Positions 1-64,000 of a stretch of 64,000 nt of DNA are shown one piece after another. The notes under the pieces are model-generated. The model did no database searches and was not told where the DNA came from. It saw nothing but the letters and a program-made list of their open reading frames with translations. Source of the stretch: Actinomycetota bacterium (GTDB lineage: Bacteria > Actinomycetota > Thermoleophilia > Solirubrobacterales > Solirubrobacteraceae). A program made the translations under genes and the position numbers. Every line of letters begins with the position of its first letter. The first letter of the stretch is position 1. The stretch lies in NCBI GenBank assembly GCA_005883215.1, contig VAYS01000007.1:62001-126000 (forward strand), in the 5' to 3' direction.

Positions 1-1
1 G

Positions 2-664
2 CAGGCGGCCGAGGAGGCGGGCGCCGAGCGGCTCGTCGCCCAGAACGTTTCCTTCCTGCTCGCTCCGCGCGGGCCCTGGGTCCAGGACGAGACCGCCCCG
101 CTATGGCACGACGCGCCGTCGGCCCTGCGTGGGGCGGTCGCCGCCTGCGAGGCGCTCGAGCGCGCGACGCTCGGCTCGGCGCGCCTGGCGGGGGTGGTGC
201 TGCGCTACGGCTTCTTCTACGGCCCGGGCACCTCCTACGCCCACAACGGCCAGATCACCGAGATGGTCCGGCGGCGCCGCTATCCGGTGGTGGGCAAGGG
301 CACCGCGCACTACTCGTTCATCCACGTAGAGGACGCGGCCGAGGCCACCGTCGTGGCCGCCCGGGGAGGGCAGCCCGGCGTCTATAACGTCGTCGACGAT
401 GAGCCCGCGCCGCTCAGCCAGTGGCTGCCGTGGCTGGCCGAGCGCCTGGGAGCACGCCCCCCGCGCCGGGTCCCCGCCTGGCTCGCGCGCCTGGCCGTGG
501 GCCCGCACGCCGTGATGCTCGGCGAAGGCCAGCGCGGCAACTCCAACGCCAAGGCCAAGGACGAGCTGGGCTGGGTCCCGCGCCGCCCGAGCTGGCGCCA
601 GGGCCTGGCCGAGGCGCCGGCGGGGGAGTCCGCTCCGGCGGCAAACGCAACGAGGGCGGCGTGA
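2..664 (+). CDS. NAD-dependent epimerase/dehydratase, C-terminal part (5' end outside window)
   Basis: The reading frame is open from the first bases of the window, so the N-terminal Rossmann half with the GxxGxxG nucleotide loop lies upstream. The visible 220 residues carry hallmarks of extended short-chain dehydrogenases: LRYGFFYGPG, the FIHVEDAAEA segment, YNVVDDEP, and a C-terminal NAKAKDELGW region like that closing sugar-epimerase domains. Such enzymes act on nucleotide sugars or other hydroxylated substrates with NAD(P); the substrate cannot be told from this half. The stop overlaps the GTG start of the next gene by four bases (GTGA), so the two are probably translated together. Confidence 0.85.
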   Translation, partial: QAAEEAGAERLVAQNVSFLLAPRGPWVQDETAPLWHDAPSALRGAVAACEALERATLGSARLAGVVLRYGFFYGPGTSYAHNGQITEMVRRRRYPVVGKGTAHYSFIHVEDAAEATVVAARGGQPGVYNVVDDEPAPLSQWLPWLAERLGARPPRRVPAWLARLAVGPHAVMLGEGQRGNSNAKAKDELGWVPRRPSWRQGLAEAPAGESAPAANATRAA

Positions 665-1149
665 GCGCCCAGCCCCTTTCCGGCGCTCGGGCCAGCGGCG
701 AAGCCCCCGCCGTCCGTCCCTCGCGCTGGACCTCGCAGCGCGTGCTCGGCCTCGGCCTGGTCGCGCTGGCCGCATACCACCTCGCCCTGGGGCTGTTCAT
801 GGTCGTCGCTCCCCACACCTTCTATGTGCGCGTCGGAGCCTTCGGTCCGGAGAACCACCACTACATCGGCGACAACGCCACCTACGCGCTGGCCGTCGGA
901 CTGGCGTTCGTGGGCGCCGTGCGCTGGTCGAGCTGGCGGGTCCCGGTGCTCGCGCTGACCACCGTCCAGTTCGCGCTGCACACGGCCAACCACCTGCGCG
1001 ACATCTCCCGCGCCCATCCACGCTATGAGGGTCCGCTCGACTTCGCCCTGCTCCTGGCGGGCACCGCCCTGCTGGCGGGGTTGCTGTGGGCCGCCGTGGG
1101 GCAGGAGCGCGAGCGTCGCGCACTCGGGCCCGGCCGCTCGGGCGCCTAG
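661..1149 (+). CDS. small four-helix membrane protein, unknown function
   Basis: 162 residues from a GTG that overlaps the upstream epimerase stop. Four hydrophobic segments are visible at about residues 27-50, 76-95, 98-115 and 128-148, separated by short polar loops; His and Asn residues sit in the loop after the first helix (GPENHHYIGDN) and after the third (HTANHLRD). I do not recognise a named family with certainty; small uncharacterised integral membrane proteins of this shape are common in actinobacteria. The four-base overlap suggests co-expression with the epimerase. No catalytic motif or signal peptide was seen. Confidence 0.7.
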   Translation: MSAQPLSGARASGEAPAVRPSRWTSQRVLGLGLVALAAYHLALGLFMVVAPHTFYVRVGAFGPENHHYIGDNATYALAVGLAFVGAVRWSSWRVPVLALTTVQFALHTANHLRDISRAHPRYEGPLDFALLLAGTALLAGLLWAAVGQERERRALGPGRSGA

Positions 1150-1156
1150 GCCGGCC

Positions 1157-1837
1157 TCAACCGAAGCGCAGCGTGCGCGGCGTCTCGCGCATGCGCAGGA
1201 CGCGCCCCGGCACGCCGCCCACCACCGCGTTGTCCGGGACATCGCGGGTGACTACCGCGTTGCTGCCGATGATCGCGTTGTCGCCGACCGTGATGCCCCG
1301 CAACAGGCAGGCGCCGTAGCCGATCCACACGTTGTGGCCCACCCGCACGTCGCGCTTGTAGATCCCCTGCAGGCGGATGGGGCGCTCGACGTCGACCACG
1401 CCGTGGTCGAAGTCGATCAGCATCACGCGGTCGGCGAGGATGCACTCGCGCCCGATGGAGACGTGCTGGTAGGCCGAGATCGTGCACTCCTGTCCCAGCA
1501 CCGTCTTGGCCCCCACTCGCACCTCGCCCTCGTGGACCCGGATCTTGCAGCCGTGTCCGACCCACGACCAGCGGCCCAGCACCAGCCGGGCGCCGCGGCC
1601 GATCTGCAGGGTGACGCCGGGCCCGACGAAGGCCAGCCCGTCGGTTTGCAGGCGTCCCCGGAAGCGCAGCTTCAGCCGCGCCAGGCGCACCACCAGCCGC
1701 AGGTACTTGGGGGTCAGCATCCCGTGGGCGCGCATGAACCGAAGCAGCGTCAGCGGGCCGCCGTGGAGCGGGGGCGGGTCGCCGCGCGGCTGCGGCGGCG
1801 ACGTCGTCGCGCCGGGGGAAGAGGCGGTAAAGGACAC
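1157..1837 (-). CDS. acyltransferase with left-handed beta-helix (hexapeptide repeats)
   Basis: 226 residues from a GTG start on the minus strand. From about residue 70 the protein consists of hexapeptide repeats (VGPGVTLQIGRGA, VGAKTVLGQECTI, VGHNVWIGYGACLL, VGDNAIIGSNAVV), the left-handed beta-helix of maltose/galactoside acetyltransferase-like enzymes, ending in the usual PDNAVVGGVPGRV. These trimeric enzymes move an acetyl or other acyl group from a CoA or ACP donor to a sugar or envelope substrate. The substrate is not predictable. It is convergent with the upstream membrane gene (7-base gap) and divergent from meaB. A His equivalent to the catalytic one is likely in the DFDHGV segment (inference). 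Confidence 0.85.
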   Translation of the reverse strand: MSFTASSPGATTSPPQPRGDPPPLHGGPLTLLRFMRAHGMLTPKYLRLVVRLARLKLRFRGRLQTDGLAFVGPGVTLQIGRGARLVLGRWSWVGHGCKIRVHEGEVRVGAKTVLGQECTISAYQHVSIGRECILADRVMLIDFDHGVVDVERPIRLQGIYKRDVRVGHNVWIGYGACLLRGITVGDNAIIGSNAVVTRDVPDNAVVGGVPGRVLRMRETPRTLRFG

Positions 1838-1852
1838 CCGGGCCGGATCCTA
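1838..1852 (-). promoter_or_regulatory. candidate -10 box for the acyltransferase gene
   Basis: On the minus strand TAGGAT (plus-strand coordinates 1847-1852) lies nine bases before the GTG at 1837, so the transcript would begin at or just before the start codon. No convincing -35 was seen. Confidence 0.4.
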
Positions 1853-1883
1853 GCCCCGGGGGCCCTGCGATCATGCCCGCCCC

Positions 1884-2846
1884 ATGGCCGGCTCCGACGG
1901 TCTCGCGGCCCGACTCCTGGAGGGCGACAAACGCGCGCTGGCGCGCGCGATCTCGCTGGTCGAGGACGACGATCCCGCCGGCTGGGAGCTCGTCCGGGAG
2001 GTCTACCCCCACACCGGCAAGGCATCGGTGATCGGTTTCACCGGCCCGCCGGGCTCGGGCAAGTCGACGCTCATCAGCGCGCTCACCCGCGCCCGTCGCG
2101 AGGCCGGGCGCTCGGTGGGGGTGCTGTCGATCGATCCCTCGTCCCCGTTCACGCAGGGGGCGCTGCTCGGCGACCGCATCAGGCTGTCCGAGCACTTCCT
2201 CGACGCCGAGGTCTTCATCCGCTCGATGGCCAACCGCGGCGCCCTGGGCGGTCTCTCCGAAGCGGCATTGCAGGCGGCCCTGCTGATGGACGCTTCGGGC
2301 AAGCAGGACGTCTTCGTCGAGACGGTGGGTGTGGGCCAGGCCGAGGTCGACGTCATCGACCACGCCGACACGGTGGTGCTCGTGCTCATGCCCGGCTCGG
2401 GCGATTCGATTCAGGCGCTCAAGGCGGGGGTGATGGAGATCCCCGACGTGATGGTGATCAACAAGGCCGACCATCCGCTGACCGACACGATGATTCGCGA
2501 GATCCGCGGCGTTCTCTCCCTGGCCCCCCAGCGCGGATGGCGCGTGCCGATCGTAAAGACCGAGGCGATCAGAGGCGAGGGAATCGACCCGCTGGTCGAG
2601 CGGCTCGACGAGCACCGCGACTACATCGTGGCCGAAGGCACGCTGTCTGAACGCCGCCGGCGAAATCTGCGCAACGAGGTCCTCGCCCTGGCCGGGGCCC
2701 GGCTGCGCCGCCGGCTGGAGGAGCAGCTATCCGAGGATCCCGAGTTCGCCCGCCTGCTGGACGCGGTCGTCGAGCGCAAGCTTGACCCCGCCAGCGCCGC
2801 GTCGAGCATCCTCGAGCGCGCGGTCGCCGACGAGTCCTCCCGGTAG
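1884..2846 (+). CDS. meaB: methylmalonyl-CoA mutase-associated GTPase MeaB (ArgK/MMAA family)
   Basis: 320 residues. The Walker A loop GPPGSGKST is at residues 54-62, followed by LSIDPSSPFTQGALLGDRIR, the diagnostic FIRSMANRGALGG block, ETVGVGQAEVDV and the NKAD guanine-specificity motif. This is the G3E GTPase that gates cobalamin loading and protects methylmalonyl-CoA mutase from inactivation in the cytoplasm. Length matches the family. The mutase it should serve is encoded about 7 kb downstream (9459-12291) rather than next to it, so the mutase and its chaperone are in the same neighbourhood but not one operon. ATG chosen because the GTPase N-terminal helix begins there. Confidence 0.96.
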   Translation: MAGSDGLAARLLEGDKRALARAISLVEDDDPAGWELVREVYPHTGKASVIGFTGPPGSGKSTLISALTRARREAGRSVGVLSIDPSSPFTQGALLGDRIRLSEHFLDAEVFIRSMANRGALGGLSEAALQAALLMDASGKQDVFVETVGVGQAEVDVIDHADTVVLVLMPGSGDSIQALKAGVMEIPDVMVINKADHPLTDTMIREIRGVLSLAPQRGWRVPIVKTEAIRGEGIDPLVERLDEHRDYIVAEGTLSERRRRNLRNEVLALAGARLRRRLEEQLSEDPEFARLLDAVVERKLDPASAASSILERAVADESSR

Positions 2847-2858
2847 TAGGCGACGCCC

Positions 2859-4019
2859 TCAGGCACCCAGGGCGCGAGCGATCACCATCTGCTGGACCTC
2901 GTCGGTCCCCTCGCCGATGGTGAGGATCTTGGCGTCCCGGTAAAAGCGGCACACCGGGTACTCCTCGATGTAGCCATAGCCGCCGTGGATCTGGACGGCG
3001 TCCTCGGCGCAGCGCACGGCCAGGCGACCGGTCTTGAGCTTGGCCTGGGCGGCGGTGAGGGTGAAGTTGGCGCCCGCGTCCTTCAGGCGCGCCGTCTTGT
3101 AGACGAGCAGGCGGGCGGCCTCGATCTCGGTGCTCATGTCCGCCAGCTTGATCTGGATCGCCTGAAAGCGCGAGATCGGCTGCCCGAAGGCCCGCCGCTC
3201 GCGGGCATAGGCCAATGCCTGGTCCAGCGCACCCTGGGCCAACCCCACCCCCATCGCCGCGACGCCGATGCGCCCGATGTCGAGCACGTGTAGGAACTGC
3301 CTGAAACCGGCCCCGCGGGGACCGAGCAGGTTGGCCTCCGGCACCCGACAGTCGGTGAACGTCAGGGGTCGGGTATCCGAGGCGTTCCAACCCATCTTGC
3401 GGTAGGGCTCGCCCTGCTCATAGCCCGGGGCGCCCCGCTCGACGATCAGGTTGGAGATCTCGCGGGCGGAGCCGTCCTGGCCCTCGCCGGTGACCGCGGT
3501 GATGCACACGGGCCCCGAGATCTCGGTCCCGGCGTTGGTGATGAACTGCTTGGCGCCGTTTATCACCCACTCTCCGTCGCTGAGCCGGGCGCGGGTCTGG
3601 GTGTTTCCGGCGTCAGAGCCGGCCTCGGGCTCGGTCAGGCCAAACGCCCCTAGGCGACGGCCCGAGCAGAGGTCGGGCAGGAGATCGCGCTTTTGCTCCT
3701 CGCTCCCGAAGAGGAAGATCGGCTGCGTGCCCAGCGAGGTGTGGGCGCACACCGTGATGGCCACCGAGGAGTCCACGCGCGCCAACTCCTCGACGGCGAT
3801 CGCGTAGGCCAGGGAGTCGCCGCCCGCTCCCCCGTACTGCTCGGGGAACGGGATGCCCATCAGGTTCAGCTCGCCCAGCTGGCGGACGATCTCGTAGGGA
3901 AACGACTTCGTGCGGTCGAGCTCCTCGGCCACCGGGGCCACCTCGCGGGCGGCGAAGTCCTGGACCGTGCGCTGCAGCAGGCGATGGTCGTCGGAGAGGT
4001 CGAAGTCCACGGCCGGCAT
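2859..4019 (-). CDS. acyl-CoA dehydrogenase
   Basis: 386 residues from the ATG at 4019 (an in-frame ATG at 4046 would add nine residues). All three acyl-CoA dehydrogenase domains are present: the N-terminal helical part (FDLSDDHRLLQRTVQDFA), the middle FAD beta domain with AFGLTEPEAGSDAG and NGAKQFITNAG, and the C-terminal helical domain with ARERRAFGQPI and IHGGYGY. The catalytic base is expected to be the Glu in IGEGTDE near the C terminus. It oxidises an acyl-CoA to the 2,3-enoyl-CoA and passes electrons to ETF, whose genes are at 12397-14163. Chain-length preference (short or branched chain) cannot be settled. It is convergent with meaB. Confidence 0.95.
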   Translation of the reverse strand: MPAVDFDLSDDHRLLQRTVQDFAAREVAPVAEELDRTKSFPYEIVRQLGELNLMGIPFPEQYGGAGGDSLAYAIAVEELARVDSSVAITVCAHTSLGTQPIFLFGSEEQKRDLLPDLCSGRRLGAFGLTEPEAGSDAGNTQTRARLSDGEWVINGAKQFITNAGTEISGPVCITAVTGEGQDGSAREISNLIVERGAPGYEQGEPYRKMGWNASDTRPLTFTDCRVPEANLLGPRGAGFRQFLHVLDIGRIGVAAMGVGLAQGALDQALAYARERRAFGQPISRFQAIQIKLADMSTEIEAARLLVYKTARLKDAGANFTLTAAQAKLKTGRLAVRCAEDAVQIHGGYGYIEEYPVCRFYRDAKILTIGEGTDEVQQMVIARALGA

Positions 4020-4371
4020 TCTCACAGAGCCCGAAAAACGGGGCATTTGCCGCGTCCTCGGCCGCGCGCGGGAGGCCCGGAGGAGGGACGGCGGCGCGGC
4101 GGCCGAGGAACGGGCAGGTGGACGGCGTCAGAAAGAGAGTGCGCCACAGGACATACGGCGGCGGGGGGTGCGCCAGCCGCAGTCCTGTGGCGCGGGCGAC
4201 CGAAGGATGCCCCCCGGGCAGGGATTGGGGTGGGGGCCGGCCGCAACGGGGGGAATACCCCGAAGCTCAAACTCATAACCTGACCGCGCGAATCTTGTGT
4301 CCGGGGCCAGACCGGGGGCCGGACGGCCGATCGCTTACGGCCGCTTGAGGGCCGACCGGCACACTCACGGC
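4020..4371. other. 352-bp intergenic region with inverted repeats
   Basis: Divergent spacer between the acyl-CoA dehydrogenase and lipoprotein genes. Short frames crossing it have irregular codon use and match nothing I recognise. It holds a 12-bp perfect inverted repeat with a nested hairpin (4141-4193, listed separately), a small CGGGG/CCCCG hairpin near 4247-4262, and a GTCCGG...CCGGAC pair around 4300-4325. The stretch near 4261-4300 is AT-richer than its surroundings and could hold a promoter, but no clear -35/-10 pair was found. Confidence 0.5.
4141..4193. repeat. 12-bp perfect inverted repeat with nested stem
   Basis: GCGCCACAGGAC at 4141-4152 is the exact reverse complement of GTCCTGTGGCGC at 4182-4193. 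The 29-base interior contains a further GCGGC/GCCGC pair, so an RNA would fold as a long interrupted hairpin. It lies about 180 bases upstream of the lipoprotein start; operator, structured leader and terminator are all possible. Confidence 0.6.
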
Positions 4372-5115
4372 ATGTCCGCTCAGGCTCTACACGGCCCCGG
4401 CCCCCCCGGCCCCGGCCCCGGCCCCCCCGGCCCCGGCCCCGGCCCCCACGGGCCCGGCCCCAGCGGCACCAGTGGCGCCCGGGCGCCCGCCCGCCACCGC
4501 GGCCGCGGGCTGACCACGGCCGCGGCCCTGCTCGGCGCGCTGGCGCTGGCGAGCGCCGGGTGCGGCGGGTCCCAGAGCAACACCACCACGCCTACGTCCT
4601 CCACCACCACCACGCCCGGGCCAGGCGGCCTGCTCGCCCCCACCGGAAATGCTCCCTCCGGGCAGCCGATCGACGGGATCCGGTGCCTGAGCAACGAGCA
4701 GCTGGCCTTTCACATCCACGCCCATGTCGCCGTGTTCGTCAACGGCGGCGCCCGCGTGATTCCCGCCGGGATCGGGATCGTGGCGCCGCTGCAGGTGCAG
4801 AACACGGCGGCGGGGCCCTTCGTCGGGGGCGGGAAGTGCTTCTACTGGCTGCACAGCCATACCGTCGACGGCGTCGTGCACATCGAGTCGCCGATCCGGC
4901 GCACCTTCACCCTCGGTGACTACTTCGACGTCTACGGGCAGCCGCTCTCGCGCGACCGGGTGGGGCCGGCCACCGGGCCGGTGACCGCCTACCTCGACGC
5001 CAAGCCCTACCCCGGCGACCCCCGCTCGATCCCGCTCCACGCCCACGCCGTGATCCAGCTCGACGTGGGTCAGGCCCGGGCACCCATGCCCTTCGGCTTC
5101 CCGCCCGGGCTCTAG
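4372..5115 (+). CDS. His-rich lipoprotein of unknown function
   Basis: 247 residues. An unusual Gly-Pro-His-rich leader (residues 1-45) precedes a basic stretch, a hydrophobic segment and a lipobox LASAGC, so the mature protein should be a lipid-anchored cell-surface protein starting at the Cys near residue 64. A Thr/Ser-rich linker follows, then a conserved-looking domain with FHIHAHVAVFVNG, CFYWLHSHTVDGVVHIESP and LHAHAVIQLDVG. I recall similar uncharacterised secreted bacterial proteins with HIHAH and LHxH segments; the clustered histidines suggest metal (possibly copper) binding, which is inference. The true start could be closer to the signal peptide if the GC-rich repeat is not translated, but no in-frame ATG or GTG lies between. 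Confidence 0.75.
   Translation: MSAQALHGPGPPGPGPGPPGPGPGPHGPGPSGTSGARAPARHRGRGLTTAAALLGALALASAGCGGSQSNTTTPTSSTTTTPGPGGLLAPTGNAPSGQPIDGIRCLSNEQLAFHIHAHVAVFVNGGARVIPAGIGIVAPLQVQNTAAGPFVGGGKCFYWLHSHTVDGVVHIESPIRRTFTLGDYFDVYGQPLSRDRVGPATGPVTAYLDAKPYPGDPRSIPLHAHAVIQLDVGQARAPMPFGFPPGL
4390..4462 (+). repeat. GGCCCC tandem low-complexity repeat encoding Gly-Pro
   Basis: Nearly pure runs of GGCCCC and GGCCCCCCC units directly after the start of the lipoprotein gene, translating as alternating Gly-Pro. Slippage-prone; unit number may vary between strains. Confidence 0.75.
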
Positions 5116-5158
5116 CCGGGGCCTGGCCGGGCCGGCTCGAGCCCGGCGCGGAGCGCGC

Positions 5159-6601
5159 TCAGGCGGCGTGGGCGCGCGCCAGCTCGACGAGCAGGCGCAC
5201 GCCGAACCCCGATCCACCCTTGGCCGCATAGGCGCGCCCCAGGTCCCAGGCGGTGCCGGCGATGTCGACGTGGGCCCAGGGGGCGTCGTCGACGAAGCGT
5301 TGGAGGAACTCGGCCCCCACGATCGAGCCCGCCTTGCGCGCCTCGGGGGCGTTGTTCAGGTCGGCGAACTGGCCCTTGACCAGCTCGGCGTACTCCTCGT
5401 GCAGGGGCAGGCGCCAGAGCGCCTCGCCGCTGCGCTCTCCGGCCCGCAGGAGTTGCTCGGTCCAGTCGTCGTCGTTGCCCATCACGCCGGCGTAGGTCGA
5501 GCCCAGGGCGATGATGATCGCTCCGGTCAGCGTGGCCAGGTCCACCAGGCGCTCGGCGCCCTGCTCGAGCGCGTAGGCCAGGCAGTCGGCGAGCACCAGG
5601 CGCCCCTCGGCGTCGGTGTTGTTGACCTCGATCGTGGTGCCGTTCATCGCCCGGACGATGTCCCCCGGCTTGACCGAGCGCCCGCTGGGCATGTTCTCGG
5701 TGGCACCCACCACCGAGACCAGGGACACCGGCAGTCCCAGCCGTGCGACGGCCCCGGTGGCCTCGAGCACCGCGGCGCCGCCCGACATGTCGTACTTCAT
5801 CTCGTGCATCTTCGCCGAGGGCTTGATCGAGATCCCGCCGGTGTCGAACGTCACCGCCTTGCCCACGAATCCCAGCCGGGGACCGCCGGCGCCGGCGGCG
5901 CCGTAGCGGAGCGTGATCAGCGCCGGCTCCTGGTAGGAGCCCTGGGCCACGGCGGCGAACGCGCCCATGCCGAGTTCGCGGATCTGCTCGAGGCCGGCCG
6001 CCTCGACCTCCAGCCCGTCGATCTCCCCCGCCAGCTCGCGGGCGCGCTCGGCCAGGCGGGTGGGCGTCATGTCGTTGGCCGGCGTGTCCTGGAGCACGCG
6101 CGCCGCGTTCTGGGCGCCGGCGATCACGTCGGCCGCGCCCACCACATCGCCCACGTCGTGGTGGGCCGAGACGATCAGCTCCTCGAGCGCCGGCGGCTGG
6201 TCGTTGGCCTGGTCCTTGTAGCGGTCGAAGCGATACGCCGCCAGCTCGGTGCCCTGCACCAGCGCGCCGGTCACCTCCTCGGAGACGTCGTGGGGCAGCT
6301 CCCAGCACAGCTTCGCGGTGCCCAGCTCGCGACTGCGCCCGTGCACTGCGCCGGCCACGGTGCGCGCGCGCTCGGCGTCGAACTGCTCGCGCGCGCCCAG
6401 CCCGGCGAGCAGCCAGCGGCGGCCCTCGGCGTGCACCAGGGCCAGGTGCTTGAACGAGGGCTTGGCCTCGCCGGAGTCCAGCAGCCCCTGCAGGGCCCCG
6501 CCCTCGACGTCGTGGGCCACGGCCTCGTCTTCGAAGGCGCCCACCGCGATCGTGTCGGCGCCGGTGGCGGCGGGCGGATCGGTGGTGGCGGACACCTGCA
6601 T
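5159..6601 (-). CDS. pepA: leucyl aminopeptidase, M17 family
   Basis: 480 residues, the normal length for cytosolic M17 aminopeptidases. The catalytic domain shows VGKAVTFDTGGISIKP, the metal-binding MKYDMSGGAA segment and the signature NTDAEGRLVLAD, which supply the Lys, Asp and Glu ligands of the two-zinc centre; the Arg of NTDAEGR is the transition-state residue. It removes N-terminal residues from peptides, in hexamers. The N-terminal macro-like domain is weakly conserved, as is usual. Convergent with the lipoprotein gene and divergent from thiolase. Confidence 0.96.
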   Translation of the reverse strand: MQVSATTDPPAATGADTIAVGAFEDEAVAHDVEGGALQGLLDSGEAKPSFKHLALVHAEGRRWLLAGLGAREQFDAERARTVAGAVHGRSRELGTAKLCWELPHDVSEEVTGALVQGTELAAYRFDRYKDQANDQPPALEELIVSAHHDVGDVVGAADVIAGAQNAARVLQDTPANDMTPTRLAERARELAGEIDGLEVEAAGLEQIRELGMGAFAAVAQGSYQEPALITLRYGAAGAGGPRLGFVGKAVTFDTGGISIKPSAKMHEMKYDMSGGAAVLEATGAVARLGLPVSLVSVVGATENMPSGRSVKPGDIVRAMNGTTIEVNNTDAEGRLVLADCLAYALEQGAERLVDLATLTGAIIIALGSTYAGVMGNDDDWTEQLLRAGERSGEALWRLPLHEEYAELVKGQFADLNNAPEARKAGSIVGAEFLQRFVDDAPWAHVDIAGTAWDLGRAYAAKGGSGFGVRLLVELARAHAA

Positions 6602-6617
6602 GGGCCGGGGCAGAATA
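6602..6617 (-). promoter_or_regulatory. candidate -10 box for pepA
   Basis: Minus-strand TATTCT (coordinates 6612-6617) lies ten bases before the ATG at 6601, giving a transcript with almost no leader. AT-rich compared with its surroundings. Confidence 0.4.
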
Positions 6618-6711
6618 GATAGTCGCCGCTAGGCTTTGCCGGCGGGCCGAGCCGGATCGATGCGCGTCACCGGCTCTGGCCCTTCGTCGACCACCACCTG
6701 GAGTCGCCCCG

Positions 6712-7887
6712 ATGCCGCAGACCGTGATCCTGTCAAGCGCCCGCACCCCGATCGGGAAGATGGGCGGGGGCCTGGCCTCCCTCGACGCGACCGAGCTCGG
6801 CGGCATCGTCATCGAGTGCGCGCTCGAGCGCGCCGCGGTCGAGCCCGAGCAGGTCGGTCACGTGGTTATGGGCCAGGTGCTGCAGGCCGGCCAGGGCCAG
6901 ATCCCCTCGCGCCAGGCGCAGATCAAGGCGGGGATCCCCAAGGAGGTCTCCTCGGAGACGATCAACAAGGTGTGCGCCTCGGGCGTCCGCGCCGTGGGCC
7001 TGCTCGACTACGCCATCCGCGCCGGCGACGTGGAGATCGCCGTGGGTGGGGGCATGGAGTCGATGTCCAGCGCCCCGTACCTGCTTCCCCAGGCGCGCTT
7101 CGGCTACCGCATGGGCGACGCCAAGGCGCTGGACTCGATGATCAGGGACGGGCTCACCAACCCGTTCTCGGGCAAGCAGATGTACGTCGAGGCCACCGAG
7201 GTGGGGGACGAGCTGGAGATGACCCGCGCCGACATGGACCGCTGGGCCCTGCGCTCGCACGAGCGCGCCCTGGCCGCCACCGACGAGGGCCGCCTGCCCG
7301 AGGAGATCGTGCCGGTGCCGGTCAAGTCAAAGAAGGGCCAGACCGTGGTCGAGGTCGACGAGGCCCCCCGGCGAGACACCTCGCTGGAGAAGCTGGCCGC
7401 GCTTCCGGGCCTGGTGGGCAAGGAGGGCTCTCACACCGCGGGCAACTCGCCGGGCGTCAACGACGGCGCGGGGGCGCTGGTGGTGGCCAGCGAGGAGTGG
7501 GCCCAGGCCAACGGCAAGGAGCCGATGGCCACGGTCCTGGCCCAGGCCCAGGTGGCCGACGACTTCGCCTACCTAGCTCGCACCCCCGCCTCGGCGGCCA
7601 AGCTGGCCCTCCAGAAGGCGGGGCTCGAGGCCCAGGACATCGACCTGTGGGAGATCAACGAGGCGTTCGCCTCGGTGACGCTCAACTCGATCCGCGCGCT
7701 GGGCATCGACGAGGACAAGGTCAACGTCAACGGCGGCGCGGTCGCCATCGGACATCCGATCGGGGCTTCGGGCGCCCGCATCCTCGGCGCGCTGATCCAC
7801 GAGCTGCGTCGCCGCGGCGGCGGCCTGGGCTGCGTGGCGATCTGCTCCGGCGGCGGTCAGGGCGACGCCGTCATCCTTCGGGTCTGA
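6712..7887 (+). CDS. acetyl-CoA C-acetyltransferase (thiolase)
   Basis: 391 residues with complete thiolase signatures: the nucleophile Cys88 in NKVCASGVRA, GGGMESMSSAPYL, the GHPIGASGARI block with the catalytic His, and the second Cys in CSGGGQGDA near the C terminus. It condenses or cleaves acetoacetyl-CoA or 3-ketoacyl-CoA in the cytoplasm. Length and the GMESMS segment fit the biosynthetic/degradative acetyl-CoA acetyltransferase subfamily, but specificity is not fixed by sequence alone. A GGAG Shine-Dalgarno lies about nine bases before the ATG. It would complete beta-oxidation with the dehydrogenase at 2859-4019. The HAD gene follows after 17 bases. Confidence 0.95.
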   Translation: MPQTVILSSARTPIGKMGGGLASLDATELGGIVIECALERAAVEPEQVGHVVMGQVLQAGQGQIPSRQAQIKAGIPKEVSSETINKVCASGVRAVGLLDYAIRAGDVEIAVGGGMESMSSAPYLLPQARFGYRMGDAKALDSMIRDGLTNPFSGKQMYVEATEVGDELEMTRADMDRWALRSHERALAATDEGRLPEEIVPVPVKSKKGQTVVEVDEAPRRDTSLEKLAALPGLVGKEGSHTAGNSPGVNDGAGALVVASEEWAQANGKEPMATVLAQAQVADDFAYLARTPASAAKLALQKAGLEAQDIDLWEINEAFASVTLNSIRALGIDEDKVNVNGGAVAIGHPIGASGARILGALIHELRRRGGGLGCVAICSGGGQGDAVILRV

Positions 7888-7904
7888 CCGGCGCTCGCAC
7901 ACCG

Positions 7905-8675
7905 GTGGCCAGCGCGGGCACCGCGGGCGCGTTCTTTGACCTCGACCGCACGCTGATGGCGGGGTCCTCGGGGCTGCACTGGGCGCGCGAGGCCCGGCGG
8001 GCGGGCCTGATCTCGCGCCGGCGACTGGCGCTGGATGCCTGGGAGAACCTCAAGTTCCGTCTGCGCGGCTCGACCGACCAGGCCACCGAGGCGGTGCGCA
8101 AGCGCCTGTCGGAGACGATCGCCGGCGTGCCGGTCGCGCACCTGCAGCGCATGGGCCCCCACGTGCTGGCCGGGGTCCTGCCGCGCCTGTACACGCAGAT
8201 GCTCGAGCTGGCGTGGGAGCACCAGGACGCCGGTCGCCGGGTGTACATCTGCACGGCGGCCTCCCAGGACATGGCCTCGACGCTGGCCACCGTGCTGGGC
8301 TTCGACGGGGCGGTGGGCACCCGGCTGGAGATCGTCGACGGCCGCTACACGGGCGGGGTCTCGGGACCGTTCTCCTACCGCGAGGGCAAGGCCCGCGCCG
8401 TGCGCGAGCTCGCCCAGGCCCAGGGCCTTGACCTGGCCGCCTCCTACGCCTACTCGGACTCGGAGTCGGACCTACCCTTCCTGCGCGCGGTGGGCCACCC
8501 CGTCGCGGTCAACCCCGACGCCGAGCTCGCGCGCGTGGCGCGCGAGCAGGGATGGGAGGTGCTGCGCTTCGAGCGCCTGGGGCGCCGCCTGAAGGTGCTG
8601 GGCGCCGCGCTGGCCGCGGCGGTCGTGGGGACGGCGGGACGCAGCGTCGCGGGTCGGCGCCGGGGGCGGGGGTAG
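7905..8675 (+). CDS. HAD-superfamily phosphatase, subfamily IB (SerB-like)
   Basis: 256 residues from GTG. Motif I is FFDLDRTLMAG (nucleophile and acid Asp), the Ser/Thr motif is CTAASQDMAS, and the late motif is YSDSESDLPFL. The all-helical cap between motif I and motif II marks the IB subfamily that includes phosphoserine phosphatase and CicA-like proteins; members often act on small phosphates or lysolipids. A hydrophobic, Ala-rich segment near residue 225-245 may attach it to the membrane. Substrate unknown. It follows thiolase by 17 bases and is probably co-transcribed, though the functional link is unclear. Confidence 0.88.
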   Translation: MASAGTAGAFFDLDRTLMAGSSGLHWAREARRAGLISRRRLALDAWENLKFRLRGSTDQATEAVRKRLSETIAGVPVAHLQRMGPHVLAGVLPRLYTQMLELAWEHQDAGRRVYICTAASQDMASTLATVLGFDGAVGTRLEIVDGRYTGGVSGPFSYREGKARAVRELAQAQGLDLAASYAYSDSESDLPFLRAVGHPVAVNPDAELARVAREQGWEVLRFERLGRRLKVLGAALAAAVVGTAGRSVAGRRRGRG

Positions 8676-8678
8676 GAT
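8673..8678 (+). promoter_or_regulatory. candidate -10 box TAGGAT over the HAD stop codon
   Basis: TAGGAT starts on the TAG stop of the HAD gene and lies 23 bases before the ATG at 8702. It could drive the short frame that follows. No -35 seen. Confidence 0.3.
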
Positions 8679-8701
8679 CGCCCCCAGGCGGGCGGCGACA
8701 G

Positions 8702-8818
8702 ATGGTCGACGAGCTGATGGACGAGCTGCCCCCCGGCGCGCTCGTGGAGCCCGGCGCGCTGCGTCGTCGGACCTCGGCGGCGCTGTCGCCGCGGCGCGGG
8801 GCGCCGCCTGCGAGCTGA
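8702..8818 (+). CDS. short open frame, 38 residues, possible gene remnant
   Basis: Not a recognised gene. The frame has strongly G/C-ending codons like real genes of this genome, begins with ATG, and its TGA stop directly abuts the stop of the convergent lipoprotein gene (TGATCA). The sequence DELPPGALVEPGALRRR loosely resembles the N terminus of FAD-linked oxidases of the GlcD type, so it may be the stub of a deleted gene. That resemblance is weak. It could also be chance. Confidence 0.3.
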   Translation: MVDELMDELPPGALVEPGALRRRTSAALSPRRGAPPAS

Positions 8819-9376
8819 TCAGCGGGGCCGGAACAGGCTGCGGCAGGCGACCGAGGCGGCCCGCAGCCGGGGGTCGATCTGGCGCCGCTTGAGCCCCTGC
8901 TCGGCGGCGGCGAGCTTGGCCAGGGTGTCCAGGCCGTTGGAGCGCAGACGATCGATCAAGCAGCCGCAGTAGGCGGTGGACTGGCGCCGCCCGGCACAGC
9001 CGGTGATGAAGTCGGCGCGCTGCTGGCGGGTGATCGGGCCCTTGCTCTGCGCCACCAGGGCGCCCCGCTCGCGGCTGGCGCAGTCGGCGCCGATCTTCCG
9101 CTGGCGGGCCTTGGGGACGTCGTTCTCATACGTGTAGCCCTGGCTGGTGGCCTGGCTGATGATGCAGTCACAGCCCCCCCGGGCCGCGTCCGCCGGGGCG
9201 CCGGCCTTGCGCGCCCCCTGCTCGCACTTGGCGTGCCCCGCGGCGCTCTGCAGCCTCAGCCCCCGATCGCGGCCGCACCCGGGGGCCAGCGCCAGGCAGG
9301 CACCCAGGGCCAGGGCCACGGGCAACGAGGGCATCCGGATCGCCAGCCGGGCGGCGGGGGGGACGTCTGATCTCAC
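8819..9376 (-). CDS. Cys-rich putative lipoprotein, unknown function
   Basis: About 185 residues. A hydrophobic stretch ending LALAPGC is a lipobox. The GTG at 9376 gives an N-region with arginines (MRSDVPPAARLAIR), whereas the ATG at 9334 gives no positive charge, so 9376 is preferred but not proven. The mature part has several Cys (GCDC, ITGCAGRR, YCGCLIDRL), suggesting disulfides outside the membrane. No domain recognised. Divergent from the mutase large subunit. Confidence 0.65.
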   Translation of the reverse strand: MRSDVPPAARLAIRMPSLPVALALGACLALAPGCGRDRGLRLQSAAGHAKCEQGARKAGAPADAARGGCDCIISQATSQGYTYENDVPKARQRKIGADCASRERGALVAQSKGPITRQQRADFITGCAGRRQSTAYCGCLIDRLRSNGLDTLAKLAAAEQGLKRRQIDPRLRAASVACRSLFRPR

Positions 9377-9421
9377 CCGGTGAGCGCCATCGCGGCGCAA
9401 CCGTATCCGCCCCCGTAGGCC

Positions 9422-9458
9422 CTGACAACACCGTTTCGGCCCGCCGTACACTTGCCCC
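9422..9458 (+). promoter_or_regulatory. leaderless promoter of the acyl-CoA mutase large subunit
   Basis: CTGACA (9422-9427, five of six to TTGACA) is followed after 19 bases by TACACT (9447-9452), and the ATG at 9459 comes six bases later, so transcription should start on or next to the start codon. Confidence 0.55.
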
Positions 9459-11114
<1,656 letters not shown>

Positions 11115-11825
11115 TCACAGCCCCGCGCAGAAGGCGCGCAGCGCCTCGGCGAAGGCGGGGCTGCCGCTCGGCTTCTGCGCCGTGGTGACCACCTCGGCGT
11201 GCGGAAACGCCATAACCGCGTCCTCCCAGCCCTCCGGGGTGAACATCAGGCAACCCTCGTGTCGTGCGAACAGCAACGGCACGTCGAGCTCGGCCAGCGT
11301 CTCACCGATCGGCGGCTCCTCGTCGAGCATGGACTCGTAGAACGCGATCGAGATCTCCATCGGCACCCGCTCGACATAGGCGTCGGCGACCGCGTCGTCA
11401 TAGGCCCCCTGGGTCACCTGAGTCAGGTGCCGGGCGAACATGCGGTAGCTGGTGTGCACCAGCCGCCCCAGGAGCTTCTGGACCTCGGCGTTGATCGAGG
11501 GGCGCTCCCCGCCGATCCGTAGCGACAGGCAGGGGTGGCCGAGCGCGATCGCCCGCACGGCGCCGGGGCGCTGGTGCGCGATCAGCGCGGCCGTGGCCGA
11601 GCCGAACTCGTCGGCGACGAGGACGCAGCGCTGCCAGCCGCGACGATCGAGCACGGCCAGGGCCTCGTCGGCGATGGCCTCTCGCCCGAACCGCGGGGCC
11701 GGAGGTGTCGAGCCGACCCCCGGGGCGTCGAAGGCGGCGACGTCTGCCCACCGCTCGAGCTCGGACCTGATCGGCCACTCGAGCTCGGTGAGCTGGGGAA
11801 CCAGCAGCAGGCGTGGTCGCTCCAT
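11115..11825 (-). CDS. alpha/beta-hydrolase-fold protein lacking the catalytic triad
   Basis: 236 residues. The fold is suggested by [11 protein letters not shown] (equivalent to the DLPGHGxS loop), the nucleophile elbow [12 protein letters not shown], and a final AFAEALRAF helix. At the elbow the expected Ser or Asp is Glu73 (ADEFG), the expected late Asp falls at Gly191 in ARHEGCL, and the expected His is Gln217 in TAQKPSGSP. It is therefore probably a pseudo-enzyme. The gene lies antisense between the two mutase subunit genes: zero bases to the large-subunit stop, and its ATG shares CATG with an in-frame ATG of the small subunit. A role tied to the mutase (assembly, protection or antisense control) is an inference from position alone. 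Confidence 0.85.
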
Positions 11826-11832
11826 GCGAGAA

Positions 11833-12291
11833 ATGAAACACTCTCTGGTGGTGTCCGCGCAGACTGGGCAGGCCAAGAAGATCCGCGTCGTGGTGGCCAA
11901 GCCCGGCCTCGACGGCCACGACCGCGGGGCCAAGATCATCGCCCGCGCCCTGCGCGACGCGGGCATGGAGGTGATCTACACCGGGCTTCACCAGACGCCC
12001 GAGCAGATCGTCGAGACCGTGCTCCAGGAGGACGCCGACGCAGTCGGGCTCTCGATCCTGTCCGGCGCCCACATGACGCTCGTGCCGCGCGTTGTCGAGC
12101 TCCTGCGCGAGCAGCAGGCGGGCGACGTGCTGGTCTGCGTGGGGGGCACGATCCCCGCCGACGACATCCCGGAGCTAAAGAAGCTGGGGGTGGCCGAGGT
12201 GTTCACGCCCGGCGCCCCGACCCAGCAGATCATCGACTTCATCCGCGAGCGCCTGGCCGGCCAGCCGGCGGGCTCGACCGCCGGCGGCTAG
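11833..12291 (+). CDS. mcmA2: methylmalonyl-CoA mutase, small (cobalamin-binding) subunit
   Basis: 152 residues, a stand-alone B12-binding domain. The signature [22 protein letters not shown] contains DxHxxG, whose His coordinates cobalt from below; SILSGAHM and [10 protein letters not shown] complete the nucleotide-tail pocket. It pairs with the chain at 9459-11114. Two in-frame ATGs exist, at 11824 and 11833; the conserved part begins at about [11 protein letters not shown], so either is possible, and neither has a clear Shine-Dalgarno. No -10-like box lies just upstream, which favours expression by read-through from the large-subunit promoter across the antisense gene. A Rho-independent terminator closes the gene. 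Confidence 0.93.
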
Positions 12292-12306
12292 CCGGCTTTT
12301 TCCTTT
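12280..12306 (+). terminator. Rho-independent terminator of the mutase locus
   Basis: GCCGGC (12280-12285), loop GGCTA, GCCGGC (12291-12296), then TTTTTCCTTT. The stem includes the stop codon of the small-subunit gene. Confidence 0.75.
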
Positions 12307-12311
12307 GTCTA

Positions 12312-12330
12312 GGGGCCGGAAACCGGCCCC
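12312..12330 (+). terminator. second strong hairpin downstream of mcmA2
   Basis: GGGGCCGG (12312-12319), AAA loop, CCGGCCCC (12323-12330): a perfect 8-bp stem. It lacks a U tract but insulates the etf promoter from upstream transcription together with the terminator before it. Confidence 0.5.
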
Positions 12331-12332
12331 GA

Positions 12333-12348
12333 TTGACTGATCAGTCAA
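12333..12348. promoter_or_regulatory. perfect 16-bp palindromic operator upstream of etfB
   Basis: TTGACTGATCAGTCAA reads identically on both strands. Its left half TTGACT can also serve as a -35, with TACCAT (12358-12363) as a possible -10 at a 19-base spacing. Palindromes of this length and form are typical of TetR-family repressors, several of which control fatty-acid catabolism. The regulator is not encoded next to it. Confidence 0.7.
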
Positions 12349-12396
12349 CGAAATGGGTACCATTCCCGCGTCACCGGCCCGAAGGAGGGTGTTCAG

Positions 12397-13188
12397 TTGA
12401 AGATTTGCGTCCTGGTGAAGGAGGTGCCGGACGCCGCGGTCGAGAAGCGCATCGATCCCTCGACGGGACGGCTTGACCGAAGCGGCGAGAGGAACCTCAA
12501 CCCCTACGACACCCACGCGATCGAGGCCGCGATGCAGATCCGCGAGGGGGGGAGTGACGTCGAGGAGATCGTGGCGGTGACGATGGGGCCCGAGTCCGCC
12601 GTGCGCGCGCTGCACAAGGCCGTCTCGCTGGGCGCCGATCGCTCGGTGCACCTCTCCGACGATTCGCTGGCCGGGTCTGACGTGGCCGCCACCGGCTACG
12701 CGCTGGCCAAGACGCTTCAGCGCGAGAGCCCGGACCTGGTCTTGCTCGGCCAGCAGTCAGACGACGGCGAGTGCTACACGATCGGCGCGGTGGTCGCCGA
12801 CCACCTGCAGATGCCCTCGCTCACCCAGGTGATCAAGCTCGACGTCGAGGACGGCGCCAAGCTGCGCTGCGAGCGCCAGGCCGAGTACGGCTATGACACC
12901 GTCTCCGTCGAGATGCCGGCGGTGATCTCGGTGGGCGACGCCATCAACGAGCCCCGCTACCCGTCGCTCAAGGCGATCATGGGCGCCAAGAAGAAGCCGC
13001 TGGACGCGGTCGCCGCCGGCGACGTGGGGATCGAGTCAGACCACGTCGGCGAGGCCGGCTCGCAGGTCCAATGCGGCGACTTCAAGCCCCCGCCCGAGAA
13101 GGCCGGGGGAGAGATCATCGAGGACGAGGACACCGACGAGACCGTGGAAAAGATCGTCGCCTGGCTCGACGAAAGGAAGCTGCTCTAG
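12397..13188 (+). CDS. etfB: electron transfer flavoprotein, beta subunit
   Basis: 263 residues from a TTG start, chosen because AAGGAGG at 12382-12388 is an exact Shine-Dalgarno eight bases upstream and MKICVLVKEVPD is the classical N terminus. The ETF-beta signature is seen in NLNPYDTHAIEAAMQIRE and in VELGDAINEPRYPSL-like VISVGDAINEPRYPSLKAIM; the AMP-binding region is LLGQQSDDGECYTIGAVVAD. It forms the FAD-carrying ETF heterodimer with etfA, which collects electrons from acyl-CoA dehydrogenases. The C-terminal tail is acidic. The stop is immediately followed by the etfA ATG. Confidence 0.97.
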   Translation: MKICVLVKEVPDAAVEKRIDPSTGRLDRSGERNLNPYDTHAIEAAMQIREGGSDVEEIVAVTMGPESAVRALHKAVSLGADRSVHLSDDSLAGSDVAATGYALAKTLQRESPDLVLLGQQSDDGECYTIGAVVADHLQMPSLTQVIKLDVEDGAKLRCERQAEYGYDTVSVEMPAVISVGDAINEPRYPSLKAIMGAKKKPLDAVAAGDVGIESDHVGEAGSQVQCGDFKPPPEKAGGEIIEDEDTDETVEKIVAWLDERKLL

Positions 13189-14163
13189 ATGCCCGGAATC
13201 CTGACCTACGCCCTGCACTACGAGGGGGCCATCAACAAGAACTCGCTCGGCGCCGTCTCCGAGGCGGCGAAATTGTCTAAGGAGCTGGGCAGCCAGTGCG
13301 ACGTGGTCGTGCTCGGAGGCGATGACCTGTCCGAGGAGCTGTGCCAGAGCCTGGGGGGCTACGGGGCCCAGACCGTCTACCGGGTCAAGGGCCCGGAGGG
13401 CCTGGCCCAGCCGGTGGTCGACGCGATGGCCAAGATCATGGAGGACCAGGGCCACGACTACGCGCTCTTCGGCGGCGGCCTGCTGGGGTTTGAGATCGGC
13501 GCCGGCCTGGCCGCCCGCCTGCGCGCGGGCGTGACCATGGAGGTCACCGAGGTCCGCGTCGAGGACGGCAAGCTGGCCGCCGAGCGCCCGATCCTGCAGG
13601 ACTCGATGATCTCCACCTCGCGCTATGAGAACCGGGGGATCATCATCGGGCGCCTGAACGCCTTCGAGGCCTCAGAGCCCGACGGCTCGTCGGCCACCGT
13701 GCAGGACGTCGAGGTGCAGTTCTCGGAGTTCTCGACCAAGGCGACGATGATCGAGCGCGGCGAGCAGCGCGGCGCCGACGTCAACATCGAGGACGCCGAC
13801 TTCCTGGTGGCCGGCGGCCGGGGCCTGGGCAAGCCCGAGGGCTTTCAGCTGGCCGAGGACCTGGCCGACGCGCTCGGCGGGGCGGTGGCCGCCACCCGCG
13901 CCGTGGTCGACGCCGGCTGGTACCCGTATGCCGCCCAGATCGGGCAGACGGGCAAGACGGTGGCGCCCAAGCTGTACCTCGCCGCGGGTATCTCCGGCGC
14001 CATCCAGCACAAGGTCGGCATGCAGAGCTCGGAGAACATCGTGGCCATCAACAAGGACGCCAACGCGCCGATCTTCGAGTTCTCCGACCTGGGGGTCGTC
14101 GGCGACCTCAACAAGATCCTGCCCAAGCTGACCGAGGCCGTGAAGGCCAAGAAGGCCGGCTGA
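13189..14163 (+). CDS. etfA: electron transfer flavoprotein, alpha subunit
   Basis: 324 residues. The C-terminal FAD-binding domain is evident: [43 protein letters not shown] and the [22 protein letters not shown] motif. The N-terminal domain pairs with ETF beta. Its ATG follows the etfB stop directly and its own stop is three bases before the ETF-QO ATG, so etfB, etfA and ETF-QO form one translationally packed operon behind the 12333-12348 palindrome. Confidence 0.97.
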
Positions 14164-14166
14164 TTC

Positions 14167-15888
14167 ATGGCCAGCGCCAACGGGCACCGGGCCGGTCCGA
14201 TCGCCCCCAGCGCCTTCCCGCCGCCCGTCGACTCGCGCGCCGACTTCATCAAGCGAGAGCTCGACCCCGAAGACGAGCGCATCGAGGTGGGCGTGGCGAT
14301 CGTGGGTGGCGGCCCGGGCGGGCTGGCCTGCGCCAACCGCCTGCTCCAGCTGCTGGCCGACGAACCCGCGGTGGCCGAGCGCCTGGGCGAGGTGCCGGTC
14401 GCGGTGATCGAGAAGGGCAAGGTGTGCGGGGCGCACAACCTGTCCGGGGCGGTCATGGTCCCCGGTCCGCTGCGCGAGCTGTTTCCCGACGTCGACGAGT
14501 CGGACTGGCCGACCCAGGCCAAGGTCTCCAAGGAGACCGTCTACTGGATGCTCTCGTCACGGCGGGCGCTGCCGCTCAAGCCCACTCCGCCCCCGTTTCG
14601 CAACCACGGCAGCTACGTGGTCTCGGTGGCCGAGCTCTCGCGCTGGCTGGCCGAGCGGGCCGAGGAGGCGGGCGCCTACCTGCTCACCGAGACCGCGGCC
14701 GCCCAGCTGCTGGTGAAGGACGGGGTGGTGCGCGGGGTGCGCTCGGGAGACAAGGGGCGGGGCAAGGACGGCCAGGAGCTGCCCAACTTCGAGCCCGGGT
14801 CCGACGTGGTCGCGCGGGCCACCGTCCTGGGCGAGGGGGTGTGGGGCCACCTGACCGGGGCGGCCATCCGCGAGTTCGATCTGGCCGAGGGGCGCGAGCC
14901 GCAGGTGTGGTCGCTCGGGGTCAAGGAGGTGTGGGAGGTGCCCGAACCGCTCGAGCGCGTCATCCACACGCTCGGCTGGCCGCTGCGCTACGGCGCCAAG
15001 TGGCACGAGTTCGGCGGATCGTGGATCTATCCGATGGCCGACAACCGCGTCTCGATCGGCTTCGTGGTAGGGCTGGACTACACCGACGCCACCGTCTCGG
15101 CCCACGACCTGCTGCAGGAGTTCAAGACCTCCAAGCTGGTGCGCGGGATCCTCGAGGGAGGAAAGCGCGTGGCCTGGGGGGCCAAGGCGATTCCCGAGGG
15201 CGGTTGGTGGGCGGTGCCCAAGCTCTCGGCGCCGGGCATGGTGCTGGTCGGCGACTCGGCCGGCTTCGTCAACGTGCCCCGGCTGAAGGGCATCCACTAC
15301 GCGATCCAGTCGGGCATCTACGCCGCCGAGGCGATCTTCGAGAAGCTCAAGTCGGGCTCGACCGATTTCTCGGCCTATGAGCAGCGCGTGGAGAAGTCGT
15401 TCATCGGCAAGGATCTTTATGAGACGCGCAACATGAAGCAGCCTTTCGGGCGCGGGTTCTTCGTCGGCGGCGCGATCACCAACGCCATGGTGATCTCCAA
15501 GGGCCGCTTCCCCGGAGGGCGCTGGGAGAACCACCGCGACGCCGACGCGCCGATGACCATCGGCGACAAGCGCGAGGGCTATCCCAAGCCCGACGGCAAG
15601 TACACCTTCGACAAGCTCTCGAGCGTCTTCATCTCCGGCAACGCCACCCGCGACGACGCCCCCAACCACATCCGCGTCCAGAGAAGGGTGCCCCGGGAGA
15701 TTGCCGAGACCTGGGCGTGGATGTGCCCGGCGGGGGTTTATGAGATCCCCGAGGACGCGCCCGAGGAGGGCGAGGTCGACGTGATCGTCAACTACACCAA
15801 CTGCGTGCAGTGCGGGGCGATCACCGCCAAGGGCGGGCGCCTGACCGTCCCCGAGGGCGGGGACGGGCCCCTGTACCAGCTCACCTAG
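14167..15888 (+). CDS. electron transfer flavoprotein-ubiquinone oxidoreductase
   Basis: 573 residues. The FAD dinucleotide motif is [17 protein letters not shown], followed by the typical [15 protein letters not shown] and the quinone-binding/FAD region [21 protein letters not shown]. The C-terminal ferredoxin-like domain has CPAGVYEI (Cys520) and [14 protein letters not shown] (Cys546, Cys549). Canonical ETF-QO has CxxCxxC here, but the third position is Ile552, so one of four 4Fe-4S ligands is missing. The enzyme passes electrons from ETF to the quinone pool at the membrane. It is the third gene of the etf operon. Confidence 0.94.
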
Positions 15889-15929
15889 GCCGGGCCGGCT
15901 GTGCGCCGACTGCCATAGTGGGGGTCGGC

Positions 15930-17444
15930 ATGCCTCCCGAACACGTCGACGTGCTGGTCGTGGGGGCCGGTCTGTCGGGGATCTGCGCCGGCTATCACCT
16001 GCAGGACAAGTGCCCGGACAAGAGCTTTGCCATCCTCGAGGCGCGGGGCTCGATCGGGGGGACGTGGGATCTGTTCCGGTACCCCGGCATCCGCTCGGAC
16101 TCGGACATGTACACGCTGGGGTTTCGCTTTCGTCCCTGGCCGGATGCCAAGACGATCGCCGACGGCCCGTCGATCCTCAGCTACGTGCGCGAGACGGCCA
16201 GCCGCTACGGGATCGACGAGAAGATCCGCCTTGACCATCGCGTGGTGCGCGCCGAGTGGTCGACGGCCGACGCCCGCTGGACGGTGAAGGCCGAGCGCGA
16301 CGGCGCCGGGGACACCGTCCAGCTGACCTGCGACTTCCTCTTCCTGTGCGCCGGCTACTACCGCTACGACCAGGGGTATACGCCGCCCTTTGCGGGCACC
16401 GAGCGCTTCGCCGGCCAGATCGTGCACCCCCAGCAGTGGAGCGAGGACATCGACTACGCCGGCAAGCGCGTGGTGGTGATCGGCAGTGGGGCCACCGCGG
16501 TCACGCTGGTTCCGGCCATGGCCCGCCACGCCGCCCTGGTGACGATGCTCCAGCGCTCGCCCAGCTACGTGGTCTCGCTCCCCGGGCAAGACCCGCTCGC
16601 CCGCGCGCTGCGCCGCTTTCTGCCCGCCCGGCTGGTCTATCCCATCGTGCGCTGGAAGAACGTCCTGCTGACGATGGCGAGCTTCTCGCTCAGCCGCCGG
16701 CGGCCCCACATCATGAAGGCCCTGATCCGTAGGGGCCTGGAGCGACGGCTACCCGTGGGCTACGAGATCGACACCCATTTCAAGCCGCGCTACAACCCCT
16801 GGGACCAGCGCCTGTGCCTGGTGCCCGACGGCGATCTCTTCGAGGCCATCTGCGCCGGCCGGGCCTCGGTGGTCACCGACGAGATCGATACGTTCACCGA
16901 GCGGGGCGTCAAGCTCGCGTCCGGTGCCGAGCTCGAGGCCGACCTCGTGGTTACCGCCACCGGTCTGAACCTGGTCCCCCTGGGCGGCACCGAGCTCGCG
17001 GTCGACGGACGGGACGTCGCGCTTCCCGAGACCCTCACCTACAAGGGCATGATGCTGAGCGGCGTCCCCAACCTGGCCTTCGCGGTGGGGTACACGAACG
17101 CCTCGTGGACGCTCAAGTGCGAGCTGGCCTGCGAGTACGTCTGCCGGCTGCTCAACCACATGGACGAGCAGGGGTACCGCGTGTGCACGCCCCGCCGGGA
17201 TCCCTCGGTCGCCGAGGAGCCGCTCATCGACTTCTCCTCCGGCTACGTGCTGCGCGCCATCCACCAGTTTCCCCGCCAGGGCTCCAAGGCGCCCTGGCGG
17301 CTGTATCAGAACTACGCCCGCGACGTGCTCCTGCTCCGCTTCGGCGCGGTGGCGGACGAGGCGATGGCGTTCTCCGCCAACGGATCGAGCTCCCGCTCGG
17401 ACGCCGACGCGCCGGACGCGGCGGGCGCCCGGACGGCCGCCTGA
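15930..17444 (+). CDS. flavin-containing monooxygenase, Baeyer-Villiger type
   Basis: 504 residues from ATG (an in-frame GTG lies 12 bases upstream). FAD motif VVGAGLSGICAGYHL, the Baeyer-Villiger fingerprint FAGQIVHPQQWS (FxGxxxHxxxW), and the NADPH motif VVIGSGATAVTL are present in the right order. These enzymes insert oxygen next to a ketone or oxygenate a soft heteroatom using NADPH and O2, in the cytosol or at the membrane. The C-terminal part (GMMLSGVPNLAFAVGYTNASWTLK) is typical. Substrate unknown; a role in ketone or hydrocarbon breakdown would fit the adjacent acyl-CoA catabolic genes. Separated from ETF-QO by 41 bases. Confidence 0.92.
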   Translation: MPPEHVDVLVVGAGLSGICAGYHLQDKCPDKSFAILEARGSIGGTWDLFRYPGIRSDSDMYTLGFRFRPWPDAKTIADGPSILSYVRETASRYGIDEKIRLDHRVVRAEWSTADARWTVKAERDGAGDTVQLTCDFLFLCAGYYRYDQGYTPPFAGTERFAGQIVHPQQWSEDIDYAGKRVVVIGSGATAVTLVPAMARHAALVTMLQRSPSYVVSLPGQDPLARALRRFLPARLVYPIVRWKNVLLTMASFSLSRRRPHIMKALIRRGLERRLPVGYEIDTHFKPRYNPWDQRLCLVPDGDLFEAICAGRASVVTDEIDTFTERGVKLASGAELEADLVVTATGLNLVPLGGTELAVDGRDVALPETLTYKGMMLSGVPNLAFAVGYTNASWTLKCELACEYVCRLLNHMDEQGYRVCTPRRDPSVAEEPLIDFSSGYVLRAIHQFPRQGSKAPWRLYQNYARDVLLLRFGAVADEAMAFSANGSSSRSDADAPDAAGARTAA

Positions 17445-17496
17445 GCGCCGCACCGGGCGCAACCTGCCCGCGATCGGGGCGTTAAGGGGTTCGGAC

Positions 17497-18249
17497 ATGA
17501 GCAAGCGCACCCCCTTTCTGGCCGCGGCGCTCGCCGTCGCGCTGGGCGGCGGGTCGGGCGTAGCCCGGGCGGCCCCCGTCCGCCCCGGCGCCCACGCCGG
17601 GGCCGCGTTGGTCGCCTGCCATCCCGGCCTGACGCCCGGCGATCGCTACGCGACGTTCTCGGCGCGCATGTCGCTGCTGGCCGGGGCGGCGTCGATGGCC
17701 GTGCGCTTTGACATGTCCCAGCGCACGCGCCAGGCCCCCTGGCACCGGGTGACGGCCCCGGGACTGGCCGTCTGGCACCCCTCCGTGCCCGGGATCGTGG
17801 TGTTCAGCTACAACCAGTCGGTGACCAACCTTCCCGCTCCGGCCGGCTTCCGGGTGCAGGTGAGCTTTCGCTGGCGCGACGCCCAGGGTCACGTCATCCG
17901 CCGCGCGCGGCGGCGCAGCGGCGTCTGCCAGCTCGCCGACGTGCGTCCCCACCTGGCGCTCGACTCGATCACCCGGCAGCCCACCACCGATCGCGCGATC
18001 ACCGACTATCGGGTCACGGTGACCAACCGGGGCCTGAGCCCGGCGTCCGCCTTCGACGTCGGCCTGACGGTGGACGGGGCGCCCCAACCCAGCCTGGGGG
18101 TCCCCGGCCTGGCCCCGGGGGAGACCAGGCAGCTGGACTTCCTGGGTCCCCGCTGCCGGACCGGCGGCAGCTTCACCGTGGCGGCCGACCCCGAGCGCCG
18201 CATCGATCAGAGCACGCACGCGGACAGCACCCGCACCGTCTCCTGCTGA
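17497..18249 (+). CDS. secreted protein with C-terminal CARDB-like domain
   Basis: 250 residues. A signal peptide (MSKRTPFLAAALAVALGGG...ARA) ends near residue 25. The N-terminal half has no recognised family. The C-terminal 100 residues (DSITRQPTTDRAITDYRVTVTNRGLSPASAF, LAPGETRQLDFLGPRC, DQSTHADSTRTVSC) look like a CARDB or similar extracellular immunoglobulin-type adhesion domain; the final Cys may pair with an earlier one. No neighbour suggests a role. It precedes rpmE by 30 bases but is unlikely to share its function. Confidence 0.7.
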   Translation: MSKRTPFLAAALAVALGGGSGVARAAPVRPGAHAGAALVACHPGLTPGDRYATFSARMSLLAGAASMAVRFDMSQRTRQAPWHRVTAPGLAVWHPSVPGIVVFSYNQSVTNLPAPAGFRVQVSFRWRDAQGHVIRRARRRSGVCQLADVRPHLALDSITRQPTTDRAITDYRVTVTNRGLSPASAFDVGLTVDGAPQPSLGVPGLAPGETRQLDFLGPRCRTGGSFTVAADPERRIDQSTHADSTRTVSC

Positions 18250-18264
18250 GCGCACCCCCCGGGC

Positions 18265-18279
18265 TACACTGGAGCAGCG
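18265..18279 (+). promoter_or_regulatory. candidate -10 and ribosome site of rpmE
   Basis: TACACT (18265-18270) is followed directly by GGAG and the ATG at 18280, giving a very short leader. Confidence 0.4.
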
Positions 18280-18504
18280 ATGAAGAGCGGGATCCATCCG
18301 GAGTACGTCGTCTCCCACGTGCGCTGCAGCTGCGGCAACGAGTTCACGACGCGCTCGACCAGCCCGGAGCTGCACGTCGAGATCTGCTCCAACTGCCACC
18401 CGTTCTACACGGGCCGTCAGAAGCTGGTGGACACCGGCGGTCGCGTGGAGCGCTTCCAGCGGCGCGTGGCCCGGAGCCGGCGACGCTCCGGCGCCGGCCA
18501 GTAG
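18280..18504 (+). CDS. rpmE: 50S ribosomal protein L31, zinc-binding type
   Basis: 74 residues: MKSGIHPEY start, then Cys16, Cys18, Cys36 and Cys39 ([21 protein letters not shown]), the zinc ribbon of the C+ form of L31. This form binds the central protuberance of the large subunit and is often swapped for a zinc-free paralogue under zinc limitation; no such paralogue is in the window. First gene of an L31-DUF1385-RF1-PrmC-Sua5 block whose order is common in actinobacteria. Confidence 0.98.
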
Positions 18505-18509
18505 GTTCC

Positions 18510-19685
18510 GTGGCGGCGGCGCCTTCGCCGCGGACGGTCGGCCAGCCGGACCCGGTCGACGCCCCGTTGCCTGCCCAAGCCCCGCCGACCGCTGGCCGCG
18601 ACGCCCCGCTGGGCGGTCAGGCGGTGCTGGAGGGAGTGATGATGCGCGGCGTGCGCACCTGGGCGGTGGCGGTGCGCAAGCCGGTGCCCGAAGCCGAGGA
18701 TCGGCTCGCGCGCGTGGGCGCGAGCCCCAATCGTCAAGCGTCTCGCGGCGGCGCCCCGCCCGACGGTCGCGGCGCCTCCGACGGTCACCCCCCGAGGGAC
18801 GCCGGCGCTCTGGCCGCGGCGCGGGTGGCCTCCGCCGATGGGGATGGCCCGGTCGCCGGGCTGGGCGAGATCATGGTCCGCTCCTTCCCCCTGTTCTCCG
18901 TCCTGCGCCGGCACCGGCTGCTGCGCTTGCCGGTCATTCGCGGGGTGGTGGCGCTGGGCGAGTCGCTGGGTATCGGCTTTCGGGCGCTGAGCATCTCGGC
19001 CAACGCCCAGGTGGGCGAGGACGACAAGGAGATCTCGGGGGCGGCGTGGGGGGGCACGATCGCGGTGGCCGTCGCCTTTGCCGTCGCCCTGTTCTTCGTG
19101 CTCCCCGTCGGGCTCACCAGCCTGGTCAAGGGCCAGCTCGGCTCCTCGGTGCTGTTCTGGGTGGTGGAGGGTGTGCTGCGCACCGGGATCTTCCTCGGCT
19201 ACCTGTGGCTGCTCTCGCGCCTACCCGACCTGCGACGCGTATTCGAGTACCACGGCGCCGAGCACAAGACGATCGCCTGCTATGAGGCCGGCCTGGAGCT
19301 GACGCCCGCCAACGCCGGGCGAATGTCTCGCCTGCACCCCCGCTGCGGCACGAGCTTTCTGCTCATCGTGATGATCGTGGCGATCGTGGTGTTCGCCCCG
19401 ATCGGGCTGCCGGCCTGGTACTGGCTGGTCTCCAGCCGCATCCTCGGTGTGCCCCTGATCGCCGGGCTGTCGTTCGAGGCGATCAAGTTCGCCGGGCGCA
19501 ACCGCAGCCGTGGCTGGGTGCGGGTGTTGATGTGGCCGGGCCTGCAGCTGCAGAAGCTGACTACGCGCGAGCCCGACGTCGACCAGCTCGCGGTGGCCAT
19601 CGCCGCGCTGGACGCGGTCCTGGCCGTCGAGCGCCCGGGCGAGGTGGGGGTCGATGACCTGGTCGGGGTCGAGGTGGTCGCCTAG
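18510..19685 (+). CDS. DUF1385 family membrane protein with extra insertion
   Basis: 391 residues from GTG five bases after rpmE. The family hallmarks are GGQAVLEGVMMRG near residue 32, FEYHGAEHKTIACYEAG, and LHPRCGTSFLLIV, with several membrane helices (about residues 185-205, 215-235, 280-305). Function of the family is unknown, although it is nearly always next to prfA/rpmE. An insertion of about 45 to 50 residues (around 18700-18850, rich in Arg, Pro, Gly, Asp) separates the N-terminal GGQAV block from the first helix region and is longer than I would expect for the family. Confidence 0.9.
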   Translation: MAAAPSPRTVGQPDPVDAPLPAQAPPTAGRDAPLGGQAVLEGVMMRGVRTWAVAVRKPVPEAEDRLARVGASPNRQASRGGAPPDGRGASDGHPPRDAGALAAARVASADGDGPVAGLGEIMVRSFPLFSVLRRHRLLRLPVIRGVVALGESLGIGFRALSISANAQVGEDDKEISGAAWGGTIAVAVAFAVALFFVLPVGLTSLVKGQLGSSVLFWVVEGVLRTGIFLGYLWLLSRLPDLRRVFEYHGAEHKTIACYEAGLELTPANAGRMSRLHPRCGTSFLLIVMIVAIVVFAPIGLPAWYWLVSSRILGVPLIAGLSFEAIKFAGRNRSRGWVRVLMWPGLQLQKLTTREPDVDQLAVAIAALDAVLAVERPGEVGVDDLVGVEVVA

Positions 19686-19744
19686 ATCGTGGGGCAGGCG
19701 CGCGTGGCCGTGGGCGGGCCGAGGCCGCCGGCCCCCGAGGCGGT

Positions 19745-20806
19745 GTGACGGTGTCCGGCGTGGTCGAGAGCCTGGTCGAGCAGATCGAGGCCCGCTTCTC
19801 GGAGGTGCAATCCGAGCTCTCGGATCCCGAGGTGATCGCCGACCGCCGGCGCTACGCCGATGCCGGCAGGCGCTTTGCCGAGCTCGAGCCGGCGGCCCGG
19901 CTCGCCGAGCAGTGGCGCCGCGCCGCCGATGACGCCGCCGGCGCCCAGGAGCTGCTCGAGGAGAACGGTGACGACCCGGAGCTGCGTGATCTGCTCGCCA
20001 GCTCGCGGCGGCGCATGGAGCAGCTCGCCGACGAGCTGCGCCTGGCCATGGTCCAGCCCGACCCCCACGACGACAAGAACGTGATCATCGAGATCAGCCC
20101 AGGCACCGGGGGCGAGGAGGCGGCACTGTTCGCCGGCGACCTGTACCGCCTGCTCGGCCGCTACGCCGAGCGCCGGGGCTTTGACACCGAGCTGCTCAGC
20201 GCCCGCGAGGGCAAGTACACCTTCGCCGTCAAGGGCCAGGGCGCCTACTCGGTGTTCAAGCACGAGGGCGGCACCCACCGCGTGCAGCGCGTCCCCGAGA
20301 CCGAGTCCCAGGGACGCATCCACACCTCGGCGGCGACGGTGGCCGTGCTCCCCGAAGCCGAGGACGTCGAGGTGCAGATCAACGACGGCGACCTGCAGGT
20401 CGACGTCTACCGCTCCTCGGGTCCCGGCGGCCAGTCGGTCAACACCACCGACTCGGCGGTGCGGATCACCCACAAGCCCACCGGCACGGTGGTCTCCATG
20501 CAGGACGAGAAGTCCCAGCTGCAAAACCGGGAGAAGGCGATGCGGGTCCTGCGCGCGCGCCTGTACGAGCAGGCGCTCGAGGCGCAGCGATCCGAGCTGG
20601 CCGCCGATCGCCGCGCCCAGGTCGGCACCGGCGAGCGCGCCGAGAAGATCCGCACCTACAACTTCCCCCAGGGCCGGGTCACCGACCATCGCATCAAGCT
20701 CACCAGCCACAACCTCGACGCCGTGCTCGCCGGCGAGCTGGACGGGTTCACCGACGCCTTGCAGGCCGAGGAGAAGCGCCTGCGGCTGGAGGCCCAGGCG
20801 GACTGA
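19745..20806 (+). CDS. prfA: peptide chain release factor 1
   Basis: 353 residues. The peptidyl-tRNA hydrolysis motif is SSGPGGQSVNTTDSAVRITH; the codon-recognition tripeptide is PET in RVPETESQGRIHTSAATV, the PxT form of RF1 (UAA/UAG). The usual FPQGRVTDHR follows. GTG start chosen as the first codon giving the family N terminus. PrmC, which methylates the Gln of GGQ, is encoded next. Confidence 0.97.
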   Translation: MTVSGVVESLVEQIEARFSEVQSELSDPEVIADRRRYADAGRRFAELEPAARLAEQWRRAADDAAGAQELLEENGDDPELRDLLASSRRRMEQLADELRLAMVQPDPHDDKNVIIEISPGTGGEEAALFAGDLYRLLGRYAERRGFDTELLSAREGKYTFAVKGQGAYSVFKHEGGTHRVQRVPETESQGRIHTSAATVAVLPEAEDVEVQINDGDLQVDVYRSSGPGGQSVNTTDSAVRITHKPTGTVVSMQDEKSQLQNREKAMRVLRARLYEQALEAQRSELAADRRAQVGTGERAEKIRTYNFPQGRVTDHRIKLTSHNLDAVLAGELDGFTDALQAEEKRLRLEAQAD

Positions 20807-20823
20807 TCCCGCCCCGGGTGGCG

Positions 20824-21660
20824 ATGATCCAGCACGCCGTCAGCGCCCGCGACGCGCTGGACGGCGCCGTCACGGCGCTGGGCGCAGCCGGCTGCGAGAC
20901 CCCTCGCCTCGACGCCGAGGTGATGCTGGCCCACGCGCTGGGAGTCGGCCGCCTGGCGCTCCTGGCCGACCTCGATCGTCCCGTCCAGGGACCCGCGGTG
21001 CGGGCGTTTCAAAGCGCGGTACGCCGGCGCTCGGTGGACCGCGAACCGGTGGCCTACATCACCGGCCGGCGCGCGTTTCGCCATTTGGAGCTGGCGGTCG
21101 ACGCGCGCGTGCTGATCCCCCGCCCCGAGACCGAGCTGCTCGTCGAGGTGGGGCTCGAGCTGCCCGACGCGACGCGGGTCCACGACGCCGGCACGGGCAG
21201 CGGGGCGGTGGCCCTGGCGCTCAAGCACGAGCGCCCGGGGCTGATCGTGTCCGCCAGCGACGCCAGCCGGGACGCGCTGGCCGTGGCGATCGCCAACCGC
21301 GACCGACTGGGCCTGGACGTGCCGATGCGTGAGGACGACCTCGCCCGCGCGCCGGGCGAGGCCGAGGTCGTGCTGTGCAATCCGCCCTACGTGGCCGAGA
21401 CCGAGCGCGGTGCGCTGGCCCCCGAGCTGCGCCACGAGCCGGCCGACGCCCTATTCGCCGGGCCCGACGGCCTGGCGGCGATCCGCCGGCTGGCGGCCGG
21501 GGCGGCCGCCTGGACCGGGGTGCGCGGGCTGGCGGTGGAGGTCGGCGCCGGCCAGGCCGCCCCGGCCCGGGGTCTGCTCGCCGCCGCCGGCTTCGGCCGG
21601 ATCGAGGTGCGGGAAGACCTGGCCGGCGTCGAACGGGTGGTGGTGGCATGGCGCCGCTGA
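20824..21660 (+). CDS. prmC: release factor glutamine methyltransferase PrmC
   Basis: 278 residues from ATG 20824 (GTG 20818 also possible). The N-terminal helical substrate domain is followed by PVAYITGRRAFRHLELAV and LIPRPETELLVE, the SAM-binding HDAGTGSGAVALALK, and the catalytic NPPYV motif that marks amide-nitrogen methylation of Gln. It methylates the GGQ glutamine of RF1/RF2. It lies between its substrate prfA and the Sua5 gene, with a 13-base overlap into the latter. Confidence 0.96.
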   Translation: MIQHAVSARDALDGAVTALGAAGCETPRLDAEVMLAHALGVGRLALLADLDRPVQGPAVRAFQSAVRRRSVDREPVAYITGRRAFRHLELAVDARVLIPRPETELLVEVGLELPDATRVHDAGTGSGAVALALKHERPGLIVSASDASRDALAVAIANRDRLGLDVPMREDDLARAPGEAEVVLCNPPYVAETERGALAPELRHEPADALFAGPDGLAAIRRLAAGAAAWTGVRGLAVEVGAGQAAPARGLLAAAGFGRIEVREDLAGVERVVVAWRR

Positions 21661-22274
21661 CCGCCGCCCAGGTGCGGCGTCTGGGCCGCTGCCGGGACGC
21701 CGGCGGGGTGGCGCTCTTTCCCGCCGACACGGTCTACGGCCTGGCCTGTGACCCGGGCTCGCAGGCGGCGGTCGCCCGCCTGTACGAGCTCAAGGGACGC
21801 CCCCCGGCCAAACCGGCCGCGGTCCTGTTCGGCGCCCTCGAGCCCGCGCTCGAGGCGGTGGGCGCCGCCGGGGCCCTGGCCGCTGCCCTGCGCGCGCTGC
21901 TGCCCGGCGCGGTCACCGTGCTGGTGCCCAACCCCGAGCGCCGGTTTCCGCTGGCCTGCGGTCCGGACCCCGTCACGCTCGGCCTGCGCGTCCCCCGCTG
22001 GCCGGGCCGTCTCGCCGCCCTGGCCGCGCTGGACGGGCCTGTGCTTCAGTCCTCGGCCAACCTGTCCGGCGGCCCCGAGCCGCGTCGCCTGGACGACGTG
22101 GCACCCTCGCTGCGCGCGGGCGTCGAGTTGGCGCTCGACGGCGGAGCCTTGCCGGGTAGGGCCTCCACCGTCGTCGACCTGCGCCGCTGGGAGGCCGAGC
22201 GGGGCTGGTCGGTGCTGCGCGAGGGCGCCGTGCCGAGCGCGGAGGTGGCCCGGGCGCTGGAGCCCGCGGCCTGA
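21648..22274 (+). CDS. L-threonylcarbamoyladenylate synthase (Sua5/YrdC/YwlC)
   Basis: 208 residues beginning inside the prmC 3' end. The YrdC domain is marked by FPADTVYGLACDP, RLYELKGRPPAKP, LPGAVTVLVPN and SSANLSGGPEP. It makes threonylcarbamoyl-AMP from Thr, bicarbonate and ATP, for the t6A37 modification of ANN-decoding tRNAs. The short form without the Sua5 C-terminal domain. Translational coupling with prmC is likely from the 13-base overlap. Confidence 0.94.
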   Translation: MAPLTAAQVRRLGRCRDAGGVALFPADTVYGLACDPGSQAAVARLYELKGRPPAKPAAVLFGALEPALEAVGAAGALAAALRALLPGAVTVLVPNPERRFPLACGPDPVTLGLRVPRWPGRLAALAALDGPVLQSSANLSGGPEPRRLDDVAPSLRAGVELALDGGALPGRASTVVDLRRWEAERGWSVLREGAVPSAEVARALEPAA

Positions 22275-22293
22275 GCCCGCGCGCGCCCTAGGT

Positions 22294-23181
22294 CTAGGGG
22301 CTCGCCCCCGTCGCCCGCTTGGCCTCGAGCAGCCCGGGCCCCCGACGGGCGAGGGCGACCACCAGGTGGCCCATCTTCGGGTGCTCGGGCTCGAGGTCGA
22401 CCGGGAGGCCCAAGGCCCGCAGCGCCTGGCTGCAGATGGGACCGATCGAGGCGACGACGACCCGGCGCGCTCGCTCGCGCACGGCGTCGGCGAGCCCGAG
22501 CTCCTCTGCGGTCTGCATGACGTGCTCGACCTGGCGACGGCTGGTGAAGAGCACGAAGTCGATGCCCTCGCCCGCCAGTCGCGACACCGCCTCGGCCAGC
22601 GGGCGCGGGTCCTCGGGGAGCGCCCAGCGATACAGCGGCACGCGCGTGACCCGGGCTCCGCGCGACTCGAGGCCGGCCGTCAGCTCGGGACTGCTCGCGC
22701 CGTATTCCAGGACCGCGACCCGACGGCCGTTCACCGGGGAGTGCCCGTCGAGTGAGGAGAGGATCTCGCGCCACGTGTTGGGCTCCGGGACCCTGACCTG
22801 GGCAGTTAGGCCCAGCTTGCGCAGCTCGGCGATCGGCTTGGGCCCCCGCGCGACCAGCGTCGCGCGCTCCAGGGCGCCGGCGAGGCGCTCAGCCGGGCGC
22901 TCCGGCGCGAGCAGCTCGGCGAGCGTGCGCAGGCCCACTCCGGTGAGCAGGATCACCACGTCGACCTCGCCCGCCTCCAACCCCCGCACGAGCTCCACTG
23001 CGGCGCGGTTGTCCTCGAGCGGAACCTCCCGCAGGGCGCCCACCACCAGCGGTACCCCGCCGTGGCGGCGGATCAGGCCCTCCATCTCGCTCGACCGGCG
23101 ACTCTCGAAGGCCAGCACCGTCTGTCCCTCCAGTCCGTCGCTGGTCGAGCCGGGCATCATCTCAGCGAGTATCGCGCGCAT
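22294..23181 (-). CDS. hemD: uroporphyrinogen-III synthase
   Basis: 295 residues. The two-lobed HEM4 fold is recognisable from TVLAFESRRSSEMEGLIRRHGG at the start, DVVILLTGVGLRTL, FVLFTSRRQVEHVM and VVASIGPICSQALRALGLPVDLEPEHPKMGHLV at the end. It closes and inverts ring D of hydroxymethylbilane to make uroporphyrinogen III for haem and cobalamin. The family is poorly conserved in sequence, so the call rests on pattern and length. It stands alone on the minus strand rather than in a hem operon. Confidence 0.88.
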   Translation of the reverse strand: MRAILAEMMPGSTSDGLEGQTVLAFESRRSSEMEGLIRRHGGVPLVVGALREVPLEDNRAAVELVRGLEAGEVDVVILLTGVGLRTLAELLAPERPAERLAGALERATLVARGPKPIAELRKLGLTAQVRVPEPNTWREILSSLDGHSPVNGRRVAVLEYGASSPELTAGLESRGARVTRVPLYRWALPEDPRPLAEAVSRLAGEGIDFVLFTSRRQVEHVMQTAEELGLADAVRERARRVVVASIGPICSQALRALGLPVDLEPEHPKMGHLVVALARRGPGLLEAKRATGASP

Positions 23182-23276
23182 CGCCTGCCGCCGCTGGTCG
23201 GGCCAGATGCACTCTCCCGCCCCTCGGGAGCTTCGCGCGCGCCGGGAGGGCCAAGGCGCCGTGAGATGATGGGCTG

Positions 23277-24332
23277 GTGCAGGCGCAGCGCGCGGCGTTC
23301 GTCACCGGTGGCTCGGGATTCATCGGCGGTCGCCTGATCCGCCGGCTGGCCGACGAAGGCTGGAGCGTCCGGGCGCTGGCTCGCTCCGAGCGCTCGGCCG
23401 AGCGGGTGCGAGAGCGTGGGGCCGAGGCCGTGCCCGGCGATCTCGACGACGTCGCCCGCCTGCGCGCCGGGGCCACCGGCTGCGAGCTCGCCTTCCACGC
23501 CGCCGCGCAGCTGGGGGAGTGGGGTGATACCCGCGAGTTCGAGCGCATCAACGTGGGCGGTACCCGCAACGCCCTGAGTGCCTGCGCCGCCGCCGGCGTG
23601 CGCCGCTTCGTCCACGTAGGGACCGAGGCGGCGTTGATGGCCGGTCAGCCGCTGATCGGCGTCGACGAGCACGCCCCGCTTCGGTTTGACTCGCCGGCGT
23701 TCTACTCGGCGACCAAGGCCCGGGCCGAGGAAGCGGTGATCACCGCGGCGGTGCCCGGGTTCGAGACGGTGGTCGTGCGTCCGCGCTTCGTGTGGGGGGC
23801 GGGCGACACCACGATCCTCCCGGCGCTCGTCGACGCGGTGCGCTCCCGGCGCTTTGCCTGGATCGGGGGCGGCCGCCATCTCACCTCCACCACCCACGTG
23901 GACAACGTGGTCGAGGGCCTGTTGCTGGGCGCCGAGCGGGGAATCACCGCCAACGCGTACTTCGTCACCGACGGAGCCCCGGTGGTCTTTCGCGACTTCG
24001 TCTGCGATCTGCTCGCCACCCAGGGAGTCGAACCGCCCACCCGGTCGGTGCCGCCCCGGTTGGCGCGCACGTTGGCGCGAGCGAGCGAGGCCGCCTGGCG
24101 CTCGCTGCCCTTGCCCGGCCAGCCGCCGATCACCCGGCTGACGTACTGGCTGATGTCGATGGAGACCACGATCGACATCACCAAGGCGCGCGAGCAGCTG
24201 GGCTACCGCCCGGTTCGGAGCATCGCCGACGGGCTCGAGGGGCTCCGGCGCGAGCGGGTTGACGCCTCCGCCGGCGGGCCCGCCGGCGGAGCAGACGGGT
24301 CCAGTCCCGGTGCTACCTTGGACCGCTCGTGA
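23277..24332 (+). CDS. NAD-dependent epimerase/dehydratase, 3-beta-HSD-like
   Basis: 351 residues from [20 protein letters not shown] is the nucleotide loop; the active-site pair is YSATK (YxxxK) near residue 142, with Ser/Thr supplied by HVGTEAAL. The later [27 protein letters not shown] matches 3-beta-hydroxysteroid dehydrogenase/isomerase-like extended SDRs. Substrate unknown (sterol-like, hopanoid or sugar). Its last codons hold a 26-bp perfect palindrome and overlap the glyA start by four bases. Confidence 0.9.
24266..24291. repeat. 26-bp perfect palindrome upstream of glyA
   Basis: Left half CTCCGCCGGCGGG (24266-24278) is followed directly by its exact reverse complement. It lies in the 3' end of the epimerase gene and ends 23 bases before the putative glyA -10 (TACCTT). 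It may be an operator or, in RNA, a very stable hairpin. Confidence 0.7.
24314..24328 (+). promoter_or_regulatory. candidate -10 box for glyA
   Basis: TACCTT (24314-24319) lies nine bases before the GTG at 24329, so the transcript would be leaderless or nearly so. No -35 match was seen. Confidence 0.4.
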
Positions 24333-25621
24333 GCACCGAGCTACCAGCCGATTACTTCGAGCGCCCTCTCGCCGAGGTCGACCCCGAGATCGCCGCCGTC
24401 CTGCGCGACGAGCTCGAGCGCCAGCAGCGCACGCTGGAGATGATCGCCTCGGAGAACTTCGTCCCCCAGGCGGTGCTCGAGTGCCAGGGCAGCGTGCTCA
24501 CCAACAAGTACGCCGAGGGCTACCCCGGCCGCCGCTACTACGGGGGCTGCGAGCACGTCGACGTCTCCGAGTCGCTGGCCATCGCTCGCGCCCAGGAGCT
24601 GTTCGGCGCCGAGCACGTCAACGTGCAACCGCACGCCGGCGCCCAGGCCAACGCCGCCGTCTTTCACGCCCTGCTCGAGCCGGGGGACAGGTTCATGGGG
24701 CTCGCCCTTGCCCACGGGGGCCATCTCACCCACGGGATGAAGAAGAACGTCTCCGGCCACTTCTACGAGGTGGTGGCCTACGGCGTCAGCGCGGATACCA
24801 GCCTGATCGACATGGACGAGGTGGCCCGGCTGGCGCGCGAGCACCAGCCGCGCATGCTGCTGGCGGGCTGGTCGGCGTATCCGCGTCACATGGACTTTGC
24901 CCGCTTCCGTGAGATTGCCGACGAGGTCGACGCGCTGCTGGTGGTGGACATGGCCCACTTCGCCGGTCTGGTCGCCGCGGACCTGCATCCCAACCCGGTG
25001 CCCTACGCCGACGTCGTCACCACCACGATCCACAAGACGCTGGGCGGGGCGCGCGGGGGGATGATCCTGTGCCGTGACGAGCACGCCAAGGCGATCGACT
25101 CGGCGGTCTTCCCCGGCGAGCAGGGGGGTCCGCTGGAGCACGTGATCGCCGGCAAGGCGGTCGCCCTGCGCATCGCCCAGAGCGAGGTCTTCCGCGAGCG
25201 TCAGGAGCGCACCGTCGCCGGCGCCCAGGCCCTCGCCGCCGAGCTGCTCGGCGCCGGAAACGGGGTCAACGTGCTCACCGGCGGCACCGACGTGCACCTC
25301 GTGCTGGTCGACCTGCGCGACTCCGAGCTCGACGGCAAGATGGCCGAGGACCGCCTGCAGGAGATCGGCATCACGGTCAACCGCAACGCGGTGCCGTTTG
25401 ACCCCCGCCCGCCTGCGGTCTCCTCCGGGCTGCGAGTCGGGGCCTCGGCACTGGCCACGCGCGGCTTGCAGGTGGACGACTTCCACGAGGTGGGGCAGGT
25501 CATCGCCGCCGCCCTGGCGCCCGACTTCGAGGCCCGCCGCGGCGAGCTCGCCGAGCGCGTCGACGCGCTCGCCGAACGCCATCCCCTCTACGAGCAGCTC
25601 GCCTCGAGCGCCGTCGTCTGA
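24329..25621 (+). CDS. glyA: serine hydroxymethyltransferase
   Basis: 430 residues from GTG. The family blocks are all there: [38 protein letters not shown] (start of the substrate site), [20 protein letters not shown] and the PLP-lysine loop [14 protein letters not shown]. It converts serine and tetrahydrofolate to glycine and methylene-tetrahydrofolate in the cytoplasm and so supplies one-carbon units; the ahcY genes at 57536-60350 belong to the same methyl metabolism. A perfect palindrome upstream may control it. The next gene starts 45 bases later. Confidence 0.98.
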
Positions 25622-25666
25622 AGCGGACCGGGGCCCGGCCGGGGGTCCTGCGATGCTGGCCGACCG

Positions 25667-26839
25667 ATGTCCGAGCTCGACGCGGTCTACGCCTTTCTGG
25701 TCGCCGCCGCCGTCAGCGCGCTCATCACCCCGCTGACGGCGCGACTGGCCCGGCGGGTCGGCGCCGTCGACGAGCCCCGCGACCGCGGGTTGGCGCTGCG
25801 TCCCACCCCCCTCATGGGCGGGCTGGCGATCTTCGCCGGGGCGGCGGTGGCGGGGGGCCTGTTCCTGCCCTCGGCCAGCCCCTGGCCGGGCATCCTGGTG
25901 GGCGCGGCGATCATCACCGTCACCGGCCTGGTCGACGACCTCTTCGATCTTCCGCCGGCGTGGAAGCTGGCTGGACAGAGCGCGGCGGCCCTGGTGGCGG
26001 TGCGCGCGGGGGCGGTGGTGCACGACTTCACCCTGCCCTTCGTGGGGGTCCTGCACTTCCCCCACGCCGGCGGCGCGCTCACCCTGCTCGGCCTGGTGGG
26101 GCTCATGAACGTGGTCAACTTCTCCGACGGCGTGGACGGGCTGGCGGCCGGGGTGTGCGTGATCATCGCGGCCACCCTGGCGGTGATCGCGTTTGACCTC
26201 GGTCACGGCGCGGCGGGGGTGCTGGCGGCGCTGACCGCGGGGGCGGCGGTGGGCTTTCTCTTTCACAACTTTCCCCCCGCCTCGAGCTTCATGGGCGACG
26301 CCGGGTCCAACCTGCTCGGCTTCCTGATGGGCGCCCTGACCGTGGAGGGGGCGGTCAAGACGCCGGTGGTGATCTCCTTCGTGCTTCCCCTGGTGCTGCT
26401 CGCGGTCCCGTTCCTGGACACCACCTTCGTGGTGGCCAAGCGGCTGAAGTACCGCCGGGCCATCACCCGGGCCGACACCGAGCACTTTCACCACCGCATG
26501 GCCCGCATCGGCTTTAGCCAGCGCCGCACGCTCCTGTACCTGTACACGTGGACGGTGATGCTGGCCGGACTGGCGCTGGCGCTGCGCTTCATCCCCTACT
26601 CCGACCACCACGGCCACCTGCACGCCGGGTGGTCGCTGGTGGTGCTGGCCATCGGCCTGCTGGTGGCGGCGGCCAGCGTATATCTGGTCTACGTGCTGGA
26701 GATCCTCAAGCTGGGCCGGATCACCGCCCGCACCCGCCCCGAGCTCAGCGCCGCCGAGGTCCAGGCCCAGGTCACCGAGCAGCTGGAGACGGGCGAGTTT
26801 CGCACCGTGGAGCGCCCCGCTCCTCCGCCCTCTCGCTAG
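25667..26839 (+). CDS. undecaprenyl-phosphate glycosyl-1-phosphate transferase (WecA/TagO, MraY family)
   Basis: 390 residues with about ten membrane helices. Catalytic blocks: GLVDDLFDLPP (DDxxD type), NVVNFSDGVDGLAAG, FMGDAGSNLLG and the cytoplasmic HFHHRMARIGFS. It transfers a sugar phosphate, usually GlcNAc-1-P, from UDP-sugar to undecaprenyl phosphate on the inner membrane face, the first step of secondary cell-wall polymer or arabinogalactan-like glycan synthesis. The HFHHR motif favours WecA/TagO over MraY. Its stop overlaps the stop of the convergent glycosyltransferase (CTAG). Confidence 0.94.
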   Translation: MSELDAVYAFLVAAAVSALITPLTARLARRVGAVDEPRDRGLALRPTPLMGGLAIFAGAAVAGGLFLPSASPWPGILVGAAIITVTGLVDDLFDLPPAWKLAGQSAAALVAVRAGAVVHDFTLPFVGVLHFPHAGGALTLLGLVGLMNVVNFSDGVDGLAAGVCVIIAATLAVIAFDLGHGAAGVLAALTAGAAVGFLFHNFPPASSFMGDAGSNLLGFLMGALTVEGAVKTPVVISFVLPLVLLAVPFLDTTFVVAKRLKYRRAITRADTEHFHHRMARIGFSQRRTLLYLYTWTVMLAGLALALRFIPYSDHHGHLHAGWSLVVLAIGLLVAAASVYLVYVLEILKLGRITARTRPELSAAEVQAQVTEQLETGEFRTVERPAPPPSR

Positions 26840-28200
26840 AGGACCCCGCTGGACAGGGCGGGGTCGGCGAAGGGCAGACGGGTCAGCAGCGCGTAGGCGC
26901 AGAACAGCAGGGCGGCGGTGCGCAGCGCCCGGTCGGAGCGAAGCGCGGTGAACGGCAGCAGCCAGATCGCGTACCAGGGCAACAGCCACGCCGTGCTCAG
27001 CAGCAGCGCGAGCGTCGTCCATCCGGCGGCTCGGACCCAGTCGGCCCCGGCCCAGGTGCGCCACAGCGCGAGCACCACCACCACCGCGAAGGCGACCACG
27101 AACGCGGTGCGCACTCCCGGCTCGAGCGTCGGCGCGCCCAGGAGGCGACCGACCTGCGCGGGCACGCTGTGGACGGCCACCAGCCCCTGCTGGCCGCGGA
27201 TGGCGGTCAGGAAGCCAGCCGCCTGGGAGCCAAAGCCGATCAGCGCAAGCGCCACCAGGAGCGCGGCCGAGGCCACCGCCGCCCCGAGGGCCGCGCGCGC
27301 CCGGCGACGCGCGCCCAGGAGTAGGAACGGCAGCATCAGGCCCGCGGACGCCTTGATGCCCACCCCCACTACCACCGTCACCGCGCCCGAAGCCCAGCGG
27401 CCGGTCAGGGCGAGCAGGAGCGCGGCGGCCATCAGCGCCACCAGCATGGTGTCGTTGTGTGCGCCCCCCACACCGAAGATCAGCACCACCGGGTTTAGCC
27501 CGAACAGCACGGCGGCGGCCAGGGGCGACCGTCCGACCGCGCGCGCCGCCCGCCACAGCAGGGCCACGGTGGCCAGGCTGAAGGCGGCGGCCAAGGCCTT
27601 GAGCGTCCACAGCCCTCCCACCACGCCCAGCGGCACCAGCGCGTAGCTCAGCAGCGTGAACAGGGGGCCATAGGGGGACTTGGCGTGGTGCCAGCCCAAG
27701 AAGCGAAAGACCGGGTCGTGGCCGGCGGCCAGCGAGTCGTGCGTGTAGGGGTCCAGGTGATGCACGACGCCCAGGCGGGCGTAGTCGATGTAGCCGAAGA
27801 CGTCGGAGGACAGCAGCGGCGGTCCCAGGGCGAAGATCACGTGGGCGCCCACGATCGCCGCCAGCACCCGCCGGGGACCCAGCCCGGGCAGGCAGGCCAG
27901 CGCCAGCCCGTAGCAGAGCGCCATGCCCACCACCTCGAGCTGCCAGCGGACCGTCCCGAACGGGACCCCCAGTCCGAGCAGCGGCCCGGCCAGCCAGCGC
28001 GGGAAGCGCCCGTGGGCCGAGGGCACCAGCAGGGTGGACTGGCGCGAGGCCGCGCTCGCCGCCAGCAGCAGCCCACAGGCCAACAGGCCGGCCAGCGCGC
28101 CCGTGCCCAGCGTCCCCCGCGCCAGCGTCGCCAGGCTGCGTTGGCGCCCTCGCGCTGCAACGCCCCGGCCCAGCCGGGGTATGGGAGAGGTGGCTTCCAC
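26836..28200 (-). CDS. polyprenol-phosphate-dependent membrane glycosyltransferase (GT87/mannosyltransferase-like)
   Basis: 454 residues from GTG 28200 (longer starts up to 28395 exist but run into an Arg-rich non-conserved leader). About eleven hydrophobic helices. DVFGYIDYARLGVVHHLDPYTH carries the acidic and Tyr residues expected in the first extracytoplasmic loop of GT-C enzymes, followed by FGVGGAHNDTMLVALMAAAL and LSTAWLLPWYAIWLLPF. Members use polyprenyl-phosphate-mannose or arabinose donors to extend envelope glycans. Exact linkage unknown. It is convergent with the WecA/TagO-type gene. Confidence 0.8.
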   Translation of the reverse strand: MEATSPIPRLGRGVAARGRQRSLATLARGTLGTGALAGLLACGLLLAASAASRQSTLLVPSAHGRFPRWLAGPLLGLGVPFGTVRWQLEVVGMALCYGLALACLPGLGPRRVLAAIVGAHVIFALGPPLLSSDVFGYIDYARLGVVHHLDPYTHDSLAAGHDPVFRFLGWHHAKSPYGPLFTLLSYALVPLGVVGGLWTLKALAAAFSLATVALLWRAARAVGRSPLAAAVLFGLNPVVLIFGVGGAHNDTMLVALMAAALLLALTGRWASGAVTVVVGVGIKASAGLMLPFLLLGARRRARAALGAAVASAALLVALALIGFGSQAAGFLTAIRGQQGLVAVHSVPAQVGRLLGAPTLEPGVRTAFVVAFAVVVVLALWRTWAGADWVRAAGWTTLALLLSTAWLLPWYAIWLLPFTALRSDRALRTAALLFCAYALLTRLPFADPALSSGVL

Positions 28201-28364
28201 GCGCCCATTTTCCCCATCGCGCCCGGCAATGGCTCTGCCCCGGCGGGCGCCCCTACTGGGTGACCGTGATGCTCGGTACAGTGTTCTGGCCCTGCCGGCC
28301 AGGCGCAGGCTGGCGCATGCGGTGATTCCTGGGCCCGTTTGCCCCTGACGGCCGCCCGAAGCTA

Positions 28365-30146
28365 ATGCGATTCGCTCGCCAAACGACACGCTCACCCGTG
28401 CCGGCTCGTCCGCGCCAGCGTGTGCTGATCCTGTCCGCCGACGTGGGGGAGGGTCACGCCGCGGCGGCCCGGGCGCTCGCCGAGCAGCTCCGGGAGGGCG
28501 CCGACCCCGTCGACGTGGAGGTGATCGACGGCCTCGCCGCCATGGGCCGGATCCTCCGCTACGTCGTCGAGGACGGCTACCGCACCCAGCTGCGCTTCAT
28601 CCCCTGGTCCTACGGCATCGTCTACTGGCTGCTCGAGCACTGCCTCCCGGCGCGCGCGCTGGCGGTATTCGCCCTGTGCGCGCTGGGCGGGCGACCGCTG
28701 CGCCGGCGCATCGCCGAGCACGACCCCGACGTGGTGGTCTCCACCTATCCGGCGGTCACCGTGGTCCTGGCCCGCCTGCGCCGCCGACGCGAGGTGCGCT
28801 GCCCCACGGTGGCCACGATCACCGATCTGACCGGGCTGTTCTTCTGGGCTCAGCGGGGCATCGACATGCACCTGGCCTCCTACGCCGAGTCGATCTCCTC
28901 GGTGGAGCGCATCGCCGGCCCGGACAGCGTCCGCCAGGTCCGTCCCCTGATCTCGGCCGAGTTCCTGGCGCCGTGTGACCGCAGCGAGGCCCGCCGCGCG
29001 CTCGACCTGCCCGAAGGCGGCCGCGTGGTCATCGTCTCCGGCGGCGGCTGGGGAGTGGGCGACATCGAGGGCGCGGTGCGCGAGCTGGCGCGCATCCCCG
29101 ACTCCACCGTGATCTGCCTGGCCGGCCGCAACGAGGGGGCCGAGCGCAAGCTGCGCCACGCCTTCGCCGCCGAGAAAAACGTGCGCATCCTGGGGTTCAC
29201 CGACCAGATGCCCGAGCTGCTGGCGGCGGCCGATGCGCTGGTGCACTCCACCGGCGGGGTCACCTGCCTGGAGGCCAGCGCCCGCGGGTGCCCGGTGGTC
29301 TCCTACGGCCTGCCGGTCGGCCACGCGCGCGTCAACACCAGGGCCATGGCCGAGCTCGAGCTCCTGCGCCTGGTCCACAGCCGCGACGATCTCGTCGATC
29401 AGGTTCAGGCCAGCTGCACCGAGCGACCGCCGGCGGCGGACGGCGTAAGCACCCCGCCCGCCGCCCATGTGGTGCTCTCGGCGCCCCCGCGGGTCAAGCC
29501 CATCCCCGCCTGGCAACCCCGCCTGACCCGCCTGGCGGCGCAGGCGATGGTGGTGCTTGGCGCCAGCACCTGGCTGATGTCCACCGACGAGCTGACGGCG
29601 TTTGCCGCCGGCTTCCTCGGCGAGCACCCGATCCACAGCCTGCACACCAACACCCGCCAGGTGGCGGTGATCGTGCGCGCCCGTCCCGACCAGCTGCCCA
29701 CGCTGTCGGCGCGACTCGCCGGCGCGGGCGAGCGGGTCACGTTCGCGGTCAGCTCGGTGCCCGACCGGGCCACACTGGAAACGCTGCGCGCCGAGGGCGA
29801 CGACGCCATGCCCGAGCCCAAGCGCGGAGCGCTGCTGGGCTGGGTGGGCACGCGCTCGCGGCTGCACTCCGAGGCCCGCGCCATGAGCCTGCCCCACCAC
29901 TTCTACTTCCTCGCTCCCCGCACCATGTCGCTCGGACAGCTGGTGCTGGCCAAGACCATCCGCTCGGCGCGGCCGGTGGTGGGCTCGCTGAGCCTCGACC
30001 GCCACTCGCCCACCCCGTCGCGCCCCCTGCGGGCCGGCGACGTGGTCGTCGTCACCTACGACGGCTCGAGCGCCTCGCTCGACGGCCTGACCGCGGCCTT
30101 GCGCTCGGACGGGCTGCGCGCGGCGCCGCTGTCGGCGTTGGCCTGA
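28365..30146 (+). CDS. MGDG-synthase-like glycosyltransferase fused to a degenerate NodB-like domain
   Basis: 593 residues. Residues 18-350 match the monogalactosyldiacylglycerol synthase/GT28 family: [48 protein letters not shown], then the donor domain [17 protein letters not shown] and [23 protein letters not shown]. From about residue 400, [32 protein letters not shown] and [21 protein letters not shown] align by pattern with the polysaccharide deacetylase encoded at 31002, but the TFDDGP, HxxxH and RPPYG motifs are absent. It probably glycosylates a lipid acceptor at the membrane, with a non-catalytic binding or structural tail. The last 91 bases overlap the convergent transporter gene. 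Confidence 0.85.
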
Positions 30147-31003
30147 TCGCCCCCCGCGGTCAGGGCCAGCAGCAGCGGGGAGCGGGCCAGGAAGGCGGCC
30201 CCGAGGGCGAGGATCAGCAGCGACGCCAGCAGCGGCACGCCGTGCAGCGGGGTCCGGGAGAAGTGCTCGTGCACCAGCAACGGGGCCAGCGCCACCGGCA
30301 CCAGCGTCTGGACCACGAACACCACGGGAGCGACCTGGATCGCCGGGCGGGTCTGCAGCGCGCTCATCTCGCTCAGCAGCGCCACCCCCTCGGTGGCCGT
30401 CGAGGCGACCCCCCAGGCGACGGCCCGCAGCCAGTGTCCGCGCGCCACCTCGTCGGCGACCAGCTTGGTGGCCACCCCACCCCAGGCGAAGCCCAGGCCG
30501 GCGGAGACCATGGTCAGCGTCCCCCAGGTCCGTCCGAACAGGCGCATTAGGTAGGGCGCAAACGCCACCAGCCACAGGAGCCCCAGCGCCACCGGGAAGA
30601 TCGCGCCGTGGGCGTGGGTGGTCGTGCGCTCGGGCGCGGTCCAGGCCAGGCCGGCGACGCCCACCACGATCGCCGCCATCGCCAGCTTCTCCGAGCGCCC
30701 GGCGTGCTCGCCCAGGATGCGGTGCCCCAGGGCCAACAGCACCAACAGACCCGCGGCCAGCGCCGGCTGGACCACCACTAGCGGGGCCAACAGCAGCGCC
30801 GCCACCTGAAACGGCCAGCCGAAGGTGGACAGCGCGGTGGCCGCCAGCCAGCGCCCGCGGCTCACCAGCTGGCGAAACAGGGAAAGGCGCAGGGCGTGGC
30901 CGGCGTGGACCTGCCTAGCCTCCAGCGCCTGCAGGGCCACGCCTACGCTGTATAGGGACGAGGCCACCACGGCCGCGCCGATTCCGAGTAGCAAGCTGAC
31001 CAT
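30056..31003 (-). CDS. multi-pass membrane protein, DMT/EamA-like transporter
   Basis: 315 residues from ATG 31003. Nine or ten hydrophobic helices, starting [29 protein letters not shown] and with [23 protein letters not shown] and [21 protein letters not shown], patterns of the drug/metabolite transporter fold. The cargo is unknown. The C-terminal 33 residues are hydrophilic and encoded antisense to the end of the upstream glycosyltransferase. Its start codon shares the tetranucleotide CATG with the divergent deacetylase gene, so the two promoters must lie within each other's coding sequence. Confidence 0.8.
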
Positions 31004-31736
31004 GACGCGCTCCGATGATGCCAGCCGCGCGCCTACGGCAGGAGCCGGCCGCTGGCTGGCGCCGCTCGCGCTGGGCGCCGGCGCGGCCTGGGCGCTGCCG
31101 GCCGCCGCGGCCGCCTGGGCGCCGCTGCGGGCCCCCCTGGGGATCGCCGATCGCACCGGCGACGGCCTCGGCGTGGGGCTGACCTTCGACGATGGACCCC
31201 ACCCGCAGGGCACGCCGGCGGTGCTCGAGCTGCTGGCCCAGGCGGGCGTGCGGGCCACCTTCTTCCTGGTCGGCGAGCAGATCCAGCGCACCGGCGCGCT
31301 CGCGCACGAGATCGTGGCCGGCGGTCACGACGTGGCGCTGCACTGCCACCGCCACCGCAACCTCCTGCGGCTCACCCCGCGACAGGTGCGCGCGGATCTC
31401 GAGCGCGCCCGGGCGCTGATCTCGCAGGCCACCGGACGCGAGCCCAGCCTGTACCGGCCGCCCTACGGCATCTTCTCCTTCCCCGCGCTGCGCTGGGCGC
31501 GCGAGCAGGGCATGCTGCCGCTGCTGTGGACGCACTGGGGGCGCGACTGGGAGCGCGCCGCCAGCACCGAGTCGATAACGCGGCTGCTGTGCGCCGACCT
31601 AGAGCCGGGCAGCGTGGTGCTGCTCCACGACGCCGACGACTACGGCGCGCCCGGGTCCTGGCGCCGCACCGTAGCGGCGCTACCCAGCGTGCTGGCCGAG
31701 CTCGAGCGCCTTCAGCTGCGGCCGGGCCCGGTCTGA
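31002..31736 (+). CDS. polysaccharide deacetylase (NodB/CE4)
   Basis: 244 residues. A hydrophobic N-terminal segment (about residues 15-40) indicates a signal anchor, so the catalytic domain is outside. CE4 motifs are complete: TFDDGPHP (motif 1, base and metal Asp), HCHRHRN (motif 2, HxxxH metal ligands), RPPYG (motif 3) and VVLLHDAD (motif 5). It removes acetyl groups from GlcNAc or other amino sugars in wall or capsule glycan. It is the active counterpart of the degenerate domain fused to the glycosyltransferase at 28365. It ends in a 25-base convergent overlap with the PAP2 gene. Confidence 0.92.
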   Translation: MTRSDDASRAPTAGAGRWLAPLALGAGAAWALPAAAAAWAPLRAPLGIADRTGDGLGVGLTFDDGPHPQGTPAVLELLAQAGVRATFFLVGEQIQRTGALAHEIVAGGHDVALHCHRHRNLLRLTPRQVRADLERARALISQATGREPSLYRPPYGIFSFPALRWAREQGMLPLLWTHWGRDWERAASTESITRLLCADLEPGSVVLLHDADDYGAPGSWRRTVAALPSVLAELERLQLRPGPV

Positions 31737-32563
31737 CCGGCGCCCGCGGCCGCCATCGCCGGCGCGGAGGATCCCACGCGCCGGCGCCCGACCGGCGCCC
31801 ACGCCCAGGCGGCGGGCCGCACGCGGGCCATCACCTGCTTGGCGGCCAGGAACGCCACCGCGGCCGTCACTGCCCCGGTGAGGGCGTCGAACACGAAGTG
31901 GTTGGCGGTGACCACGATCACCCCGAGCACCAGGGCGGGGTAGACCAGCCAGACCAGCTTCAGCCACCGGCGTCGGGTGAGCACCACCGCGGTGATCCCG
32001 ATCAACAGGGCAAAGCACATGTGCATGCTCGGGACGGCGGCGTAGGGGTTGACGAACAAGCTCACCGCCCCCGAGTCCTGGTTGATGTGGGCGATCTGAT
32101 GGATGGTGTCGACGAAGCCCAGCTGGGGCAGCATTCGGGGCGGCGCCACCGGCACGATCAGGTGCACCACCAGGGCCATGCCCATGGCCACGAAGAACAT
32201 GTTGCGCACGAAGTAGAAGATCTGGTTGCGGTAGATGTAGAGGAAGGCCAGGAACAGGGCGTTGACCGTGAACTGGATGTTCACGTAGAGCCAGTTGGAG
32301 GCCACGACCAGGTCGTGGTTGCCGAGCACCAGCCGCTGGAGCTGGGGCTCGAAGAACAGCCCGGTCGCGCGCTCGAACGCCACCACCGCGTGGGCGTTGG
32401 CCAGCGCCGCGTCGCCCCGGCCGGCCACCAGGCCGCGCACCCCCTCATAGAGCAGATCGGCCAAGCCCCACAGGGCCACCTGCAGGACGGCATCGCGCCA
32501 TCCCCGCGGGAGGGCGAGCGACAGGCGGGCGCGCAGGCGAAGGAGCAGAGGGCGGGAGGTCAC
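31712..32563 (-). CDS. PAP2-superfamily membrane phosphatase/transferase
   Basis: 283 residues, about six helices. The active-site blocks are AVPSMHMCFALLIGITAV (PSxH) and VTANHFVFDALTGAV (HxxxD), with the upstream Arg/Pro motif in VAPPRMLPQLGF. This arrangement matches the PAP2 branch that includes inositolphosphorylceramide synthase-like proteins. It would act on a lipid phosphate or transfer a phospho-head-group at the outer membrane face, consistent with the neighbouring lipid/glycan genes. Substrate unknown. Its 3' end overlaps the deacetylase by 25 bases. Confidence 0.87.
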   Translation of the reverse strand: MTSRPLLLRLRARLSLALPRGWRDAVLQVALWGLADLLYEGVRGLVAGRGDAALANAHAVVAFERATGLFFEPQLQRLVLGNHDLVVASNWLYVNIQFTVNALFLAFLYIYRNQIFYFVRNMFFVAMGMALVVHLIVPVAPPRMLPQLGFVDTIHQIAHINQDSGAVSLFVNPYAAVPSMHMCFALLIGITAVVLTRRRWLKLVWLVYPALVLGVIVVTANHFVFDALTGAVTAAVAFLAAKQVMARVRPAAWAWAPVGRRRVGSSAPAMAAAGAGQTGPGRS

Positions 32564-32825
32564 GGCAACCAGGCTAGAGAACCCTTCAAGAAGCTAGCCG
32601 ATGCGGATAAGAGTCACCAACCACGACAGCCCACGACCGCCCGGCGGGTGGGTGAGCCGCCGGGCGCCACCCCCCGACTGGGCTCCACCAGCGCCCAGCG
32701 ACCTTCAGGGTTGGGCCATTCGTGCCGATTCACCTCATCGAAAGGGAGAACGAGGCTTTATCGATCCCACGGCCCAGACCGCGGCCGCGGCCCGCGGCCC
32801 CAAGACTCACACGCCCGCCTGGGCG
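32564..32825 (+). other. 262-nt structured leader/intergenic region before the GGDEF/HD-GYP gene
   Basis: A frame is open from ATG 32601, but codons up to about 32760 use ATA, AGA, CGA, CCA and many T/A-ending triplets unlike genes here, so I treat it as non-coding. It contains a perfect 10-bp hairpin (CGCCCGGCGG 32638-32647, 9-base loop, complement 32657-32666) and a 6-bp hairpin (CTGGGC 32678-32683, GCCCAG 32693-32698), then an AT-richer stretch 32700-32765 with a CCTC/GAGG pair. I compared it with the conserved segments of c-di-GMP and c-di-AMP riboswitches that I know and found no match. Confidence 0.5.
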
Positions 32826-34979
32826 GTGCGCAGCGACGAGCGCCTGTTGGCGGGGCGGCTGGCCGGGCTCATGTACCTGGCCGGGGCGGCCGGGCTGTCG
32901 CTGGTGCTGGTCCTGCCCGGGCCGGGGCGGCTCGAGACGGCGGTGCTGTGGACGATCTGCGGCGTGGGCGCGGCGTGGGGGGCGCTGTCGCTGGGCGTCG
33001 TGCCCTGGCGCACGGCTCCCCCGTGGCTGATCCACCTCTCGGCCACCAGCGGCTTCGTCGTGGTGGGCGTCGCCGTGTGGGCGGGGGGTGGCGTGAGCGC
33101 ACCGTCGCGCTTTTTCCTGTTCTTCATCGTCGTCTTCGGCGCCTACTTCTTTCCCCTGCGGGTGGCCGCCCTGTACCTGCTCGGGTGCTGCCTGGTCCAC
33201 GCCGTGCCGCTCACCTACGACGGGAGCGCCGTCTCGGCTGGCTTCCTGCGCGAGCTGGCGGTGATCGTGCCCGCCTACCTGGTCCCCGGGGCGGGGATCA
33301 TCGCCGGCAAGGCGCTGCTGATCGGGCTGCGCGAGGACACCGAGCGCTCGCGCGCCCGCGAGCGTCGCGCCGGCGCCGCCCAGACGGCGCTGCGCCAGGT
33401 GGCCACCGCGGTCGCCGCCGGCGCTCCGGCCGAGCGCCTGTACGAGCTCGTCTCGCGCGAGCTGGCCGAGCTGGTCAACGCGAGCGGGACCGGGGTGGTG
33501 CGCTACGAATCGGCCACCGAGGCGATCGTGCTGGGCTCCTGGGCCCGACGGGCCGGGGGCCGCTACGAACCGGGGACCAGGCTGCCGATCCGGCCCGGCT
33601 CCGAGCTCGAGCGCGCGCTCACCGAGAGCCGCACCGTCAGCACACCCGACCTGCCGATCGGCGATCCCGTCGTCGAGCGCCTGGGCTATCGCACCACGAT
33701 CCTGGCTCCCATCCGCGTCCATGGCCGCGTGTGGGGGGTGCTGGCCGCCGCCGGCGAGAGCCCGGAGACCCTGGCGCTGGAGTCCGAGCGGCGAGTGACC
33801 GAGTTCGCCGACCTCGTATCGCTGGCGGTGGCCAACGCCGAGGACCGGGCCCAGCTCGCCGCCCAGGCGCTGACCGACCCGCTCACCGGGCTGCTCAACC
33901 ACCGGGCCTTCCACGAGCGGGTGGCCCAGGACGTCAGCCGGGCCCGTCGTCACGACCGGTCCCTGTCCCTGGCGATGGTCGATATCGATCACTTCAAGGA
34001 GATCAACGACAGCGCCGGCCACGGGGCGGGAGACCGGATCCTGGTCGAGCTGGCCAACCGCGCCCGGGAGATCGCCCGCACCGAGGACGTGCTCGGTCGC
34101 GTCGGCGGTGACGAGATCGCCTGGCTCCTGCCCGAGAGCGAGGCGCTGCAGGCGCTCAGCGCCGTCGAGCGCCTGCGCGAGAGCATCCGCGCCGAGCCGA
34201 TCGCCGAGCGCCACGTCACGATCTCGGCCGGGATCTGCGGGCTGCAGGACGCCCAGGAGCCAGAGCGGCTGTTCGAGCTCGCCGACGGAGCCCTGTACTG
34301 GAGCAAGGCCCACGGGCGCGACGTGTGCTGGATCTATGACCCCGACGTGGTGCAGGAGCTCTCGGCCGACGAGCGGGCCGACCACCTCGAGCGCTCGCAC
34401 GCCCTGAGCGCTCTGCGCGCGCTGGCCCGCGCGATCGACGCCAAGGACCCGCTCACCCGGCGCCACTCCGATCGGGTAGCCGAGCTGGTGGGGCGCTTGG
34501 CGCTGGCCTCGGGCTGGTCGGCCGAACGGGTGCAGCAGCTGCGCGAGGCGGCGCTGATCCACGACGTGGGCAAGATCGGCGTGCCCGACGCCGTCCTGCT
34601 GCACGCCGGGCCGCTCGACGAAGCCGAGCGCCGCCAAGTCCAACAGCACGCCGCGCTGTCGGCCCAGATCGCCGAGGAGGTGCTCTCGCCCGAGCAGGTG
34701 TCGTGGATCGCCTGCCATCACGAGCGCCCCGACGGGACCGGCTACCCGCAGGCGCTGCCGGGCGAGCAGATCCCCGAGGGTGCCGCGCTGCTGGCGATGG
34801 CCGACGCCTGGGACGTGATGACGATCAGCCGGCCCTACAGCGCTCCCAAGTCGGCCGAGGATGCGCTGGTGGAATGCCTCGCCGCCGAGGGCACCCAGTT
34901 CACCGCTAGGGCGTGCGCGGCGCTGCTGTCGCTGAGCCGAGACGACGCGCTGACCACCACCGTGGCCGAGCCGCTCTGA
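32826..34979 (+). CDS. membrane GAF-GGDEF-HD-GYP protein (c-di-GMP turnover/sensing)
   Basis: 717 residues from GTG 32826, chosen because codon bias becomes normal just before it and the first membrane helix follows; ATG 32601 would add 75 residues of atypical sequence. Order: about six membrane helices (10-175), a GAF domain (195-345), GGDEF domain with DPLTGLLNHRAFHE, DIDHFKEIND and the signature as GGDEI (residues 427-431), then an HD-GYP domain with LIHDVGKIG (His579, Asp580) and HHERPDGTGYP (from residue 631). HD-GYP should hydrolyse c-di-GMP. The Phe-to-Ile change in GGDEF may lower or abolish cyclase activity. Confidence 0.9.
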   Translation: MRSDERLLAGRLAGLMYLAGAAGLSLVLVLPGPGRLETAVLWTICGVGAAWGALSLGVVPWRTAPPWLIHLSATSGFVVVGVAVWAGGGVSAPSRFFLFFIVVFGAYFFPLRVAALYLLGCCLVHAVPLTYDGSAVSAGFLRELAVIVPAYLVPGAGIIAGKALLIGLREDTERSRARERRAGAAQTALRQVATAVAAGAPAERLYELVSRELAELVNASGTGVVRYESATEAIVLGSWARRAGGRYEPGTRLPIRPGSELERALTESRTVSTPDLPIGDPVVERLGYRTTILAPIRVHGRVWGVLAAAGESPETLALESERRVTEFADLVSLAVANAEDRAQLAAQALTDPLTGLLNHRAFHERVAQDVSRARRHDRSLSLAMVDIDHFKEINDSAGHGAGDRILVELANRAREIARTEDVLGRVGGDEIAWLLPESEALQALSAVERLRESIRAEPIAERHVTISAGICGLQDAQEPERLFELADGALYWSKAHGRDVCWIYDPDVVQELSADERADHLERSHALSALRALARAIDAKDPLTRRHSDRVAELVGRLALASGWSAERVQQLREAALIHDVGKIGVPDAVLLHAGPLDEAERRQVQQHAALSAQIAEEVLSPEQVSWIACHHERPDGTGYPQALPGEQIPEGAALLAMADAWDVMTISRPYSAPKSAEDALVECLAAEGTQFTARACAALLSLSRDDALTTTVAEPL

Positions 34980-35044
34980 CCGAGGCGGTCGCGGTGGGCG
35001 GTCTGCTCAGGCTGTCCTGACGCCGCCCGAGAACCGCCCGTCGG

Positions 35045-35923
35045 TCAGTCCCGGCGCTCGCCGGTGCCCACCAGATGGCGCCGGGACCAACCGGCGACCA
35101 GGGCCACCAACGACAGGGCCACCAGCCCCTCGGCCCAGAAGAAGGCGCCGTAGTCGAAGAGCACGCCCACCGGCGGGATGCCGGGCAGCGTGTTGCGCAC
35201 GGTGGGGAAGGCGAACAGCAGGGCGGCCAGCAACCCGGTGAACGCGCCCTCGAAGCGGCGGCGGCGCAATATCAGCGTGACGGTGACGGTGATCGCGGCC
35301 AACGCCAGCAGCCACATGATCACCATGATGAACGCGGCGAAGAACACGGCGGCCCCCGATGGATCGATGCGCAGGGAGACGACCAGCGTGTCGGACTGCT
35401 GTCGGTTAAGCGAGGAGGGGTGCATGCGGTAGCCAGCCAGGCCGCTGCTGATGTGCACCCGCATCGTGACCGGCTGGCCCGACTCGATTCCGGCGCCGGT
35501 GGCGGCGAGCATCTCGAACTCGGCCTTGAGGTGGTGAAAGGGGTAACTGGACGTGTCGCCGCTTAGCGGTACGGTCGTCTCGAAGGGATCCATGAACGCC
35601 CCGGCGCGGTAGTCGTGCGCCAAAGAGCCGCTCAGGGCGGTGGCGTAGAGGACCACGTCGCGGGCCAACACCCCCCGCTTGGACCGCTCGCCGTAGTCGC
35701 CCTCGGGGAAGGGGTCGACCCGCACCGTCGCGCTCTCCTTGGTGGTGTCGACGGCGATCACTCGCGCCCGCACGTCGATCCCGTTAAAGGCGGCGGCGGG
35801 GGCCGCCGACTTTACCGGCGCCCGCGAGGCCCCGGTCGTCGCGGACGGGGCACCGGCGGCCGCCGAGGGCAAGGCGACGGCGGACAGGAGCACGAGGGCG
35901 AGCGCCAGCATCGGCGGGTGCAT
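35045..35923 (-). CDS. DUF4436-family membrane protein
   Basis: 292 residues from ATG 35923. A cleavable or anchoring hydrophobic N terminus (MLALALVLLSAVALPSAAAGA) precedes an extracellular beta-rich domain (VRARVIAVDTTKESATVRVDPFPEGDYG, DVVLYATALSG), and three helices follow at about residues 195-220, 232-250 and 262-282. This arrangement matches the uncharacterised DUF4436 proteins. No catalytic residues known. Convergent with the GGDEF/HD-GYP gene; the two ends are separated by 65 bases containing a GGGCGG/CCGCCC pair. Confidence 0.82.
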   Translation of the reverse strand: MHPPMLALALVLLSAVALPSAAAGAPSATTGASRAPVKSAAPAAAFNGIDVRARVIAVDTTKESATVRVDPFPEGDYGERSKRGVLARDVVLYATALSGSLAHDYRAGAFMDPFETTVPLSGDTSSYPFHHLKAEFEMLAATGAGIESGQPVTMRVHISSGLAGYRMHPSSLNRQQSDTLVVSLRIDPSGAAVFFAAFIMVIMWLLALAAITVTVTLILRRRRFEGAFTGLLAALLFAFPTVRNTLPGIPPVGVLFDYGAFFWAEGLVALSLVALVAGWSRRHLVGTGERRD

Positions 35924-35979
35924 CCTCGCCGATGGGCGCCGGCGGCGAAAGGACCCAGCGGCCGAGCGGGCGCTTGCGC

Positions 35980-37677
35980 TTAGCCGGGCACGCGGTGCGG
36001 GGCGGGGAGCCGCGCGCACACCGTGGTACCGGCGGGGTCGGAGTGCACCTCGAACGAGCCGCCGGCGAGCTCGACCCGTTCCCGCATGCCCAGGAGACCG
36101 AAGCCCTCGCTGTGAGCGGTGGAGTCGAAGCCCTGGCCGTCGTCGCTGACCGTCACCTCGATCCAGCCGTTGGCCTCGATGATGCGCACGCGCGCCTGGT
36201 CGGCGTCGGCGTGCTTGACCACGTTGGTCAGCGCCTCCTGGGTCAGCCGGTAGATCGTCAGCTCGACCGCCGGCTCGACCCGGATCTCGAGCTGGTCCGC
36301 GCCCGCTCCCCGATTCACGTCCAGCGCTACCGGCAGCCCGGAGGTGGCTCCCATCCGCTCCACCAGCGCCTCCATCGCCGGCAGCACCCCGAGCTCGTCG
36401 AGTGCCGCCGGGCGCAGGTCGGAGATCAGGCTGCGCAGGTTGCGGATGCTCTCGGTGACCTGGGCCATCGCCGCGTCGATCGCCTGGCCCCGCCGATGTG
36501 CATCGGGCGCCCGTCGCGTGGTGGAGAGCAGCACGTTGACGCTGGCCAGGTCCTGCAGCGTCTCATCGTGCAGCTCCTGGGCCCAGCGGGTCCGCTCGTG
36601 CTCGGCGGCCTCCAAGCTGCGCCGCAGTGACTGCGCGGCGACCGAGCGCGCGGTGGCCACCGCGGTGGCCGCGGTGGCCGCGAACGTCTTGAGCTGGTCG
36701 AGCGCGTCGGGACCCGGCGCGGCGTCGCCGTCCGCGCTCACGGTGGACAGGATCCCCACCGGCCGCCCCCGAAAGATCATCGGGATCTGCAGCGACTTGG
36801 GCGCCCGGACCTGAGCGATCTGGGTGGGAGCGACCGGTGCATCGGGCTGGGACGCGGTCTCGGCGAGCTCGGCCACGAGATCCTCCACCCAGACCACCCT
36901 CCCCGTGCGCAGCGCCTCGCCCATCGCCGTCCCGTTGGTGGCAAAGCGCCTACCCCGCAGCGACGCGTCGACCGGCCCGGCGGTCGCCGCGATCACCAGC
37001 TCCTCGCCCTCGACCAGGAAGATCAGCATCGAGTGGGCGTCCACCAAGGCCCGGCCCCGCTTGACGATCAGCTCGAGGATCCGATCCAGCTCGGTCTCGC
37101 CCCCCACCGAGCGGGCGATCTCGGCGGTCATCCGGCTGGTGAGCATCGCGCGCTCGAGCTCCTCGTTGCGGGCCTCGACCTTCTGATGCAGTCGCGCGTT
37201 GTCGAGCGCGGTGGCGGCCCAGCCGGCGAGGATGACCACCGCCTCCTCGTCCCCCTCGGTGAAGTCGCCCTCCGTCTTCTCGGTCAGATACAGGTTCCCC
37301 CACGCCCTGCCCCGGATGCTGATCGGCACGCCGAGGAAGTTGCCCATCGGTGGATGGCCGGTGGGGAAGCCGTAGGACTTGGGATGGTCTCCGACCCGCG
37401 ACAGGCGCAGGGGCTTGGGGTCGGAGATCAGCACCCCGAGCACCCCGCGCCCGCGGGGCAGATCGCCGATGCGCGCGCGTGTCCGCTCGTCGATCCCTAG
37501 CGTGATGAAGCGCTCGAGCTCGACGCGCTCCTCGTCGAGGATGCCCAGCGCCGCGTAGCGGGCCCCGGTGGCCTCTCGCGCCGCCTCCACCACCTGCCTG
37601 AGCACGACCTCCGGATCCAGCTCGGACATCAGCGCGCGTCCGACGGAGATCAAATGTCGCAGCCGTGCTTCGTTCAC
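35980..37677 (-). CDS. GAF-domain sensor histidine kinase (NarL/DevS type)
   Basis: 565 residues from GTG 37677. Two GAF domains (about 10-165 and 190-345) are followed by a HisKA_3 dimerisation domain whose phospho-acceptor lies in AQELHDETLQDLASV, and by a HATPase with LTQEALTNVVKHADA (N box) and VSDDGQGFD (G1). There is no membrane segment, so it is cytoplasmic; the GAF pair resembles DevS/DosS sensors of gas or redox state, but haem binding cannot be confirmed. The likely partner is the LuxR-type regulator at 39121, on the other side of the flavin oxidoreductase gene. Confidence 0.93.
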   Translation of the reverse strand: MNEARLRHLISVGRALMSELDPEVVLRQVVEAAREATGARYAALGILDEERVELERFITLGIDERTRARIGDLPRGRGVLGVLISDPKPLRLSRVGDHPKSYGFPTGHPPMGNFLGVPISIRGRAWGNLYLTEKTEGDFTEGDEEAVVILAGWAATALDNARLHQKVEARNEELERAMLTSRMTAEIARSVGGETELDRILELIVKRGRALVDAHSMLIFLVEGEELVIAATAGPVDASLRGRRFATNGTAMGEALRTGRVVWVEDLVAELAETASQPDAPVAPTQIAQVRAPKSLQIPMIFRGRPVGILSTVSADGDAAPGPDALDQLKTFAATAATAVATARSVAAQSLRRSLEAAEHERTRWAQELHDETLQDLASVNVLLSTTRRAPDAHRRGQAIDAAMAQVTESIRNLRSLISDLRPAALDELGVLPAMEALVERMGATSGLPVALDVNRGAGADQLEIRVEPAVELTIYRLTQEALTNVVKHADADQARVRIIEANGWIEVTVSDDGQGFDSTAHSEGFGLLGMRERVELAGGSFEVHSDPAGTTVCARLPAPHRVPG

Positions 37678-37856
37678 CTGGCTGGGTTCCTGCAGCCGCT
37701 GTAAGGGCGCACACCCGTTCCCCGAGCTTAGCCCGCCCAGGCGGGGACGCAATCCCCAAAATTGGGGAGAACCGCGGCCGGCGCCCCGTCCCCGGCGCGT
37801 AGTTCACCGCAGCGAAATACGGACGGCTGCGGATGGCGCTGCCAGGGGTCGGAGCC

Positions 37857-37868
37857 TAGGTTGTGCCC
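37857..37868 (+). promoter_or_regulatory. leaderless promoter of the flavin oxidoreductase gene
   Basis: TAGGTT (37857-37862) then six bases to ATG 37869. This spacing decides for the ATG over the GTG at 37863. Confidence 0.5.
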
Positions 37869-39029
37869 ATGTCCACCAACGGGTCCTCTGCCCACGGTGC
37901 CACGGGCCCCCGCTTTGAGGTCCTCATCGCCGGCGGCGGGGTGGCCGCGCTGGAGGGGCTCATCGCCTTGCGCGCCCTGGTCGGGGACCGCGTGTCGATC
38001 TCTCTGCTCGCCGCCGATCCCGAGTTCGTCTACCGGCCGCTCGTCGTGCGGGCGCCGTTCGGCATGGGCGCCGCCGAGCGCTATCCCCTGGCCGAGGTCG
38101 CCGGGCACTTCGGCGCCACCCTCCATGCCGATGCCTTCGCCTGGGTCGATGCCCAGCGCCGCCTGGCCGGCACGGAGTCCGGTGGACGGCTTCGCTACGA
38201 CGCCCTGCTGCTCGCGCTGGGGGCCCGCCCGTACCCCGCCCTCAAACGCGTCCTGACCCTCGACGACCGGGGCCTGGGGGAGGCGTTTCGCGGCCTGGTC
38301 CAGGACATCGAGGAGGGCTACGCCCGCCGCGTCGCGTTCGTCGCGCCGCCGGGGCCCGCATGGCCGCTGCCCCTGTATGAGCTCGCGCTGCTGACCGCCC
38401 GGCGCGCGTTTGAGATGTGCGTCGACGTCGAGCTCAGCCTGGTCACCCCCGAGGATGCGCCGCTGGCGCTCTTCGGGCAGACCGCCAGCCTCGCGGTCGA
38501 GGAGCTTCTGCGCGAGGCGGGCGTCGCCGTCCATACCTCCTCGTATCCGACGCTCGAGGATCGCAGCCTGATCCTGCACCCGCGGGGCGTCAGGCTCGAC
38601 GTCGAGCGGGTGGTCTCGCTTCCCCTGCTCGTCGGTCCCTCGGTCCGCGGACTGCCGTGCGCCCGCGACGGGTTCATCCCCGTCAACCCTACGGGGCAGG
38701 TGCCCGGCGTCCAGGGCGTGTTCGCCGCCGGGGACGCGGTCGACTTCCCGATCAAGCACGGGGGCCTGGCGGCCCAGCAGGCCGACGTGGCCGCGACCTC
38801 GATCGCCGCGCTCGCCGGCGTGCCGGTGGAGCGAAAGCGCTTCCGACCGGTGCTGCGGGCGATGCTGCTCACCGGCGCCGAGCCCCGCTACCTGACCGCG
38901 AAGATCAGCGGCGGCGCCGGCTGGAGCTCGACCGTCTCGCCCACCTGCCCGTGGTCACCGCCGGGCAAGATCGCCGCCGAGTACCTCGGACGCTATCTCG
39001 AGGAGCGCCAGCCGACGGCGGCCCGCTGA
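37869..39029 (+). CDS. FAD-dependent pyridine nucleotide-disulphide oxidoreductase, SQR/NDH-2-like
   Basis: 386 residues. The FAD loop is VLIAGGGVAALEGLIALRAL; the second FAD contact is GVFAAGDAVDFP. The lack of a clear GxGxxG NAD motif in the middle and the C-terminal region GGLAAQQADVAATSIAAL resemble sulfide:quinone oxidoreductase and related flavoproteins. Cys184, Cys264 and Cys360 are present, but they do not obviously match the spacing of the three SQR cysteines, so sulfide oxidation is unproven. It lies between a histidine kinase and its probable response regulator, suggesting control by redox or gas signals. Confidence 0.82.
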   Translation: MSTNGSSAHGATGPRFEVLIAGGGVAALEGLIALRALVGDRVSISLLAADPEFVYRPLVVRAPFGMGAAERYPLAEVAGHFGATLHADAFAWVDAQRRLAGTESGGRLRYDALLLALGARPYPALKRVLTLDDRGLGEAFRGLVQDIEEGYARRVAFVAPPGPAWPLPLYELALLTARRAFEMCVDVELSLVTPEDAPLALFGQTASLAVEELLREAGVAVHTSSYPTLEDRSLILHPRGVRLDVERVVSLPLLVGPSVRGLPCARDGFIPVNPTGQVPGVQGVFAAGDAVDFPIKHGGLAAQQADVAATSIAALAGVPVERKRFRPVLRAMLLTGAEPRYLTAKISGGAGWSSTVSPTCPWSPPGKIAAEYLGRYLEERQPTAAR

Positions 39030-39106
39030 ACGCGACCGTCGCACCTTCAGTACTTAACCGCCGCCGTCTGCGGGCATTCGCGATTCCGGACCGGGTAGCG
39101 TCGGCC

Positions 39107-39120
39107 TAGCTTTGGTCTGG
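39107..39120 (+). promoter_or_regulatory. candidate leaderless promoter of the response regulator
   Basis: TAGCTT (39107-39112) lies eight bases before ATG 39121. It supports that start over the in-frame ATG at 39148. Confidence 0.4.
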
Positions 39121-39810
39121 ATGCACTCGACCACTAGCTTCACGGACATGGAGAGCTCACCGACCTCGGAGAAAGCGATCCGCGTCGTGCTGGCCGACGA
39201 CCACGCCGTGGTGCGCAAGGGGCTCCAGCTCCTACTCGACGCCGAACCGGACATCGAGGTGGTCGCCCTCGCCGGCGACGTCCCCGACGCGGTCCGCTAC
39301 GTGCGGGGCCATCGCCCCGACGTCCTCATCCTCGACCTCAACATGCCCGGCGGGTCGAGTATCGAGGCGATGTCCGACGTCCTCGAGACCTCCCCCGAGA
39401 CCCACATCGTGGTACTGACGATGCAGAACGAGCCGGCGTTCGCCCGCAGCGCGCTGGGAGCGGGGGCCACGGGATACGTGCTCAAGGAGGCCGCCGACGA
39501 CGAGCTGGTGGAGGCCGTGCACCGCGCGGCGGCGGGCGAGACCTACCTCAACCCCCAGCTCGGGGCGCGGGTCGCCGCCGAGCCGACTGCCGGCGCCGGC
39601 GCCGACGATCTCTCCGAGCGCGAGGTCGAGGTCCTGCGGCTGATCGCCCTGGGCCACACCAACGCCGAGATCGCCGAGCAGCTGTTCCTCTCGGTGCGCA
39701 CGGTCGAAAGCCACCGCGCCCACATCCAGCAGAAGCTGGGTCGCAGCACCCGCGCCGAGCTCGTCCGCTACGCGCTCGAGCACAAGCTGCTCGACGTCCC
39801 GGAGAGCTGA
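39121..39810 (+). CDS. response regulator, NarL/LuxR family
   Basis: 229 residues. The receiver domain has the acidic pair in VVLADDHAVVRKG, the phosphorylatable Asp72 in LILDLNMPGG, and KEA as the conserved Lys. The C-terminal LuxR HTH reads LSEREVEVLRLIALGHTNAEIAEQLFLSVRTVESHRAHIQQKLG. It probably receives phosphate from the GAF kinase at 35980-37677 and binds DNA as a dimer. A start at ATG 39148 would lose nine residues without harming the fold. Confidence 0.94.
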   Translation: MHSTTSFTDMESSPTSEKAIRVVLADDHAVVRKGLQLLLDAEPDIEVVALAGDVPDAVRYVRGHRPDVLILDLNMPGGSSIEAMSDVLETSPETHIVVLTMQNEPAFARSALGAGATGYVLKEAADDELVEAVHRAAAGETYLNPQLGARVAAEPTAGAGADDLSEREVEVLRLIALGHTNAEIAEQLFLSVRTVESHRAHIQQKLGRSTRAELVRYALEHKLLDVPES

Positions 39811-39820
39811 TCGGGCACCC

Positions 39821-39836
39821 GCCCCCGGCGGGGGGC
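39821..39836. terminator. bidirectional hairpin between convergent genes
   Basis: GCCCCC (39821-39826), GGCG loop, GGGGGC (39831-39836), between the response regulator stop and the stop of the convergent hydrolase. No T tract. Confidence 0.5.
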
Positions 39837-39838
39837 CG

Positions 39839-40801
39839 CTAGACCGGCGCCACGTCGGCGCCCGCGCGCGGGGCTTCGGCCGGGCGGCGACTGCGGGGGG
39901 CTCCCGGCGCGAGCAGCTCGCCCCAGTCACCGTCGTCGATGACCGCCGGCTCGGTGGTGGAGAGGAAGTCGAGCAGGACCTCGGCCAGCCCCTCGGGGTC
40001 CTCCAGGTGGGGAAAGTGCGCCGCGCGCGCCAGCGTGCGCAGGCGACTGCCCGGGATCGCCTCGTGCGCCGCCCGTCCGTGCCAGAGCGGGATCGTGTTG
40101 TCGCGCTCTCCCCACACGATCATCGTCGGCAGCCGAGCGAGCAGGTAGAGCCGATCCTGGGCGCTGACGCGCTGGCCGCGCACGTCGATGACCGAACGCA
40201 GCGTCTGCAGGAACGCCTTGCGCGCGCCGGGCGGCTCCAGCGGCCGGAGCGCGCGGGCGATCGCCTGCAGGTAGACGCCCTGGCCGACGCCGCGGGCCCG
40301 CAGCCGCCGCCCCGACTCCCCCAGCGCCGCCAGCACCCGCGGATGCGCCGCCAGCCACAGGATGGCCGAGGTGCCCGGCACGGCGGCGCTGCGCAGCAGC
40401 GGGCTCACCTCGCGGCCCAGCCCCCCGCTCGAGACCAGCACCAGGCGCTCGGTGCGCTGGGGAAACTGGTAGAAGAACTGCATCGCCACGCCGCCGCCGA
40501 GCGAGTGGCCCACCAGCGAAGCCCGGCCCACGCCGATCGCCGCCAGCAGGTCCCGGATGCTCGCCGCGTGGGCGCCGAGCGAGTAGTCGCCGCGCGGCGT
40601 CGCCGAGTCGCCGTGGCCGATCAGGTCGGGGGCGATCACCGTGTGCTCGCCGGCGAGACGCAGGGCCACGGCTTCCCAGTGGCGCGAGGAGTTCACCATC
40701 CCGTGGATCAGCACGACGGGCGGCCCGGCGCCGGCGACCCGGTAGACCACCCGGTGCCCGTGCAGCTCGATCTCCCACTCGTCGAAGTCCCGTCCAGACA
40801 C
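39839..40801 (-). CDS. alpha/beta-fold hydrolase with intact triad
   Basis: 320 residues. The oxyanion motif VVLIHGMVNSSRHW, nucleophile elbow VGHSLGGG (Ser100), acid Asp234 in WGERDNTIP and His262 in AAHFPHLEDPE form a full catalytic triad. The best match by pattern is to epoxide hydrolase/lactonase/meta-cleavage-type esterases; a substrate cannot be assigned. The last 35 residues are Arg/Pro/Ala rich and probably disordered. It contrasts with the triad-less homologue at 11115-11825. Confidence 0.92.
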   Translation of the reverse strand: MSGRDFDEWEIELHGHRVVYRVAGAGPPVVLIHGMVNSSRHWEAVALRLAGEHTVIAPDLIGHGDSATPRGDYSLGAHAASIRDLLAAIGVGRASLVGHSLGGGVAMQFFYQFPQRTERLVLVSSGGLGREVSPLLRSAAVPGTSAILWLAAHPRVLAALGESGRRLRARGVGQGVYLQAIARALRPLEPPGARKAFLQTLRSVIDVRGQRVSAQDRLYLLARLPTMIVWGERDNTIPLWHGRAAHEAIPGSRLRTLARAAHFPHLEDPEGLAEVLLDFLSTTEPAVIDDGDWGELLAPGAPRSRRPAEAPRAGADVAPV

Positions 40802-40859
40802 CGGCGCGGCACCTTACTGGCGGGCGCTGCGGGGCCGACCGGCCGCCCTCGCGGCGGCT

Positions 40860-40897
40860 GTCACAAGCTTGTTACAAAGTCCGTCACAAAGTAGGAT
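40860..40897 (+). promoter_or_regulatory. promoter and operator-like repeats of the ATP synthase operon
   Basis: TTGTTA (40869-40874), exactly 17 bases, then TAGGAT (40892-40897): a good -35/-10 pair. The -35 sits in a near-palindrome GTCACAAGCTTGTTAC (40860-40875, one mismatched pair), and three repeats TCACAAG, TTACAAAG and TCACAAAG begin at 40861, 40872 and 40884, about one helical turn apart. A regulator binding site is likely. Confidence 0.65.
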
Positions 40898-40951
40898 GCG
40901 CCGTGTCGCCGAAGACGTGCCCGGCAGGGGCTCGGCGGCCAGCTGCGAGCG

Positions 40952-40978
40952 CCCGGCTCCCGCCGGGTCTTTGCGTCT
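40952..40978 (+). promoter_or_regulatory. hairpin in the atp leader, possible attenuator
   Basis: CCCGGC (40952-40957), TCCC loop, GCCGGG (40962-40967), then TCTTTGCGTCT, in the leader between the promoter and the first gene at 41046. It resembles a weak intrinsic terminator. Confidence 0.4.
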
Positions 40979-41045
40979 GTAGGGTGCCCGCCACATTTCA
41001 AAGCCGCCGTGATGACCGACATAGACAAGCCACGAGCCCGCGATC

Positions 41046-41276
41046 ATGAGCGCCCCCGAGCCGCCGTCCCGCCGGCCCGATCGGTCGCCTCGCGGGCCGG
41101 TCAATCGCGGTGCGGTGGCCGGCTCGGTGCTGGTGGCGACGATGCTGCTGTGCGCCGGGCTGGGCGCCGGCGCCGGAGCGCTGATCGGGGCGCCCGTGCT
41201 GCTCGGACTTCTGGGGCTGTTCGCCGGGCTCGTGGTCGGCTTCTGGCTCGTCTACCAGCGCTTCAAGGACCTGTGA
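41046..41276 (+). CDS. AtpZ/AtpI-like ATP synthase accessory membrane protein
   Basis: 76 residues with a basic, Pro-rich N terminus and two membrane helices (about 24-45 and 48-70) ending WLVYQRFKDL. Length and position at the head of an atp operon match AtpZ, which in other bacteria forms a complex with AtpI that helps c-ring assembly or ion supply. The assignment rests on position and topology; the sequence is too short for more. First gene of the operon after a 150-base leader. Confidence 0.8.
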   Translation: MSAPEPPSRRPDRSPRGPVNRGAVAGSVLVATMLLCAGLGAGAGALIGAPVLLGLLGLFAGLVVGFWLVYQRFKDL

Positions 41277-41280
41277 GGCG

Positions 41281-41682
41281 ATGACCTTCCTGCGTCAGCT
41301 CGACCTGTTCCTCGCCGCGCTCGCGCTGCCGCTGTTCCTGGCCGCCGGGCTGCCGATCCTGGGCTGGGCGGTGGCCGCCGCGGCGTGGCTGGTCCAGCGG
41401 GGGATCCAGGCGCTGGTGACGCGGCGGGCGACCGCCTCGCGCGACCCGCGCCAGGTGGTGGGACTGATGGCCGGGAGCATGATCGCCCGCGGTTGGCTGG
41501 TGGCCGGGTCGGTGTTCGCGGTGGGCGTGGCCGACTCCAACCGGGCCGGGCTGTCGGCCGCGGTCATGGTGATCGCGCTGTTCACCGTCTACTTCACGAT
41601 GGGCATGATCCTGCGCCCGTTCGACTCCGCCGCCCAGCACCCGGCGCCCGGGCGGCCCACCGGATCGGGGGTCCCTCGATGA
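41281..41682 (+). CDS. AtpI-like membrane protein of the ATP synthase operon
   Basis: 133 residues, four hydrophobic segments (about 8-40, 58-80, 85-95, 94-112). It lies between the AtpZ-like gene and atpB and its TGA overlaps the atpB ATG (ATGA), the usual place of AtpI, a small assembly factor for the c ring. Sequence conservation in this family is low, so identity is inferred mainly from position and topology. Confidence 0.75.
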   Translation: MTFLRQLDLFLAALALPLFLAAGLPILGWAVAAAAWLVQRGIQALVTRRATASRDPRQVVGLMAGSMIARGWLVAGSVFAVGVADSNRAGLSAAVMVIALFTVYFTMGMILRPFDSAAQHPAPGRPTGSGVPR

Positions 41683-42629
41683 GCGCCGCCCCCGCCGCCG
41701 CACCCGGCGACCATGGCCACGGCCTCAGCCGCCGGGTGAAGGTCTTCATCGGGCTCGCCCTGTTCCTGGCCGTGCTCGTGGCGCTGGGCGCCGCCTTCGG
41801 GTCGCACGGCATGAACAGCGACTACAAGCCCCAGGACGAGTTCAAGCTCGACGCCTGGATCTCGATCAAGCTGGGCGGGATCGACCTGTCGATCAACAAG
41901 GCGGTGCTCTACCTGGCGCTGGCCGGGGGCCTGACCGTGGCCACCATGACCTGGATCGCCAACCGCATGCACACGCGCCCCAACCGCGTGCAGACCGCGG
42001 TCGAGGTCATCTACCAGGGGCTGCTGCGCGACAACGTGGCCGGCCCCAGCAACATCGACCGGCGCATGGCGACCAAGTGGTTTCCCTTCCTGGGTGCCCT
42101 TTTCCTGTTCATCTGGTACTCGAACCTGCTCGGCTACATCCCCTTGCCCACCAACAGCGAGGAGACGTTCAACGTCTTCGGCGCCCACATCCCCTCCTTC
42201 GCGCTCTACGCGGCCACCGCCAACATCTCGGTCACCCTGGCGCTGACCCTGGTGGTGTGGATCAGCTACCACATCGAGGGCATCCGGGCCAAGGGGCCGA
42301 TCGGCTACCTGAAAAGCTGGGTCCCGGCCGGGGTGGAGGGCGGGGCGGCGATCCCGATCTTCGCCATCGAGGTGATCTCGCACTTCGTGCGCATCATCTC
42401 GCTGTCGGTGCGGCTGTTCGCCAACATCCTCGCCGGCCACCTGCTGATCCTGTTCATGGCCGGCGGCCTGGTGGTCCTGCTCGGGCTGGCCGCCCTGGGC
42501 GTGGTCACGCTGCCGATCGCCATCGCCTTCTTCATCTTCGAGGTGGTCCTGATCGCCACGCTGCAGGCGTTCATCTTCGCCACCCTGGCTGCCATCTACC
42601 TCGGCGGCGCCGTCGCCGAGCATCACTGA
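41679..42629 (+). CDS. atpB: ATP synthase F0 subunit a
   Basis: 316 residues. After a His-containing N terminus and an extra first helix come WFPFLGALFLFIWYSNLLGYIP and the essential-Arg helix IISLSVRLFANILAGHLLI, then the terminal helix LIATLQAFIFATLAAIYLGGAV. Together with the c ring it forms the proton path. The sequence is longer at its N terminus than in many bacteria because of a 25-residue hydrophilic stretch (DYKPQDEFKLDAW) after the first helix. It starts on the ATGA overlap with the AtpI-like gene. Confidence 0.97.
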   Translation: MSAAPAAAPGDHGHGLSRRVKVFIGLALFLAVLVALGAAFGSHGMNSDYKPQDEFKLDAWISIKLGGIDLSINKAVLYLALAGGLTVATMTWIANRMHTRPNRVQTAVEVIYQGLLRDNVAGPSNIDRRMATKWFPFLGALFLFIWYSNLLGYIPLPTNSEETFNVFGAHIPSFALYAATANISVTLALTLVVWISYHIEGIRAKGPIGYLKSWVPAGVEGGAAIPIFAIEVISHFVRIISLSVRLFANILAGHLLILFMAGGLVVLLGLAALGVVTLPIAIAFFIFEVVLIATLQAFIFATLAAIYLGGAVAEHH

Positions 42630-42645
42630 GACCAAGGAGCACAAA

Positions 42646-42936
42646 GTGGACATCTCATTTCTCCCCCACTTCCTGGCCCAGGCCTCCCAGACGGCCCAAG
42701 AGGGCATCGCCCGCAAGGCGGGCAAGGCGATCGCGCTCGGGGTGGGTGCGGGCCTCGGGACGATCGGCCCCGGCATCGGCGTCGGGTTCATCTTCGGCAA
42801 GGTGATCGAGGCGGTCACCCGCCAGCCCGAGATGCGCGACGAGATCACCTCGATCCAGTGGCTGGGCTTCGCGCTGACCGAGGCGATCGTCTTCTACGCG
42901 TTCATCTTCGGCCTGATCGCGTTCTTCCTGTCCTAG
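42646..42936 (+). CDS. atpE: ATP synthase F0 subunit c
   Basis: 96 residues from GTG. Two helices joined by the polar loop TRQPEMRDE; the first helix has the Gly repeat GVGAGLGTIGPGIGVGF and the second the ion-binding Glu in ALTEAIVFYAF. The Glu is followed by Ala-Ile rather than Ser-Thr, which speaks for protons and not sodium. The N-terminal 25 residues form an extension compared with typical 70- to 80-residue c subunits. Confidence 0.97.
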   Translation: MDISFLPHFLAQASQTAQEGIARKAGKAIALGVGAGLGTIGPGIGVGFIFGKVIEAVTRQPEMRDEITSIQWLGFALTEAIVFYAFIFGLIAFFLS

Positions 42937-42939
42937 TCG

Positions 42940-43512
42940 ATGACCGCGCTGGCCAACCCCGGCCTGTTCCTGGCCGCCAAGGACTCGGGCAACTTCCTGG
43001 TCAGCCCGGGCCTGGGCCCGATGATCTGGACTCTGATCGCCTTCGGGGCGACGATGTTCCTGCTCTCGCGGCTGGCCTTCCCGCGCATCTCCGAGGCGCT
43101 GGACAAGCGCCAGCGGGCGATCGAGGAGTCGATCGACACCGCCGAGCGGACCCGGCGCGAGGCCGACGAGCTGCTGGCCGAGTACCGCGAGCGCCTGCGC
43201 GAGGCGCGCGCGCAGGCCGACGAGATCATCGCCCGCGCGCGCAAGGCGGCCGAGGTGCACGGGCGGGAGGCATCCGAGGCGGCTCACGGTAGGCGCGAGG
43301 AGCTGATGGAGCAGGCCCGCCGCGACATCGAGGCCGAGACGCGCCGGGCGATCCAGGAGATCCGCAGCGAGGTCGCCGACCTCACGATCCTGGCCACCGA
43401 GAAGGTGACCCGCAAGGTGCTCACCGAGGAAGACCAGCGCCGCCTGGTCGAGGACGCCCTGGGCGATCTCGACTTCGCCGCGCTGTCGGCTCCCGAGCAG
43501 AGTTCGAGCTGA
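42940..43512 (+). CDS. atpF: ATP synthase F0 subunit b
   Basis: 190 residues: one N-terminal helix (LGPMIWTLIAFGATMFLLSRLAF, about residues 25-47) and a long charged coiled coil (RQRAIEESIDTAERTRREAD... to about 165), the peripheral stalk. The stop overlaps the ATG of atpH by one base. No second b-type gene is present, so the stalk should be a homodimer. Confidence 0.96.
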   Translation: MTALANPGLFLAAKDSGNFLVSPGLGPMIWTLIAFGATMFLLSRLAFPRISEALDKRQRAIEESIDTAERTRREADELLAEYRERLREARAQADEIIARARKAAEVHGREASEAAHGRREELMEQARRDIEAETRRAIQEIRSEVADLTILATEKVTRKVLTEEDQRRLVEDALGDLDFAALSAPEQSSS

Positions 43513-44042
43513 TGGAGGAGATCGCCCAGGTCTACGGGCGCTCGCTGTTCGAGGTGGCCCGCGAGCACGACAAGCTCGACGAGGTGCGCGGCCAGCTGGG
43601 GGAGCTGGCCGAGGCGATCGACCAGAGCCGCGAGCTGGCCCTGTTCTTCTTCTCGCCCTACTTCTCCACCGAGGAGAAGAAGGACGGCCTGCACCGCGCC
43701 GTCGAGGGCGCCGAGGAGATCCTGATCAACTTCCTCGAGCTGCTGCTCGAGAACCACCGCATGCCGCTGCTGTTTCGCATCCGCCAGCGCTACGACGAGC
43801 TGTGGGAGCAAGAGCACCGGCTGCTGCCCGTGCAGGTGACCAGCGCGATCGAGCTCGACGAGCAGATCGTCTCGGACCTCGGGGCGCGGATCGGCGAGCG
43901 CACCGGCCGCCGGGTGGAGCTCACCCAGCGGGTGGAGCCCGACATCCTCGGGGGGATCGTGGTCCAGGTGGGCAACTCGATCCTCGACGCCTCGATCCGA
44001 AATCGCCTGGAACAACTACGCAAGCAGGTCGCCCGGGGTTAG
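43512..44042 (+). CDS. atpH: ATP synthase F1 subunit delta
   Basis: 176 residues, all-helical N-terminal domain ([22 protein letters not shown]) and the conserved C-terminal [32 protein letters not shown]. It links the b stalk to the top of the alpha3beta3 head. Starts one base inside the atpF stop. Confidence 0.96.
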
Positions 44043-44097
44043 GCTGGGGCGCGGCCCCGTCCCGGGACACCACCGGAAAGAGAGCACACACACCGCC

Positions 44098-45762
<1,665 letters not shown>

Positions 45763-45800
45763 GCTGAGCGGCCCCGTCTTCCCCCGGCCTCGGTACCCAC

Positions 45801-46736
45801 ATGCAGACCCAGCGCGACGTCAGAAACCGCATCGGCTCGATCAAGAACATCCAGAAGGTCACCCGGGCGATGGAGCTGGTGGCCGCCGCGCGCCTGCGCC
45901 GGGCCGAGCAGCGGATCGCCAACCTGCGGCCCTACGCGGGAGCGATCCGGCGCATGACCCGTCAGGCGGCCGAGGCGGCCGGGACCGAGGCCGGGCGTCT
46001 GCCGCTCATGCGCCAGCACGACTCCGAGGACCACGTGGGCCTGCTGCTGGTCACCGGCGACCGGGGCTTGGCCGGCGCGTTCAACTCCCAGATCCTGCGC
46101 GCCGGCGAGCGCGCCGCCCACGAGCTCTCCTCCGAGAGCATGCGCGTGTCCTGGTACGTGTCCGGCCGTCGCGGCGCGTCGTCCCTGGTCTTTCGCGGGC
46201 ACGAGCTCACCGGGAGCTACGCGGGCTTCACCGATCGGCCGGCCTACGCCGACGCCCGCCACATCGCCGACGACCTGATGACCGCCTACATCGACGACCA
46301 GATCGACCGCGTCGACATCATCTACAACCACTACATCTCGCCGCTCACCCAGCGGGTGACCCGGGAGGTGCTGCTGCCCCTGCAGGAGGCCGCCGTGCTG
46401 GAGGGAGACGACAAGGACGCAGACGGCGAGGGCGGCGGCGACCGAGACGGCGAGACCCACGGCGCGCCCGAGCACCGGGCGCTGGTCGAGTACGAGCCCG
46501 GCCCCGAGGAGATCCTGCGGCGCCTGATCCCCGACTACGTCGAGATCTCGATCTTCCGCGCCCTGTTGGAGTCCACCGCCTCCGAGCACGGCGCACGCAT
46601 GACCGCCATGCGCAACGCCTCCGAGAACGCCGGCGAGCTGATCGAGGACCTGACGCTGGAGATGAACCGCGCCCGCCAGGCCGAGATCACCCAGGAGATC
46701 ATGGAGGTGGTGGCCGGCGCCGAGTCGCTCACCTGA
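45801..46736 (+). CDS. atpG: ATP synthase F1 subunit gamma, with acidic insertion
   Basis: 311 residues. Terminal helices are typical: DVRNRIGSIKNIQKVTRAMELVAAARLRRAE at the start and SEHGARMTAMRNASENAGELIEDL with the end MNRARQAEITQEIMEVVAGAESL. It is the central rotor shaft. At about residues 200-225 an acidic, Gly-rich insert (DDKDADGEGGGDRDGE) stands where homologues have a short loop before YEPGPEEIL, on the outer face of the globular domain. Confidence 0.96.
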   Translation: MQTQRDVRNRIGSIKNIQKVTRAMELVAAARLRRAEQRIANLRPYAGAIRRMTRQAAEAAGTEAGRLPLMRQHDSEDHVGLLLVTGDRGLAGAFNSQILRAGERAAHELSSESMRVSWYVSGRRGASSLVFRGHELTGSYAGFTDRPAYADARHIADDLMTAYIDDQIDRVDIIYNHYISPLTQRVTREVLLPLQEAAVLEGDDKDADGEGGGDRDGETHGAPEHRALVEYEPGPEEILRRLIPDYVEISIFRALLESTASEHGARMTAMRNASENAGELIEDLTLEMNRARQAEITQEIMEVVAGAESLT

Positions 46737-46783
46737 GGCCGCAACCCCGACCGCCACCCCCCGCTCAGCGCCGCCGCTGATAA

Positions 46784-48460
<1,677 letters not shown>

Positions 48461-48463
48461 CCC

Positions 48464-48877
48464 GTGGCCCACGACAAGTTCACCGCCGAGGTCCTCACCC
48501 CCGAAGGCGAGCTGTTCTCCGACGAGGTCGAGATGCTCTCGACCCGCACCCAGGTGGGCTCGATCGGGATCCTGGCCCACCACCAGCCGCTGCTGGCCAG
48601 CCTCGACCCCACCGAGCTGCGGCTCTATCGCAGCGAGTCGGACATCGTGCGCCTGGCCCAGGCCGAGGGCTATCTGCAGGTGACCGGCGACCACGCCCTG
48701 GTGCTGGTCGAAGAGGCCCATGCCCCCGAGGAGCTCGACACCGCCGACCTCGAGCGCCGGCTGCGCGATGCCGAGCGCGCCGCCGAGCAGGCCCAGGAGG
48801 GCACCGAGGAGCGCGAGCGCGCCCAGCGCGACGCCAACCGGGCCCAGGCGTTCCTCGAGGTGGCCAAGGGGTCCTAG
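48464..48877 (+). CDS. atpC: ATP synthase F1 subunit epsilon
   Basis: 137 residues from GTG, three bases after atpD. The N-terminal beta sandwich is typical (FTAEVLTPEGELFSDEVEMLSTRTQVGSIGILAHHQPLLASL); the C-terminal two-helix arm (AERAAEQAQEGTEERERAQRDANRAQAFLEVA) is complete, so it could act as an inhibitor of ATP hydrolysis. Last gene of the operon. Confidence 0.96.
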   Translation: MAHDKFTAEVLTPEGELFSDEVEMLSTRTQVGSIGILAHHQPLLASLDPTELRLYRSESDIVRLAQAEGYLQVTGDHALVLVEEAHAPEELDTADLERRLRDAERAAEQAQEGTEERERAQRDANRAQAFLEVAKGS

Positions 48878-49008
48878 TCCGGCCTCGGGGGTCCTAGCCC
48901 TTCTCTCGCGCCCCAGGGGCCAGCTCCCCAGAACTGACGACTGCCGGGCGGCCCTGACGGTCGCTAAGCTCGCTGCGACGAGCGCGGGCCCGGATGGCCG
49001 GTGCGACC

Positions 49009-49021
49009 GAGGAGGCTTTGG
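49009..49021 (+). promoter_or_regulatory. strong ribosome-binding site of the beta-helix gene
   Basis: GAGGAGG at 49009-49015 with six bases to ATG 49022, which fixes that start over the upstream GTG at 49001. Confidence 0.7.
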
Positions 49022-51157
49022 ATGGGCCAATGGCGGGCTCCCTGGGCGCGGCGGCTGACGCTGGCGGCGGCGCTGGCGCTGTCCGGTCTGGTCGCGACGC
49101 CGGCCGGCGCGGGGGCAGCCAGCGAGACCACCAACTGCGCCGGCCTTCAGGCGGCGCTCGACCAGGCGGTCAGCGGCGACACGATCACGCTCACCGAGCT
49201 CTGCATCGGGCAGGACTTCTCACTCAACAATGGCGCTCACGACTCGCGCTCCTACACGCTTCAGGGCCAGCCTGGCTCAGTTGCCGGTTTCGATGGCACC
49301 GGAGCGACCACGAGCATGTTGCACGCCCAGAACACCGCCGGTGACCCGACGGCGACACTCACCCTGCGCAACCTGGTTGCCAAGAACGCCCCCGCGGCAC
49401 CCCTCCGCAACGGTGGTGCGATCGCAATCCAGGGCGACTACTCGGTCACGCTGACTGGCGACACGTTCACCGACAACCAGACCGGCGGCGGAGGGTCCGG
49501 CGGGGCGGTCGACGTCGAGACGCAGGCGGCCTCCTCGACCGTGACCATGAGCGGCGACACCTTCTCCGGTAACCAGACTTCCGGAGGCGCCGGCCTGGGT
49601 GGCGCGGTCAACATCATCACCATCGGGACGTCCGGCACCGTCTCCCTGGACCACGACACCTTTGCCAATAACCAGACGGGCACAATCGGCGGGGGCGGGG
49701 CGGTCGAGTTCATCACCGGCTCCAGCTCGGGATCGCTGGGGATCACCAACTCCACTTTCCGCAACAACACCGCCCAGGACACCGGGGGAGCGCTCGATGT
49801 GTGCGAGTGCGCGGCCCCGCTCCCGGTGACGCTCAGCAACGACGTCTTCTCGGCCAACCAGCTAACCGGTGCGTGCGGCTGCACCCTGGACGGCGGCGCC
49901 GTATTCATCGACAACTCCGCCGGGGGCACCGGTGCGCTTAGCCAGACCGGCAACACCTTCTCGGGCAACACCATCACCGGCGGGACGGCCGACGTGCGCG
50001 GGGGGGCCGAGTCGGCGGTCGGCATGGTGCTCGGCAGCACCAACGACGCCTTCACCGGCAACTCGATCCGGGCGCCGGTCAGCGGACAGGTCTCGGCGGG
50101 CGCGGCCCTGAGCCTTGAAAACGCCTGCACCGCCACCCAGCACGGCGCCAGCAACCTGGTCGTCGCCGGCAACTCGATCGCCGACGGTGGCGCCGGCGCC
50201 AACGCCCAAGGCGCCGTGCACCTGGGCTGCGGGGACAACCTCACGCTCAACGACGCCACGACCTCCGGCAACCGGGGCGGCGGTGGCACGGCGGGCATCT
50301 GGGGCCAGGCGCCCGATCAGCTCGCGCTGCGAAACTCGATCCTGGCGGGCGACTCCGACGGGGCCGAGCTCGGCTTCAGCGGCCCCGGGGGGTCGGCCAC
50401 CGCCACCTACACCGACCTATGCAACGCCGGAGCTCCGTTTGGGGGAGCGGGCAACATCTGCGCCGACCCGCTGCTGGCCGGTGCGTCGAGCGGCAACGTC
50501 GACGAGACCGCGTCGAGCCCCACGATCGACGCCGGCTCAAACGCGCTGGTGCCCGGGGGCCTGAGCACCGACGTCCACGGCAACCCCCGCATCCAGGCGC
50601 GCGTCGCCGGCGGCACGCCGATCGTCGACATGGGCGCCGATGAGTTCGCGTCGCTGAGCCCGCCCACTCCCGGACCGACGCCGGGCCCGGGACCGGGCCC
50701 CGCTCCCGGGCCGAGCCCGGGTCCCACGCCGCCCCGGCCGCCCCGGCCGCCCAGCAACGTCTTCACCTGGATGGGCGCCGTCGGCTCGAGCGCCGACGGC
50801 AGCATCACCGTGACGCTCGACCTGCCCGGCTCGGGGAACGTGGACGTGCTGGGCACCCAGGACCTCCCCCGGGCGGGCTCTGCCCGCCTAAAGCCGGGGC
50901 GCAATCGCTTCGCCTACGGCCGCGTGGACCGGGGCCTGCGCCACGGCGGCCGGGTGCGGATCCGGCTAAAGCCCGGCCGCAACGGGCGCCGCATGTTTCA
51001 GCGCAACCGCCGGCGGGGCTGGGCGCTGCACATTCGCGTGTGGGTGACCTACACGCCCACCCATGGCCACGCGCGCTCTAAGGTGCGCAAAGGCCTGGTA
51101 GATCGGCTGCCGGGGCCGGACGATCACGCAGCGGCGACTGGCCTCGGCGGCCTTTAG
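49022..51157 (+). CDS. secreted right-handed beta-helix repeat protein
   Basis: 711 residues. A signal peptide (RRLTLAAALALSGLVATPAGAGA) is followed by a long array of degenerate turns, each with a GGA/GGG corner and a TFSGNQT- or NDVFSANQ-like strand, the pattern of polymorphic outer-envelope/parallel beta-helix proteins (residues about 40-520). A choice-of-anchor end IDAGSNALVP, DVHGNPRIQ and DMGADEF closes the helix, then a Pro-Gly linker and a basic domain with RLKPGRNRFAYGRV. It would be an extracellular surface or matrix protein. The last 192 bases overlap a convergent STAS gene. Confidence 0.85.
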   Translation: MGQWRAPWARRLTLAAALALSGLVATPAGAGAASETTNCAGLQAALDQAVSGDTITLTELCIGQDFSLNNGAHDSRSYTLQGQPGSVAGFDGTGATTSMLHAQNTAGDPTATLTLRNLVAKNAPAAPLRNGGAIAIQGDYSVTLTGDTFTDNQTGGGGSGGAVDVETQAASSTVTMSGDTFSGNQTSGGAGLGGAVNIITIGTSGTVSLDHDTFANNQTGTIGGGGAVEFITGSSSGSLGITNSTFRNNTAQDTGGALDVCECAAPLPVTLSNDVFSANQLTGACGCTLDGGAVFIDNSAGGTGALSQTGNTFSGNTITGGTADVRGGAESAVGMVLGSTNDAFTGNSIRAPVSGQVSAGAALSLENACTATQHGASNLVVAGNSIADGGAGANAQGAVHLGCGDNLTLNDATTSGNRGGGGTAGIWGQAPDQLALRNSILAGDSDGAELGFSGPGGSATATYTDLCNAGAPFGGAGNICADPLLAGASSGNVDETASSPTIDAGSNALVPGGLSTDVHGNPRIQARVAGGTPIVDMGADEFASLSPPTPGPTPGPGPGPAPGPSPGPTPPRPPRPPSNVFTWMGAVGSSADGSITVTLDLPGSGNVDVLGTQDLPRAGSARLKPGRNRFAYGRVDRGLRHGGRVRIRLKPGRNGRRMFQRNRRRGWALHIRVWVTYTPTHGHARSKVRKGLVDRLPGPDDHAAATGLGGL

Positions 51158-51361
51158 GTGCGTGGCCGTGATCAGGCCCATACCGGTCGAATCGCAGAAG
51201 CTCAGCCCGCCGAGGTCCAGCACCAGCAGGTCGGGCGCCGCGTGCTCGACCTCGTCGAGCTCGGCGCGCGCCTGGCGCACCGACTGGATGTCCAGATCGC
51301 CGCGGATGTGCAATACGACGCCGTCCTCGATCGGCTCGGTCGTGATCTCGAAGTTCAGCAT
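50966..51361 (-). CDS. STAS-domain anti-sigma factor antagonist
   Basis: 131 residues. MLNFEITTEPIEDGVVLHIRGDLDIQSV and LVLDLGGLSFCDSTGMGLITATHLKA show an anti-sigma factor antagonist, the Ser of DSTG being the phosphorylation site used by partner anti-sigma kinases. After about residue 90 (RQPIYQAF) the sequence departs from the family and becomes Arg/Pro/Ala rich; these 192 bases are antisense to the end of the beta-helix gene. The native C terminus has probably been lost. Confidence 0.85.
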   Translation of the reverse strand: MLNFEITTEPIEDGVVLHIRGDLDIQSVRQARAELDEVEHAAPDLLVLDLGGLSFCDSTGMGLITATHLKAAEASRRCVIVRPRQPIYQAFAHLRARVAMGGRVGHPHANVQRPAPPAVALKHAAPVAAGL

Positions 51362-51466
51362 CGTCGTTGCGCGCTGCCCGCCCGCGCTGTTTCACACGCT
51401 AGCGGCGGCCGGCAGGGGTGCGTGCCCTGGCCCGAGAGGACGGTGTGTCCTAACCTGGACCGAGCA

Positions 51467-52591
51467 GTGGACGAGCTGGCGCTGGCCGAGCGGCTGATCA
51501 CCTACGACACCTCCCAGCCGGAGGAGCTCAACCGCGCCGCGGCGTTCGTCAAGGGGTGGCTCGAAGCGCGCGAGGTCCCCGTCGGGCAGATCGATCGGGA
51601 CGGCCTCCCCGTGCTGACCTGTCAGGTGGGGGCGAGCGAGGGCCCGCGCGTGATCCTGCACGGCCATCTGGACGTGGTGCCCGCCCTCTCCGGGCAGTTC
51701 GATCCGCGCGTGGAGGGCGATCGGCTGATCGGGCGCGGGGCCTATGACATGAAGGGGGGCCTGGCGGCGATGCTGTGCGCGGTCCGCGACGTCGCCGACC
51801 AGGACGACGTCAGCATCACCTTCGTCTGCGTACCCGACGAGGAAGCCGAGGACCTCGCGTCGCGCTCCACCGACGCGCTGCTGCGGGAAGGGCTGGAGGC
51901 GGACTTCGCCATCACCGGCGAGCCCACCGATCTGCACATCGGCGTGCAGGCCAAGGGGGTGCTCGCGGTGACCGTCGAGGTGACCGGGCGTGCCGCCCAT
52001 GGATCGACGCCGTGGCTGGGGGACAACGCGATCCTCAAGGCCTACGACGCGTTTCGGCGCATGGAGACGTTGCCGTTCACGCGCGAGTCGTCGGAGCTGT
52101 TTGATCGGCCCTCGATCAACCTTTCGCGGATCCACGGGGGCGATGCCTTCAACAAGGTGCCCGACCGCTGCGCGATGGACGTGGACATCCGCTACCTCCC
52201 CGGCCAGGACCCGGGCGAGATCCTGGCCGCCCTGCGGGAGATCCCCGACCTGCAGGTGCTGAGCTGCTACGAGCACAACCCGGCCACGGTGGCACCCGGC
52301 CACCCGTACGTGCGCGCCCTGCGCGAGGCGGTAGGCCGCTCGATCGAGGGGGAGGCCCTGAGTGTGGGACGCGACGGCGCCTCGGACGCAATCTGCTTCC
52401 TGCAGGCGGGGATTGCGGCGGTCGAGTTCGGGCCGGTCGGCGGCGGCCACCACGGCCCCGACGAGTGGGTCTCGATCCGCTCCCTGGCTCGCTATCGCCA
52501 AGCGCTGACCGACTTCGTCCACGGCCTTCCCGCCTGGCTCGCGCGCCAGGGCGGAGCAGAGCTGCGGGCCATAGACGGCGGGGCCGCCTGA
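51467..52591 (+). CDS. M20-family metallopeptidase (ArgE/DapE type)
   Basis: 374 residues from GTG. Metal ligands are in VILHGHLDVVPA, the bridging Asp in RGAYDMKGGLAA, the catalytic Glu pair in CVPDEEAEDLAS, and later ligands in TGEPTDLHIGVQAKG and PVGGGHHGPDEWV. The lid domain (GRAAHGSTPWLGDNAILKA) is typical of the ArgE/DapE/ACY1 group. It hydrolyses an amide bond in an acyl-amino acid or dipeptide, with two zinc ions. Which substrate is unclear; no arginine or lysine genes are nearby. Confidence 0.92.
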   Translation: MDELALAERLITYDTSQPEELNRAAAFVKGWLEAREVPVGQIDRDGLPVLTCQVGASEGPRVILHGHLDVVPALSGQFDPRVEGDRLIGRGAYDMKGGLAAMLCAVRDVADQDDVSITFVCVPDEEAEDLASRSTDALLREGLEADFAITGEPTDLHIGVQAKGVLAVTVEVTGRAAHGSTPWLGDNAILKAYDAFRRMETLPFTRESSELFDRPSINLSRIHGGDAFNKVPDRCAMDVDIRYLPGQDPGEILAALREIPDLQVLSCYEHNPATVAPGHPYVRALREAVGRSIEGEALSVGRDGASDAICFLQAGIAAVEFGPVGGGHHGPDEWVSIRSLARYRQALTDFVHGLPAWLARQGGAELRAIDGGAA

Positions 52592-52741
52592 CCGCGGCGC
52601 GATGCGCGCCCGCCGCCGGCCGCCCGGCCCGCCGCCGGCGGCTCGAGCGCGGCGGGAGCGTTTGAGAGCTGACCTGCCCTGGCGTCGAGGCGCGAGCCGC
52701 GGGCTCAAGTCGCGGCGCCCCGGCGTCCGATAGAGCCGTCA

Positions 52742-53554
52742 ATGCCGGCTTCTCGGCCGCTACCGCTGCTCGCGGGCGCCATCGCCCTCGGGCTCGCGCT
52801 GGTTCCGGGCCCGACGACCCCGGTGGCGTCGGCCCACGGCCCGCGCTCTGACCCCAGCGGTTCGGACTGGACGTCGCCGCCGAGCGACGGTGGCGACGGC
52901 ACCGCCTCACCGGATCCCGAGGCTCCCCCGTTCGATCCCGAGGCCCCCAGCGCCTCCGACCAGGGACCCGGCGACCCCTCCGGCAGCGACCCCGGCGCCG
53001 TTCCCACGCCGGCCGCGCCCGAGCCCTCGCCCGTCCCGGGTTCTCCGGTCCCCAAGCCCCCAATCCCCAAGCCGCACCGTCCGGCGCACGCGATCTCGGC
53101 CCGCATCGTGCACGCCGGTCCGCTGGTGCACGGGCGGGTGGCCGAGGTGCTGGCCACGGGCAAGGCCGCGCCGCCCCGCTCGGCGCCCCGCGCGGTCAAG
53201 CGCCTGATCTGGACGGCCAACCGGCTGGTGGGGTTGCCCTACAAGTGGGGCGGCGGCCACGTCGACTTCTCCGATGACTCCTACGACTGCTCGGGCGCGG
53301 TCTCCTACGCCCTGCACGCCGCCGGGCTGCTCGCCTATCCCGAGGACAGCGGCACGCTGATGCGCTGGGGACGCGGGGGGGTCGGCGGCTGGGTTACCGT
53401 CTACACCAACCGCGGCCACGCCTTCCTGATCGTCGCCGGCCTGCGCCTGGACACCAGCTCGGTGGGCGACCCCTTCGGCGGGTCCGGCCCGCGCTGGCGC
53501 CCGGCGGCCCGCCCCACCGATCACTTCAGCGCGCGGCGGCCGGCGCGCCTGTAG
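52742..53554 (+). CDS. secreted NlpC/P60-like endopeptidase
   Basis: 270 residues. Signal peptide (LLAGAIALGLALVPG...ASA) and a long Pro/Ser/Asp-rich linker (about 35-120) precede a papain-like domain: VGLPYKWGGGHVDFSDDSYDCSGAVSYALHAAGLL holds the catalytic Cys in the YDCSGAVS motif, and the His should be in NRGHAFLIVAG. Such enzymes cut peptide bonds in peptidoglycan stems. The C-terminal end is short, so the third catalytic residue is not obvious. Confidence 0.85.
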   Translation: MPASRPLPLLAGAIALGLALVPGPTTPVASAHGPRSDPSGSDWTSPPSDGGDGTASPDPEAPPFDPEAPSASDQGPGDPSGSDPGAVPTPAAPEPSPVPGSPVPKPPIPKPHRPAHAISARIVHAGPLVHGRVAEVLATGKAAPPRSAPRAVKRLIWTANRLVGLPYKWGGGHVDFSDDSYDCSGAVSYALHAAGLLAYPEDSGTLMRWGRGGVGGWVTVYTNRGHAFLIVAGLRLDTSSVGDPFGGSGPRWRPAARPTDHFSARRPARL

Positions 53555-53653
53555 CCAGGCGAGGCCGACGCCACGGGCGTGGCTGCCGAACAGCCACCGG
53601 CTAGCCTTGCCCGCCGGTGCCGCATCTCGGATTCCATCGTCGCTGGGCCACCC

Positions 53654-54946
53654 ATGCCCGCTAGCCGCGAGCCCGTCGCCGTGATCGGCACCGGTTACGT
53701 CGGCCTGGTAACCGCGGCCGGCTTTGCCGAGTTGGGCAGCGAGGTCTGGTGCGTGGACATCGACGAAGCCAAGGTCGCCGCGCTAGAGCGCGGTGAGATC
53801 CCGATCTTCGAGCCGGGGCTCTCCGAACTGGTCGACAAGAACCGCTCCCGGCTTCATTTCTCCACCGAGCTTGCGCCGGCGCTCGACCACGCGGGCCTCC
53901 TGTTCGTGGCGGTGGGCACGCCCCCTACCTACTCAGGCGATGCGGACCTATCCGCGGTCCACGCCGTGGTCGATGCCATGCCCGCATCTGATCGCCACGC
54001 CCTGGTGATGAAGTCCACCGTCCCCGTTGGCACCGGGGCGGCGATCCAGCGTGCGTTCGGCGAGCAGGACAAGGCGGGCTTTCGCTACGTCTCGTGTCCC
54101 GAGTTCCTGCGCGAGGGCACGGCGGTCCAGGACTTCCTGCACCCCGACCGCGTCGTCGTGGGCGACGAGGGTGACTGGGCCGGCGACGCCGTCGTGGAGC
54201 TCTACGCACCCCTGCAGGCGCCGCTGGTGCGAACCGACATCCGCAGCGCTGAGATGGTCAAGCTCGCCTCCAACGCGTTCCTCGCCACCAAGATCTCCTT
54301 CGTCAACGAGATCGCCAACGTGTGCGAAGAGACGGGAGCCGATGTGACCGAGGTCGCGCGGGGGATGGGACTGGACCCGCGGATCGGGCCGAGATTCCTC
54401 GGTCCCGGTCTTGGCTACTCCGGCTCGTGCCTACCCAAAGACGTGAGCGGACTCAAGCAGCTGGCGGGCAACACCGGCTACCACTTCCAACTGCTGACGG
54501 CTGTGATCGAGGTAAACGAGCTGCAGAAGCGCCGGGTGATAGGCAAGCTCGAGAGGCATCTCGGCGGTTCGCTGGTGGGCAAGACCGTGGCCCTGCTGGG
54601 GCTGTCGTTCAAGCCCGACACCGACGACATGCGCGAGGCCGCCTCGCTGGTGCTCGCCGCCCGCCTCCAAGCCGAAGGGGCAGCGGTGCGGGCCTACGAT
54701 CCGGTCGCCGAGGAGGAGGCCCGGAGCCTCATGCCGACGGCAGTGTTCGCCGCGTCCGCCATCGACGCCATACACGGAGCCGACGCGGTGGTGCTCGTCA
54801 CCGAGTGGAGCGAGTTCCGCGACCTCGACTGGGAGGCAGTGGCCTCGGCGATGAAGGGCAACCTGGTGATCGACGGCCGCAACGCACTGGATCCGAGAGC
54901 GGTGCGGGACGCCGGGCTGCAGTACGAGGGCGTGGGCCGGCGCTGA
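53654..54946 (+). CDS. UDP-glucose 6-dehydrogenase
   Basis: 430 residues from ATG 53654 (a GTG at 53579 would add 25 non-conserved residues). NAD motif VIGTGYVGLVTAAGFAELG, FVAVGTPP, SCPEFLREGTAVQDFL, and the catalytic Cys in GPGLGYSGSCLPKD are present; GLSFKPDTDDMREAAS begins the C-terminal UDP-binding domain. It oxidises UDP-glucose to UDP-glucuronate for wall glycans. The GDP-mannose-type genes follow. Confidence 0.95.
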   Translation: MPASREPVAVIGTGYVGLVTAAGFAELGSEVWCVDIDEAKVAALERGEIPIFEPGLSELVDKNRSRLHFSTELAPALDHAGLLFVAVGTPPTYSGDADLSAVHAVVDAMPASDRHALVMKSTVPVGTGAAIQRAFGEQDKAGFRYVSCPEFLREGTAVQDFLHPDRVVVGDEGDWAGDAVVELYAPLQAPLVRTDIRSAEMVKLASNAFLATKISFVNEIANVCEETGADVTEVARGMGLDPRIGPRFLGPGLGYSGSCLPKDVSGLKQLAGNTGYHFQLLTAVIEVNELQKRRVIGKLERHLGGSLVGKTVALLGLSFKPDTDDMREAASLVLAARLQAEGAAVRAYDPVAEEEARSLMPTAVFAASAIDAIHGADAVVLVTEWSEFRDLDWEAVASAMKGNLVIDGRNALDPRAVRDAGLQYEGVGRR

Positions 54947-55088
54947 ACCGCGCTTGCGTAGGGCGCCCGTCGAGGACAGGACGAGGCGCCGGCCCGCAGC
55001 CTGGGCTGGCATGCTTCCCGGCCATGCCCGAGGTCCCTCCGCGTTCAGTCCAGTCCCACCCGGCGGCCGCGTCGCCCGGGGAGCGCAC

Positions 55089-56189
55089 GTGCAGGCGGTG
55101 ATCCTGGTCGGGGGAGAGGGGACCCGCCTGCGGCCCCTGACCTCGACCGTGCCCAAGCCGGTGGTCCCCCTTGTTGACCGGCCGTTCATCACCTACATGC
55201 TCGAATGGCTGCACGCCAACGGCGTCGAGGACGTGATCATGTCCTGCGGCTTTCTGGCCACCGCCGTGCGCAACGTGCTCGGCGACGGCTCGGCGCTGGG
55301 GCTGCGCCTGCGCTTCGTCGAAGAGCCCGAGCCGCGGGGGACCGCGGGGGCGCTGAAGTTCGCCGAGTCGATGCTCCAGGAGCGCTTTTTGATGCTCAAC
55401 GGGGACGTGCTCACCGACATCGACCTGCGCGCGCAGATGGACCAGCACGAGCGCACGGGGGCGCGCGGGACCCTCGCCCTGGTGCCCGTCGAGGACCCGA
55501 CCGCCTACGGCCTGGTCCGCCTGCAGGAGGACCGCGCGGTCAAGGAGTTCGTCGAGAAGCCCGCGTCCGATGAGATCGACACCAACATGATCTCGGCCGG
55601 CGCCTATGTGCTCGAGCGCGACGTGGTCGAGCTGATCCCGCCCAACCGAAACGTCTCCATCGAGCGCGAGATCTGGCCCCAGCTCGTCGGCGGCGGCCTC
55701 TACGGCTATCCCTCGCACTCCTACTGGCTGGACATCGGCACCCCCGACCGTTACCTGCAGGCCACCTTCGACATCATGGAGGGCCACGTCCATACCGAAG
55801 TGGGCGAGCACCTGGGCTCGAGCTACCGGCTGATCGACGAGGAGGCCGACGTGCAGGGGCGCGTCGTGCCACCGGCGGTCATCGAGCGCGGCTGCCAGAT
55901 CGCCGCCGACGCCACCGTGGGCAGCCTGGCCGTGCTCGCCCAGGACAGCTCGGTGGGGCCCGGCACCACGATCGAGCGCTCGGTGGTCCTCAACGGCGCC
56001 GAGATCGGTCGCAACTGCACCTTGCGCGACTGCATCGTCTCGGCCGGCTGCCGCGTCGGTTCCCACACCCACATCACCGGAGGAGCCGTGCTGGGGGAGG
56101 GCGTGACCGTGGGCGCCAACAACGTCATCACGCGGGGCATACGGATCTTTCCCAGCGTCACCCTTCCCGACGGGGCGATCAAGTTCTAG
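55089..56189 (+). CDS. sugar-1-phosphate nucleotidyltransferase with hexapeptide C terminus (mannose-1-phosphate guanylyltransferase-like)
   Basis: 366 residues from GTG. The nucleotidyltransferase loop is LVGGEGTRLRPLTSTVPKP, with MLNGDVLTDIDL (metal Asp) and VEEPEPRGTAGAL; the C-terminal third has left-handed beta-helix repeats (VIERGCQIAADATVGSLAVL, VVLNGAEIGRNCTL). This matches GDP-mannose or dTDP/UDP-glucose pyrophosphorylase-like enzymes. The adjacent isomerase of the PGI/PMI family argues for mannose-1-phosphate. A paralogue is at 60361-61374. Confidence 0.9.
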   Translation: MQAVILVGGEGTRLRPLTSTVPKPVVPLVDRPFITYMLEWLHANGVEDVIMSCGFLATAVRNVLGDGSALGLRLRFVEEPEPRGTAGALKFAESMLQERFLMLNGDVLTDIDLRAQMDQHERTGARGTLALVPVEDPTAYGLVRLQEDRAVKEFVEKPASDEIDTNMISAGAYVLERDVVELIPPNRNVSIEREIWPQLVGGGLYGYPSHSYWLDIGTPDRYLQATFDIMEGHVHTEVGEHLGSSYRLIDEEADVQGRVVPPAVIERGCQIAADATVGSLAVLAQDSSVGPGTTIERSVVLNGAEIGRNCTLRDCIVSAGCRVGSHTHITGGAVLGEGVTVGANNVITRGIRIFPSVTLPDGAIKF

Positions 56190-56202
56190 AGGGGCTTGGG
56201 GC

Positions 56203-57090
56203 GTGAGCACCACCACCGAACCCGCCGCGGGCTCCCCGGCCAAGCTCGACCGCCCGGCGATCGCGGCCGTGGATTCGAGCGGCCAGCTGGACGACATCCT
56301 TGGCCTCCCCGACCAGCTGCGCGACGCGCTGTGGCGGGTGGACTCCGCCGGGCTCGAGCCGCACGACTCGCCGGCTGGCGCGCTCGGCACCCGGCGCGTG
56401 GTGGCCACCACCGGGGGGCGACTGGCCGAGCTGGCGAGGGCCCAGGACGTGCCGGTGATCCCGCTGCCGGGCGGCTTTCAGCCCCGCGCGGCGATCGCCT
56501 ACACCACCGTCGCCGCGCTCGAGGTCGCCGCCCTGTGCGGAGCCGGCCCCCGGGTGGGGACCGACATCGACGTGGCGGCCTCCCACGCCGAGCAGCTGGT
56601 CGCCGAGTGGGGCCCGGACGGGCCGGAGGACGGCCTGGCCAAGACGATCGCCCGCGCGCTGCAGGGGAGCGTGCCGCTGCTCGCGGGCTCGGGCTTGACC
56701 AGCCCCATCGCCTACCGGTGGAAGACCCAGCTCAACGAGAACGCCAAGGTCCATGCCTTTGCCCACGAGCTGCCCGAGCTCGACCACAACGAGATCGTCG
56801 GCTGGGAGAGCGCGCCGCGGCTGGGCCGCTTCTCGGCCGTGTTCCTCGAGGACGTCGACATGCACCCGCGCATCAAGTCGCGCATCGAGCTCACCGAGGA
56901 GCTGATCGCCCCCCACGCCACCGCCACGTTTCGGGTGCAGGCGCGCGGCCAGACCCGGGTCGAGCGCCTGGTGTCGCTGGTGCTGCTCGGCGACCTGGTG
57001 TCGATCTACGTCGCCGCCCTGGACGGCACCGATCCCGGCCCGGTGCAGGTGATCGATCGGCTCAAGAGCGCCCTGGCCGCCAGGGCCTAG
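56203..57090 (+). CDS. bifunctional phosphoglucose/phosphomannose isomerase homologue with internal deletion
   Basis: 295 residues, about 65 to 70 fewer than usual. The N terminus (LDDILGLPDQLRDALWRV) and C-terminal half (QLNENAKVHAFAHELPELDHNEIVGW, which keeps the Glu and His of catalysis) are normal. Between residues 55 and 62 the sequence jumps from the helix before the first SIS strand to VVATTGGRLAELA, so the phosphate-binding GMGGSAIGG loop and the SYSGNTEET segment are missing. No frameshift or leftover sequence is visible. Isomerase activity is doubtful. The neighbouring guanylyltransferase-like gene would use its product. Confidence 0.85.
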   Translation: MSTTTEPAAGSPAKLDRPAIAAVDSSGQLDDILGLPDQLRDALWRVDSAGLEPHDSPAGALGTRRVVATTGGRLAELARAQDVPVIPLPGGFQPRAAIAYTTVAALEVAALCGAGPRVGTDIDVAASHAEQLVAEWGPDGPEDGLAKTIARALQGSVPLLAGSGLTSPIAYRWKTQLNENAKVHAFAHELPELDHNEIVGWESAPRLGRFSAVFLEDVDMHPRIKSRIELTEELIAPHATATFRVQARGQTRVERLVSLVLLGDLVSIYVAALDGTDPGPVQVIDRLKSALAARA

Positions 57091-57108
57091 TCGGTCCCAG
57101 GTCGGCGA

Positions 57109-57144
57109 ACCCAAACCTTGACACAACCTTGCTAAGGTTGTGGC
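57109..57144 (+). promoter_or_regulatory. autoregulated leaderless promoter with 19-bp inverted repeat upstream of the MerR gene
   Basis: ACAACCTT-GCT-AAGGTTGT (57123-57141) is a perfect 8-bp inverted repeat. It contains an extended -10, TGC plus TAAGGT (57133-57138), six bases before GTG 57145; TTGACA at 57118-57123 is too close to pair with that -10. A dimeric regulator, most simply the MerR protein itself, would cover the promoter. Confidence 0.65.
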
Positions 57145-58999
<1,855 letters not shown>

Positions 59000-59036
59000 C
59001 GCGCGGGAGGGATCCGCGACCGACCGAACGGCGGCC

Positions 59037-60350
59037 ATGGCGCGCGGTGATCTGCCTCCCCACGAGATCGCCGATCCGGCGCTGTCGGACGCCGGCCAGG
59101 CGCGCATCGACTGGGCGGCGGCGCAGATGCCGGTCCTGGGGTCGATCGGGGCTCGGTTCTCCGAGCAGCGGCCGCTGGACGGCCTCCGGGTGGCGGCCTG
59201 CCTGCACGTAACCGCCGAGACGGCCAACCTCATGGGCACCCTGCGGGCCGGCGGAGCGCAGGTGGCGCTGTGCGCGTCGAATCCTCTATCCACCCAGGAC
59301 GACACCGCGTCCGCGCTGGTGCGCCGCCACGGCGTCTCGGTGCGGGCGGTGCACGGCGAGGGCCCCCGGGCCTATGCCGAGCATCTGCGTGAGCTCGCCC
59401 GCTGGGGTCCCGACGTGGCGATCGACGACGGCGCCGACCTGATCGCCGCCCTGCACGAGGATCGTCAACGGCGCAGCACCGGCAAGGGCCAGGGCGCCCG
59501 CCGGCCGCTGGGCGCCACCGAGGAAACCACGATCGGGCTGGTGCGCGCGCGCGCCATGCACGCCGAGGGGACCCTCGCCTTTCCCGTCCTGGCGGTCAAC
59601 GAGTCGCACAGCGAGCGCACCTTCAACGACCGCTTCGGCACCGGCCAGTCGACGGTCGACGGGATTCTGCGGGCCACCAACGTGCTGCTCGCCGGTCGCA
59701 CGGTCGTGGTGATCGGCTACGGCTTTACCGGGCGCGGCGTGGCCCTGCGCGCCCGCGGCGCCGGGGCGCACGTGATCGTCTGCGAGGTGGACCCCGTCCA
59801 CGCGCTGGAGGCCCGCATGGAGGGCTTCGAGGTCATGCCGGCCCTGGACGCCGCCGAGCGGGGCGAGGTGTTCATCACCGTCACCGGGGCGCGCGACGTG
59901 CTGCGCCGCGAGCACTTCGAGCGCATGAAGGACGGGGCCATCCTGGCCAACGCCGGCCACTTCGACGTGGAGATCAACCTGGATGACTTGCGCTCGGCAG
60001 CGATCTCGCCGGCACGGGAGGTGCGGCCGCTGGTCGCGCAATACGAGCTGCCGGATCGACGCCTGAACCTGCTCGCCGAGGGTCGGGTGGTCAACCTGAC
60101 CGCGGCCGAGGGGCACCCGGCCGCGGTGATGGACATATCGTTCGCCCTCCAGGCCCTGTGCGCCGAGGATCTCGTTCGCCGCGGGGGCGAGTTGGAGGTC
60201 GGGGTGCTGGCGGTGCCCACCGGGATCGATCACGAGGTGGCGCGTCTGAAACTCGAGTCGCTCGAAGTGCGCATCGATGAGCTCTCGGAGGCCCAGCGCG
60301 AGTACCTGCGCTCGTGGGAAGGCGGATCCACCGGAGAGCCCATCCGCTAG
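59037..60350 (+). CDS. adenosylhomocysteinase paralogue with altered catalytic residues
   Basis: 437 residues. The fold and most ligands match: LHVTAETAN (His), DDGADL (Asp), EETTIG (Glu), IGYGFTGRG (NAD loop), NAGHFDVE (His) and EGHPAAV (His). In the segment equivalent to [12 protein letters not shown] of the gene upstream the sequence is HSERTFNDRFGT, so catalytic Lys becomes Glu193 and Asp becomes Asn197. It also lacks the C-terminal Tyr tail. Length and the FGTGQSTVDG segment resemble the archaeal/Thermotoga-type group that includes S-inosylhomocysteine hydrolase, but that group keeps the Lys and Asp as far as I recall. Function unknown; a different substrate or a regulatory NAD-binding subunit are both possible. 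Confidence 0.9.
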   Translation: MARGDLPPHEIADPALSDAGQARIDWAAAQMPVLGSIGARFSEQRPLDGLRVAACLHVTAETANLMGTLRAGGAQVALCASNPLSTQDDTASALVRRHGVSVRAVHGEGPRAYAEHLRELARWGPDVAIDDGADLIAALHEDRQRRSTGKGQGARRPLGATEETTIGLVRARAMHAEGTLAFPVLAVNESHSERTFNDRFGTGQSTVDGILRATNVLLAGRTVVVIGYGFTGRGVALRARGAGAHVIVCEVDPVHALEARMEGFEVMPALDAAERGEVFITVTGARDVLRREHFERMKDGAILANAGHFDVEINLDDLRSAAISPAREVRPLVAQYELPDRRLNLLAEGRVVNLTAAEGHPAAVMDISFALQALCAEDLVRRGGELEVGVLAVPTGIDHEVARLKLESLEVRIDELSEAQREYLRSWEGGSTGEPIR

Positions 60351-60360
60351 CTTGGCGGCC
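60348..60360 (+). promoter_or_regulatory. candidate leaderless promoter within the ahcY-paralogue stop
   Basis: TAGCTT (60348-60353) begins on the stop codon of the SAH-hydrolase paralogue and is followed after seven bases by the GTG at 60361. Confidence 0.4.
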
Positions 60361-61374
60361 GTGAACGCGATGGTCCTCGCGGCGGGCTTGGGGACCCGGC
60401 TGCGCCCGCTGACCTACGAGATCCCCAAGCCGATGGTGCCCGTGCTCGATCGGCCGGTGATGGCGCACATCATCGATCTGCTCGACCGCCACGGCATCGA
60501 GCGCGTGATCGCCAACCTGCACTGGTTTCCCGACACGATCAAGGGCTACTTCGGCGAGCGCCTGAGCTACCGCTATGAACCCGAGCTGCTGGGCACGGCC
60601 GGCGGGGTGCGCAATTGCTCTGACTTCTTCGGGGACGAGAGCTTCCTGGTCATCTCCGGTGACGCTCTGACCGACATCGACCTGGACCGCTTCGCTCGGC
60701 GCCACCGCGAGAGCGGGGGCATCGCAACGCTGGCGGTCAAGCCGGTGGCCGACACCCGTGAATACGGCGTGGTCCTTCACGTGGCCGGCGGGCGCATCAG
60801 CGGCTTTCAGGAGAAGCCGGATCCCGCCGAGGCGCTGTCGAACCTGGGCAACTGCGGCATCTACATGTTCGAGCCCGAGATCTTCGACCACTTCCCCGCC
60901 GCCGATCCGGTCGACTGGGCCAACGACGTCTTCCCGGCGCTGCTGGAAGCCGACGTGCCCTTTCACATCCACGAGCTCGAGGAGTACTGGAACGACATCG
61001 GCTCGCTCGACGAGCTGCGCCAGGGGACGTTCGACGCGCTCACCGGCGAGCTCGGGCTGGCGGTCGAGGGCGAGCGGGTGGAGGACGGCTACATCGTGGG
61101 CCAGGGCTCGAGCCTGGACGGGGTGGCGATGGTCGAGCCCCCGGTCTGGATCGGACGTGACGTGCGCGTCGGGGACCACGCTCGCCTGCAGGGGCCGCTG
61201 GTCATCGGCGACGGCGCGCGCATCGGAGACAGCGCGCTGCTGCGCGGGTCGATCGTCTTCCCCGGCTCCGAGCTGGCCGATGAGACGATCCTCATCGGCG
61301 CGATCGCCGGGCGCGCCGGCATCGTCGAGAGCCTGCGGCCGCGGCCGGCTCCCGCCACGCGCGGCCGCGGCTAG
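60361..61374 (+). CDS. sugar-1-phosphate nucleotidyltransferase with hexapeptide C terminus
   Basis: 337 residues from GTG. MVLAAGLGTRLRPLTYEIPKP is the nucleotide loop; YEPELLGTAGGVRNC, ISGDALTDIDLDRF and NLGNCGIYMFEPEIF complete the catalytic domain, then hexapeptide-like repeats VWIGRDVRVGDHARLQGPLVIGDGARIGDSALL. Mannose-1-phosphate guanylyltransferase or glucose-1-phosphate thymidylyltransferase are the closest families. It is a paralogue of 55089-56189 and has a shorter C-terminal helix. Confidence 0.9.
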   Translation: MNAMVLAAGLGTRLRPLTYEIPKPMVPVLDRPVMAHIIDLLDRHGIERVIANLHWFPDTIKGYFGERLSYRYEPELLGTAGGVRNCSDFFGDESFLVISGDALTDIDLDRFARRHRESGGIATLAVKPVADTREYGVVLHVAGGRISGFQEKPDPAEALSNLGNCGIYMFEPEIFDHFPAADPVDWANDVFPALLEADVPFHIHELEEYWNDIGSLDELRQGTFDALTGELGLAVEGERVEDGYIVGQGSSLDGVAMVEPPVWIGRDVRVGDHARLQGPLVIGDGARIGDSALLRGSIVFPGSELADETILIGAIAGRAGIVESLRPRPAPATRGRG

Positions 61375-61412
61375 GCCACCGATCTTCGCGCCGGGCCGGC
61401 GACGGGGCGTGA

Positions 61413-62228
61413 TCACGCCCCGTCGGCCTCCAGCAGCCGCTCGGCGCGCTGCTCGCGGCGCTCGGATTCGGTCAGGGCGCGGAAGAACAGGACCGCCAGC
61501 GCGATTCCCATGAGCAGCGACTGCTCGAGCGCCATCAACAGGCCGGCGACCGCCTGGTCGTCGTGGGCCGACAGGCCCCAGTAGCGCGGCTGGTGGGCGT
61601 AGTGGGGATACAGGGTGCCGGGCGCGAACGCCAGCATCACGCCGAGCAGGCCGACGAGCACCTTGGTCGAGGCCATGTACACCGCCGGGCCCATCCCCGA
61701 CAGCCCGGCGCGGGCGCGCACCGGCGAGAGCAGGTGCCACCAGTACAGTCCGCCCACGGCCAGAAAGGTCAGGTGCTCGGTCACATGCACCAGTGGGTGG
61801 CGGACCGCGGCGTCATACAGCGCCGGCACGTGCCAGGCCCAGGTCCCGGCCACGTACAGCGCCACCGCCAGGGCCGGGTGCGCCAGCGCTCCCGCGCCCC
61901 GCTCGATGCGTAGCAGCTGGCGGGCGATGGGCCGCAGCAGCACCTTGGTCAGGCCAAGCAGCACCAGCACCGGAGCAACGTCGAGCAGCAGCAGGTGCTG
62001 GAGCATGTGCATCGAGAGCATCTGGTCGGAGAGGCGGTCGAGCGGCGAGATCAGCGCCACCAGCACGGCGACCAGGCCCCCCAGGCCAGCGGTGAGGCGC
62101 AGGGCGTCTGCTCCTCTCCCCCCAGCCCGAGCCCGGGCCCGGCGCCAGCCCATCACGTAGGCGCCCGCCAGCACGGCCACGGCGCAGAGCACCCCGGGTT
62201 GCAGCGACCAGGAGGCATCGGGCCTCAT
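61413..62228 (-). CDS. CtaG/caa3-type cytochrome c oxidase assembly protein
   Basis: 271 residues from ATG 62228, seven or so helices. Conserved His and Trp patterns of the family are visible: MLSMHMLQHLLLLDVAPVLVLLGL, GTWAWHVPALYDAAVRHPLVHVTEHLTFLAVGGLYWWHLL and DDQAVAGLLMALEQSL. Proteins of this family support copper delivery to, or assembly of, haem-copper oxidases at the membrane. No oxidase subunit is in the window. Confidence 0.9.
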   Translation of the reverse strand: MRPDASWSLQPGVLCAVAVLAGAYVMGWRRARARAGGRGADALRLTAGLGGLVAVLVALISPLDRLSDQMLSMHMLQHLLLLDVAPVLVLLGLTKVLLRPIARQLLRIERGAGALAHPALAVALYVAGTWAWHVPALYDAAVRHPLVHVTEHLTFLAVGGLYWWHLLSPVRARAGLSGMGPAVYMASTKVLVGLLGVMLAFAPGTLYPHYAHQPRYWGLSAHDDQAVAGLLMALEQSLLMGIALAVLFFRALTESERREQRAERLLEADGA

Positions 62229-62338
62229 ATGCGGCCCGATTCTCTCACCGCGCTGGCCTCCCGGCGGGACGCCACCTGACAATCGGCCCGGCCAGGCGTA
62301 GCATGGCCTCAAGCACCGTCGACTCCCAGGAGGGACCG

Positions 62339-62698
62339 ATGCAGATCGAGGTCAACGGCCGCAACACCGCCGTCGGTGAGGAGGTACGGCAGCACGTGCA
62401 CCGGCGGTTTGAGAAGGTGGCCCGTCAGGTCTCCGACCTCGCCCGGCTGAGGGTCGAGCTTCGCCAAGAGCGCAACCCGGCGATACCCGACCCCTTCGTT
62501 GCCGAGGCCACGCTCTACCTCAAGGGCGTCGTGCTCCGTGCCCGGGACGCCTCTCCCGACCTGATCCACTCGATCAACCTGTGTGCGGAGGAGCTGGCGC
62601 GGCAGGTCAAGCGCGATCGCGACAAGCGCCGGCGCCGGCGCGAGGCCCGCGCCGCGTCGGCGGCAGCCGAGACCGGCGGCCTGGCCCCCCCGGCGTAG
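62339..62698 (+). CDS. hpf: ribosome hibernation promoting factor, short form
   Basis: 119 residues. AGGAGGG at 62328-62334 just before ATG 62339 fixes the start at MQIEVNGRN. The S30AE fold follows: HVHRRFEKVARQVSDLARLRVELRQE and an edge strand AEATLYLKGVVLRARDASPDLIHSINLCAEELARQVKRDRDKRRRRR. It binds the 30S decoding region in resting cells. It lacks the C-terminal dimerisation domain of long HPF, so alone it should not build 100S dimers. The hpf-secA pair is usual in this lineage. TAGCAT at 62299-62304 may be its -10. Confidence 0.93.
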   Translation: MQIEVNGRNTAVGEEVRQHVHRRFEKVARQVSDLARLRVELRQERNPAIPDPFVAEATLYLKGVVLRARDASPDLIHSINLCAEELARQVKRDRDKRRRRREARAASAAAETGGLAPPA

Positions 62699-62699
62699 G

Positions 62700-62715
62700 G
62701 CGGCCGCGCGGCCGC
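62700..62715. repeat. 16-bp GC palindrome between hpf and secA
   Basis: GCGGCCGC twice in direct succession (62700-62707 and 62708-62715), which is also palindromic as a whole; possibly the stem of an hpf terminator, without a T tract. Confidence 0.4.
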
Positions 62716-62827
62716 GGCGCCGCCTGCCAGGGGCCCCGCCGAGCACTTCGCTAGCCCGGTCCCATGGCGTGCTCCGGCCCGCCGCACGGGCCCTCCCCAG
62801 CCCCCCGAGCCCCCGAGGGCCGTTGGT

Positions 62828-62839
62828 AGGCTGAGACCA
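62828..62839 (+). promoter_or_regulatory. candidate leaderless promoter of secA
   Basis: TAGGCT (62828-62833) followed after six bases by ATG 62840. Confidence 0.45.
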
Positions 62840-64000
62840 TGACGATCCTCGAGCGCGCGCTGCGCATGGGCGAGGCCAGGCAGTACCGGGCGTTCGAGGC
62901 GCGGGTGGCCGAGATCAACGGTTTTGAGCCCGAGCTCGAGCTCTCGTCGGATGAGGAGCTGCGGGGGGCCATGGACGCGTTGCGCGAGCGGGCGCGGGGC
63001 GGGGCGGAGCTGGATGAGCTGTTGCCCGAGTGCTTTGGGATCGTGCGGGAGGTAGCCAAGCGCCGGCTGGGCATGCGTCATTTCGACGTCCAGCTGATCG
63101 GGGGGATGGTGCTCCATTCGGGCGCCATCGCCGAGATGAAGACCGGCGAGGGCAAGACGCTGACCGCCACTTTGGCGGTGGTGCTAAACACGCTGGCGGG
63201 CCGGGGCGTGCACGTGATCACGGTCAACGACTATTTGGCCCGCCGCGACGCCGATTGGATGCGCCCGATCTATGAGGGGGTGGGGGTTTCGGTCGGGGTG
63301 CTGCAGAACATGCAGGACTACGACGAGAAGCAGCTCGCTTATGAGGCCGACGTCACCTACGGCACCAACTCGGAGTTCGGCTTTGACTACCTGCGCGACA
63401 ACATGGCCACCTCGCTGGAGGAGAAGGTCCAGCACGGTGGGCGTCCCAAGCCGGAGGGGTGGGAGGAGGCCGAGCGTGAGTACGCCGACGCCACGGGCAA
63501 GTATCGCTCGTGGATGCACACCTTCGCGATCGTCGACGAGGTGGACAACATCCTCATCGACGAGGCGCGGACGCCGTTGATCATCTCCGGTGCGCCCGAG
63601 CAGGCGGCCGATTTGTACGCCCAGTTCGCGCGCCTGGCTCCGTCGATGGGGGCGGGCAAGGTGCCGGAGGGGATGGATCCGCGGGCCAAGAAGGAGTTCG
63701 TCGCCGACTTTGACTACGAGTTCGACGAGAAGCACAAGACGGTGGCGGTGACCGAGCAGGGGGTGGCCAAGGCGGAGAAGTTTTTGGGTATCGAGCACCT
63801 CTACCGGCCCGAGCACGGCCATTTGGTCAACCACCTGATCCAGGCGCTCAAGGCCGAGTCGCTGTACAAGCGCGACGTCGACTACGCGGTGATCGACGGC
63901 GAGGTAAAGATCATCGACGAGTTCACCGGGCGCATCCTGGAGGGCAGACGCTGGTCTGAGGGCCTGCACCAGGCGGTCGAGGCCAAGGAGGGCGTGGCGG
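62840..64000 (+). CDS. secA: preprotein translocase ATPase SecA, N-terminal part (3' end outside window)
   Basis: 387 residues visible. Walker A region AEMKTGEGKTLTATLAVVLN, VHVITVNDYLARRDADWM, TYGTNSEFGFDYLRDNMA and the DEAD-like IVDEVDNILIDEARTPLIISG are present, then the preprotein-binding domain begins; YAVIDGEVKIIDEFTGRILEGRRWSEGLHQAVEAKE is the closing NBD1 motif. It powers protein export through SecYEG. Between MATSLEEKVQHGG and HTFAIVDEVD there are about 27 extra residues (RPKPEGWEEAEREYADATGK...) compared with E. coli-type SecA, inside NBD1. Confidence 0.97.

What the first reader, a model, noticed from the sequence alone, without database searches (positions are those of the whole stretch)
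28365..30146. Glycosyltransferase fused to a motif-less NodB-like domain, next to an active NodB
The last 190 residues follow the strand pattern of the deacetylase encoded 860 bases downstream but lack TFDDGP, HxxxH and RPPYG. Fusion of an MGDG-synthase-like enzyme to a pseudo-deacetylase suggests a carbohydrate-binding or scaffold module that brings the acceptor or the true deacetylase to the transferase.
Basis: inference. Interest (0 to 1): 0.6.

Follow-up and report, generated by a model that had tools for sequence, protein, structure and literature searches.

The report
Membrane-tethered dead deacetylase on glycosyltransferase
A bacterial enzyme that probably adds sugars to membrane lipids carries, across a membrane-spanning helix, a catalytically dead copy of a deacetylase; the same dead domain recurs in many soil bacteria, usually next to a working deacetylase, which suggests a conserved helper role rather than an error or a decaying gene.

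Summary
Confirmed and refined. ORF 28365-30146 (593 aa) is an MGDG-synthase-like glycosyltransferase (residues 1 to ~372), one predicted transmembrane helix (~385-406) and a C-terminal domain (CTD) with a NodB/CE4 fold but no catalytic motif. Fold evidence: a confident AlphaFold model (pLDDT 90) whose 30 best PDB matches are all CE4; profile-profile scores of 45.8 and 35.0 against at most 19.7 in 49 controls; bridging sequences from another class hit by a NodB profile at E~1e-9. Pfam misses the domain. It occurs in 62 of 399 sampled genomes of the class, as GT-TM-CTD, SDR-GT-TM-CTD or SDR-TM-CTD. An intact NodB lies nearby in 41 of 45 CTD loci with enough context, but also in 15 of 18 loci without the CTD, so the deacetylase belongs to the cassette, not to the fusion. 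Best reading: an aminoglycolipid pathway working like HexSDF, with the pseudo-deacetylase coupling inner and outer steps. Fold, loss of motifs, conservation and linkage are shown; topology is predicted; pathway and coupling role are inferred.

The parts
28365..29480 (+). Glycosyltransferase domain, MGDG-synthase / GT28-like, residues 1-372 (predicted cytoplasmic)
   Evidence: PF06925 57.5 bits (cut-off 25), PF13692 and PF00534 above cut-off; PDB relatives 9wde E 3e-19 and 4wyi E 7e-15; conserved GxGH, GGG, GGxTxLEA motifs
29523..29579 (+). Predicted single transmembrane helix, residues ~387-405, in-to-out
   Evidence: Hydropathy mean 1.64 over 73 homologues (this one 1.22); K/R before exceed K/R after in 72 of 73; helix 385-406 in the model
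29658..30143 (+). Pseudo-NodB (dead CE4 fold) domain, residues ~432-593 (predicted extracytoplasmic)
   Evidence: AlphaFold pLDDT 90.4; Foldseek ranks 1-30 all CE4; hhalign with controls; motifs absent
31002..31736 (+). Intact NodB/CE4 deacetylase, 244 aa, with an N-terminal hydrophobic segment
   Evidence: PF01522 108.8 bits; TFDDGP, HCHRH, RPPYG present; PDB CE4 relatives down to E 3.5e-29
30056..31003 (-). Polytopic membrane protein of unassigned family; candidate lipid transporter/flippase
   Evidence: All-helical model, pLDDT 90.6; no Pfam or NCBIfam hit above threshold and no PDB fold match; linked to the cassette in 24 of 45 CTD and 12 of 18 non-CTD loci
26836..28395 (-). GT87 family polytopic mannosyltransferase-like protein, divergent neighbour (true start probably downstream of the GTG used here)
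   Evidence: PF09594 37.2 bits, cut-off 25; near the fusion in 20 of 45 CTD loci
31712..32563 (-). PAP2_3 family membrane protein, neighbour of NodB
   Evidence: PF14378 120.8 bits; near the fusion in 16 of 45 CTD loci

Best explanation
The protein is a membrane-anchored fusion: a cytoplasmic MGDG-synthase-like glycosyltransferase, one inside-to-outside transmembrane helix, and an extracytoplasmic, catalytically dead CE4 (NodB-fold) domain. Its cassette (sugar SDR enzyme in many relatives, GT, polytopic membrane protein, intact NodB) most likely makes an amino-sugar membrane glycolipid in the way HexSDF does: the GT adds an N-acetylhexosamine to a lipid inside, the lipid is flipped, and the intact NodB removes the acetyl group outside. 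The pseudo-NodB, held outside by the helix, most likely binds the flipped glycolipid or the intact NodB and so couples the inner and outer steps. Shown: domain composition, CE4 fold, loss of motifs, conservation, purifying selection, genomic linkage. Predicted: topology. Inferred: pathway, flipping, product and coupling role. Confidence by step: dead CE4 fold 0.95; outside location 0.8; aminoglycolipid pathway 0.5; coupling or docking role given all that 0.5-0.6. The figure below is for the whole statement.
For: CE4 fold and homology with controls, with bridging sequences in another class. Motifs absent. Helix with charge asymmetry in 72 of 73. dN/dS below 1 in every one of the 30 closest pairs listed. 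Linkage to an intact NodB in 41 of 45 loci, on the same strand in 49 of 53, overlapping or abutting in L199, L230, L244 and L245. Fusion with a sugar epimerase-type SDR in 24 loci and SDR-CTD without GT in 4, which fits a pathway-level module. HexSDF precedent: MGDG-synthase-like HexS plus polysaccharide deacetylase HexD plus flippase-like HexF, with the N-acetyl lipid accumulating without HexD (PMC10128005); GpgSDF precedent (PMC12713373).
Against: No lipid product, activity, interaction or localisation is known. The putative flippase has no recognised family or fold. Cassettes without the CTD exist (18 with context), so the CTD is dispensable for the cassette in those lineages. The CTD evolves about twice as fast as the GT. 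The mirror-tree test does not favour CTD-NodB contact over shared history. The window's own helix is only weakly hydrophobic (1.22). Donor and acceptor of the GT are not known.
Confidence: 0.35

Rival explanations
1. The helix is what matters: the C-terminal extension anchors the GT (or SDR) to the membrane, and the pseudo-NodB is a passenger left from an ancestral fusion with an active deacetylase, with little function of its own.
For: A clade of SDR-GT proteins keeps the helix followed by a short tail and has no CTD, so the anchor can exist alone. The CTD evolves about twice as fast as the GT. Other GTs lack helix and CTD altogether.
Against: Fold, length and a set of positions are conserved in 60 divergent copies and purifying selection persists. 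The helix plus CTD stays whole when moved to the SDR. The dead domain is found in two classes, which is long for a passenger.
Confidence: 0.3
2. The pseudo-NodB is a carbohydrate-binding (lectin-like) module that recognises peptidoglycan or an envelope polysaccharide outside and thereby localises the synthase, without any contact with the neighbouring deacetylase.
For: The CE4 fold is a sugar-binding scaffold by ancestry; conserved W493, T496, R497 and Q525 could form a site; linkage to NodB is no stronger with the CTD than without it.
Against: No conserved aromatic platform beyond W493 was identified; no ligand evidence of any kind.
Confidence: 0.25
3. The CTD is an enzyme with a new active site built on the CE4 fold.
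For: The fold is retained, and conserved polar residues outside the CE4 motifs exist (T428, T496, R497, Q525).
Against: Only P483 and G558 are invariant, which does not look like a catalytic set; evolution is fast for an enzyme.
Confidence: 0.07

Closest known systems
HexSDF of Clostridioides difficile (PMC10128005)
   Same: An MGDG-synthase-like glycosyltransferase gene next to a polysaccharide deacetylase gene and a membrane protein gene; there the GT adds N-acetylhexose to a glycolipid and the deacetylase converts it to the amino form.
   Different: HexF is MprF-like; the membrane protein here has no recognised family or fold. No transmembrane pseudo-deacetylase extension is reported on HexS. 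HexS itself was not available for direct comparison.
GpgSDF of Pseudomonas aeruginosa (PMC12713373)
   Same: The same logic of glycosyltransferase, deacetylase and predicted flippase for an amino-sugar lipid (GlcN-PG).
   Different: GpgS is a GT4-type enzyme and GpgD a COG3233 deacetylase, both predicted cytoplasmic; the NCBIfam model GlcN_PG_synth hits the window's GT only at 14.8 bits against a cut-off of 480.
CE4 pseudoenzymes: BA3943 (7bkf), BA0150 (4m1b), Encephalitozoon cuniculi CDA (2vyo)
   Same: CE4 fold with lost catalytic or metal residues; these are among the six best fold matches of the CTD (inactivity of 4m1b and 2vyo discussed in PMC10967932; BA3943 is called a pseudoenzyme in its PDB titles).
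   Different: Those are not described as fused to a glycosyltransferase or epimerase through a transmembrane helix; the CTD has lost all motifs and is only 13-16% identical to them.
MGDG synthase / UgtP (diglucosyl diacylglycerol synthase) family
   Same: The GT domain matches PF06925 above cut-off, PRK13609 at E 6e-30, and 9wde and 4wyi in the PDB.
   Different: Far below the NCBIfam equivalog cut-off (104 against 500 bits); carries the transmembrane and pseudo-NodB extension.

Membership tests
CE4 / NodB fold superfamily (CTD) | NodB (distorted beta/alpha barrel) fold | tested here: met
   AlphaFold pLDDT 90.4; top 30 PDB matches all CE4, TM about 0.6
CE4 / NodB fold superfamily (CTD) | Sequence homology along the NodB domain | tested here: met
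   hhalign 45.8 and 35.0 against at most 19.7 in controls; NodB profile hits the CTD of L245 and L244 at E 1.6e-9 and 4e-9
Active CE4 deacetylase (CTD) | MT1 TFDD catalytic/metal Asp | tested here: not met
   IVRARP at the aligned place; TFDD in 0 of 62 homologues
Active CE4 deacetylase (CTD) | MT2 metal-binding HxxxH | tested here: not met
   The stretch falls in a gap of the profile alignment; incidental HxxxH strings in 13 of 62 homologues were not mapped individually
Active CE4 deacetylase (CTD) | MT3 RPPYG and MT5 catalytic His (LMHD) | tested here: not met
   LAPRT and VTYD at the aligned places; RPP[YF] in 0 of 62
Active CE4 deacetylase (stand-alone 31002-31736) | All CE4 motifs present | tested here: met
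   TFDDGP, HCHRH, RPPYG, LLHD; conserved in all or nearly all of 78 cassette NodBs
MGDG synthase-like GT (GT domain) | PF06925 MGDG_synth above the curated cut-off | tested here: met
   57.5 bits, cut-off 25
MGDG synthase-like GT (GT domain) | Transfers a hexose to diacylglycerol | not testable with these tools
   Needs a biochemical assay or lipidomics
HexSDF-type aminoglycolipid system | MGDG-synthase-like GT linked to a polysaccharide deacetylase | tested here: met
   Intact NodB near the GT in 56 of 63 loci with context
HexSDF-type aminoglycolipid system | MprF-like flippase protein | tested here: not met
   The linked membrane protein has no Pfam or NCBIfam assignment and no PDB fold match; I therefore do not file the cassette as HexSDF, only as working like it
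HexSDF-type aminoglycolipid system | Product is a hexosamine-bearing glycolipid whose formation needs the deacetylase | not testable with these tools
   Needs lipidomics of wild type and gene deletions

The most novel reading that the evidence does not exclude
A transmembrane metabolon: a dead deacetylase domain, held outside the cell by the glycosyltransferase or epimerase that works inside, is a docking subunit for the intact deacetylase or its lipid substrate, so that sugar activation, transfer, flipping and deacetylation are coupled across the membrane. This would be a new use of a CE4 pseudoenzyme.
Probability: 0.3. Interest if true: 0.68.

Novelty: new variant of a known kind. Interest (0 to 1): 0.5.

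Why it matters
It defines a conserved pseudo-CE4 domain family that Pfam does not detect, ties it to a compact envelope-lipid cassette in a poorly studied soil lineage (Thermoleophilia/Solirubrobacterales), and gives a testable case of a pseudoenzyme that moves between enzymes of one pathway (GT or epimerase) while keeping its transmembrane helix. Two Conexibacter chromosomes (S30A1 and DBS9H8) carry the triple fusion, so work in culture may be possible.

Tried and rejected
Chance resemblance: rejected by controls. Different fold: rejected. Assembly or frameshift artefact: rejected, since the fusion recurs as one open frame in dozens of genomes, including records titled complete chromosomes. 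Recent duplicate of the neighbouring NodB: not supported, since the CTD profile scores higher against diverse CE4 (45.8) than against the cassette NodBs (35.0), though the two profiles differ in diversity. Fusion as the cause of the linkage to NodB: rejected, as GTs without CTD are linked too. Mirror-tree test for CTD-NodB contact: inconclusive, partial correlation 0.40 against 0.38 for GT-NodB. Calling the middle gene a DMT transporter was my working label only; Pfam is below threshold and the fold search found nothing, so I withdraw it. A genome-contig search with the CTD alignment failed because no stretch was conserved enough; the GT alignment was used instead. PDB sequence search with the CTD profile gave only insignificant hits, among them the CE4s 4m1b (E 0.43) and 7ax7 (E 0.47). 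Literature: no paper describing this fusion was found in the library searched, and no lipid data for the lineage. Number of CTD gains or losses: 5 changes on a quick GT tree, at least 3 forced by starred branches; the direction is not determined, and one apparent absence (L169) is a contig end.

Full report
What is there. ORF 28365-30146 (+) encodes 593 aa. Residues 31-178 match MGDG_synth (57.5 bits, cut-off 25), residues ~206-322 match GT-B donor-domain families, and the last 228 aa match no Pfam family. The closest solved relatives are a processive diacylglycerol beta-glucosyltransferase (9wde, E 3e-19) and plant MGD1 (4wyi, E 7e-15). NodB (31002-31736) starts 856 bases downstream and has the CE4 motifs. 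Between them, on the other strand, lies a polytopic membrane protein.

The C-terminal domain (CTD) is a CE4 fold. Homologues were collected from related genomes. An alignment of 60 CTDs (A2) gave an AlphaFold2 model with pLDDT 90.4 and pTM 0.82. Foldseek against the PDB returned CE4 proteins in all of the first 30 ranks, led by 2vyo (E 8e-8) and the BA3943 pseudoenzyme (E 2e-7), TM about 0.6 for the best, at 8-18% identity. hhalign of A2 with 21 diverse CE4s scored 45.8 (probability 88%) and with 31 cassette NodBs 35.0 (probability 48%). Forty shuffled, two reversed and seven unrelated-family controls reached at most 19.7. Two genomes of another class of the phylum carry GT-CTD proteins (L244, L245) whose CTD is hit directly by the cassette NodB profile (E 4e-9 and 1.6e-9). 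They keep A(T/S)FFLP and YYLPxxG at the expected places but have no HxxxH and no RPPYG there. They bridge the CTD and ordinary NodB by sequence.

It is catalytically dead by motif. TFDDGP aligns with IVRARP, the HxxxH stretch falls in a gap next to the invariant P483, RPPYG aligns with LAPRT, and LMHD aligns with VTYD. TFDD and RPP[YF] occur in none of 62 members, and PF01522 is not among the families hit by any of 60 members. The invariant residues are P483 and G558; conserved polar positions are T428, T496, R497 and Q525. It is not a decaying pseudogene: in the 30 closest pairs the CTD dN/dS is 0.06-0.67, and the median over 315 pairs is 0.42 against 0.22 for the GT (a simple Nei-Gojobori estimate on GC-rich DNA, so approximate, and pairs share history).

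A transmembrane helix separates the two domains. In 73 homologues the segment before the CTD has a mean peak hydropathy of 1.64 (window 19; 42 at 1.6 or more), and K/R are more frequent before than after it in 72 of 73. The window's own helix is weaker (1.22). The predicted arrangement is transferase inside, pseudo-NodB outside.

Distribution and architecture. The CTD is in 62 of 399 sampled genomes of the class, almost always once; the window's genome has one CTD and 12 PF01522 matches. Outside the class, in a sample of the phylum, two genomes had full-length matches. Three architectures occur: GT-CTD (41 non-redundant loci), SDR-GT-CTD (24) and SDR-CTD without GT (4). In G049, an SDR-CTD genome, the GT lies on another contig, without the extension, next to NodB. 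A further clade of SDR-GT proteins keeps a helix and a short tail but no CTD. The SDR part is an Epimerase-family domain. A GT search of named genomes returned almost only Solirubrobacterales/Thermoleophilia or unresolved Actinomycetota records, including Conexibacter sp. S30A1 and DBS9H8.

Linkage. Of 45 CTD loci with at least 2 kb on both sides, 41 have an intact NodB, 24 the polytopic protein and 20 GT87. Of 18 loci without the CTD, 15 have NodB and 12 the polytopic protein. NodB is on the same strand as the fusion in 49 of 53, and overlaps or abuts it in several (L199, L230, L244, L245). All 78 cassette NodBs keep TFDDGP, HxxxH and an RPPYG-like motif. So the deacetylase belongs to the cassette, and the CTD is an optional addition to it.

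How it most likely works. The nearest described systems are HexSDF in C. difficile (MGDG-synthase-like HexS, polysaccharide deacetylase HexD, MprF-like HexF; needed for aminohexosyl-hexosyldiradylglycerol, with the N-acetyl form accumulating without HexD; PMC10128005) and GpgSDF in P. aeruginosa (PMC12713373). By analogy the cassette here makes an amino-glycolipid: the SDR supplies the sugar nucleotide, the GT adds the sugar inside, the lipid is flipped, and NodB deacetylates it outside. The pseudo-NodB is then best explained as an outside docking or substrate-holding subunit that ties the inner enzyme to the outer step. The finding of helix plus CTD on the SDR when the GT lacks it fits a pathway-level role rather than a GT-specific one. 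None of this last part has been tested, and the putative flippase is unassigned. The main rivals are a plain membrane anchor with a passenger domain and a lectin-like binding module.

Novelty. CE4 pseudoenzymes are known (PMC10967932), and GT-deacetylase-flippase cassettes are known. A conserved dead CE4 domain joined through a transmembrane helix to a lipid glycosyltransferase or epimerase was not found in the papers searched, a limited library. I rate it a new variant of a known kind.

Noticed in passing
window 31001-31004: The start codons of NodB (+, ATG 31002-31004) and of the divergent membrane protein (-, ATG 31003-31001) overlap, so there is no intergenic space as called; one start may be wrong or the transcripts leaderless.
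   Followed up: no
window 30056-31003 (-): Polytopic membrane protein conserved across the cassette with a confident model but no Pfam, NCBIfam or PDB fold assignment; it overlaps the 3' end of the fusion gene convergently by about 90 bases.
   Followed up: partly
window 24329-25621 (+): Serine hydroxymethyltransferase (glyA) lies near the cassette here and in several relatives (L131, L144, L146); glyA is also the neighbour of hexS in C. difficile (PMC10128005). Possibly coincidence.
   Followed up: no
L163 (CAJCHW010000003.1): A record titled Chlamydiae bacterium carries the same cassette and falls inside the Solirubrobacterales GT clade; mis-binning or transfer.
   Followed up: no
L181, L183, L205, L212 and 20 other loci: Triple fusion of epimerase-type SDR, glycosyltransferase and transmembrane pseudo-NodB in one open frame of about 900-1200 codons.
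   Followed up: partly
L099, L100, L128, L136: SDR epimerase fused directly to the helix plus pseudo-NodB with no glycosyltransferase.
   Followed up: partly
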